32,810 bases of DNA from a virus, in IMG/VR virus record IMGVR_UViG_3300044825_000699, positions 1 to 32,810 of that record; one strand, written 5' to 3'. Under the pieces are notes generated by a model that saw only the letters and a program-made list of their open reading frames with translations, had not been told where the DNA came from and did not search any database. This document shows, one piece after another, positions 1-32,810 of this stretch (the first letter of the stretch is position 1; the number at the start of each line of letters is the position of its first letter). Made by a program: the position numbers and the translations under genes.

Positions 1-180
1 ATCACCCGCACGACGCAGGACACGCTCGACCCGGTGATGGTCTACATGAAGCGCCTGCCGATGGAGCTTCAAGCCGTGTTCGTCAACCAGTTCCTGCGTA
101 TCCCGCAGCGCTCGAAGTTCGCAGCCCTGAACGACTCGTTCACCAAGTGGTGCACGGCCAACAACTGGATCATGGGCTGA
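1..180 (+). CDS. C-terminal fragment of a phage protein, possibly an AAA+ (MoxR-like) ATPase
   Basis: The window opens inside a reading frame that runs in frame 1 to a TGA at 178-180, giving the last 59 residues. It ends in the sequence ALNDSFTKWCTANNWIMG. No Walker motifs are present because the N-terminal part lies outside the window, so the ATPase call is inference. It rests on context: the VWA/metallopeptidase gene at 779 belongs to a type of protein usually encoded next to a MoxR-like AAA+ ATPase, in phages as in bacteria. A stem-loop (191-209) and a new ribosome binding site follow directly. The reading frame itself is secure because codon use is uniform and the next gene starts cleanly; the function is uncertain. 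Confidence 0.55.
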   Translation: MTRTTQDTLDPVMVYMKRLPMELQAVFVNQFLRIPQRSKFAALNDSFTKWCTANNWIMG

Positions 181-190
181 GTTAACCGTC

Positions 191-209
191 GCCGCTGCGG
201 TTCAGCGGC
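191..209 (+). other. Intergenic stem-loop
   Basis: A perfect 7-bp stem (GCCGCTG / CAGCGGC) with a 5-base loop lies between the stop at 180 and the start at 233. It is followed by ATCTTGTTT, which is only weakly U-rich. It could be a partial terminator, an RNA processing site or an mRNA-stabilising hairpin rather than a full rho-independent terminator. Confidence 0.5.
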
Positions 210-232
210 ATCTTGTTTCAAGGAGATCTGAC

Positions 233-730
233 ATGTTCGACATCAACACCGCCATCAACACCGCCATCGCTGCCGCCGTGGCCGAGGCCACCGCTCCGCT
301 CCTGGAGCGCATCGCTGCGCTGGAGACCAAGCTGGCCGAGGCCGCGCTCTTCGAGCGCACCACCGAGGTCACGATCCCTGTGGACGAGGCCAAGATGGTC
401 GAGGCACTCAACTCGCAGGAGTGGTTCTGGGAGAAGGTGTCCCGATACATCACCAACAACAGCGACATCACCGTCGATGAGCTGCACAACATCAAGCAGC
501 GGCTGGAGAACATCACCACCGCATCCGACGCGCGGATTCAGGAGCTGGTGGAGGAAGCCCTGGACGCCCATCTGGAGAACGCGAACCACCTCGACGATGA
601 CGACATCGACACCAAGATCGACAGCGCCATCGAGAAGCACGAGGAGAACCGCACGCACGGCGACAACGACGACATCGAGGAGATCGTCCAGAAGCTGCTG
701 AACAGCGCGAGCATCAGCATCAGCGTCTGA
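233..730 (+). CDS. Hypothetical acidic, helical/coiled-coil protein (165 aa)
   Basis: The ATG at 233 follows a good ribosome binding site (AAGGAG, 7 bases upstream), which fixes the start. The first 40 residues are alanine-rich and heptad-like (AEATAPLLERIAALETKLAEA), suggesting a short coiled coil. The rest is strongly acidic and rich in Asp, Glu and Asn, with repeated helices and a His/Asp-rich stretch (NANHLDDDDIDTKIDSAIEKHEEN). There are no transmembrane segments and no enzymatic motifs. It sits between the possible ATPase fragment and the VWA/metallopeptidase gene, so it may be an adaptor or scaffold for that pair. That role is inferred from position only. Function unrecognised. Confidence 0.8.
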   Translation: MFDINTAINTAIAAAVAEATAPLLERIAALETKLAEAALFERTTEVTIPVDEAKMVEALNSQEWFWEKVSRYITNNSDITVDELHNIKQRLENITTASDARIQELVEEALDAHLENANHLDDDDIDTKIDSAIEKHEENRTHGDNDDIEEIVQKLLNSASISISV

Positions 731-740
731 CATCAACCCC

Positions 741-762
741 GCCCCGGGCGCAGCCCCGGGGC
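741..762 (+). other. GC-rich stem-loop in the leader of the VWA gene
   Basis: An 8-bp perfect stem (GCCCCGGG 741-748 with CCCGGGGC 755-762) with a 6-base loop sits between the stop at 730 and the ribosome binding site (AAGGAG at 768-773) of the gene at 779. There is no U-tract after it, so it is not a classical terminator. It may stabilise the mRNA or tune the downstream gene. Similar CCCCGGG palindromes recur in other gaps of this genome. Confidence 0.5.
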
Positions 763-778
763 TCCGAAGGAGAACCAC

Positions 779-1990
779 ATGAACCTAACAGCAGAAGAGC
801 GCATCACCAAAGCCCGTGCCAAGATCATGCGCGACGAGCGCTTCACCGCCATCTCACCGATCTTGATGATCGGCTCATGGCAGGTTGTCGATGACATGCC
901 CACTGCGGCAACCAATGGCCGTGATGTCTTTTATGGTCGGAAGTTTATTGATGAGTGCGACGACCGGCTGTTGCGCTTCGTCATCTTGCACGAATACTTC
1001 CACGTCATGTTGATGCACATGACGACCTGGGCCAAGCTCGACAAGGAGGACTCGCAACTGTCCAACATTGCCAAAGACATGGTGATCAACAACATGCTCA
1101 AGGCGATGGACCCAAGCGAGCAGTTCCTCACCATCTGGGAGAACGCTTACTGCGATCCGCAGTACGCTGGGCTCGACACGGGTGAGGTGTACAAGCGACT
1201 CAAACAACAGGCTCAGTCCAAGCCGCAAGGCGGCGGGGGTCAGGGCAACGGGCCCAAGGGTCAGCAGTTCGACCAGCATCAACCCGCTGCGGGTGTCGGA
1301 GACGGCGACGGTGACGAGGGTGAGGGGCCTGCACCTCTGACCGAGGCCGAGGCCGAGGAGGTAGCCAAGGCTGTTGATACTGCGCTGCGCCAAGGGGCGC
1401 TGATCGCAGGCAAGACGGGTGCTGGCATGTCCCGGGACGTTGCGTCACTCCTTGAGCCTGTGGTGCCTTGGCAGGACGTGCTGCGTGAGTGGCTGACCAA
1501 CACCGCCAAGGGCGGTGACCTCTCGACGTGGGCGCGGCCCGCACGCCGCTGGCTCGGGCAGGATCTCTACCTACCGTCTCGTTACACCGAAGCAGTGAAC
1601 CGCATCGTCATCGGCATCGACACCAGCGGGTCCATCGGGGACGACGCCCTGCGTCGAGCCCTCAGTGAGGTGGCCAGTGCCTGCGAGACTGTCTGCCCGC
1701 AGATGGTTGACGTGATCTACTGGGATGCGTCTGTCGCAGCGCACGAGGTGTACGAGGGCGAGCGGGTGCAGGACATCGCCAAGGCGACGAAGCCCAAGGG
1801 TGGCGGGGGCACGGACGTGCGCAGCCTGTTCGACTACATCGACCGGCGCGGGCTGAACCCCGACGCTGTGATCGTCTTCACCGATGGCTTCACGCCGTGG
1901 CCTGCTGGCCTCAAGCACCCGACGCTGTGGTGCATCAGCACCAAGGGGCTCCGCGCCCCGGTGGGGGAGACGTTGTATGTCCCAGCCTGA
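779..1990 (+). CDS. VWA-like metallopeptidase domain protein (DUF2201-type)
   Basis: This 403-aa protein has two recognisable parts. Near residues 71-80 is a zincin motif, HEYFHVMLMH (HExxH), in a region of the putative-metallopeptidase family. Near residues 278-286 is IGIDTSGSIGDD, the DxSxS metal-ion-dependent adhesion site that opens a von Willebrand factor A domain; IVFTDGFTPWP near residues 363-373 fits a later VWA strand. A low-complexity Gly/Gln/Asp/Glu linker (about 150-185) joins the two parts. Such proteins commonly pair with a MoxR-type AAA+ ATPase in chaperone-like remodelling complexes; here the truncated upstream gene may be that partner. Whether it cleaves peptides or only binds metal is not known. 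Start chosen at the ATG after GAAGGAGAACCAC. Confidence 0.85.
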   Translation: MNLTAEERITKARAKIMRDERFTAISPILMIGSWQVVDDMPTAATNGRDVFYGRKFIDECDDRLLRFVILHEYFHVMLMHMTTWAKLDKEDSQLSNIAKDMVINNMLKAMDPSEQFLTIWENAYCDPQYAGLDTGEVYKRLKQQAQSKPQGGGGQGNGPKGQQFDQHQPAAGVGDGDGDEGEGPAPLTEAEAEEVAKAVDTALRQGALIAGKTGAGMSRDVASLLEPVVPWQDVLREWLTNTAKGGDLSTWARPARRWLGQDLYLPSRYTEAVNRIVIGIDTSGSIGDDALRRALSEVASACETVCPQMVDVIYWDASVAAHEVYEGERVQDIAKATKPKGGGGTDVRSLFDYIDRRGLNPDAVIVFTDGFTPWPAGLKHPTLWCISTKGLRAPVGETLYVPA

Positions 1991-2255
1991 TGGGCCCGTC
2001 CCCGGGCTCCGCCCCGGGCGGGAGTGGCATCTCGTCAACAACTTCCGTCCACGGAAGTACGCTTTATATGAGCCTTGTGTTACATCGGATGGCACCCCCA
2101 CGTTTCAATGGAAAGCGACATTGACTCACGCAGGGTTTCTCGATGGTTGGTTCGTATCAGCATTCTTCGACGGTGTGCTGTGGCAAGTCAGACTCCCCGA
2201 GAGCGATGAACCACCCTTTGAGAAAGCAGAGGTGTTATATGACGCAGCCTCGTGA
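1977..2255 (+). CDS. Small protein of a tandem paralog pair, copy 1 (92 aa)
   Basis: The ATG at 1977 lies inside the last codons of the VWA gene (14-base overlap), and the frame runs to TGA at 2255. It is a homolog of the next gene: both carry PGR-x-WH near the start, a KYALYE/QYALYE segment, a central aromatic region, and a shared ending of the form DS/DEPPF-(x)3-E-(x)2-YDAA. The overlap implies translational coupling to the VWA gene. A longer reading frame extends upstream to 1884, but it would overlap the VWA gene heavily and the paralog alignment supports the later start. No known domain is recognised. It is probably a small beta-rich protein. Confidence 0.75.
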   Translation: MSQPDGPVPGLRPGREWHLVNNFRPRKYALYEPCVTSDGTPTFQWKATLTHAGFLDGWFVSAFFDGVLWQVRLPESDEPPFEKAEVLYDAAS

Positions 2256-2529
2256 CCGCCGCCAAGCTATCCCGAGCATGGACCTGCCCAAAGCCCTGAG
2301 CCCCGGGCGGCAATGGCATATCACCGTAGGGTTCCCAGCGCAGTACGCGCTGTACGAGAACCGCATCACCCCGGAAGGGTACCACACAGTGGGGCCTATG
2401 TTCAGGCTGAGTCACGTCGAGCCTCGATCCGCATGGGTGTTATGGACCGAAAGCCTTAGTATGGAGTTCCCCGACAGCTATGACCCGCCGTTCGGTATCG
2501 CGGAGATGTTCTATGACGCGGCGAAATGA
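2239..2529 (+). CDS. Small protein of a tandem paralog pair, copy 2 (96 aa)
   Basis: The ATG at 2239 overlaps the end of copy 1 by 17 bases and the frame ends at 2529. The protein aligns along most of its length with the preceding one: PGRQWH, QYALYENRIT, a Trp-rich middle (AWVLWTE), and SYDPPFGIAEMFYDAAK against ESDEPPFEKAEVLYDAAS. The pair therefore arose by gene duplication and has diverged strongly. The duplicated ends also lie in the overlap zone: the codons for YDAA of copy 1 contain the start of copy 2. No enzymatic or nucleic-acid-binding motif is visible. Function unknown. Confidence 0.78.
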   Translation: MTQPRDRRQAIPSMDLPKALSPGRQWHITVGFPAQYALYENRITPEGYHTVGPMFRLSHVEPRSAWVLWTESLSMEFPDSYDPPFGIAEMFYDAAK

Positions 2530-2580
2530 CCCCGGCGCGGACCGGGTGTCGCGCCCCCAACCCCAACCACAGGAGTTATC

Positions 2581-2880
2581 ATGAGCAAAGCACAGTTCGA
2601 CAAAGTGATCTTGTCCCTCGGTGGGAATGAGTTCATCGTCCCGAAGAACGCCGCGATGGCGGTGTTTGATCTCTTCGCAGGCCACGACGTGTACAAAGTT
2701 CAGACGTGGTACCAAAACAACTGGCAGAACCATCGACCGATGGCGATAAAGCTGGAGTCTGAGTACATGCCCACCATCCGCACCCTGGGCCCGGTGCAGT
2801 TCGCAACGATGCGTGCCAACGCCGATGCCAAGGAGGAGCACGACCGGGCGGAAGCCGCAAAGAAGGCGTCCAATGCTTGA
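2581..2880 (+). CDS. Hypothetical protein (99 aa)
   Basis: The ATG at 2581 follows CACAGGAGTTATC, a clear ribosome binding site. The protein starts MSKAQFDKVILSLGGNEF and has a compact alpha/beta-like N-terminal half (FIVPKNAAMAVFDLFAGHDVYKVQTWYQNN) and a charged helical tail (NADAKEEHDRAEAAKKAS). The opening layout (short peptide, -VILSLGGNEFIVP, helix) resembles small phage proteins seen in early regions, but I cannot assign a family. The stop overlaps the next start (ATGCTTGA), so the two genes are translationally coupled. Confidence 0.8.
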   Translation: MSKAQFDKVILSLGGNEFIVPKNAAMAVFDLFAGHDVYKVQTWYQNNWQNHRPMAIKLESEYMPTIRTLGPVQFATMRANADAKEEHDRAEAAKKASNA

Positions 2881-3160
2881 CCCCGAGCGCAACCTTAAAG
2901 CGTCCTACCACATCAACACCACTCCGCTTGACAACCCCGGGCTCATCCTTGTCACGACCTACCCTAAGTCACCCGACAAACTTCAGATGGGCTACTATCG
3001 CCGTGGGGCGCTACCCCGATGGATGATCGAGGCGATGGCTCTGCTGGACGCTGGGCACCCTGAACAGGTGTACAACATCGGCGTGCGAGTAGGGGAAAAC
3101 TCGTACTGGATCGAGCCAATAAACACCGATGGCGTTGTTGACACCGACGAGTCGGGCTGA
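2873..3160 (+). CDS. Hypothetical protein (95 aa)
   Basis: The ATG at 2873 lies 8 bases before the end of the preceding gene; the frame ends with TGA at 3158-3160. The protein contains QMGYYRRGALPRWMIEAMALLD, an amphipathic helix after a Tyr-rich strand, and ends with an acidic tail (DGVVDTDESG). No known domain. The -35 box of the promoter at 3138-3166 lies inside its last codons and the -10 box starts on the base after the stop. A longer frame reaching back to 2813 is rejected because it would run within the preceding gene. Confidence 0.75.
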   Translation: MLDPERNLKASYHINTTPLDNPGLILVTTYPKSPDKLQMGYYRRGALPRWMIEAMALLDAGHPEQVYNIGVRVGENSYWIEPINTDGVVDTDESG

Positions 3161-3166
3161 TAAAGT
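3138..3166 (+). promoter_or_regulatory. Sigma70-type promoter
   Basis: A consensus -35 box TTGACA (3138-3143) is followed after exactly 17 bases by TAAAGT (3161-3166), matching 4 of 6 positions of TATAAT. It points toward the 83-aa gene at 3264 and would start transcription near 3173, giving a leader of about 90 bases. That leader contains a perfect 6-bp hairpin (GCACCG / CGGTGC, 3201-3216). This is the best promoter match I found in the window. Confidence 0.65.
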
Positions 3167-3263
3167 CTGACCACCAATCAACGGAGTAGCCGTCAACCAA
3201 GCACCGACCCCGGTGCGCTAACCCTTCGCCCGCTGCTACTCAGTGGGTGCATCAGAGGACAAC

Positions 3264-3515
3264 ATGTTCCAAATCGAAGCTGGAGTTTCCATCCCCAAGG
3301 GTACCCGTCCGGGTCGCCGTGGGACCTCGTTCCCGTTCGCTGACATGGAAGTCGGCGACTCGTTCCTGATCCCCTTCGACCCGTCGGGTGATGAGGGCAA
3401 GAAGGTGGTGGACTCGTGGCGGCGCAAGGTGCTGAACGCACGCAAGAAGTTCGTCGGCCTGGAGACCCGCACCGCCGTCATGTCCGATGGCCTGCGCGTG
3501 TGGCGCACCGCCTGA
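3264..3515 (+). CDS. Small basic phage protein of the MEVGDSF type (83 aa)
   Basis: The ATG at 3264 follows CAGAGGACAAC; an upstream in-frame GTG at 3243 lacks this signal and is less likely. The protein reads GTSFPFADMEVGDSFLIPFD, then a basic helix (WRRKVLNARKKF) and ends in GLRVWRTA. This layout (FPF-x2-MEVGDSF, a helix, then TRT-x-DGLRVWR) is one I recall from small conserved phage and plasmid proteins of unknown function, some grouped as a DUF. The basic helix suggests nucleic-acid binding, but that is inference. It is the only gene in the early region bracketed by its own promoter (3138-3166) and tandem terminators (3538-3605), so it is probably highly or independently expressed. Confidence 0.85.
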   Translation: MFQIEAGVSIPKGTRPGRRGTSFPFADMEVGDSFLIPFDPSGDEGKKVVDSWRRKVLNARKKFVGLETRTAVMSDGLRVWRTA

Positions 3516-3537
3516 CAGACCCCTGACCTCATCACTC

Positions 3538-3564
3538 AACGCTCTGCAAACGCAGGGCGTTTTT
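3538..3564 (+). terminator. Rho-independent terminator 1 of a tandem pair
   Basis: A GC-rich stem (CGCTCTGC / GCAGGGCG with one G-U pair, loop AAAC), extendable by two A-T pairs, is followed by a run of five T (3560-3564). It lies 23 bases after the stop of the 83-aa gene. Confidence 0.8.
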
Positions 3565-3572
3565 CATGGCCG

Positions 3573-3605
3573 AACGCTCAACACCCGCCAGGGCAGGGCG
3601 TTTTT
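3573..3605 (+). terminator. Rho-independent terminator 2 of a tandem pair
   Basis: AACGCTC pairs with GGGCGTT (one G-U pair), with a short inner CCC/GGG stem, and ends in five T (3601-3605). It repeats the AACGCTC...AGGGCGTTTTT pattern of terminator 1, suggesting a local duplication. Together the two should isolate the promoter-driven 83-aa gene from the small-gene train that starts at 3634. Confidence 0.65.
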
Positions 3606-3633
3606 GTTGGCTAAACGCTTTTGGAGAGCACAA

Positions 3634-3834
3634 ATGAAATACAAAATCCCCGAAGTCGGATCACTGTATCCGAATTGGTACAACAAACCCGCTATCGTTT
3701 TGGCTGTGTTTCCATACACAGGTAAGTACCCGGAATGGTTCACGCATGTCCTACGTCTTTCAGCACCGAGCACAAAGCAAGGCTGGTTGGAGATGGCGGC
3801 GGATCTCAGGGTAACGATGCCGGAGGCAGCGTGA
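3634..3834 (+). CDS. Hypothetical protein (66 aa)
   Basis: The ATG at 3634 follows TTGGAGAGCACAA, a usable ribosome binding site; an earlier in-frame start at 3487 would cross both terminators and is rejected. The protein starts MKYKIPEVGSLYPNWYNKP, is rich in aromatic residues and proline, and ends with a short helical tail. No family is recognised. It is the first gene after the tandem terminators, so either some read-through or an unseen promoter must express it. It overlaps the next gene by GTGA. Confidence 0.7.
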   Translation: MKYKIPEVGSLYPNWYNKPAIVLAVFPYTGKYPEWFTHVLRLSAPSTKQGWLEMAADLRVTMPEAA

Positions 3835-3983
3835 ACACCAAAATGCTCCGCAAGGCCCGAGCCCTCTGGGCCACGGGTAACCGACGCCTGGACAGGCGCA
3901 ACCAGCTTGCCTGGGTACGCGCCATTCGGCGGCTTGGGAGCCGCTGGCTACTGGCACAACATGTGGAAAGGAAAGCGCCATGA
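3831..3983 (+). CDS. Small Arg-rich protein (50 aa)
   Basis: A GTG at 3831 overlaps the preceding TGA, and the frame ends with TGA overlapping the next ATG at 3980. This two-sided coupling is the main support. An ATG at 3843 is an alternative start. The product (RKARALWATGNRRLDRRNQLAWVRAI in two parts, then RRLGSRWLLAQHVERKAP) carries about ten arginines and three tryptophans and should be strongly positively charged and helical. It could bind nucleic acid or an acidic protein surface. Function unknown. Confidence 0.6.
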   Translation: MNTKMLRKARALWATGNRRLDRRNQLAWVRAIRRLGSRWLLAQHVERKAP

Positions 3984-4222
3984 AGTACGAAGGCACGATA
4001 TTCGACGGCACCGAGCCCACTGTGTGGGCACGGTCCGGTTACCGTGCGCTGGGCACGGACCAACAGGGGCGCTATCCCGAGGCGGCGGAAGCTGCCACCG
4101 ACATCGGCCAGGACGACGACGACCTGAATGCGTTCGACTGGGTTGCACTCTTGATGCTCGCCGTTGCGGTCGCTGTCACGGTGGCCGTCGGCGCTTTGAC
4201 GCTGTTGGGAGGTGGGGTATGA
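3980..4222 (+). CDS. Small C-terminal-anchored membrane protein (80 aa)
   Basis: The ATG at 3980 follows GGAAAGCGCC and overlaps the preceding stop. The first 50 residues are soluble and acidic toward the end (GQDDDDLNAFDW). Residues about 53-78 (WVALLMLAVAVAVTVAVGAL and on) form one hydrophobic segment. The layout predicts a protein anchored in the inner membrane by its tail, with the acidic part probably in the cytoplasm. No family is recognised. It is one of several single-pass micro- or small membrane proteins in this region. The stop overlaps the next ATG at 4219. Confidence 0.75.
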   Translation: MKYEGTIFDGTEPTVWARSGYRALGTDQQGRYPEAAEAATDIGQDDDDLNAFDWVALLMLAVAVAVTVAVGALTLLGGGV

Positions 4223-4761
4223 CCACGCTACGCGAAGCCGCCCAGCAGGCGCTGGAGGCGTTGGAATATCTGAACGTGACTGCGGAACATCGGGTTGACG
4301 ACCGCATACCGGACGCCGCCATCGCCGCCCTCCGCGCCGCGCTGGCGCAGCAGGAGCCAACAGTGCGTTTCAAATGTACTGTGGTTGATGACCGGCACCC
4401 AAATGGCGTGCCTTTTGAGCAGTGGGTAAACGCACCCCGCAGGCCGACGCTGCGGGAGATGGCGGAGGATGAGCCGGGGTGGCGGCTTTCATGTGGCTGT
4501 TCATCACAACACGGTGGCATACCCGCAGAGTGGGCCTCCACTACCCGTGAAGGTGATCCCGCAACTGCCTACGGAGTCATTTGTGAAAGGCACTGGCACG
4601 AGTACGAGGCGCAACATCCCCGCCGCGAGTGGCGGGGGCTGAGTGCGGAAGAATTCTGGTCGCTGCCCGAAGCTCGCGGATGGTTTCCGGGAGACCATTA
4701 CAGACTGACCAAACTGACCCGCGCCGTCGAGTCCAAGCTAAAGGAGAAGAACCATGAGTGA
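4219..4761 (+). CDS. Modular phage early protein, shuffled paralog 1 (180 aa)
   Basis: The ATG at 4219 overlaps the preceding TGA (ATGA). The protein begins with a helical module (LREAAQQALEALE, then IAALRAALAQQEP), continues with TVRFKCTVVDDRHPNGVPFE and a QWVNAPRR segment, then a Cys/His-containing stretch (CGCSSQHGG, CERHWHEYE) and ends with EWRGLSAEEFWSLP and LKEKNHE. The LREAAQQALEALE / ALRAALAQQEP module is one I recall from many betaproteobacterial phage proteins of unknown function. Three DNA blocks of this gene recur almost unchanged in the next gene (see the repeat entries). The N-terminal helices suggest oligomerisation. No enzymatic motif is visible. Confidence 0.8.
   Translation: MTTLREAAQQALEALEYLNVTAEHRVDDRIPDAAIAALRAALAQQEPTVRFKCTVVDDRHPNGVPFEQWVNAPRRPTLREMAEDEPGWRLSCGCSSQHGGIPAEWASTTREGDPATAYGVICERHWHEYEAQHPRREWRGLSAEEFWSLPEARGWFPGDHYRLTKLTRAVESKLKEKNHE
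4240..4265 (+). repeat. Direct repeat block A, copy 1
   Basis: A 26-base block encoding AQQALEALE is identical at 4240-4265 and 4775-4800. It lies at the N-terminal ends of two adjacent paralogous genes. Confidence 0.9.
4326..4440 (+). repeat. Direct repeat blocks B and C, copy 1 (contiguous)
   Basis: Block B (4326-4359, encoding ALRAALAQQEP) is identical over 34 bases to 4837-4870. Block C (4350-4440, encoding QEPTVRFKC through NAPR) matches 5152-5241 with about ten substitutions. Here B and C run together, sharing the codons for QEP; in the second gene they are separated by about 280 bases. Confidence 0.85.
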
Positions 4762-5380
4762 CCTGAGAACCGCAGCCCAGCAGGCGCTGGAGGCGTTGGA
4801 GCAAGACAATCCGGCGGGACGCAGCGCCACGATCACCGCCCTCCGCGCCGCGCTGGCGCAGCAGGAGCCAGTGGCGAAAATGCACGTTGTTTTTGAGGAC
4901 AACAACGGCGCGCTGCGCCGCACTCCGGCAGACTGCCAAGCCTTTGGTGCCAACGGGCAACCTGCTGCTGTTTACGTCGGTCGGCAACGGTATGTGCCAG
5001 AGCAGGAGCAAGAGCCGGTGGCGTGGCGCTATAAGCCAATGATCGGCTCGCCGTGGTCGTTGTCAGACGATGGGTACTACGTTTCGTGCAAACGAGACAA
5101 CGGCTACATCGTCGAGCCCCTCTACGCCCACCCACCCCGCCGCGAGACGGAGCAGGAGCCAACAGTGCGTATCAAATGCACTGTGGTTGATAACCAGCAT
5201 CCAAGCGGCGTACCTTTCGAGCAGTGGGTAAATGCACCCCGCCGCGAGTGGCAGGGGCTGAGTGATGAGGAGATCAATGACGGCCGAGATCAACTGCCTA
5301 CAGAAGACCTGTGCAACTGGTCATTCAGGCAAGGTGTCTACTTTGCCGAGGACAAACTGAAGGAGAAGAACAATGGCTGA
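4754..5380 (+). CDS. Modular phage early protein, shuffled paralog 2 (208 aa)
   Basis: The ATG at 4754 follows AAGGAGAAGAACC and overlaps the preceding gene by 8 bases. The protein shares the N-terminal helical module (LRTAAQQALEALE, ALRAALAQQEP) and the TVRIKCTVVDNQHPSGVPFE, QWVNAPRREWQGLS and LKEKNNG segments with paralog 1. Between them it carries an extra segment with QEQEPVAWRYKPMIG and YIVEPLYAHPPRRE. The units are joined at QEP each time, as if exchanged by recombination at the repeated CAGGAGCC sequence. Family function is unknown. The stop overlaps the next start by 8 bases (ATGGCTGA). Confidence 0.8.
   Translation: MSDLRTAAQQALEALEQDNPAGRSATITALRAALAQQEPVAKMHVVFEDNNGALRRTPADCQAFGANGQPAAVYVGRQRYVPEQEQEPVAWRYKPMIGSPWSLSDDGYYVSCKRDNGYIVEPLYAHPPRRETEQEPTVRIKCTVVDNQHPSGVPFEQWVNAPRREWQGLSDEEINDGRDQLPTEDLCNWSFRQGVYFAEDKLKEKNNG
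4775..4800 (+). repeat. Direct repeat block A, copy 2
   Basis: Identical to 4240-4265 over 26 bases. Confidence 0.9.
4837..4870 (+). repeat. Direct repeat block B, copy 2
   Basis: Identical to 4326-4359 over 34 bases; ends in the GCAGGAGCCA junction sequence that also begins block C. Confidence 0.9.
5152..5241 (+). repeat. Direct repeat block C, copy 2
   Basis: About 89% identical to 4350-4440 by eye; most differences look synonymous or conservative, implying that both copies are still under protein-level selection. Confidence 0.85.
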
Positions 5381-5591
5381 CCAACCTATTGCCCTGCGAC
5401 TGGCTGATTTTCTTGACGATCAGTACGACCCGTCGCACAACCTAGAAGAAGCCGCAGCCGAACTGCGCCGGTTGCATGCCCTGAACGGGGAACTGCTGGA
5501 GGCGTTGAAACTGGCGCAGTCAATCATCGGCCACCCAGACGATGCACACAGCCAGCACATCGCCGCAGTCATCGCCAAAGCGGAGGCGTAG
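5373..5591 (+). CDS. Hypothetical helical protein (72 aa)
   Basis: The ATG at 5373 overlaps the preceding stop and follows AAGGAGAAGAAC. The product is almost entirely helical: LADFLDDQYDPSHNLEEAAA, then ELRRLHALNGELLEALKLAQ, then QHIAAVIAKAEA. The LRRLHALNGELLEALK segment is heptad-like and probably makes a coiled coil. I recall this arrangement from small phage proteins of unknown function. No catalytic residues are evident. Confidence 0.8.
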   Translation: MADQPIALRLADFLDDQYDPSHNLEEAAAELRRLHALNGELLEALKLAQSIIGHPDDAHSQHIAAVIAKAEA

Positions 5592-5593
5592 AA

Positions 5594-5677
5594 ATGAAAC
5601 TCCGCGCTTTTTTGCGCGGCTTTATCAACGGACTAGCACTGCTGCCGCTGTGGCGGTGGATTAGGAGGAAGACATGA
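5594..5677 (+). CDS. Micro-protein with hydrophobic/basic helix (27 aa)
   Basis: The ATG at 5594 has a strong ribosome binding site (GGAGG at 5583-5587, 6 to 7 bases away). The TGA at 5675-5677 overlaps the next ATG at 5674, the same coupling used by its neighbours. The product is MKLRAFLRGF plus INGLALLPLWRWIRRKT: a central apolar segment flanked by basic residues, consistent with a membrane-inserting or membrane-surface peptide. Its first codons also form a perfect stem (CCGCGC / GCGCGG, 5602-5619) with a six-T loop, which may affect its translation. Support is positional and from the binding site, not from homology. Confidence 0.6.
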   Translation: MKLRAFLRGFINGLALLPLWRWIRRKT

Positions 5678-5892
5678 ACGACACCGGAGGACCGGCGTTT
5701 CCGACTACGACGGCGAACTGCGACAACATGGACCCCCACGGAGAAGGAATGACCCTGCGCGATTACTTCGCGGCGAAGGCGATGCAGGCACACATCACGC
5801 ACGACGGCTCCGACGACATCCGCGAGACCGGGGTAGCCCGGTGGGCATACGAGATGGCCGACGCCATGCTCGCAGAGAGGAACAAGCCATGA
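5674..5892 (+). CDS. Conserved small phage protein, GGPAFP/MTLRDYFAAKAM type (72 aa)
   Basis: The ATG at 5674 follows TTAGGAGGAAGAC, an excellent binding site. The protein has GGPAFP, then GEGMTLRDYFAAKAMQA and ends with ARWAYEMADAMLAERNK. This three-part pattern is widespread in small proteins from phages of Proteobacteria, with unknown function; recognition is from memory. It is a soluble, mostly helical protein without cysteine clusters. It lies in the small-gene train and overlaps the next ATG at 5889. Confidence 0.85.
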   Translation: MNDTGGPAFPTTTANCDNMDPHGEGMTLRDYFAAKAMQAHITHDGSDDIRETGVARWAYEMADAMLAERNKP

Positions 5893-6113
5893 AACTCACC
5901 CCGTGGTTCCCCGCCAACGTCAAGCCTGTCAGGGCGGGGGTGTATGAGGTCAGAGCCTTGGTCGCGTTTACAAAATGGCATAGATACTGGTGCGGAAAGC
6001 ACTGGTATGCTGGCGCGACCACTCCAAGCGGCGCAATGCACAAATTCAAAGAATTTCGCGCACGCGCTCCACTCATAACGCCCTGGCGCGGACTTGCGGA
6101 GGAACCGAAATGA
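5889..6113 (+). CDS. Trp-rich small phage protein, GKHW type 1 (74 aa)
   Basis: The ATG at 5889 overlaps the preceding TGA; the binding site is GAGAGGAAC. The product begins MKLTPWFPANVKPVRAGVYE, contains RYWCGKHWYAG and ends PWRGLAEEPK. The opening (PWFP-x-VKPVR-x-GVYE) and closing (WRGL) pattern is one I recall from small phage proteins of beta-barrel or SH3-like look, but no function is known. The next gene encodes a protein with a matching WWDGKHWGG core, so the two may be related or bind the same target. Confidence 0.8.
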   Translation: MKLTPWFPANVKPVRAGVYEVRALVAFTKWHRYWCGKHWYAGATTPSGAMHKFKEFRARAPLITPWRGLAEEPK

Positions 6114-6343
6114 CCACATGGCACAAAGGCCCGCCGCCTAGCATCGGCTGGTGGCCTGCGAGTGCATGCCGCGACAAGGAATGCTTGCGCTGGTGGGACG
6201 GCAAGCACTGGGGCGGGCCATGCTTCAAGGGCGAACCCCGTTGGAGCATTGAGCGTGAAACCTCGCACAAGGTCGTACGCTTCACAGACGAGATCGAATG
6301 GACAGAGCGGCCAGCATCGTGGCCGGAGAGGAGTAGGACATGA
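6110..6343 (+). CDS. Trp-rich small phage protein, GKHW type 2 (77 aa)
   Basis: The ATG at 6110 overlaps the preceding TGA, with GGAGGAACCGAA upstream. The product has WHKGPPPSIGWWPAS, a Cys pair (ACRDKEC), LRWWDGKHWGGPCF and FTDEIEWTERP. It holds about nine tryptophans in 77 residues. The KHW core matches the preceding protein, and the general form (pass-through P-rich start, GWWPAS, one strand with RWWDG-x-W) is seen in uncharacterised phage proteins. No catalytic motif. The stop overlaps the next start. Confidence 0.78.
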   Translation: MTTWHKGPPPSIGWWPASACRDKECLRWWDGKHWGGPCFKGEPRWSIERETSHKVVRFTDEIEWTERPASWPERSRT

Positions 6344-6660
6344 GCGACAGAGAACTACTGGAACTTGCTGCGAAGGCGGCTGGGTTGCCGCACCAATGGT
6401 GCGACGCATGGAACACGATGGCAAAGCCTCGGCCCGATGGTGGGTTCTTTTTTGAGAAAGTCTGGAACCCGCTCAGGGACGACGGTGATGCGCTGCGGCT
6501 GGCGGTGACACTTGGTTTGGTTATTGATTGCAGCAGACCGTCGGCAGGCGAGCCGTATAAGCAGCACGCAATCTGGCGTGACGAGCTTTGCGATACCGCA
6601 ACACTGACCCGCCGCGCCATCGTCAGGGTTGCGGCCGAGATTGGGAGGAGTAAGACATGA
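6340..6660 (+). CDS. Phage ABA-sandwich-like protein (106 aa)
   Basis: The ATG at 6340 overlaps the preceding TGA and follows GGAGAGGAGTAGGAC. The N-terminus DRELLELAAKAAGLPHQW and the core WNPLRDDGDALRLAVTLGL match a pattern I associate with the phage ABA sandwich domain family, a small alpha/beta fold of unknown function in phages. The end (TRRAIVRVAAEIGRSKT) is a helix, as in that family. It is probably cytoplasmic. The family assignment is from memory and would need a profile search. Confidence 0.8.
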   Translation: MSDRELLELAAKAAGLPHQWCDAWNTMAKPRPDGGFFFEKVWNPLRDDGDALRLAVTLGLVIDCSRPSAGEPYKQHAIWRDELCDTATLTRRAIVRVAAEIGRSKT

Positions 6661-6992
6661 CCCCAGAAGACATCCTGCGCATGGCGAGAGAGGCCGGGTT
6701 GGCAATCGCCTACTCTGAGCGCGATGACGACGGATGGAGGGAGCTTGCCAACTTCGCCGCCCTCGTCGCCGCAGCCCAACGCGAGAAACTCGCCCACTGG
6801 ATGCGCAGCATGGGCTACGCCACCGGGCATGGCGACACGGTAGAGGATCTGCTGGACCACCTCGGCACGCAGATTGCGGAGGGGCTGCTGATGGAGCGCG
6901 CTGCCTGCGCCGACATCTGCGACCAGCACGCCAGCGTCGAAGGGATTGCGCAACGGTGCGCTGCGGAGATCAGGGCAAGGAGCAAGACATGA
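6657..6992 (+). CDS. Conserved small phage protein (111 aa)
   Basis: The ATG at 6657 overlaps the preceding TGA with GGGAGGAGTAAGAC upstream. The product opens TPEDILRMAREAGLA, continues with FAALVAAAQREKLAHWMRS and ends AACADICDQHASVEGIAQRC then AAEIRARSKT. The opening and closing helices, including ER-x-ACA-x-ICD, recur in many phage small proteins. In this window the RAACADICDQ element is also echoed in the next protein (RCAQIAREFD). It is mostly helical and may oligomerise. Function unknown. Confidence 0.82.
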   Translation: MTPEDILRMAREAGLAIAYSERDDDGWRELANFAALVAAAQREKLAHWMRSMGYATGHGDTVEDLLDHLGTQIAEGLLMERAACADICDQHASVEGIAQRCAAEIRARSKT

Positions 6993-7207
6993 CCACGGAC
7001 CTCAGAAAAGAACTCCTCCAACTGTTGATGGAGAGCTATGACAGAGGCGTGGCGGATACCATGGAAGCCGCCACTGCGGCGGCGCAGGCGGCGGTAGCCG
7101 CCGAACGCCAGCGCTGCGCCCAGATTGCCCGCGAGTTCGACCACGACCACCCGAACACCAACTACGGTGGGTGCATCGCCCGTCTGATTGAGGAAACAGC
7201 GTTATGA
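6989..7207 (+). CDS. Small helical phage protein, parent of a duplicated segment (72 aa)
   Basis: The ATG at 6989 overlaps the preceding TGA (binding site AAGGAGCAAGAC). The product has an N-terminal helix (RKELLQLLMESYDRG), an Ala-rich helix (EAATAAAQAAVAAERQRCAQ) and a C-terminal part (IAREFDHDHPNTNYGGCIAR). The last 95 bases of this gene recur about 90% identically at 8131-8226, where the start is missing. The stop overlaps the next ATG at 7204. No known function. Confidence 0.8.
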   Translation: MTTDLRKELLQLLMESYDRGVADTMEAATAAAQAAVAAERQRCAQIAREFDHDHPNTNYGGCIARLIEETAL

Positions 7208-7359
7208 AACCCAGCCACCTCACCACCCCACGCACGCTGGCCGACTGCACTTTCCGCGTCGGCTACAGCGTCGCAGAGCCACGACGCAACTACAGACAGG
7301 CACCAGAGATTATCATCCTGGCCTGCATTCTGGGAGCCCTGCTATGGACGTTGCTCTGA
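7204..7359 (+). CDS. Small membrane protein, TPRTLADCTF type (51 aa)
   Basis: The ATG at 7204 overlaps the preceding stop. The product begins MKPSHLTTPRTLADCTF and ends with a hydrophobic segment (PEIIILACILGALLWTLL). Small proteins opening with this pattern and ending in one membrane helix are familiar to me from phages of Burkholderiales; they have no known function. The last 33 bases (about 7327-7359) recur at 8018-8050 with two changes. A 20-codon frame starts at 7344 inside this end and may be a remnant of the micro-protein found at 8034. Confidence 0.75.
   Translation: MKPSHLTTPRTLADCTFRVGYSVAEPRRNYRQAPEIIILACILGALLWTLL
7327..7359 (+). repeat. Direct repeat D, copy 1
   Basis: ATTCTGGGAGCCCTGCTATG and the next bases are repeated at 8018-8050 with only one or two substitutions. 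It encodes the end of the membrane helix of the 51-aa protein. Confidence 0.8.
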
Positions 7360-7398
7360 CGTTCGAGCTAAGCCGCCGCGCGCGTTTAAGGAGCAACA

Positions 7399-7686
7399 AT
7401 GACTGACAAAGCAACGCCGCGCGAGGTCGGATTGAGCGATGGGTTAGGCGCGTGGTGGAGGAAGCTAACCCACAGGCACGAATACAAGCAGCGCAAAAAC
7501 TGGGGCATCTTGGGCGGCCAGTTGGTGTGCATGCGAACAACGTACTGCGAAGCATGCGGAAAGAAGTTTGATCAGGCACTGCTGTTGATTGCGACGGCAG
7601 AAGAATTGGCCGAAGCAGACTCCAAGCGTGTGGAGAGCAACCAAGCGCACAACGATAGTTTGAGCCGACCGCAACGGCCTGCATAG
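7399..7686 (+). CDS. Hypothetical protein with CEAC motif (95 aa)
   Basis: The ATG at 7399 follows TAAGGAGCAACA. The product contains WWRKLTHRHEYKQRKNWGI, then MRTTYCEACGKKFDQALLL, where one CxxC pair could be half of a zinc site (with upstream Cys or His residues), and a polar helical tail. The gene is not overlapped with its neighbours: 39 bases precede and 8 bases follow it, so it may be a later insertion between the two halves of a duplicated segment. Function unknown. Confidence 0.75.
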   Translation: MTDKATPREVGLSDGLGAWWRKLTHRHEYKQRKNWGILGGQLVCMRTTYCEACGKKFDQALLLIATAEELAEADSKRVESNQAHNDSLSRPQRPA

Positions 7687-7694
7687 GAATAGTT

Positions 7695-7994
7695 ATGACG
7701 AACCAAAGCACCCCGTCCGAAGCTGGTCGGCTCGAAACGCCGGTTAGGCAGCCCCACGTTTGCGAGCCAACGGATGAACAGAAGTACAAGATGGAGATGC
7801 TGTTTGGCACAGTTGAACTCCAGAAACGGACGGTATGCGACGGCAACCGCATGGGCTACGAGAGCCGGAAAATCCGCAGGGATAGGGGCGGCATCGTGGT
7901 CGAAGTAGGCGAGTGGCAGCCGCCGCTGTGCTGGCTTGTGTTTCCAGAGTCGGAGCCGGTGCGCCGCCCGTGGTGGACGCGCTTCAAGCGCTGA
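7695..7994 (+). CDS. Hypothetical protein (99 aa)
   Basis: The ATG at 7695 follows TAGGAATAGTT, a moderate binding site. The start MTNQSTPSEAGRLETPVRQP resembles the start of the preceding protein (MTDKATPREVGLSDGL), hinting at a shared leader. The middle (MEMLFGTVELQKRTVCDG, RGGIVVEVGEWQPPLCW) is beta-rich. It ends with a basic, Trp-rich tail (RRPWWTRFKR). No known domain. It also sits inside the region bounded by the duplicated blocks. Confidence 0.72.
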   Translation: MTNQSTPSEAGRLETPVRQPHVCEPTDEQKYKMEMLFGTVELQKRTVCDGNRMGYESRKIRRDRGGIVVEVGEWQPPLCWLVFPESEPVRRPWWTRFKR

Positions 7995-8017
7995 ATTCTG
8001 GCCGAACGTGGCATTTA

Positions 8018-8050
8018 TTCTGGGAGCCCTGCTATGGACTTTGCTCTGAT
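8018..8050 (+). repeat. Direct repeat D, copy 2
   Basis: Near-identical to 7327-7359. Here the surrounding gene for the TPRTLADCTF protein is absent, so this copy is a remnant of a duplicated gene end. Confidence 0.8.
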
Positions 8051-8120
8051 GACCATCGACACTATCGTCTGCCTCATGCTGGCAGCGGTGGCGGCACTGC
8101 TGTTCTGGCCGCAGCTATGA
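8034..8120 (+). CDS. Micro-protein with one membrane segment (28 aa)
   Basis: The ATG at 8034 lies inside repeat D copy 2, preceded by GGGAGCCCTGCT, a fair binding site. The product MDFALMTIDTIVCLMLAAVA then ALLFWPQL is essentially a single hydrophobic helix. In the parallel place after repeat D copy 1 (7344) the frame begins MDVALTFELSRRARL and is not hydrophobic. So this may be a real small membrane peptide or a fortuitous frame; the hydrophobicity and spacing favour the former. Confidence 0.5.
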   Translation: MDFALMTIDTIVCLMLAAVAALLFWPQL

Positions 8121-8133
8121 GCTACATTCCCAC

Positions 8134-8226
8134 CGCTGCGCCCAGATTGCCCGCGAGTTCGACCGCGACCACCCGAACACCAACTACGGCGGGTACATCG
8201 CCCGGCTGATTGAGGAGCAACCATGA
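8134..8226 (+). pseudogene. Truncated duplicate of the 72-aa gene at 6989
   Basis: In this frame the DNA encodes RCAQIAREFDRDHPNTNYGG and YIARLIEEQP, about 90% identical in DNA to the end of the gene at 6989-7207. No ATG, GTG or TTG start exists in frame after the stop codon at 8050-8052, so the N-terminal half is lost. Its reading frame is still open and its stop still overlaps the next ATG (8223), as if the fragment is kept only for the ribosome binding site (GAGGAGCAACC) and the coupling signal. Confidence 0.8.
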
Positions 8227-8408
8227 CCTACCTACCCAATGACTTCGCCCGGTGCGCCAGTGCGCACAAGCCCGAGTGCAAGAACTGCCTGAGAAACATC
8301 AACAACAGTCCCCTGGACCCCACTGCCACCCGCACCGTGTGGATCGGCCCGTGGGTACTTGATACACCATGTGAGTCCAAAATCTATGAACCCAGACCTC
8401 ATCCTTGA
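8223..8408 (+). CDS. Small Cys-rich phage protein (61 aa)
   Basis: The ATG at 8223 follows TGAGGAGCAACC. The N-terminal half carries four Cys in the order C-(x)6-7-C-(x)2-C (ARCASAHKPECKNCLRNI), which is suitable for a small zinc knuckle. A short, Trp- and Pro-containing tail follows (VWIGPWVLDTPCESK). I recall similar small phage proteins (LPNDFARC... C-x2-CLR) of unknown function. The end overlaps the next small gene at 8386. Confidence 0.78.
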   Translation: MTYLPNDFARCASAHKPECKNCLRNINNSPLDPTATRTVWIGPWVLDTPCESKIYEPRPHP

Positions 8409-8469
8409 TGCCGTCGTTGTGGCGTGGCTTGTGGGGGTGGCGGTGCTTTTGTTCTGGAGGTGGAGATGA
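8386..8469 (+). CDS. Micro-protein with one membrane segment (27 aa)
   Basis: The ATG at 8386 lies inside the end of the preceding gene, and the TGA (8467-8469) overlaps the next ATG at 8466. The product is MNPDLILDAVVVAWLVGVAV then LLFWRWR: one hydrophobic helix closed by a basic end. This ends in LLFW like the micro-protein at 8034 (ALLFWPQL), so the two may be related. There is no strong ribosome binding site, so coupled translation is assumed. Confidence 0.55.
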   Translation: MNPDLILDAVVVAWLVGVAVLLFWRWR

Positions 8470-8606
8470 AGTTCTTTGCTCTAGCCGGTCTGTTCATATG
8501 GCTGTGCATTGCCTTTTTATATGCAATTGAAGGAGATCTACTCAAGACTATCGCCGTTATCTTTGGCGTGGTTTGTTGGATAGGTTTTTTGAAGGCGGTC
8601 AAATGA
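8466..8606 (+). CDS. Small two-helix membrane protein (46 aa)
   Basis: The ATG at 8466 is preceded by TGGAGGTGGAG and overlaps the previous stop. The product MKFFALAGLFIWLCIAFLYA then IEGDLLKTIAVIFGVVCWIG and FLKAVK has two hydrophobic segments separated by a short polar turn (EGDLLK). It is probably a hairpin membrane protein. The local DNA is AT-richer (8464-8600) than its neighbours, suggesting separate acquisition. Function unknown; superinfection exclusion, holin-like and membrane-modulating roles are all possible. Confidence 0.7.
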   Translation: MKFFALAGLFIWLCIAFLYAIEGDLLKTIAVIFGVVCWIGFLKAVK

Positions 8607-8758
8607 GCGAAGCGAACGAACCCCTGCACCCCTCGGGCCTGACCATGCGCCGCTGGCTCTGGCCCTTCAAGACCGACGAGGAGCGTGCCATCGTTGCCCG
8701 GTGGTTTGCACGGCAGGCTCGCGCGGAGCGGGGCCAGGGTGAGGAGGCGCTGTTGTGA
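8603..8758 (+). CDS. Hypothetical protein (51 aa)
   Basis: The ATG at 8603 overlaps the preceding TGA (binding site GAAGGCGGTCA is weak). The product SEANEPLHPSGLTMRRWLWPF and KTDEERAIVARWFARQARAERG is soluble, basic and helical. The stop overlaps the GTG start of the next gene. No family recognised. It links the small-gene train to the nucleic-acid enzymes and is probably transcribed with both. Confidence 0.68.
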   Translation: MSEANEPLHPSGLTMRRWLWPFKTDEERAIVARWFARQARAERGQGEEALL

Positions 8759-8994
8759 AATGCCCGCAGTGCGGGGCCTGGACGGATGTGCTGGAGACGC
8801 GCTCGCCACGCCGCAGGCGTGAGTGTGCCAACGGGCACCGGTTCACCACCATCGAACTACCTGACAACGAAGCTGCGAGCTACCTCGCAGAGCAAGCGGC
8901 AAGACGTGACCGCTATCTACGCGGTAAAGCTAAGCTCATCGAGCTTGGTTATTTGCAACCTGACACCGACACCGAACACAATGGCAACACCTGA
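8755..8994 (+). CDS. NrdR-like zinc-ribbon protein without ATP-cone (79 aa)
   Basis: A GTG at 8755 overlaps the previous stop (GTGA); the nearby ATG at 8760 is out of frame. The product opens VKCPQCGAWTDVLETRSPRR and RRECANGHRFTTIELPD. This closely follows the N-terminal zinc ribbon of NrdR, the ribonucleotide-reductase repressor (CPxC ... SR ... RRRREC ... RFTTxE). It differs in that the last ligand pair reads CANGH instead of CxxC, and there is no ATP-cone domain, so it cannot sense nucleotides like NrdR. It probably binds DNA or a protein through the ribbon. It directly precedes the nuclease and polymerase genes. Confidence 0.8.
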   Translation: MKCPQCGAWTDVLETRSPRRRRECANGHRFTTIELPDNEAASYLAEQAARRDRYLRGKAKLIELGYLQPDTDTEHNGNT

Positions 8995-9271
8995 ATCTAA
9001 AGTCAAGGCCAAGGCCGTTGACATCATTAAGAAACACAAAGCGTACTACTTCTTCCCCGTCATGGGGGGCTATGGTCGCTCGGGCATTCCCGACATCATC
9101 GTATGTTTCCGAGGGAAATTCCTGGGTATCGAGTGCAAGGCCGGGTTCAACAAACCCACCGCCCTTCAAGAGCAGGAGATGATGAAGATCCATCAGGCAG
9201 GGGGCGCAGCCATCGTTATTCGTGAGGACACCCTTGAACTTCTCGACCAATGGTTTGTCATGGAGCGATGA
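8981..9271 (+). CDS. VRR-NUC domain nuclease (96 aa)
   Basis: The ATG at 8981 lies inside the end of the zinc-ribbon gene and the frame ends at 9271. The core GGYGRSGIPDIIVCFRGKFL, GIECKAG, then NKPTALQEQEM matches the stand-alone phage VRR-NUC nuclease: G-x-PD (acidic residue), E-x-K (ECK) and Q (LQE) form the PD-(D/E)XK active site. All appear intact. Members cut branched or flap DNA structures, and in phages they sit beside replication genes, as here. The final TGA overlaps the polymerase start (ATGATGG). No binding site is obvious, consistent with coupled translation. Confidence 0.88.
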   Translation: MATPESKVKAKAVDIIKKHKAYYFFPVMGGYGRSGIPDIIVCFRGKFLGIECKAGFNKPTALQEQEMMKIHQAGGAAIVIREDTLELLDQWFVMER

Positions 9272-11136
9272 TGGAAGTAGTCACACTTGACTTTGAAACC
9301 TATTATGACAAAGAGTACAGCCTTACCAAGCTGACCACCGAGGAGTACATCCGCGACCCGCGCTTTGAGATCATCATGCTCGGCGTCCGCTGGCCGGATG
9401 GGTCGAAGGAGGTTGTCTCTGGCACGCACCTTGAGATCAAGCAGTGGTGCGATGCAGTGCCCTGGGGACAATACGCGGTCCTGTGCCACAACACGCTGTT
9501 TGACGGTGCCATTCTGGCGTGGAAGTTCGGGGTCAACCCCCGTGCGTGGCTCGACACTCTCAGCATGGCCCGTGCCATGTTCAGCGCCCGGAACAACTCC
9601 TTGGCATCACTGGCGAAGCGCTACCACTTAGAGGACAAGGGCACCTATGTCATGAACATGATGGGGCGTAGACGCACCGACATGTCACCGGAAGAGTTCA
9701 AACAGTACTCCGAATACTGTCTTCTCGACGTAGACCTGTGCTACAACCTATGGTCTCTCATGTCCAATGGTTGGTATAACCCGACCGAGGCTGACTTCCG
9801 GGGGCCTTTCCCCATCGAGGAGTTGAAGCTCATCGACCTGCACATTCGCATGTTCACTGAGCCGATGCTCAAGCTGAACCGGGAAAAGTTGGAAGCACAC
9901 CTCAAAGCGGTGCGAGACCGCAAGGCGGACCTGCTGTCAGCGGCAGGGGTTGAGGTTGACCTGCTCATGAGCAACCAGAAGTTCGCAGAAGTGCTGCGCG
10001 GCTTCGGCGTCGAGCCGCCCATGAAGATCAGTGCGACGACAGGCAAGACCACGCTCGCCTTCGCCAAGACTGACCCGGGCATGAAGGAACTTCTTGATCA
10101 CGAGGACGAGCGAGTGCAGGCTGTGGTCGCTGCAAGGCTGGGTGTCAAAAGCACCTTGGAGGAGACGAGAACTGAGCGGTTCATCGGTATCTCGAAGCGG
10201 GGCGACACTTTCCCTGTGCCACTCAAATATGCCTATGCACGGACAAAGCGCTCATCGGGCGGCGATGGGATCAACTTACAAAACCTCCCTTCGCGTGGTA
10301 ACACCAACCTTAAGTCGTGCATCGAAGCACCCCCCGGCTACGTCATCATCGACTGCGACTCATCGAACATCGAGGCGCGGGTGCTTGCGTGGCTGGCGGG
10401 ACAGGATGACCTTGTCCAAGACTTCGCCAATGGCGTTGATGTGTACTGTAAACTCGCGTCTAAGATCTACGGCAAGACGGTCACTAAGGCAGATAAGTTA
10501 GAGCGCTTCGTCGGGAAGACCGTGACGCTCGGTTGCGGCTACCAAACGGGCGCAGGGAAACTCAAAGCAACGCTCAAGGCGGCGACGCCGTCGGTCGATC
10601 TAGAACTCATTGAGTGCGAGAAAATCATCAACACCTACCGTGATAGCGTGCCGCGCATCGTGGATCTGTGGGCACGGGGGGATGGCGCCATCCGCTCGAT
10701 GTACTACGATGAGAGCATGTGGCTGGGGCGCGAGGGTGTGGCGTTGATCGAGGGCAAGAAGGGCATCAAGCTGCCCAGCGGGCTCTACATCAGCTATCCG
10801 CAGCTACACCGTTCGCAGGGCGAGCGCTTCATTGAGTGGAGGTACAAAGATGACACTGGTGTGGTAAACATATATGGTGGGAAACTTATTGAGAATTTGG
10901 TACAGGCGTTGGCACGCATTATCGTCATGAGTCAGGCGCTACGTATTTCTCGCAAGTTACCCGTCAAGCTCACCGTGCACGACAGCGTGATAGCATTGGC
11001 ACGGGAAGAAGAGCGCCAAGCGGCGCGGGCTTATGTCGAATCCTGCATGCGCTGGGTACCTGACTGGGCACAGGGGTGCCCGATCAACTGTGAATCGAAG
11101 TGGGGCTACAACTATGGAGAACTGCATGACGACTGA
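9268..11136 (+). CDS. Family A DNA polymerase with 3'-5' exonuclease
   Basis: This 622-aa protein is the replicative polymerase. The exonuclease domain shows Exo I (LDFETYYD, residues 7-14), Exo II (LCHNTLFDGAI, about 73-83) and Exo III (YCLLDVD, about 150-156). The polymerase domain shows motif A (IIDCDSSNIEARVLAWLAG, about 360-378), motif B (the K-x-GKTVTLGCGYQTG region, about 406-428) and motif C (LTVHDSV, about 567-573). The catalytic Asp residues of motifs A and C are present. Length is typical for phage PolA without a 5'-3' exonuclease. Start is set at the first ATG of ATGATGG, overlapping the nuclease stop; a GTG-type start at 9250 is less likely. It copies phage DNA with the primase-helicase at 16270. 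Confidence 0.95.
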   Translation: MMEVVTLDFETYYDKEYSLTKLTTEEYIRDPRFEIIMLGVRWPDGSKEVVSGTHLEIKQWCDAVPWGQYAVLCHNTLFDGAILAWKFGVNPRAWLDTLSMARAMFSARNNSLASLAKRYHLEDKGTYVMNMMGRRRTDMSPEEFKQYSEYCLLDVDLCYNLWSLMSNGWYNPTEADFRGPFPIEELKLIDLHIRMFTEPMLKLNREKLEAHLKAVRDRKADLLSAAGVEVDLLMSNQKFAEVLRGFGVEPPMKISATTGKTTLAFAKTDPGMKELLDHEDERVQAVVAARLGVKSTLEETRTERFIGISKRGDTFPVPLKYAYARTKRSSGGDGINLQNLPSRGNTNLKSCIEAPPGYVIIDCDSSNIEARVLAWLAGQDDLVQDFANGVDVYCKLASKIYGKTVTKADKLERFVGKTVTLGCGYQTGAGKLKATLKAATPSVDLELIECEKIINTYRDSVPRIVDLWARGDGAIRSMYYDESMWLGREGVALIEGKKGIKLPSGLYISYPQLHRSQGERFIEWRYKDDTGVVNIYGGKLIENLVQALARIIVMSQALRISRKLPVKLTVHDSVIALAREEERQAARAYVESCMRWVPDWAQGCPINCESKWGYNYGELHDD

Positions 11137-11332
11137 AGAGATCACCGACTATGCCATGCCGATGATGAACATGGAGCACATGCTCCGGAAGGTACACGAC
11201 CTGTGCCTGGAGCACCGCTACGCCGAGGCCCGCGAGGTGGCCTTGCATTTGGGCGTGGAGGCGCGTATCCTGTCGGCCACTCTCGCCATCATGGAGAACG
11301 GGCCCTTGGCCCGCACAGGTGCGTCCTCATGA
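11126..11332 (+). CDS. Hypothetical helical protein (68 aa)
   Basis: The ATG at 11126 follows TGGAGAACTGC; an upstream in-frame ATG at 11114 is possible but overlaps the binding site. The product MTTEEITDYAMPMMNMEHML then RKVHDLCLEHRYAEAREVAL and HLGVEARILSATLAIMENG is all helical, with a TPR-like pairing of helices. It is encoded between the polymerase and the Cas4-like nuclease, overlapping both, so it is probably co-translated with replication proteins. No family assigned. Confidence 0.75.
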   Translation: MTTEEITDYAMPMMNMEHMLRKVHDLCLEHRYAEAREVALHLGVEARILSATLAIMENGPLARTGASS

Positions 11333-12006
11333 GCTTGCCCGGTCCTTGGTCGTATTCGTCCCTCAAGTCGTTCAAGACTTGTGCAAAAAAGTTTTTTGAG
11401 ATCAAGGTAGCGAAGAACTTCAAAGAGCCTGAGTACACCGAGGCCACGCTCTACGGGTCGAACTTCCACGAGGCGGCGGAACGATACATCCGCGACGGCA
11501 CCTCGCTGCCTGAGGCGTTCGCTTACGTCAAGGGGCAGCTTGACACGCTCCGGGCGCTGCCCGGGGAGAAGTTCTGCGAATACGAGATGGGGCTGACGAA
11601 GGACTTCGAGCCCTGTGGGTTCAAAGACCCGAACGTCTGGTGCCGGGGCATCGCTGACCTGCTCATCGTCAACCACGAGACTGGTGTTGCACGGATCGTA
11701 GACTACAAGACCGGGAAGTCCGCCAAGTACGCGGACACTGCACAGCTTGAACTGATGGCGTTGATGTTGTTCAAGCACTTTCCTGGGATCAAGAAAGTCA
11801 AGGCAGGGCTGCTGTTCGTCGTGGCGAACTCGTTCAAGCCAGCGGAGTACACCGCTGAGCAAGAGAAGATCTACTGGCAGCAGTGGCTGAGTGATGTCAA
11901 GCGCCTTGAGAACGCACACCGCACGGGCGTGTGGAACCCGAGCCCTTCGGGACTTTGTAAGCGACACTGCGTGGTGGTGTCATGCCCGCATAATGGAGCG
12001 AACTAA
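11329..12006 (+). CDS. Cas4/RecB-like PD-(D/E)XK nuclease
   Basis: The ATG at 11329 overlaps the preceding TGA. The 225-aa protein has WSYSSLKSFKTCAKKFFEIK at the start, the LYGSNFHEAAERYI helix (about 43-56), CRGIADLLIVN with the active-site Asp (about 105-115), VDYKTGKS with D-x-K (about 125-132) and TAQLELMAL with the Gln of motif IV. The single N-terminal Cys and three C-terminal Cys (GLCKRHCVVVSCPHN) mirror the four cysteines that hold an iron-sulfur cluster in Cas4 and AddB. Phage members are thought to be recombination exonucleases; it is not linked to CRISPR here. It likely processes DNA ends during replication. Confidence 0.9.
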   Translation: MSLPGPWSYSSLKSFKTCAKKFFEIKVAKNFKEPEYTEATLYGSNFHEAAERYIRDGTSLPEAFAYVKGQLDTLRALPGEKFCEYEMGLTKDFEPCGFKDPNVWCRGIADLLIVNHETGVARIVDYKTGKSAKYADTAQLELMALMLFKHFPGIKKVKAGLLFVVANSFKPAEYTAEQEKIYWQQWLSDVKRLENAHRTGVWNPSPSGLCKRHCVVVSCPHNGAN

Positions 12007-12273
12007 ATGCCGTACAAAGACCCTAAAGACCGAGATCACAAAAAAGAGTATGCCGACTTCCTGGCGGGTGGCGGTAGGGCAAAGCAATCCGAACGCCAAC
12101 GGGCGCGGCGTGCCTGGGACAAAGAGAACGGCAAGGCGTCGCGGAAAGGTAAGGCTTTAGATCACGTTGTTCCTATCAAGGACGGTGGCAAGAGCAAGCC
12201 TGGGAATGTGAAGCTCAAGAGCTTCAGCGCGAACAGCGCACGGAATTTCAAGGGACCGAAGTCCGGGGGCTGA
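12007..12273 (+). CDS. HNH-type endonuclease-like protein (88 aa)
   Basis: The ATG at 12007 follows TGGAGCGAACTAA, one base after the nuclease stop. A highly charged N-terminal region (YKDPKDRDHKKEYADF) leads to KALDHVVPIKDGGKSKPGNV and KLKSFSANSARNFKG. DH-x-PI-x-DGG and the Asn residue match the beta-beta-alpha metal motif of HNH nucleases; the third ligand appears as Asn (SANSARN) rather than His. No flanking zinc Cys pairs are visible. It could be a free-standing phage HNH enzyme for recombination or packaging, or a homing-type nuclease. Identification is good, role uncertain. Confidence 0.78.
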   Translation: MPYKDPKDRDHKKEYADFLAGGGRAKQSERQRARRAWDKENGKASRKGKALDHVVPIKDGGKSKPGNVKLKSFSANSARNFKGPKSGG

Positions 12274-12335
12274 CCCCGGGTTTGTCCTCATTCGCCTAGC
12301 ATCGCAAGGTGCTAGGCTTGTCCGCCCTTCGGGGC
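12263..12335 (+). other. Structured intergenic RNA region with three hairpins
   Basis: Three hairpins follow in close order: CCGGGG/CCCCGG around the HNH stop codon (12263-12279), a perfect 8-bp stem GCCTAGCA/TGCTAGGC with an 8-base loop (12294-12317), and GCCC-TTCG-GGGC with a stable UUCG tetraloop (12324-12335). None is followed by a real T-run. The gap (12274-12390) contains no gene. It may be a processing, attenuation or stability element separating the nuclease genes from the exonuclease/helicase group. No good promoter is visible. Confidence 0.5.
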
Positions 12336-12390
12336 TTCGAGCTTGACGGACTTTGTCCCTCAAGCGACTTTCGTTTGCACAGGAGAGAAC

Positions 12391-12933
12391 ATGGACATCA
12401 AAGATGTACGCCAACATGTCATGATCGACATTGAGACTTTGGGCACGCGCCCGGGGGATACGATCCTTTCTATTGGTGCTGTGAAGTTCGGCATGGATGG
12501 GATCAGCGGGGAGTTCTATACCACCATTGACGCAGAGTCTTGTAAGGCAGCGGGACTGAAGGCGCAAAGAAGCACCCTCAAGTGGTGGAGCGAGCAGTCC
12601 GCTGAAGCACGGGCGGCGGCGTTCAAAGGGGAACTACCGATCAATTTGGCCTTGACCAAACTGACCATGTGGATGCCCCCGCTGGACAACGCCATTGTCT
12701 GGGGGAACGGTGCCAACTTCGACAACGCACTGGTGGCCGCTGCCTACCGTGCACTGGACATGGACACCCCGTGGCATTACTGGAATGACCGTTGCTATCG
12801 AACGATGGCGTCAATGTTCATGAAGACCAAGGTCGAGCGGGTAGGCACCGGGCACCACGCACTGGACGACGCCAAGACGCAGGCACTGCGGCTGATCAGG
12901 ATGGCGGAAGATCACAAGTTCGCACTGAAGTGA
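12391..12933 (+). CDS. DEDDh 3'-5' exonuclease (Rv2179c/RNase T-like)
   Basis: The ATG at 12391 follows ACAGGAGAGAAC. The 180-aa protein shows MIDIETLGTRPGD (D-x-E, about residues 11-13), IVWGNGANFDN with the second Asp (about 104-114) and TGHHALDDAKTQA with the catalytic His and last Asp (about 153-165). These are the four acidic residues and His of the DEDDh superfamily. The sequence is most like the phage 3'-5' exoribonuclease/RNase T-like group (the Rv2179c-like family). It could trim RNA, recycle nucleotides or proofread. A longer frame from 12343 is less likely because the binding site fits the chosen ATG. Confidence 0.88.
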   Translation: MDIKDVRQHVMIDIETLGTRPGDTILSIGAVKFGMDGISGEFYTTIDAESCKAAGLKAQRSTLKWWSEQSAEARAAAFKGELPINLALTKLTMWMPPLDNAIVWGNGANFDNALVAAAYRALDMDTPWHYWNDRCYRTMASMFMKTKVERVGTGHHALDDAKTQALRLIRMAEDHKFALK

Positions 12934-12936
12934 GCC

Positions 12937-14496
12937 ATGCAAATCATTGACAACAAAGCGCTGTTGTTGAAGCTCCGGCACCCCGAGCGGGTGCTGGCTA
13001 GCATCCCGAAGTCCGCCAAGCTGGACGATGGACGAGTGCTGGTGGCGTGGGGCCTGGACGAGGCGCGGGTACTGAAGAACATCGGCGTCAAGGGAGTGCC
13101 ATCCCCCATCGAGCGGCGCTACAAGTGGCCCGGGCTTTACAAGCCCTTCAACCACCAACGTACTACGGCGTCATTCCTGACGTTGAACAAACGTGCTTTC
13201 TGCTTCAATGACCCAGGTACAGGTAAGACCGCAGCATTCGCGTGGGCTGCTGACTATCTAATGAACAAAGGCTACATCAAGCGGGTGCTGGTGATCTGCC
13301 CGCTATCTATCATGTCCTCGGCATGGCAGGCGGACTTGTTCAAGGTAGTGATGCACCGACGTGTCGATGTCGCTTACGGCGACAGACGCAAGCGGGCCAA
13401 AGTGATCCAATCCGATGCTGAGTTCGTGATCATCAACTTCGACGGCGTCGAAACGGTGTTGGAAGATCTCAAAGCCGGAGGCTTCGATCTCATCATCATT
13501 GATGAGGCGAACGCAGTAAAAACAGCGACGACAAAACGCTGGAAGGCGATCAACGATCTCATTACTCCTGACACATGGCTATGGATGGCGACCGGCACCC
13601 CCGCGTCCCAAGCACCCACCGATGCCTACGGTCTTGCCAAGATGCTGAACCCTGAGTCGGTGCCGAGATACTTCTACGCATTCCGAGACATGGTGATGTG
13701 GAAGGTCACGCAGTTCAAATGGAAACAGAAGTCCAACGCTGCGGAAATCGTCAACAGGGTACTCCAACCGGCTATTCGCTTCACCAAGGAGGAGTGCCTT
13801 GACCTGCCGGAGCTTCTCTACACCACACGAGAAATAGCGCTGACCCCGCAGCAGATCAAGTACTACAAGCTACTGAAAGACCAGTTCATCATGTCAGCAG
13901 GCACGGAGACGGTGACCTCGGTCAACGCTGCGACGAACCTCAATAAGTTGTTGCAAGTCTCAGGCGGCGCGGTGTATTCCGACGACGGTAACACCGTCGA
14001 GTTCGACATCACCAACCGCTACAACGTGTTGTTGGAAGCCATCGAGGAGAGCACCCACAAGGTGCTGGTCTTCGTCCCGTACCGGCATACCATCACGGTG
14101 CTGGAAGAGCGGCTGAAGAAAGACAAGATCGCCGTTGAGGTCATCGACGGCAGCGTCCCGGTGGGCCAGCGCACGAGGATCTTTCAAGCCTTCCAGACCG
14201 AGCCCGACCCGAGGGTACTGCTCATCCAGCCTGCGGCGGCTTCGCACGGCGTGACCCTGCATGCTGCCAACACGGTCGTGTGGTGGGGCCCTGTGACGAG
14301 CAACGAGACCTATCACCAAGCCAACGCCCGCGTGCACCGTGCGGGTCAGAAGAACCCCTGCCTCGTGGTCAGGCTCTGTGGCAGTGACGTGGAGCGCAAG
14401 CTCTACGATTCGCTCGACGGCAAGACCGAGGACATGGAGTCCCTGCTCAACTTGTACCGAGAGGAAGTGCTTGACACGGCCAAAGTTCACCCGTAA
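12937..14496 (+). CDS. SNF2-family DEAD/DEAH-like helicase
   Basis: The ATG at 12937 is 4 bases after the preceding stop. The 519-aa protein has a complete helicase core: a Q-like KPFNHQRTT segment, Walker A FNDPGTGKTAA (about 89-99), DEAN (LIIIDEANAVK, about 185-195), motif III ATGTPASQ (about 217-224), the C-terminal domain with KVLVFVPYRHTI, and motif VI QANARVHRAGQ (about 461-471) with its arginine fingers. SNF2-family proteins translocate along duplex DNA and remodel protein-DNA complexes. In phages such single-core versions are common next to polymerase and nuclease genes and probably aid replication or recombination. No fused nuclease domain is present. Confidence 0.93.
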   Translation: MQIIDNKALLLKLRHPERVLASIPKSAKLDDGRVLVAWGLDEARVLKNIGVKGVPSPIERRYKWPGLYKPFNHQRTTASFLTLNKRAFCFNDPGTGKTAAFAWAADYLMNKGYIKRVLVICPLSIMSSAWQADLFKVVMHRRVDVAYGDRRKRAKVIQSDAEFVIINFDGVETVLEDLKAGGFDLIIIDEANAVKTATTKRWKAINDLITPDTWLWMATGTPASQAPTDAYGLAKMLNPESVPRYFYAFRDMVMWKVTQFKWKQKSNAAEIVNRVLQPAIRFTKEECLDLPELLYTTREIALTPQQIKYYKLLKDQFIMSAGTETVTSVNAATNLNKLLQVSGGAVYSDDGNTVEFDITNRYNVLLEAIEESTHKVLVFVPYRHTITVLEERLKKDKIAVEVIDGSVPVGQRTRIFQAFQTEPDPRVLLIQPAAASHGVTLHAANTVVWWGPVTSNETYHQANARVHRAGQKNPCLVVRLCGSDVERKLYDSLDGKTEDMESLLNLYREEVLDTAKVHP

Positions 14497-14525
14497 ACTC
14501 TGAACCCTTCCCCACAGGAGGCCAC

Positions 14526-14936
14526 ATGGAACAGGAAACCGAGGCACCCCAGGTGCCCACCGAGAAGCTCGTCAAGGCGTACATCAAGATGCGCGATGCT
14601 CGTGCCGCGCTGACCAAGAAGTATGAAGACGACGACAAAGCCATCAAGGATCAGATGGAAGTCATCGAGCGCATGCTCATGGATGTGTGTAAGAAAGCCG
14701 GTGCGGACAGCATCCGCACGGGCGCAGGTACTGTGATCCGCAGTGTCAAGACCTCGTATTGGACTTCCGACTGGGAGTCTATGCACAACTTCATCAAGGA
14801 GAACCAAGCACTCGATCTACTCGAACGACGCATCGCACAGAGGGCCATGAAGGACTGGCTGGAGGCGCACCCTGACCAGATGCCCAAGGGACTCAACACT
14901 GAGTCGAAGTACACCGTGACCATTAGGAGGTCGTAA
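14526..14936 (+). CDS. Hypothetical coiled-coil protein next to the SSB-like gene (136 aa)
   Basis: The ATG at 14526 follows CCACAGGAGGCCAC. The first 60 residues form a long charged helix (KAYIKMRDARAALTKKYEDD and DKAIKDQMEVIERMLMDVCK). Then comes a beta-rich middle (IRTGAGTVIRSVKTSYWTSD) and a conserved-looking end (FIKENQALDLLERRIAQRAM and a KGLNTESKYTVTIRRS tail). The combination is familiar to me from phage proteins encoded with ssDNA-binding proteins, and the helical start recalls Gam-like nuclease inhibitors. Neither assignment is firm. The next gene begins one base after its stop. Confidence 0.78.
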   Translation: MEQETEAPQVPTEKLVKAYIKMRDARAALTKKYEDDDKAIKDQMEVIERMLMDVCKKAGADSIRTGAGTVIRSVKTSYWTSDWESMHNFIKENQALDLLERRIAQRAMKDWLEAHPDQMPKGLNTESKYTVTIRRS

Positions 14937-14937
14937 C

Positions 14938-15873
14938 ATGTCTGAACTGACTCTTTTCCAAACCGGCAACCAACTCCCGGCGCACCTGCGTCGTGGGGAA
15001 CTGAGTGAACTGACCAAGTCGCTCATGGGCGGCGGCAACTCGAAGCGCATCAGCATCGAGAACAACGTATGGCACATGCTCGTCGGCGGCAAGGAAGTCG
15101 CCGTCAACGAAGAGCGGGCCATGAACGTCATCATCGTTCGTGCATCCGATGCCAATCGCCGCACGTTCTACGGCACCACCTACGAGAAGGGTGTCAAGGG
15201 TCGCCCGCAGTGCTGGTCCGACGACGGCGTCAAGCCGCACGACAGCGTGAAGACTCCTCAGAACCGCACCTGTGCAGGGTGCCCGCAGGACATCAAGGGC
15301 TCCGGGGCCAACGAGTCCAAGGCGTGCCGCTACAGCCGCCCCGTGGCGCTGCTTCTGGAGAACGATGTGCAGGGTGATATCTATGCCCTGAACATCAATG
15401 CGTCGAGCCTTTTCGGCCAAGGCGAAGGGCGCAAGATGGGCCTGCAGCAGTACGCTCGGTTCCTCGGTGGGCACGGGGTCGAGGTCAACGCTGTCGTGAC
15501 CGAGATGCGCTTCGACGCCACGGCGAACATGAAGCTGGTGTTCAGCGCGGTGCGCCCGCTGACTGAAGCCGAGTACGACACCGTCATGCGCCGCAAGGAC
15601 GACCCGGAGGCGGTGAGCGCCGTCACCATGACCATCGCTGACATGGACAACGTGCCTGCGGCACCGGAGCCCGCTCCGGCCCCTGTAGCTGCGCCGAAGC
15701 CCGTCGCCAAGCCTGCCTCTGCCCCCAGCGCGTTCAAGGTCACCAAGGACGTGCCAGCCCCTGCGGAAGCCGTCCCGGTGGTCCGTGAAGCCAAGGTCTC
15801 AGCACCGATCACCAACGACGGACCCAACGTCAACGCGATCCTGTCCGCCTGGGGCGACGACGCCGACGACTGA
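14938..15873 (+). CDS. Probable single-stranded DNA-binding protein (311 aa)
   Basis: The ATG at 14938 follows TTAGGAGGTCGTAAC. Residues about 40-210 form one domain with many beta strands (VWHMLVGGKEVAV, MNVIIVRASDANRRTFYGTT, MRFDATANMKLVFSAVRPL). It holds a Cys cluster, CAGCPQDIKG then KACRYSRP (about 118-140), suited to bind zinc. A Pro/Ala-rich linker (about 240-290) leads to an acidic tip, ILSAWGDDADD. Core domain, flexible linker and acidic tip are the layout of SSB proteins, whose tip recruits partners. Similar proteins occur next to phage polymerases. The SSB role is inferred from layout and place, not from a recognised OB-fold sequence. Confidence 0.72.
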   Translation: MSELTLFQTGNQLPAHLRRGELSELTKSLMGGGNSKRISIENNVWHMLVGGKEVAVNEERAMNVIIVRASDANRRTFYGTTYEKGVKGRPQCWSDDGVKPHDSVKTPQNRTCAGCPQDIKGSGANESKACRYSRPVALLLENDVQGDIYALNINASSLFGQGEGRKMGLQQYARFLGGHGVEVNAVVTEMRFDATANMKLVFSAVRPLTEAEYDTVMRRKDDPEAVSAVTMTIADMDNVPAAPEPAPAPVAAPKPVAKPASAPSAFKVTKDVPAPAEAVPVVREAKVSAPITNDGPNVNAILSAWGDDADD

Positions 15874-15879
15874 CGATCA

Positions 15880-15970
15880 TGGGGGCGGCGGTGAGCGCCG
15901 TGCGCGGGGGTCGCTCGTAGAGGTCTCCTTCCCCCTGCAATAGCCCCGGGTTGCGCCGGGGCCGCCCCCA
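15880..15970 (+). other. GC-rich multi-branched RNA/DNA structure
   Basis: A 10-bp perfect outer stem (TGGGGGCGGC 15880-15889 with GCCGCCCCCA 15961-15970) encloses a 5-bp inner stem (GAGCG 15893-15897 with CGCTC 15912-15916) and a 7-bp hairpin (GCCCCGG 15943-15949 with CCGGGGC 15956-15962). The last hairpin shares two bases with the outer stem, so the two compete slightly. The element fills the gap between the SSB-like and HTH genes. No tRNA signature and no T-run are present. It may be a regulatory leader for the HTH gene or a replication-related structure. Confidence 0.5.
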
Positions 15971-15979
15971 CCCAACACC

Positions 15980-16210
15980 ATGTACACCACAAAGATCATC
16001 CGGCGCAACGCCGACGCTGACCCGAGCCTGCTCGGTGTGCAGCTTGGTCGCCTGTGCATTTACAAGCTCGTCCCTGTCAACCGGATAGCTGCAGATTTGG
16101 GCGTGACCAAGGCAGCGGTCTACTCGTGGTTCTCAGGCCGGCGCGATGTCTCGAAGCACTTGCGCCCCAAGGTCGAAGCGTATTACCGTTCGACCCTCGC
16201 CTTGCCCTGA
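15980..16210 (+). CDS. Small helix-turn-helix DNA-binding protein (76 aa)
   Basis: The ATG at 15980 has no Shine-Dalgarno sequence (CCACCCAACACC precedes it), which is unusual here. The product contains PVNRIAADLGVTKAAVYSWF then SGRRDVSKHLRPKVEAYYRS, a classic helix-turn-helix with IAADLGVTKAAVYSW as the recognition part, about residues 35-56. Small size and no ligand domain suggest a phage regulator, or a factor for a switch in the replication operon. The structured element upstream (15880-15970) may control it. It lies directly before the primase gene. Confidence 0.8.
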   Translation: MYTTKIIRRNADADPSLLGVQLGRLCIYKLVPVNRIAADLGVTKAAVYSWFSGRRDVSKHLRPKVEAYYRSTLALP

Positions 16211-16269
16211 CCGGGCACCTATGCACCGTCCATGACGCTCGCCGCGTCCGTGGCTAACCCCGTGTCACC

Positions 16270-19083
16270 ATGTCTCCACAAGAGTTCCTTGAGAACGTAC
16301 TACCACATGGCACGCGATACTCCCTCAGGCTAGTCAAGAAGATCCCGCTTAAAGAAGCTCTGGTATACAACCGCATGTACACGTCCGCTGCTGATATGGC
16401 GGATGCGGTAGAAGAATTCAACAACAACGGGTGGGATGTCTATTACGCTACTGCAGGCTTCGGTGCAGCCAAGGAAGCCGACGCTGACAACGCAGTCGCC
16501 AAGAGGGAGTTCTATGTCGATGTGGATTGCGGGCCTAAGAAGCCCCATGCTAATAAGGCCGCTGGCCTTACAGCTCTACGTGAGTTTTGTAAGACAGTAG
16601 GTCTACCGAAGCCCACGCTGATCGACTCAGGTAATGGCATTCACGCACACTGGTATCTCCAAGACCCGGCACCGATCCATGAGTGGAAGGCGACAGCCGA
16701 AGCCCTGAAGGCCCGTTGTGTCAAAGAAGGTTTTGAAGTTGACGGCGCGTGCACCGCCGACATCGTTCGGGTACTGCGCATCCCCGGTACCCTAAACCGG
16801 AAGAACGACAGCCCTGTCGCCCTGCTCACGCCGGTCAAGTACCACGCCTTCGAGTCCATCCGTGATGCCCTCGGTGCCCCCGAGGTGGACATGTTTGCTC
16901 AAGCCCGTGCGCTGTCGGGTGGCGTGTCCGACGAGACCAAGAAGCTCTACATTGACCCCAACCGGGTCAGCAAGTTCGAGACTATCTGGATCAAGTCCAA
17001 CAACGGTGAAGGCTGTGCGCAGATTGCTGAGGCGGCGAAGAACCAAGAGTCCACCCCTGAGCCCGTGTGGCGTGCTGTGCTGTCGATTGCTCAGCACTGT
17101 GAAGACCGGGACTGGGCCATACATGACATATCGAAGAACCACCCCAACTACAGCCCTGAGGAGACTGAGCGCAAAGCTGCACTGACCAAGGGCCCCTATA
17201 CCTGTGAGACGTTCCAAGGACTTGACAACGCAAAGCTCTGCGCCGGGTGCCCGCACCTCGGCAAGATCAAGTCCCCGATCCAACTGGGCTCTGAGATCAA
17301 AGTCGCACCGCCTGAGCCCGTGCAAGTGGAGAGTGCTGACGGCACCATCGAGATCCCTGCATACCCTTGGCCCTTTTTCCGTGGTACTCACGGTGGTGTA
17401 TATCAAGAGGTCAAGTTTGAGAACGACGCTAGGCGCGTCAAGATCTACGACCACGATGTCTATATCTACAAACGCATGCGTGACACAACGGGCGGGGGAG
17501 ATACGCTGTGGGTTAGGCACCATCTTCCCCACGGCGACATTAGAGAGTTCAGTCTCCTCCAAAGCGAGATCGCAGCGTCAGACAAATTCAGGGAGGCAGT
17601 GAACCGGGAGGGGGTCATCGCGTTTGAGCCTAAGCAACTCATAGCGCTGCAGCAGATGTTCGGGCTGATGATCCGAGACCTTCAGTTCAAAGAGAAAGCT
17701 GACAATATGCGTACAAGATTCGGCTGGACACAGGACAACACTTTCGTCGTCGGCAACCGCGAGTACACCAAGCGCGGTGTGGTTTATACCCCTGTCGCCA
17801 AGCCGGTTGAGCACTACGTGCCGTGGTTCACCCCCAAGGGCACCCTGGAGAAGTGGACTGAAATTGCGCAGCAGTACGACCACCCTGACATGGACTACCA
17901 TGCGGCGGGTTTGCTCGCAGGGTTCGGCAGCGTGCTGATGAACTTGTCGCCCGAAAACGGCGGCATCATCAACTTCTATTCCAAGCGCTCGGGCACCGGC
18001 AAGACGACCATCCTGCGGATGGCGCTTTCGATCTTCGGAGACCCCATGTCTCTGATGAAGGATGCACAAGACAAGACCCTGACCAAGGTGCACCGGCTCG
18101 GGCTTATGAACGGCATTGTTGGCACCCTGGATGAGATGACCAACGTGGACCCACATGAACTGTCCGATCTTGTCTACAACAACACTCAGGGTCGTGGCCG
18201 TGACCGTATGGAGGCGGGACGCAACGCAGAGCGTGTCAACAATATACGCTGGAAGCAGATGTCTATCTGGTCTAGCAACTCCTCCGTTGAGGACCGACTG
18301 TTGATGATCAAGAGCGACCCAGCGGGAGAACTGGCGCGTATCCTCGAAATCCACCTCCGTACACTCGTTCCCTCTGACGTGCTAGAGAAGCAGAAGCTCT
18401 TCAATGCACTGCTCGATAACTACGGCCATGCCGCTGACGTCTTCCTCCGCTATATCATCCCGAACTTAGATCAAGTTAGGACCGTTTGGGAAAACACACG
18501 GGACGCAATTTACTCTAAGGGCCAATGGACTCAGACTGAGCGTTTCAAGCTGAACAACGTGGTGTGTATCGTTACCGCTGGGTTGATAGTCAATAGCCTT
18601 GGGCTTGTCAAGTTCAACGTCAGTCGCATTATGGAGAAACTCCTGAAGTGCGTAAAGCAGGCGACGTTTGAACAAGAGATGTCCGCGACCTCGACAGTTG
18701 GCACCGTGGCGACCTACATCAACAAGAACATCCGCAACGTGCTAATTATCAACAAGAAGCCCACTGCTGTGGGTATCAACGACAGGCCGATCCTTGAGCC
18801 GCTGGGTGAGTTGCTGATCCGCTACGAGCCTGACAGCGATGCACTGTTTATCTCCAAGAAAGAGTTCACCAAGTGGTGCGCTCAGAGTTTCATCAACGTA
18901 AAGGAGTTGTACGGCTCGTACAAGCAGGAGACTGGTGGTGAGATGACAATCACCAAGAAGCGGATGGGTGCTGGCTGGCGTGCGGACTTCGGCGTTGTCG
19001 ATGTCATCCAATTCACCGAGGCCAAGAAGCACCTGAACCTCGATGCCCAAGACTTCCCCCTCGAAGCCACCTCGGCTGGTTGA
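16270..19083 (+). CDS. Primase-helicase: AEP (PrimPol-type) primase fused to a DUF927-type helicase
   Basis: This 937-aa protein joins two replication activities. The N-terminal archaeo-eukaryotic-type primase domain shows FYVDVDCG (motif I, D-x-D, about residues 80-87), DSGNGIHAHWYL (motif II, about 119-130) and TADIVRVLRIPGTLNRKN (motif III, about 163-180). A Cys/His group (CETFQGLDNAKLCAGCPH, about 315-332) may form the zinc site found after such primases. The C-terminal part has INFYSKRSGTGKTTILRMAL (Walker A about 567-586) and GIVGTLDEMTN (Walker B-like, about 613-623), matching DUF927 helicases. It should unwind and prime phage DNA with the polymerase at 9268. Start at 16270 lacks a clear binding site. 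Confidence 0.92.
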   Translation: MSPQEFLENVLPHGTRYSLRLVKKIPLKEALVYNRMYTSAADMADAVEEFNNNGWDVYYATAGFGAAKEADADNAVAKREFYVDVDCGPKKPHANKAAGLTALREFCKTVGLPKPTLIDSGNGIHAHWYLQDPAPIHEWKATAEALKARCVKEGFEVDGACTADIVRVLRIPGTLNRKNDSPVALLTPVKYHAFESIRDALGAPEVDMFAQARALSGGVSDETKKLYIDPNRVSKFETIWIKSNNGEGCAQIAEAAKNQESTPEPVWRAVLSIAQHCEDRDWAIHDISKNHPNYSPEETERKAALTKGPYTCETFQGLDNAKLCAGCPHLGKIKSPIQLGSEIKVAPPEPVQVESADGTIEIPAYPWPFFRGTHGGVYQEVKFENDARRVKIYDHDVYIYKRMRDTTGGGDTLWVRHHLPHGDIREFSLLQSEIAASDKFREAVNREGVIAFEPKQLIALQQMFGLMIRDLQFKEKADNMRTRFGWTQDNTFVVGNREYTKRGVVYTPVAKPVEHYVPWFTPKGTLEKWTEIAQQYDHPDMDYHAAGLLAGFGSVLMNLSPENGGIINFYSKRSGTGKTTILRMALSIFGDPMSLMKDAQDKTLTKVHRLGLMNGIVGTLDEMTNVDPHELSDLVYNNTQGRGRDRMEAGRNAERVNNIRWKQMSIWSSNSSVEDRLLMIKSDPAGELARILEIHLRTLVPSDVLEKQKLFNALLDNYGHAADVFLRYIIPNLDQVRTVWENTRDAIYSKGQWTQTERFKLNNVVCIVTAGLIVNSLGLVKFNVSRIMEKLLKCVKQATFEQEMSATSTVGTVATYINKNIRNVLIINKKPTAVGINDRPILEPLGELLIRYEPDSDALFISKKEFTKWCAQSFINVKELYGSYKQETGGEMTITKKRMGAGWRADFGVVDVIQFTEAKKHLNLDAQDFPLEATSAG

Positions 19084-19285
19084 CAGCCGACTGGTGCACA
19101 ACGGGGCTGAGTACCGACTCCCGGAGTGGTTGGCACCGGGCCAGAGTTTCTTCTTGCCGACGCTGAAGCCCAAGTACCTTGCCGAGGAGGTCAAGGCCCA
19201 CTATGCGCAGCGCGGCATGCAGATGGTGTACCAAGAGCGCATCGAGGCTGACTATCTTGGCATCAGGGTCTGGAGAGTGCTATAG
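19043..19285 (+). CDS. Small conserved phage protein at the end of the replication operon (80 aa)
   Basis: The ATG at 19043 lies 41 bases before the primase stop. A later start (GTG near 19096) would keep the conserved-looking core VHNGAEYRLPEWLAPGQSFF, LPTLKPKYLAEEVKAHYAQR, GMQMVYQERIEADYLGIRVW. The core is alpha/beta-like, with no catalytic residues recognised. I recall similar small proteins ending LGIRVWRVL in phages. It is the last gene before the terminator at 19329 and shares the early transcript. The precise start is uncertain. Confidence 0.65.
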   Translation: MPKTSPSKPPRLVDSRLVHNGAEYRLPEWLAPGQSFFLPTLKPKYLAEEVKAHYAQRGMQMVYQERIEADYLGIRVWRVL

Positions 19286-19328
19286 TCGCGCCGCTGGTGC
19301 ATGACGGCCAGCATCTCCCTCCTGTGTT

Positions 19329-19366
19329 AGCCCCCGGGTTGAGCTTGCTCTCCGGGGGCTCTTTTT
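19329..19366 (+). terminator. Strong rho-independent terminator of the rightward operon
   Basis: A 9-bp perfect GC-rich stem (AGCCCCCGG 19329-19337 with CCGGGGGCT 19352-19360), with a small inner GAGC/GCTC pairing, is followed by C then five T (19362-19366). Read on the - strand the stem is followed by AACACAGG with no T-run, so it works mainly for rightward transcription. It sits between the convergent transcription units, and its T-run touches the stop codon of the leftward gene. Confidence 0.88.
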
Positions 19367-22300
19367 ATTGGCTCGCGTCCATGACGCGCTGTTCCTCGGC
19401 AACCTGACGGCGCAGTCGATACACCGCCCGGGCGAGATCATTCTGCTGTGTGCGCAGGTCGTTGATGAGCAGGCGGCGCTCTTCAGGGGTCAAGTCCTTC
19501 ATCTTGTCAATAGCCCGTGCCTGGGCGTTCAGCTCGCGGATGGCTTCCATCGTGCTACGCACTTCACTGCGAGCGACATACAGCCCGAAGTTGGACTTGA
19601 GGTACTTCTCCGCGTCGTCAGGGTCGCTCTTGAGCTTGCGGTTGTAGGTGTTGTAGACCTGCTCTGTAGACCTGTCGAGGTTGTAGATCTCGTCAAGGAA
19701 GCGTATCCCCACAGGGTCTTTCATCACAGCCGATGCACCCGTGAGTTGTGCAGTCAACGTTTGATGCAGCGGGCGGTCAGTTCGCGTGGGGTTGACCATG
19801 ACATCAGCGATGCTGAGAGCGATGCCAGCAGACATGCCAAACATGCCACGCACCAAGTTCTCCAGCATGATCGGAGAGACCTTAAGGGCTTCAATCCCTG
19901 TTGACGTTGCGATGTCCGTCATGGTCTTCGAGACTTCTTTCAACGCCTCTGACGTGCCGGTGCCGTACCGCTCAGAGGGGTCAAGCGCCAACTGTGCCTG
20001 GGACTCCAGCGGTCGCCCGAGGAAGAACGAGTAGTTGACGAGGTTCTCAAGGATGGGTTTCAGAACCTGCGGTGTGATGTTGGGGGACGAGAAAATGTCT
20101 ACGCCGGAAAGCATCAGTTCCTTCAGCACCCGCATGCCGTCGCGCTCCTCGGGGGTACCCTGGAGCTTGTAGTACTGCACCACACGTTCAGGAATAGCCT
20201 TGAAGAAGAACGACAGTTCAGCGGGTATCGGCATGGCCGGCACGAAGCCGAGTTCCTTGCCGCCCGGGATGATCCAGTTTCGGTCCCGAACGTGGTCAGG
20301 CAGGTTCTGGTACTCCTCGTCGTCAGACATCAGCAGTGCGTAGGCAAAGCCCATCGCAGTCAGCACGCCCATGCGCTTGTAGAACAGGTTCCGGGCGTAG
20401 CCCGTCGTCGCGCCGATGGTGCGCTGTGCACTCGGACTGCCCGCCGCTGCCAGGAGGAGCTTGTCCATCGACCGGGCGTAGGCGTTGAAGAAGGGGATGG
20501 TGCGGATGAGATAGTCGGTAGTTCGCGCTGTGCCCCTGCGGCTGAAGTTGATGATCTCCCGGGCGCGTAGCTCAGCCAGCGCTTTGTCGCCCGTCTCCTT
20601 CATCGTCTGGTTGAAAATCGCCTCACGCACGGACACATCCGATGCCTTGGCACCGGCTTCCATGACGCGCATGATCGCCTTGCCGACCGAACGGGGTGCG
20701 AGCCCGGTCTCTTGCAAGATGTCTCGGACGTTGTCACCAACGATGGTGTCGTAAGCAGGCACCACGCCTGACTTGGCAAGCTCCTTCACAGCGGCAGACT
20801 GCACTCCCCTGATTTCATTCCACCAGTTCCGAGGGAAGTTGAGCAGGATACGCGGCAGCATCGCCGCAGGGTTCTTGACCCCGGAGTGCACATACGCCCG
20901 GGTGATGTCGTCCAGCACCTGCTTGATGGCGAACGGCGGCGTGGCAGTCACACCGACGCGCAGGAACTGCGAGAACTTCTGAGCAGCCTTGATGAAGCCT
21001 GGAATGTTGTTCGTCGGTGCCCCCACGAACGCCGCGAGGTTGGCAGGGTCAGGGACGTAGAAGGTCTTGGGTTGCCCCTTGACATAAACGGGCGGGGTGA
21101 GTGCACCGCGCTTATTGTTGTCAACAGTTTTAGGATTGGGGACAAATTCAGCGTAGCCCAATAGCTCCATTTCGGTCAGAGCGTTACCAACCGCATCTGC
21201 CTTCATGGATTCATTGACCATCCAATCCATGAGGTTGGAGAACCTCGTGACGGGGTTTTCAGTCTGCCGTTCCTTGGAGCCCTTGAATTCCTTGATTTGC
21301 TTGAACGCTGCGAGCTTGACATTCGACGGCGCGTCGGGGCGCTGCATCAGGTTGTCGAACTCATCAATACGAGAGAAGGGGATGTAGCCCGTGGCTTCCT
21401 TCCACTCCTTGGCCTTCTCAGCCGTGATGCGCCCAGCGTCTACCATCGTGTCGATCAGAGCGAAGCGGACGGCGTCGAGCTTCTCGCTTACCCCCTTGAT
21501 GAACGCGTCTGCCTGGAAGGCGTCTTCCGCCGCTTTGGCTTCCTCGGGCGTCAGGAAGAACTCAATGTCCTTCTCGACCTGCGGGTCGTTCATCAGCTCG
21601 TATTCGCGGTGTGCAGCCAGTGACTCACCAATGTCTTTGAGGAAGGTCTCAGGGTTGACGCTCCGAGCCTTGGCCTCGGCAGCAATGCTCTCCAGCACCT
21701 GCTTGTAGCTGATCTCTTGCCCGTTGTGTACCAACGTATCAACACTAAGCAGCCCGGTGGGGTCGCGGCGCATGGTGCCGAACTCTTGCACCTCCTTAGC
21801 GAAGCGCGGTGCGTCCAGTGCCCGGGACATGAGGAACACCGGGTTATAGTCTCCCCGGTTGTCGCGGATGCGGTTGCCGTAAGCCTTGGTGAAGATGTAG
21901 TCGATGCCCGCCAGCAGGTCCATCGCCTGTGCACGGAAGCCGATGGCTTTGTTCCCGCCGAACTTGGCGTTGAGCTTTTCACCCAGCGTGGGTTGCTCTT
22001 TCTCACCGACCATTGCTCTAGCGTCGGTCTGCGGCGTCAGACCATCTGCCGCTTGCCTGAGGTCAGCAAGTTCTGCAGGGGTAAACGCCTTACCCGTGTA
22101 GCTGCGAATATCAACGTGGGTACGCCCGACATCTTTCTTGGCGGCGACATAGATAGTCTTACCTGCGACTGACGTGCCTTCGTAGAGTGCAGTGCTTCCT
22201 TTGTTCCATACCGGCTTAAGACCTTGCGCCTCTTTGAGCACCCAGCTTGGGATACCAGTGAGGTTGGCCTGCTTTCCGAACGATAGCCCGCGCAGGTTGG

Positions 22301-25139
22301 CTTCTGCCACGTAGGGCGTCAGGGACTCATCAAGGATCTCTTCCGAGATCGACATCAGCCGTGCAAGGGCACTGTTCTCTTTGCCCTTCAGCCCCAGCAC
22401 CTGGGAGACGACGCCAAACAACCGGCTCAGGAAGGTGCCACCTGACGGGTCTGTAATAGACGCCAGCCAATTTTGAACGTCGCCGTTTGTCAGGCCGTAA
22501 GCCAGCAGTTCTTTGTCATTCTCAAGGGCGTTGAGGACGATGCCCTTCTCAGTGGACGTGAGCGTGCCAGCCTTGTGTCGTTGGTTATAGATCCCAACAA
22601 GTTCTTGTTGAAGATTCCGCAGCTTAGTGGCAGCGGAGCCTTGCGGCGCGAAGCTGATCTGCGCTGAGGTTACAGCATGCACGATTTCGTGCGCTAGCAC
22701 CTCTTGATTGAGAGTACTCCCGGGGTCTCCGGTATAACCGTTGATTACAACTTTGACGGAAGTAGCTTCGCCAAGCCCAGCGGAGGTCGTCTCGGTAATG
22801 CCGTACTTGCCAATCAGCACCCGACCTTTGTCAGTGAGGTGGAAGTTAAACTCAACACCTTGGGCCTTGAGTTGCTCAACACGCCGCTTGGCTTTGACTA
22901 GGATTTGACGATCAGCGTCATCCCGTGCATTCTTGATTGCGTAGTCAACAGCTTCCTCGAAGGACTTGCCGCGCAAGGCGTCGTCCATCTGGCGCGAGTT
23001 TTCAAGGTCGATAGGCCCCGTGCGGGTTTGTTGGGCTTGGGTCTCGGTACCCCCGTACCTAGCAAGCAGATCCTGCGCAGCCTTAATGCTTTCAGGTCTG
23101 TTCTTGACCCGCTCCCCCTTTGCGTCGGTATGCCGTGCGTAGAATGCGTCATACTCGTCTTGAGAGATCTTGCCCGATACCCGCTCGATTTGCTCAACGA
23201 GGTCGGCGCGTTCGGCGGGGGTGAGTTTGGCAGGGGTAGGTGGTGTTACTGCAGCGGGTTGCTCTCCTTCTCCGCCAACAGGCTGTCCAGCATCCTCGAC
23301 AGGAGGAACCACTCCAGTTGGTTCAGCTTCTCCAGCCCCTGCGGGGGCGGCTCCTGCACTGGGCTCGCCAGCCACTGGAGCGCCTGCTCCACTTGTTTCG
23401 GGCTCAGTTCTGACAGCACTTGGGGTCTCCGGTTCGGGCGCAGCCGCCACGGGCGGCGCAGCGGTGGGCACCTCAGGTGCCGGTTCGGGCGCAGCCACCA
23501 CGGACGGCGCGACGGTTGCCGTAGGCACCGTGGGCTCAGCGAAACGCTCTTTGAACTCCGTCAGCTTGGCACGCGACTCCTCGCTACCCAGATCCTTGGT
23601 CAGATAGCTTTCGATGTCCGCGAGGACAACGTCCCGCTGCGCGGGGTCGTGCATGTCCTTCCCAAGCATGCGTCGGTAGATCGGCTGCTTCTTGGTGATG
23701 CCCAGCGTGTCAATGTCGGCGGGCTGCAGGCCGGTTGCAGGGGCACCCGCCTTACGGACCTTGGGCTCTTCGGCTTCCGCCGTAGGCGTCGTCGGTGCCG
23801 TGGGCGGCGTCCATCGCCCACCACCAATCTCAAGCAGACGGGCATCAAGCTCATCGAATCTGCGACGCGCAGGGCTCTTCAGTGCCGGGGGCTTGCCGTT
23901 GACCAGCGTGTCTTCACGCTGCTGGCGCAGTCGAGCGATCTCTTCACGACGTGCCTGAGTGGGATCGAACTCTTCCCGAGGTGATACACCCGCTGCCGCT
24001 GCCTCCTCGGCGCTGAGGAACCCTTCAGCGGCTCGCTTGCCACCAATACGTTGCTCAGCATCCTCGCGTTGCCTGCGCCCACGCTCAGCCTCCAGAGCTT
24101 TGATCGCCTCGTTGCGCTCCTTGGTAGCAGGCTGCTGCTTCAGCGCCTCGATTGCCTGCGTCAGCTTCGGGTAAGCCTCAGAGATTGACTGCGTCAGCGT
24201 CTCGTCAATCGTGGCCTGCGCGGTGTTGGTCGGTGCGGCACGGGCGGCTTCCTGCTCGGCCTTGGCCTGCTCCCGCTGTGCCTTGGCAACGTCAATCGCC
24301 GTCTGGCCTTCGGGCGGGGCAGGCTCACCAGCACCCGCACCCCGGGCTCGACGCCCGAGAGCCAAGTCAAGAAGACCCTGCGCCAGACCACCCACGGCAC
24401 CGCCGTAGGCTGCTTGCTCGCCAAGACCCTCGATGAGCGCTTGATCCGGCTTGTAGACCCCTCTGGCAATCATGTTCTGGGCAAGGCCCGACGCAGCTTC
24501 CTGAGCGGCTTCTTCACCACCCGCCAGCGCGACACGCTTGACGCGGTCCACCGCCGTCAGCACTTCCCCCTCGGGGATGCGCTTGAGAATCCTGAACGGG
24601 GCGAAGACTTCCAAGGCCCCTGGGATGGTGCCCAGCGCGGTCGCTGCGGCACGCTGCTCTTCAGTGGCACCCTCGGTCTCGGCTCGCGTCCGCGCCTCGC
24701 CTGCGCCGGCTCCAACGCCAAGGCCCACGGCACCCGCACGCCCCGCCAGACCCAACGGGCCTAACCCCAAGAAGGGGATGAACGAACCCGCAGCCTCACC
24801 GAACTTACGCCCGACGGTGCCTTCGTACCCCGGAGCCGGGGCGAAGGGTGCCTTGGCAGCGCCAGCTACCCCAGCGATGGCTTCACGCGCTGCGCGTTCT
24901 TGCTCCTGCGGCAGGAGGGCTGAGGCCCCAATCGCAGCTTGCTCTACGAGCCCAATCGCACCGGGGATGACACCTTTGAAGGCTTCGCCTACTTGGCCGA
25001 GAAAGGTCGTCTCGGGGGCTTGCCCCGCTTCCGGTGCCTGCGCCAGCACCGCTTGGATGACCTGCTCTCGTGTCGCACCCGGTGGCCCCTCGATCTGATA
25101 GGTCTTGCCGTTGGGGGCCGAGATGCGATAGGTCGTCAT
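19365..25139 (-). CDS. Very large internal-virion/DNA-ejection protein with zincin domain and LPD38-like end (1924 aa)
   Basis: The ATG at 25139 overlaps the TGA of the upstream gene. Residues 1-35 (TYRISAPNGKTYQIEGPPGA, TREQVIQAVL) are a motif seen at the start of phage ejected proteins. An Ala/Gly-rich hydrophobic stretch, charged coiled coils (290-420) and a Pro/Ala/Glu-rich linker (about 535-640) follow. At about 812-821 is EVLAHEIVHAV (HExxH) and further on KELLAYGLTN, a candidate third ligand, giving a metallopeptidase-like domain. The C-terminal third has VREAIFNQTMKETGD and REIINFSRRGTARTTDYLIR with FFNAYARSMDK, which fits a large polyvalent protein-associated domain of the LPD38 type. 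Probably packed in the capsid and injected with DNA. Whether the peptidase acts on phage or host proteins is unknown. Confidence 0.85.
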   Translation of the reverse strand: MTTYRISAPNGKTYQIEGPPGATREQVIQAVLAQAPEAGQAPETTFLGQVGEAFKGVIPGAIGLVEQAAIGASALLPQEQERAAREAIAGVAGAAKAPFAPAPGYEGTVGRKFGEAAGSFIPFLGLGPLGLAGRAGAVGLGVGAGAGEARTRAETEGATEEQRAAATALGTIPGALEVFAPFRILKRIPEGEVLTAVDRVKRVALAGGEEAAQEAASGLAQNMIARGVYKPDQALIEGLGEQAAYGGAVGGLAQGLLDLALGRRARGAGAGEPAPPEGQTAIDVAKAQREQAKAEQEAARAAPTNTAQATIDETLTQSISEAYPKLTQAIEALKQQPATKERNEAIKALEAERGRRQREDAEQRIGGKRAAEGFLSAEEAAAAGVSPREEFDPTQARREEIARLRQQREDTLVNGKPPALKSPARRRFDELDARLLEIGGGRWTPPTAPTTPTAEAEEPKVRKAGAPATGLQPADIDTLGITKKQPIYRRMLGKDMHDPAQRDVVLADIESYLTKDLGSEESRAKLTEFKERFAEPTVPTATVAPSVVAAPEPAPEVPTAAPPVAAAPEPETPSAVRTEPETSGAGAPVAGEPSAGAAPAGAGEAEPTGVVPPVEDAGQPVGGEGEQPAAVTPPTPAKLTPAERADLVEQIERVSGKISQDEYDAFYARHTDAKGERVKNRPESIKAAQDLLARYGGTETQAQQTRTGPIDLENSRQMDDALRGKSFEEAVDYAIKNARDDADRQILVKAKRRVEQLKAQGVEFNFHLTDKGRVLIGKYGITETTSAGLGEATSVKVVINGYTGDPGSTLNQEVLAHEIVHAVTSAQISFAPQGSAATKLRNLQQELVGIYNQRHKAGTLTSTEKGIVLNALENDKELLAYGLTNGDVQNWLASITDPSGGTFLSRLFGVVSQVLGLKGKENSALARLMSISEEILDESLTPYVAEANLRGLSFGKQANLTGIPSWVLKEAQGLKPVWNKGSTALYEGTSVAGKTIYVAAKKDVGRTHVDIRSYTGKAFTPAELADLRQAADGLTPQTDARAMVGEKEQPTLGEKLNAKFGGNKAIGFRAQAMDLLAGIDYIFTKAYGNRIRDNRGDYNPVFLMSRALDAPRFAKEVQEFGTMRRDPTGLLSVDTLVHNGQEISYKQVLESIAAEAKARSVNPETFLKDIGESLAAHREYELMNDPQVEKDIEFFLTPEEAKAAEDAFQADAFIKGVSEKLDAVRFALIDTMVDAGRITAEKAKEWKEATGYIPFSRIDEFDNLMQRPDAPSNVKLAAFKQIKEFKGSKERQTENPVTRFSNLMDWMVNESMKADAVGNALTEMELLGYAEFVPNPKTVDNNKRGALTPPVYVKGQPKTFYVPDPANLAAFVGAPTNNIPGFIKAAQKFSQFLRVGVTATPPFAIKQVLDDITRAYVHSGVKNPAAMLPRILLNFPRNWWNEIRGVQSAAVKELAKSGVVPAYDTIVGDNVRDILQETGLAPRSVGKAIMRVMEAGAKASDVSVREAIFNQTMKETGDKALAELRAREIINFSRRGTARTTDYLIRTIPFFNAYARSMDKLLLAAAGSPSAQRTIGATTGYARNLFYKRMGVLTAMGFAYALLMSDDEEYQNLPDHVRDRNWIIPGGKELGFVPAMPIPAELSFFFKAIPERVVQYYKLQGTPEERDGMRVLKELMLSGVDIFSSPNITPQVLKPILENLVNYSFFLGRPLESQAQLALDPSERYGTGTSEALKEVSKTMTDIATSTGIEALKVSPIMLENLVRGMFGMSAGIALSIADVMVNPTRTDRPLHQTLTAQLTGASAVMKDPVGIRFLDEIYNLDRSTEQVYNTYNRKLKSDPDDAEKYLKSNFGLYVARSEVRSTMEAIRELNAQARAIDKMKDLTPEERRLLINDLRTQQNDLARAVYRLRRQVAEEQRVMDASQ

Positions 25140-26743
25140 GGCTTAGATACTTCTTCGACTTGACCCCACCTCCCGTTGGGGGTGGTAGCGCCCGACGCAG
25201 GGCCGGGGGTTGCAAAGTATCTTAGCACCTCGTCCCGCGTCACACCATAGGGTGCGACTTGCTGCGTAACCATTTCAACCTGCCTATCAATCATGCGCTG
25301 ACGTGCAGGACCTGTGACTCCAGCAGGTATTGGCACAGCTTTTTGTGCGGCCTCAATCGCGTCTGAAATGGCTTTGCGTTTGGCGGCTTCTCCACGATCA
25401 TCAGCACCTGCGGCGCGGGTGCCAGCAGAAATCTCCGCCGCTCTAGCTTGCCGTTCCTGCGCACCGACTTGGCGTCGCTCAAGGCCAAGTTTTTCCTGCT
25501 TAAACTGCATATCAACCAAGGTAGCTTGGATCTGAGCTTTGATCTCAGCCTCCTTGATCCTATAGTCACGCACTGCGCGGTCATCGCCTTCAGCGCGGGC
25601 CATACGCTCCCGGGCTTGCGTCAGCGCCAGATCAGAACGCAGTTGAGCGAGCTTGTCCCGGGCATCGCGGACACGCGCTTCACGGCTCGCACGGGTCTTG
25701 GCAGCGCCCGCACCGGCAGCGGCCAGAGCCTCCCCGATAGTCATGTCGCCACGCAAGTTCATCAGCATCGCGGCCATAGCTTCGGGATCAGAGAAAACAC
25801 TCCGTCGCTGCTGCTCTTCAAGCCGCCTCAGTTGCTGTTCAGCGGGGTCCAGAGCCGTGCGCGACATGCGGTCGTACTCTTCCCGGGCTGCAACCACTGC
25901 AGGAGACACCGCGCCACGTTGACCGACAAGTTCCGCCAAGGCTTTTTGTGCTTCACTGAGTCCTGATAGGTCAATTTGACCTGCGGCAGGGCCAGGGCCG
26001 GGGCCTGCACCAGCAGGCGCACCAGCACCGGGGCCAGCAGCCGCACCAGCGGCAGGGGACAGACGCGGAGCACCAGCACCAGCACCACCAGCACCCGCAG
26101 GGGGCGTAGGACCAGCACTAGCAACAGCGCCAGCAGGGGGGAAAATAGATCCTAATTGGACAAGAGGTGCAAAATTTCGTTCTTGTATTCTTAGCGGTTC
26201 ACGTTGTGTAGAAGCAATAGATTGTAATTGGGGGGTTCCAGCGCTGCGGCTAGCAGGCGACATAAGACGAGGAGCTGCATTGATCCTACGTCTAACTTCT
26301 TCCAACCGTGCTTCGGCAGCGGCAGCGGCGGATGCTGCTTGTTGATAACCTTGGGGATCGCTAAACCTCTGCTTCGGCCCGTAATATCGGAGCCTTTCAT
26401 CAGCCGCCCGGGCGGCATTCCTAGCTTCCTCTTCTTCACGACCAAGTTTTTCAAGAATGTCGAGAGGGTTAGTAGACCCACCATTTGTAAACGCAACGAT
26501 CCCACCGCCAGCGAAGCCGTAGTTTGACGCACCGAGAGCTTGATTCAGCGCTCCCATGAGTTGGTCTTTGACCGTGGGCGGCTGCTGTTGCGCCTGCGCC
26601 ATCGCTTGTTGCCCTTGAGCGGCACGGGCGAGATTCGCCGCCTTGACAGCTTCATTGAGTGCTAACAACTGTTGGAACGGCTGCGGCTGTGCAGCCATCG
26701 GGTTGGCGTTGGGAGCGATAGCGCCGAGACCTGCGTTCATCAT
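25136..26743 (-). CDS. Gly/Ala/Pro-rich probable internal virion protein (535 aa)
   Basis: ATG at 26743 (a second ATG follows at 26740). The N-terminal 90 residues include PFQQLLALNEAVKAANLARA, a Gln-rich stretch, and SNYGFAGGGIVAFTNGG, a glycine motif (GGGIVAF) common in phage structural proteins near the ejection genes. A collagen-like segment of Gly, Ala and Pro covers about 205-260 (25980-26120). The C-terminal half is charged coiled coil (ARVRDARDKLAQLRSDLALT, EAEIKAQIQATLVDMQFKQE). No enzymatic motif. It is encoded between other probable ejection proteins, and is likely an internal or neck component. The DNA at 26141-26235 is unusually AT-rich. Confidence 0.78.
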   Translation of the reverse strand: MMNAGLGAIAPNANPMAAQPQPFQQLLALNEAVKAANLARAAQGQQAMAQAQQQPPTVKDQLMGALNQALGASNYGFAGGGIVAFTNGGSTNPLDILEKLGREEEEARNAARAADERLRYYGPKQRFSDPQGYQQAASAAAAAEARLEEVRRRINAAPRLMSPASRSAGTPQLQSIASTQREPLRIQERNFAPLVQLGSIFPPAGAVASAGPTPPAGAGGAGAGAPRLSPAAGAAAGPGAGAPAGAGPGPGPAAGQIDLSGLSEAQKALAELVGQRGAVSPAVVAAREEYDRMSRTALDPAEQQLRRLEEQQRRSVFSDPEAMAAMLMNLRGDMTIGEALAAAGAGAAKTRASREARVRDARDKLAQLRSDLALTQARERMARAEGDDRAVRDYRIKEAEIKAQIQATLVDMQFKQEKLGLERRQVGAQERQARAAEISAGTRAAGADDRGEAAKRKAISDAIEAAQKAVPIPAGVTGPARQRMIDRQVEMVTQQVAPYGVTRDEVLRYFATPGPASGATTPNGRWGQVEEVSKP

Positions 26744-26746
26744 GGT

Positions 26747-27577
26747 TTACCCTTTCAGCCCGCCCATCAGAGCCAATAGGCCAAGGCCTCCTTGCATTGC
26801 AGCGGTCAATGCGGATTGCTCCGGCGTGTACTTGGTCGCTTCCAACGGAAGTCCTGGAAGTAGCGTCTGCATGAACTTGGCTTGCTGGAAGGGGTACTGC
26901 ATGCTCTCTTGGAATTGCTGGTAGCCGAAGTCAAGAGGCTGTTGCGCGATCTCTCTTTGTTCTTTGCCCGCTGCAAGTTGATCTGCAAGCGACCGAAGTC
27001 CGTAAGTGGCACCGAACTGTTGAGAAGCCTCTGTGCCACGTTGAGCTTCAAGACCAAGCCCCGACTCTTTGAGCCGCTGCTCCATTGCCCGGTCGTAGGC
27101 TGACTGCAGGCCCTTGGAGGTGATGTCTCCGATCTGCGTCTGGAGGTTGCGCTGGCGCTCCGCCTCCATGATCGCCTGCCTGCTACCGCCATAGGCACCG
27201 GCCTGGGCGAGACGCGCTTGCTCTGCCTGCCGTCCAATGTCCGCTTGCCGCCGCGCTTCACGCGCCTCGATGTCAGTCACCGCTGACATGTACGGAGACA
27301 TGTAGCTTTGAACGGTACCTACAGGCCCCAGCCCGGTGCTGAACTGTGTCGGGTTGTACTGACCGAGTGCACCAAGCCCTGCGAACGCCTGCTGTTGAAG
27401 TGCCGAGGGACCAGCGAAGCGCTCACCCGTGTAGGGCTGAAACGGCAGGTTAGCTGCCGCTTGCCCCTTGGACAGCATGTCGTAGACATACGGCGCAAAG
27501 TTAGGTGACAGCGTGGATTGGGAGGGGTTAAGGCCCCCGGTAGTAGCCCCACCGCCCGTCGTCGTGACATCAGCCAT
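26747..27577 (-). CDS. Conserved phage virion protein, YMSPYM/GGSRQA type (276 aa)
   Basis: I choose ATG at 27577, which overlaps the stop of the preceding gene (TGATG) and follows AGAGGAGAGCG; a GTG at 27580 in frame is an alternative. The protein has PYTGERFAGPSALQQQAFAG, VQSYMSPYMSAVTDIEAREA, RRQADIGRQAEQARLAQAGA, YGGSRQAIMEAERQRNLQTQ, then IGDITSKGLQSAYDRAMEQR. This order (Y-MSPYM, ADIGRQ, A-x-GA-x-GGSRQA, NLQTQ-IGDI) is strongly conserved in podovirus-like and marine/freshwater phage proteins encoded near ejection proteins, though the function is not established. The C-terminus ends in a hydrophobic GLGLLALMGGLKG. Likely an internal virion or DNA-ejection component. Confidence 0.85.
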   Translation of the reverse strand: MADVTTTGGGATTGGLNPSQSTLSPNFAPYVYDMLSKGQAAANLPFQPYTGERFAGPSALQQQAFAGLGALGQYNPTQFSTGLGPVGTVQSYMSPYMSAVTDIEAREARRQADIGRQAEQARLAQAGAYGGSRQAIMEAERQRNLQTQIGDITSKGLQSAYDRAMEQRLKESGLGLEAQRGTEASQQFGATYGLRSLADQLAAGKEQREIAQQPLDFGYQQFQESMQYPFQQAKFMQTLLPGLPLEATKYTPEQSALTAAMQGGLGLLALMGGLKG

Positions 27578-28716
27578 CACGCTCTCCTCTGAAGGTTGTG
27601 CATCAGGTTGTACATCTGGCGTGCACCGCCCATGCGCTGGACAGTCTCCCGAGGGACGTAGGCTTCACCGTTTGACACCCGGGCCGGAGTCTGACCCTTG
27701 GCCCCGTGGATTGTCGCAGGGATGCTGTCGCTTGTGCCAGTCCCTGGCCCCCGAATTGGTTGTGCACCGGGCACCAGCGCGGCGAGACCCTTCGGTCCAC
27801 CGGCACCGTCCACCGCCCGCTTGGTCAACACGAACCCGCCGTCCTCCATGTTGACATGGCCCCCATGCGCGTAGGCGTGCATGAGCCCGCCTTGGGCGGC
27901 GTATTGAGCGACGGGACCACCCTGGGCGTACACCCCCACACCGTCCCCAGCGGATACGCCACTGACAGAATCACCAACAGCAGGACCAACACCAGAATCA
28001 CCGCTGTCCCCACCGGGACCAAAACCAGAATCAGGCGGACCAAACATAGCCAAATCCGCAGCGGCAATCGACTCCGGGGTACTTACTCCGATGATGTTCC
28101 CATTGGCATCACTCACGATGGAGATACCCAGACCCGGGAGCCCCTGCTCGATCATGTCTTGCATCGTTTGCTGCGCAGCGCTCATCGCATTGATCTGTTG
28201 ATCAGCGATACCTTTTCCGACCGCACTCGCCACCATCCCATAAGGCATAAGCGGGATGTTCCCATATGCCATGAGACCTAGTCCGAGTTGTTGAGCCAAT
28301 GAACTGACACCTTGTCCGGGAGCAGCGCCCCCGCCAGAAGACGAAGGGGCAACATCTGCGTCTTGTCCAAGGCCACTACCACCCAGCAGTCGTTCTAGCG
28401 CGGCCCTTTCTTCCTCGCCCGTAGCAGCAGTTGCCGCAGTGGGTCCAACAGCTTGAATAGGCGGGCCGTAATCATAGTAGGCCAGAGGAGTACCCAAAGT
28501 GGGGTGCACCCCCATCGTGCGGGTAAGCTGTGCGGGGCCAGGGTAAGCCAGCTTCGTTCCACCACCCATTTCAGGCATGCGCTCTTTTGCCGCCTGTTGC
28601 GCTGCCAAAGCCGCTAGACCTAGCTTACCCGCGTCAGAACCAAAGATGTCTTTGCCAAAGTCAAGCACATCCCCGACGATACCAACGCCACCTTTTATGA
28701 TGTCTAGAAGATCCAT
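27577..28716 (-). CDS. Gly-rich probable virion protein ending in YVPRETVQRMGG-type motif (379 aa)
   Basis: The ATG at 28716 follows GAGGTAAGGTT. The N-terminus MDLLDIIKGGVGIVGDVLDF is hydrophobic; then a Gly/Ala-rich body, a central MVASAVGKGIADQQINAMSA helix, a GDSGDSGVGPAVGDSVSGVS low-complexity segment, and a C-terminus with GPGTGTSDSIPATIHGAKGQ then TPARVSNGEAYVPRETVQRM and GGARQMYNLMHNLQR. That ending (GPGTGTSDSIPA, ARVS-x-GE, GGARQ-x-YN-x-M) is widely conserved in phage proteins next to internal virion proteins. The exact virion position is unknown, with ejection or portal-proximal location plausible. Confidence 0.82.
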   Translation of the reverse strand: MDLLDIIKGGVGIVGDVLDFGKDIFGSDAGKLGLAALAAQQAAKERMPEMGGGTKLAYPGPAQLTRTMGVHPTLGTPLAYYDYGPPIQAVGPTAATAATGEEERAALERLLGGSGLGQDADVAPSSSGGGAAPGQGVSSLAQQLGLGLMAYGNIPLMPYGMVASAVGKGIADQQINAMSAAQQTMQDMIEQGLPGLGISIVSDANGNIIGVSTPESIAAADLAMFGPPDSGFGPGGDSGDSGVGPAVGDSVSGVSAGDGVGVYAQGGPVAQYAAQGGLMHAYAHGGHVNMEDGGFVLTKRAVDGAGGPKGLAALVPGAQPIRGPGTGTSDSIPATIHGAKGQTPARVSNGEAYVPRETVQRMGGARQMYNLMHNLQRRA

Positions 28717-28725
28717 AACCTTACC

Positions 28726-30078
28726 TCAAGTCAAGTCCCAGAAGGACATCGAACCGATGGCACTGTGCGTACCACTGAGCGCCCGGACAGCGATAGTGTA
28801 GATGTCGCTCGTGCCGCCGATAGTAGCGCCAAGCTGCAACTCCCAGTTGTAATCTTGACCGTTTCCGATCAGGCCGCTGGACAGGTTTGATGCCAAGACG
28901 TATTGCGAAAACACAATCGTGCCGCCTGTGTAGCTCGTGGCGGACAGGTCGCGCTCGACGTTGTTGGAATCCGTTGCTCCCCAGGACGCACCAGTCAGGG
29001 TGGGGTTCTTGACCGCCACTACCTCAAACGTCACGGACGAAGACGAAGTAGGAAGTACTGAGTACCCATCGGGCACGATGACTGCGCCTGTCCTGCCCGA
29101 GGCCAGCCGGATCGACATCAGCGGGACAAAAGCGCTGCCAATGTTTGTGTTGGCCGTTGTCATCCTGACCACGGTCGGCGTCACCTTCTTCTCGTATCCG
29201 CCCTCGGAGATCACCGTGGAGCAGATTTGCTTGAGCGTTGCCGACGCCGTCGTAGCCCCGGTGTTCGTGATTTCATAACGCACCGGCAGTATCGCCGTCG
29301 TCATGTACACACTGGTCAGGTTGTTGGCGTTTTGGAACGTGTGGCAGATGATTGTCTGCCCGTTGATCACGAACCCGGCTCGTACAGAGCCCACGCCCAG
29401 CCACTCGAAGTCTTGCCAGAAGATCTGCGCTTTGGTCAGGTCAAGCGTGAAAGTTGAGTCCCCGGTGCCGTTGAGCTTGTCGCCGTTCCAGTCAGCCTGC
29501 GCCACCTTGTTGTCAACCGCCATACCCGACACGTAGGTACGCCTAACGATGTAAACAGCGGTGCCGTCGCGCTCCAAGAACACGCCGTTCTCGGTGTTGA
29601 AGTAACCGATGCGGATGCGCTGCCCGTCTTGCGCCGTAGGCATGACAAACGTGTTGAGCACCAACAGGCTCTTACCCGGCTGATAAGAGAACGACCGATA
29701 GGTCTGACGCACCACGCTGGACCCGCTGCTGGTCGTGACGTTCAGGTTGACTGTGCTCTCGTTGGCCGTGTACGTGACTGTTCCGCCCGTAGCGGTAGTC
29801 TCGCTGAACAGATCGTTCTTCTCGTACCTATTTTGGCTGTCAAACAGGGTATAGGGCTGGCTGAACCGCGCCCGACCGAAGGCATCTAGAGCGGTGCCGT
29901 AGAACTGAACATTGACCGGCGCTGCATCCACTATCTGCCCCAGAAGGTTGTCGAGTTGGTTGAAGTAGAGTCGAAGGACGCTGAGAAGCTGGTTGATGTA
30001 GTTCGGGTCGTACTCTCGCGTGGGCAACGGCAGGGCCGGTGCCTTGAACCTCTTGACGATGTTGGCCCAGATGCTCAC
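28726..30078 (-). CDS. Probable tail/appendage structural protein (450 aa)
   Basis: The GTG at 30078 overlaps the previous stop (GTGA). The N-terminal 70 residues (MSIWANIVKRFKAPALPLPT, then YINQLLSVLRLYFNQLDNLL) are helical and probably attach to the particle. ALDAFGRARFSQPYTLFDSQ is a motif recurrent in phage virion proteins at the start of a beta-sandwich domain. The rest is long and beta-rich, with Thr/Ser/Val-rich strands (TGGTVTYTANESTVNLNVTT) and no low-complexity collagen repeats. That suggests a tail-decoration, appendage or receptor-contacting protein. Adhesion to the host is inferred from fold and position only. Confidence 0.78.
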   Translation of the reverse strand: MSIWANIVKRFKAPALPLPTREYDPNYINQLLSVLRLYFNQLDNLLGQIVDAAPVNVQFYGTALDAFGRARFSQPYTLFDSQNRYEKNDLFSETTATGGTVTYTANESTVNLNVTTSSGSSVVRQTYRSFSYQPGKSLLVLNTFVMPTAQDGQRIRIGYFNTENGVFLERDGTAVYIVRRTYVSGMAVDNKVAQADWNGDKLNGTGDSTFTLDLTKAQIFWQDFEWLGVGSVRAGFVINGQTIICHTFQNANNLTSVYMTTAILPVRYEITNTGATTASATLKQICSTVISEGGYEKKVTPTVVRMTTANTNIGSAFVPLMSIRLASGRTGAVIVPDGYSVLPTSSSSVTFEVVAVKNPTLTGASWGATDSNNVERDLSATSYTGGTIVFSQYVLASNLSSGLIGNGQDYNWELQLGATIGGTSDIYTIAVRALSGTHSAIGSMSFWDLT

Positions 30079-31994
30079 GATTTGCGTCCGTCAGGTCTAA
30101 GGTCGAGTCTAGGCACCCCAAGCTGCCACTGAACCCCCAGCCCCGTAGACCCCACCTTGATCGCCATCTGGCGTGCCCTGATGCGGATATTGACCTGCTC
30201 CGTGAACCGCTCCACCGTCGTTGTCGCCACTCGCGCCACAGGGAAGGCATTGCTCCCCGCGACCGACATGTTGGACGCATCCGTAGCCACCGGGTCCACA
30301 CCCCGCGTATAGCCTGAGCCGGAGTTTTGCAGTGTGAGGAGGGACAGCTCAACGCTGGGCTGTGCAGGTAGGGCCGTCGTGGACCCGTTGAACGTGATGT
30401 CCGGAATCACGCGCCAGACAAACCCGAAGTTGTGCCCGTCGTCGATGTCGAACTCTGCTGAGGTGATGTAGGACTCAATCGGCTGCGGGGACACCGTGGA
30501 CGCATCGTCACAACCCGTCTCTTGGAAGTTCAGCCGGTTGTTGTAGTCTGCAGCGATGGGTACATCGGAAACTACGTTTGCATCAACCCACGCGGTGCGG
30601 GCCATCGTGCCGTAGTACCAGATCTTCTCGGCGTAGTTGTAGACCGCGTACCTATCCACAGTGGTGGAATTGGCAGAACAATAGAACCACCAGATTTCAC
30701 TGAACTGCTCAACGGTGGAAGCGAAGACTTGCAGATTCTGGTTGTAGTTGAAGTCGTTGAAGATGTATTGGCGAATGTCACAGGTGAGTGTTTGTACCCG
30801 CCCGTCGAACATGTAGAACTTCTCGTAGCCCATCCAGTAGGTAACCCCTGCGGCGGTCGCCCAGGCTCTGTCGCTGACGATGGAGACGTTATCCGCAAGG
30901 ATTTGTGAGCCCCAGACGATGGGCGGGCCAAGGTATTGCAGGGAGTACAGCGAGGTGTCCGTCCAGACCAGAATCTCTTGACGCACCTGGGCTACAGCCT
31001 CGATGGCTGAGCCGTGAGACAGGCGCAGGCTACCCGCCTGAGTAGTGGCTGCGGGCGTCCAGTTGGCAGCGGTCTCCTGATCCGACCAGCGAATCAGCAT
31101 GGGGTCCAGGGACGGCGAGCCGTAGTCTGTCGTGCCGAAGGCCAGGACGAAGCGTGAAGCGTCGGAGACGACGACGAAGTTGGCTTTGCTGGGCGTGTCA
31201 CTGGCTCCCGGGAGGGTCGAGATGTTGACCCCGCGCACAGATGTCCCCGCTGAGGCGTCCCAGTAGTAGATGCCCCCACCTTTTGGGTTGATGATCAGAT
31301 CATCACCGAAGTTGTATGCCGTCCAGATGCCGATCTGCGGAGCACCGGAGCCTGAGCCGCCCCAACCACCAGACCCCCAGCCACCGGACCCCCAGCCTGT
31401 TGTGGGGATTTGGATGTTGCTCCCAATGTTCGGCTGATACTCTGCGGTGATTGTTCCGCCGCCTGGAGAGCCAGAAACATCGGTCGCATCGGCAAGCACG
31501 GGGGCCCCGGTGCTCGGGTCACGGGCGTTGATCGTATAGCTGTTGGCGTTGATGACCGTGGCGACTTGGTACTCAAGCTCTAGCACGGCCTGGGTCATGT
31601 TGCCCCCAAGCCCGGTGACGTTGTCGAACTGGACGTAGTCACCTATAGCGCGACCGTGGGATGTATGCGCCACGGTGATGGAGTCTGAACTGAGTGTCGC
31701 TGTAAACGGGTTGGTCAGCGTGTAGACATCAATCGGTGTGATGTCGTCGTAAGTTCCGAAGTAGATGTAGTACTTGAGGTTCGTCCCTACGCCGATGTAG
31801 TTCGTCCAGGGCCAGAGAGAACGGCAGACGCCGAGGAATTGAGCATTGCTGATCTGTTGCCAGCCGCCGATCTTCTCTGGTTGCCCTGAGCGAAAGCGCA
31901 CCTTGTCGCAGAAGTACCAACCACGGTCTTCTGATGCATAACGGGTGTTCTCTCGGAACACCCCCGGGCGGATGCGTACAGCTTTCAGCGGCAT
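30075..31994 (-). CDS. Tail hub/DNA-stabilisation protein, P22 gp10-like (639 aa)
   Basis: ATG at 31994 (binding site weak, GACGAAGTAACACC). The N-terminal IRPGVFRENTRYASEDRGWY, FCDKVRFRSGQPEKIGGWQQ pattern is a hallmark I associate with phage proteins resembling the P22 gp10 packaged-DNA stabilisation protein, a beta-propeller that plugs the portal vertex. A long run of beta strands (DYVQFDNVTGLGG, FVVVSDASRFVLAFGTTD, TYWMGYEKFYMFDGRVQTLT) supports the propeller. A Gly/Ser/Trp repeat (GWGSGGWGSGGWGGSGSG, about 195-215) is an unusual insert. The protein likely closes the portal and links it to later tail parts. It is followed by the appendage gene at 30078. Confidence 0.82.
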   Translation of the reverse strand: MPLKAVRIRPGVFRENTRYASEDRGWYFCDKVRFRSGQPEKIGGWQQISNAQFLGVCRSLWPWTNYIGVGTNLKYYIYFGTYDDITPIDVYTLTNPFTATLSSDSITVAHTSHGRAIGDYVQFDNVTGLGGNMTQAVLELEYQVATVINANSYTINARDPSTGAPVLADATDVSGSPGGGTITAEYQPNIGSNIQIPTTGWGSGGWGSGGWGGSGSGAPQIGIWTAYNFGDDLIINPKGGGIYYWDASAGTSVRGVNISTLPGASDTPSKANFVVVSDASRFVLAFGTTDYGSPSLDPMLIRWSDQETAANWTPAATTQAGSLRLSHGSAIEAVAQVRQEILVWTDTSLYSLQYLGPPIVWGSQILADNVSIVSDRAWATAAGVTYWMGYEKFYMFDGRVQTLTCDIRQYIFNDFNYNQNLQVFASTVEQFSEIWWFYCSANSTTVDRYAVYNYAEKIWYYGTMARTAWVDANVVSDVPIAADYNNRLNFQETGCDDASTVSPQPIESYITSAEFDIDDGHNFGFVWRVIPDITFNGSTTALPAQPSVELSLLTLQNSGSGYTRGVDPVATDASNMSVAGSNAFPVARVATTTVERFTEQVNIRIRARQMAIKVGSTGLGVQWQLGVPRLDLRPDGRKS

Positions 31995-31998
31995 GGTG

Positions 31999-32400
31999 TT
32001 ACTTCGTCACACCTTTGGTCTTCTCAAACGTGCGCAAGCCGCCGATGCCGAGCATGCCGGTGATAACCACCCACAAGAGGTCGAGGTTCAGAGAAGGTGG
32101 AACAGGCCAGCCTTTGATCTGCGCACCCCAAGCCAGCAGCGGTTGACCGATGGTGGCGTACAGGAAACCGAAGCCCCCGGCCCACCCGAAGAACGGACGC
32201 CAGCCGGCGACGAAGACGCTGGAGTGCGAAGCCTCCCGCGCATTGATCTCCAGTTGAGCGATGACTTGCTTCAGCTCTCCGTCCGCCGCCATGCGGATGA
32301 GTTCCATCTCGGCGGCTTGCTTCTTCTCCGGGTCCGGAACAAAGCGGTCAAGCAGCGTCTTGCCGACTTCGAGAATGGGGCCTAGCAGGAGGGGGTTCAT
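31999..32400 (-). CDS. Holin of the 3TMs type (133 aa)
   Basis: The ATG at 32400 follows AAGGAGTCTTTG and overlaps the previous TGA; a longer frame from 32463 is rejected. The start MNPLLLGPILEVGKTLLDRF and VPDPEKKQAAEMELIRMAAD match the opening of the 3TMs holin/gene-transfer-release type (PDPEKK followed by a charged helix). Two clear hydrophobic segments follow (about residues 73-92 and 110-126), with a third possible at the N-terminus. It should make membrane lesions that let the endolysin escape. It is part of a lysis group with the endolysin fragment at 32686 and the exported protein at 32400. Confidence 0.85.
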   Translation of the reverse strand: MNPLLLGPILEVGKTLLDRFVPDPEKKQAAEMELIRMAADGELKQVIAQLEINAREASHSSVFVAGWRPFFGWAGGFGFLYATIGQPLLAWGAQIKGWPVPPSLNLDLLWVVITGMLGIGGLRTFEKTKGVTK

Positions 32401-32678
32401 CAAAGACTCCTTGGTTCGCGGAATGCCCGCGCGGCGATCTGTGAGACATCGCCGTCCAGCCACGCGATCTGGACGATCTCACCGGCAATCACCCAGCACC
32501 CGGAGATGCGAATCTTGCCTTCTTGGTACTGCGCCCACAGGGCGCGGCCTTGGCACGGGCCTGGAACGTCGTGAAGCTCGACCCGCACGTTGCCTTCCTG
32601 CACCTCCGCTACCGGCGTCGCCGTCGCGCTACCCACGAGTCCGAGACCAAGAACAAGGGCAGCGGCGGTACGGAGCAT
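32400..32678 (-). CDS. Small exported protein in the lysis gene group (92 aa)
   Basis: The ATG at 32678 is preceded by TGAGGCCACC. Residues 1-21 (MLRTAAALVLGLGLVGSATA) form a signal peptide with an Ala-x-Ala-like cleavage site (ATA). The mature part is small, with two cysteines (GPCQGRALWAQ and GCWVIAGE) likely to make a disulphide in the periplasm. There is no lipobox Cys after the signal, so it is not an o-spanin of the Rz1 type. I recall comparable small exported proteins in phage lysis regions with no known role. It overlaps the holin start by one base (TGATG). Confidence 0.78.
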   Translation of the reverse strand: MLRTAAALVLGLGLVGSATATPVAEVQEGNVRVELHDVPGPCQGRALWAQYQEGKIRISGCWVIAGEIVQIAWLDGDVSQIAARAFREPRSL

Positions 32679-32685
32679 GGTGGCC

Positions 32686-32810
32686 TCACATGGCTAGGAT
32701 GTCTGCACAGCGGCGGGTCCAGCCCCGTCCGAAGGTGGCGAAGGTATTGAGTGCGCAGAGAAACTGCAGGCGTTGCGCGATGATACGCGCCCGAAGCACC
32801 TCCGGGTTGG
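32686..32810 (-). CDS. C-terminal fragment of a probable endolysin (GH108-like muramidase)
   Basis: The window ends inside a leftward reading frame whose last 41 residues are NPEVLRARIIAQRLQFLCAL then NTFATFGRGWTRRCADILAM, stop at 32686-32688. The arrangement RL-x-F(x)-A-(x)-F-x-FGRGW-RR is typical of the end of phage GH108 N-acetylmuramidases; the catalytic N-terminus lies outside the window. Position next to a holin and a small exported protein supports an endolysin. The class call is a memory-based inference from a short fragment. Confidence 0.68.
   Translation of the reverse strand, partial: NPEVLRARIIAQRLQFLCALNTFATFGRGWTRRCADILAM

Follow-up and report, generated by a model that had tools for sequence, protein, structure and literature searches.

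The window analysed here is the whole of a 32.8-kb virus record whose plus strand carries replication genes encoding a family A DNA polymerase, a PD-(D/E)XK nuclease, an Rv2179c-like exonuclease, a SNF2-type helicase, and a DUF927 protein. About 15 kb of replication genes lie downstream of what appears to be an expression cassette dedicated to a single small basic protein of the WRRK subfamily of DUF7303. The cassette comprises the following elements.

3138 to 3166, plus strand: sigma70-type promoter, TTGACA-N17-TAAAGT, with TG before the -10 box
3173 to 3263, plus strand: structured leader RNA (5' UTR), 91 nt
3181 to 3193, plus strand: predicted hairpin 1, ACGG-AGUAG-CCGU
3185 to 3189, plus strand: loop 1, AGUAG, complementary to loop 3 (predicted kissing contact)
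3201 to 3216, plus strand: predicted hairpin 2, GCACCG-ACCC-CGGUGC
3228 to 3248, plus strand: predicted hairpin 3, GCCCGCUG-CUACU-CAGUGGGU
3236 to 3240, plus strand: loop 3, CUACU
3253 to 3258, plus strand: ribosome-binding sequence, AGAGGA
3264 to 3515, plus strand: gene for the basic DUF7303 protein, WRRK subfamily, 83 aa
3538 to 3564, plus strand: intrinsic terminator 1, AACGCTCTGCAAACGCAGGGCGTTTTT
3573 to 3605, plus strand: intrinsic terminator 2, AACGCTCAACACCCGCCAGGGCAGGGCGTTTTT, a partial repeat of terminator 1

The initial annotation had described a consensus promoter, a hairpin-containing leader, a single gene for a small basic protein, and two terminators as a self-contained unit isolated from both neighbours. 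These elements lie where it placed them, and the unit is conserved throughout the subfamily. Isolation holds on the 3' side, where the terminators stand. On the 5' side, the -10 box directly adjoins the stop codon of the upstream gene (2876 to 3160) and no terminator was found between that gene and the cassette, so upstream transcription can enter and the unit is insulated at its 3' end only. The following gene begins 28 nt past terminator 2, leaving no space for a promoter. Further upstream, positions 779 to 1990 encode a DUF2201 metallopeptidase/VWA-like protein (PF13203 and PF09967) whose position ahead of the cassette is conserved in several relatives; the PHROG label of its family is HNH endonuclease. 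Downstream, a block of short genes with shared repeated pieces such as ALRAALAQQEP (4219 to 5300) is very mosaic among relatives. The related locus L003 is about 97% identical to the window up to 4359 and continues beyond as scrambled matching pieces.

The open reading frame runs from the ATG at 3264 to a TGA ending at 3515, and its product has a pI of 10.3 and a net charge of +4.5. The Pfam match to DUF7303 (PF23978; PHROG 7597) scores 40.6 bits (E = 2.4e-10), above the curated family threshold of 27, and covers profile positions 87 to 123 only, or 37 of 195, short of a whole-profile match. Short DUF7303 homologues are common, and AlphaFold models match them. AlphaFold2 predicts a beta-alpha-beta-beta arrangement for the protein (pLDDT 82), with low confidence in the stretch 13 to 19. 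The motifs PFADMEVGDSF and RVWR are common to this protein and many small phage proteins. IMG/VR was scanned with the protein and its alignments to define the subfamily, whose hallmark is WRRK...RVWRTA. Sequence searches of Pfam, PHROGs, NCBIfam, PADLOC, and the PDB returned no characterised homologue, and the roles proposed in the initial annotation, host takeover or nucleic-acid binding, are possibilities only. A fold search matched uncharacterised phage proteins, with no significant PDB match and no recognised RNA-binding fold, and a literature search found no paper naming DUF7303. Among isolated phages, neither the leader nor the protein has a close relative; only DUF7303 homologues of about 33% identity occur, in Pseudomonas and other phages. 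In three contigs carrying phages without the RNA leader (loci L095, L096, and L163; G009, G010, and G011), a second, weaker DUF7303 match lies elsewhere in the same contig.

Within the family, it is the WRRK subfamily that sits in its own promoter-terminator unit, unlike other DUF7303 genes. The promoter boxes (TTGACA at 3138 to 3143, TAAAGT at 3161 to 3166) match 10 of 12 consensus positions and place the predicted RNA start near 3173. A mechanical scan of the first 20 kb returned nine promoter-like sites against 5.6 expected from shuffled sequence, a count not in itself above chance, and the relatives were therefore used as the test. That comparison was decisive: TTGAC(A/G/C)-N16-18-(T/C/G)ANNNT occupies the equivalent site in 26 of 26 related phage loci, while the spacer sequence drifts. 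Under a stricter rule, a promoter-like site precedes 21 of 23 subfamily genes, 5 of 30 other DUF7303 genes, and 5 of 167 other open reading frames, and a terminator lies within 70 nt of the stop codon in 22 of 23, 0 of 30, and 10 of 167 cases (the last being control frames from the same loci); the rows behind these counts are related rather than independent, and the contrast is large.

The ribosome-binding sequence lies 5 nt ahead of the ATG and is invariant among the nearest relatives. An in-frame GTG at 3243, which would give a 90-aa form, was rejected as the start; it is not conserved, reading GCG in L002, so ATG 3264 is taken as the start. A coding leader or upstream open reading frame was likewise rejected, as the leader holds no ATG and only this non-conserved GTG in frame. 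In relatives lacking the RNA leader, an inverted repeat often spans the -10 box, with a sequence that differs from phage to phage: GACGCGTAG-N7-CTACGCGTC in L165 (2920 to 3001) and GGGAGGCCC-N6-GGGCCTCCC in L004 (2920 to 2995), with a further example in L156 (140 to 193). The promoter spacer of L150 holds CGCTGC-ATG-GCAGCG. Repeats of this kind in the -10 and spacer regions are possible operators.

Both terminators escaped a generic scan, as the stem of each extends into the T tract; no other GCGTTTTT terminators occur in the window. Terminator 1 occupies the same site in relatives, where its stem covaries (CTGC..GCAG, CTAC..GTAG, CCGC..GCGG, and CTGT..ACAG), and terminator 2 is present in some relatives and absent from others. 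The two partly repeat each other over 27 nt at 85% identity (GCAGGGCGTTTTT..GGC..AACGCT). Relatives carry either one terminator of this type (L002, L081) or two (L004 to L007, L083, L087), which supports the duplication hinted at earlier.

The leader hairpin noted in the initial annotation forms part of a conserved RNA with predicted loop-loop pairing that had gone unmentioned there. The leader folds better than shuffled sequences (MFE -31.5 kcal/mol, z = -2.7), and the fold extends from about 8 nt after the predicted RNA 5' end to some 15 nt short of the start codon. It would consist of two short hairpins (1 and 3) joined through mutual pairing of their 5-nt loops, and a third hairpin usually lies in between. 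This intervening hairpin 2 belongs to the MFE fold, has similar counterparts in L097, L150, and L167, and is absent from L176. A nested alternative, the 7-bp long-range helix GAGUAGC/GCUACUC, was rejected: hairpins 1 and 3 are more stable in nine of nine leaders tested (-31.5 against -25.4 kcal/mol in the window), and the helix leaves the covariation of the stems unexplained. Rfam 15 covariance models gave no hit to the leader or the terminators, either at the gathering threshold or at E <= 10.

Covariation was assessed in 11 distinct leaders that had been located by way of the protein or a single small segment of the leader, with pairs counted on hairpin-anchored segments because a whole-leader MAFFT alignment misplaced hairpin 3 in L167 and L176. 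Distant relatives have diverged in leader sequence and keep the same plan: a 4-bp stem carries the loop AG(U/C)(A/G)G in hairpin 1, and a longer stem carries the loop C(U/C)(A/G)CU in hairpin 3. The stem of hairpin 1 appears as ACGG/CCGU, UCGG/CCGA, GUGG/CCAC, and AUGG/CCGU, with two pairs showing double changes, and double changes affect six of the eight stem pairs of hairpin 3. The loops vary jointly, as AGUAG:CUACU, AGUGG:CCACU, and AGCAG:CUGCU, and are perfectly complementary in every case. All five loop-loop pairs are kept, so that 100% of cells in this helix are paired across the three loop types; two pairs show double changes, and covariation of the loop helix rests on these two varying pairs and few evolutionary events. 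Over the whole structure, the observed values exceed the shuffled ones for paired cells (95.2% against 82.0%), for pairs with double changes (10 of 17 against 4.8), and for the covariation score (0.434 against 0.174); none of 500 shuffles reached the observed value on any of these three measures. Sliding the structures by one to three columns reduces pairing to 31-51% of cells. Covariation in stems 1 and 3 is independent of that in the loops, and this supports each hairpin as well as the contact between their loops. Covarying stems and complementary, covarying loops thus support the prediction of an intramolecular kissing-loop RNA.

A passive role for such a fold is conceivable. The leader structure would shield the 5' end of the message from ribonucleases and the terminator hairpins the 3' end, yielding high expression with no regulator involved. 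The stability of the fold, the position of hairpin 1 some 8 nt from the predicted RNA start, and the combination of a strong promoter with strong terminators agree with this explanation. However, protection of a 5' end needs just a stem, not loops that covary across 51 nt. The nearest leaders, moreover, are near-invariant, with 87-88 of 92 positions identical to the window (four to five differences), single-stranded parts included, which suggests a specific partner. In the same relatives the coding sequence carries 21-35 substitutions plus indels, and the promoter spacer and the upstream gene also diverge more than the leader. Passive protection is accordingly regarded as unlikely.

Two more specific functions were also set aside. 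Sequestration of the ribosome-binding site as a conserved mechanism found no support, since predicted openness of the site does not differ between relatives with the motif (0.33-0.72) and without it (0.47-0.57). A CsrA-type ANGGA site in hairpin 1 was dropped on inspection by eye, as it is broken by UCGGA in L152 and GUGGA in L176.

The distribution of the RNA ties it to a single gene. In pattern scans of 2.9 million viral contigs, every verified leader copy lies directly upstream of a DUF7303 gene of the WRRK subfamily. Two hairpins with complementary 5-nt loops, a combination that occurs by chance at about 0.065 per kb, are present in each of the subfamily's 12 distinct long leaders. Other pattern matches, those in bacterial genomes among them, either have no such hairpins or occur in unrelated settings; a search of bacterial genome contigs for hosts or prophages yielded neither a verified leader copy nor a subfamily relative. 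Comparison of the sequences establishes the promoter, the leader fold with its loop-loop covariation, the gene, and the terminators, together with the exclusive association of RNA and gene.

Twelve of 24 distinct subfamily members lack the RNA, yet retain the gene, the promoter, and a terminator. The element is therefore not essential. The 5' UTR measures 67-124 nt where the motif is present and 24-39 nt where it is absent. On the protein tree the motif is clustered, requiring three changes against a shuffled mean of 9.5, with several deep forks open; this clustering is what inheritance of the element, with loss along certain lineages, would produce. The leaders of L153 and L155 keep only a hairpin-2-like AGCAC-UAC-GGUGC, hairpins 1 and 3 being gone, and such remnants suggest stepwise loss.

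These data also bear on whether the leader acts in trans, as a small RNA freed from the message, or owes its conservation to recent cassette exchange. The region adjoining the cassette is indeed highly mosaic. However, no terminator separates leader and gene, the leader always lies directly upstream of the gene, and recent exchange leaves unexplained the compensatory changes across proteins about 45-65% identical. Both variants are very improbable.

The preferred interpretation is that the leader is a cis-acting RNA, which probably sets the translation and/or lifetime of its own message by binding a protein. We infer both its action on the message that carries it and the nature of what it binds. 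In this mechanism, the compact fold would adjust the fate of this one message, and the terminators would end that message just past the gene. The DUF7303 protein would be the simplest candidate partner, in an autogenous loop, because the RNA is found only ahead of its gene. The stronger proposal, in which the leader represents a new class of phage regulatory RNA and a specific binding site of the DUF7303 protein under autogenous control, is put forward tentatively as a possibility. As a candidate new RNA class in itself, with a structure supported by covariation and an inferred function, the leader is a good one; to our knowledge, only a small number of structured leaders have been described in tailed phages. 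If the autogenous proposal is true, a widespread phage family would gain a molecular function for the first time, that of RNA binding under autogenous control. The leader also offers a handle on DUF7303, which occurs in many phages, and its three natural loop pairs allow swaps in which a single exchange should be disruptive and a joint exchange restorative.

The main active rival to cis-acting control of the message is antitermination of the HK022 put or nut type, in which RNA polymerase would read through both terminators into the approximately 15 kb of replication genes. In HK022, the putL RNA, about 70 nt long and folded into two stem-loops, lies shortly after PL and suppresses intrinsic terminators (PMC9378689). 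The leader resembles it as a short multi-hairpin RNA (here at 3181 to 3248) just after a phage promoter and before terminators. The overall layout matches that of lambda/HK022, where an early promoter is followed by an RNA element, the first small gene, and terminators, and the gene so close behind terminator 2, with no promoter space, would fit such read-through. On the other hand, put is described as a V shape with a triplex, kissing or pseudoknots being unmentioned (PMC9378689), in contrast to the kissing fold predicted here. The 12 of 24 distinct relatives without the RNA also keep their terminators with genes right behind them, which argues weakly against this explanation, and the window holds no boxA-like sequence (GCTCTTTA, GCTCTTAA, and CGCTCTTA are all absent from it). 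Antitermination is on balance rather improbable; suppression of terminators through the beta' zinc-binding domain of RNA polymerase, as exerted by put RNA, is for the leader a candidate activity only.

The lambda PL-nutL-N-tL1 region offers a similar comparison, with a promoter, a hairpin leader, a first small basic protein, and a terminator. It differs in its boxA and in its product, since lambda N is an unstructured arginine-rich peptide, whereas the DUF7303 protein is a predicted folded beta-alpha-beta-beta protein. Autogenously controlled leaders are known of the phage T4 and ribosomal-protein type. Although no Rfam family of this kind matches the leader, it resembles them as a structured 5' UTR exclusive to one gene for a small basic protein, with binding of its own product putative here.
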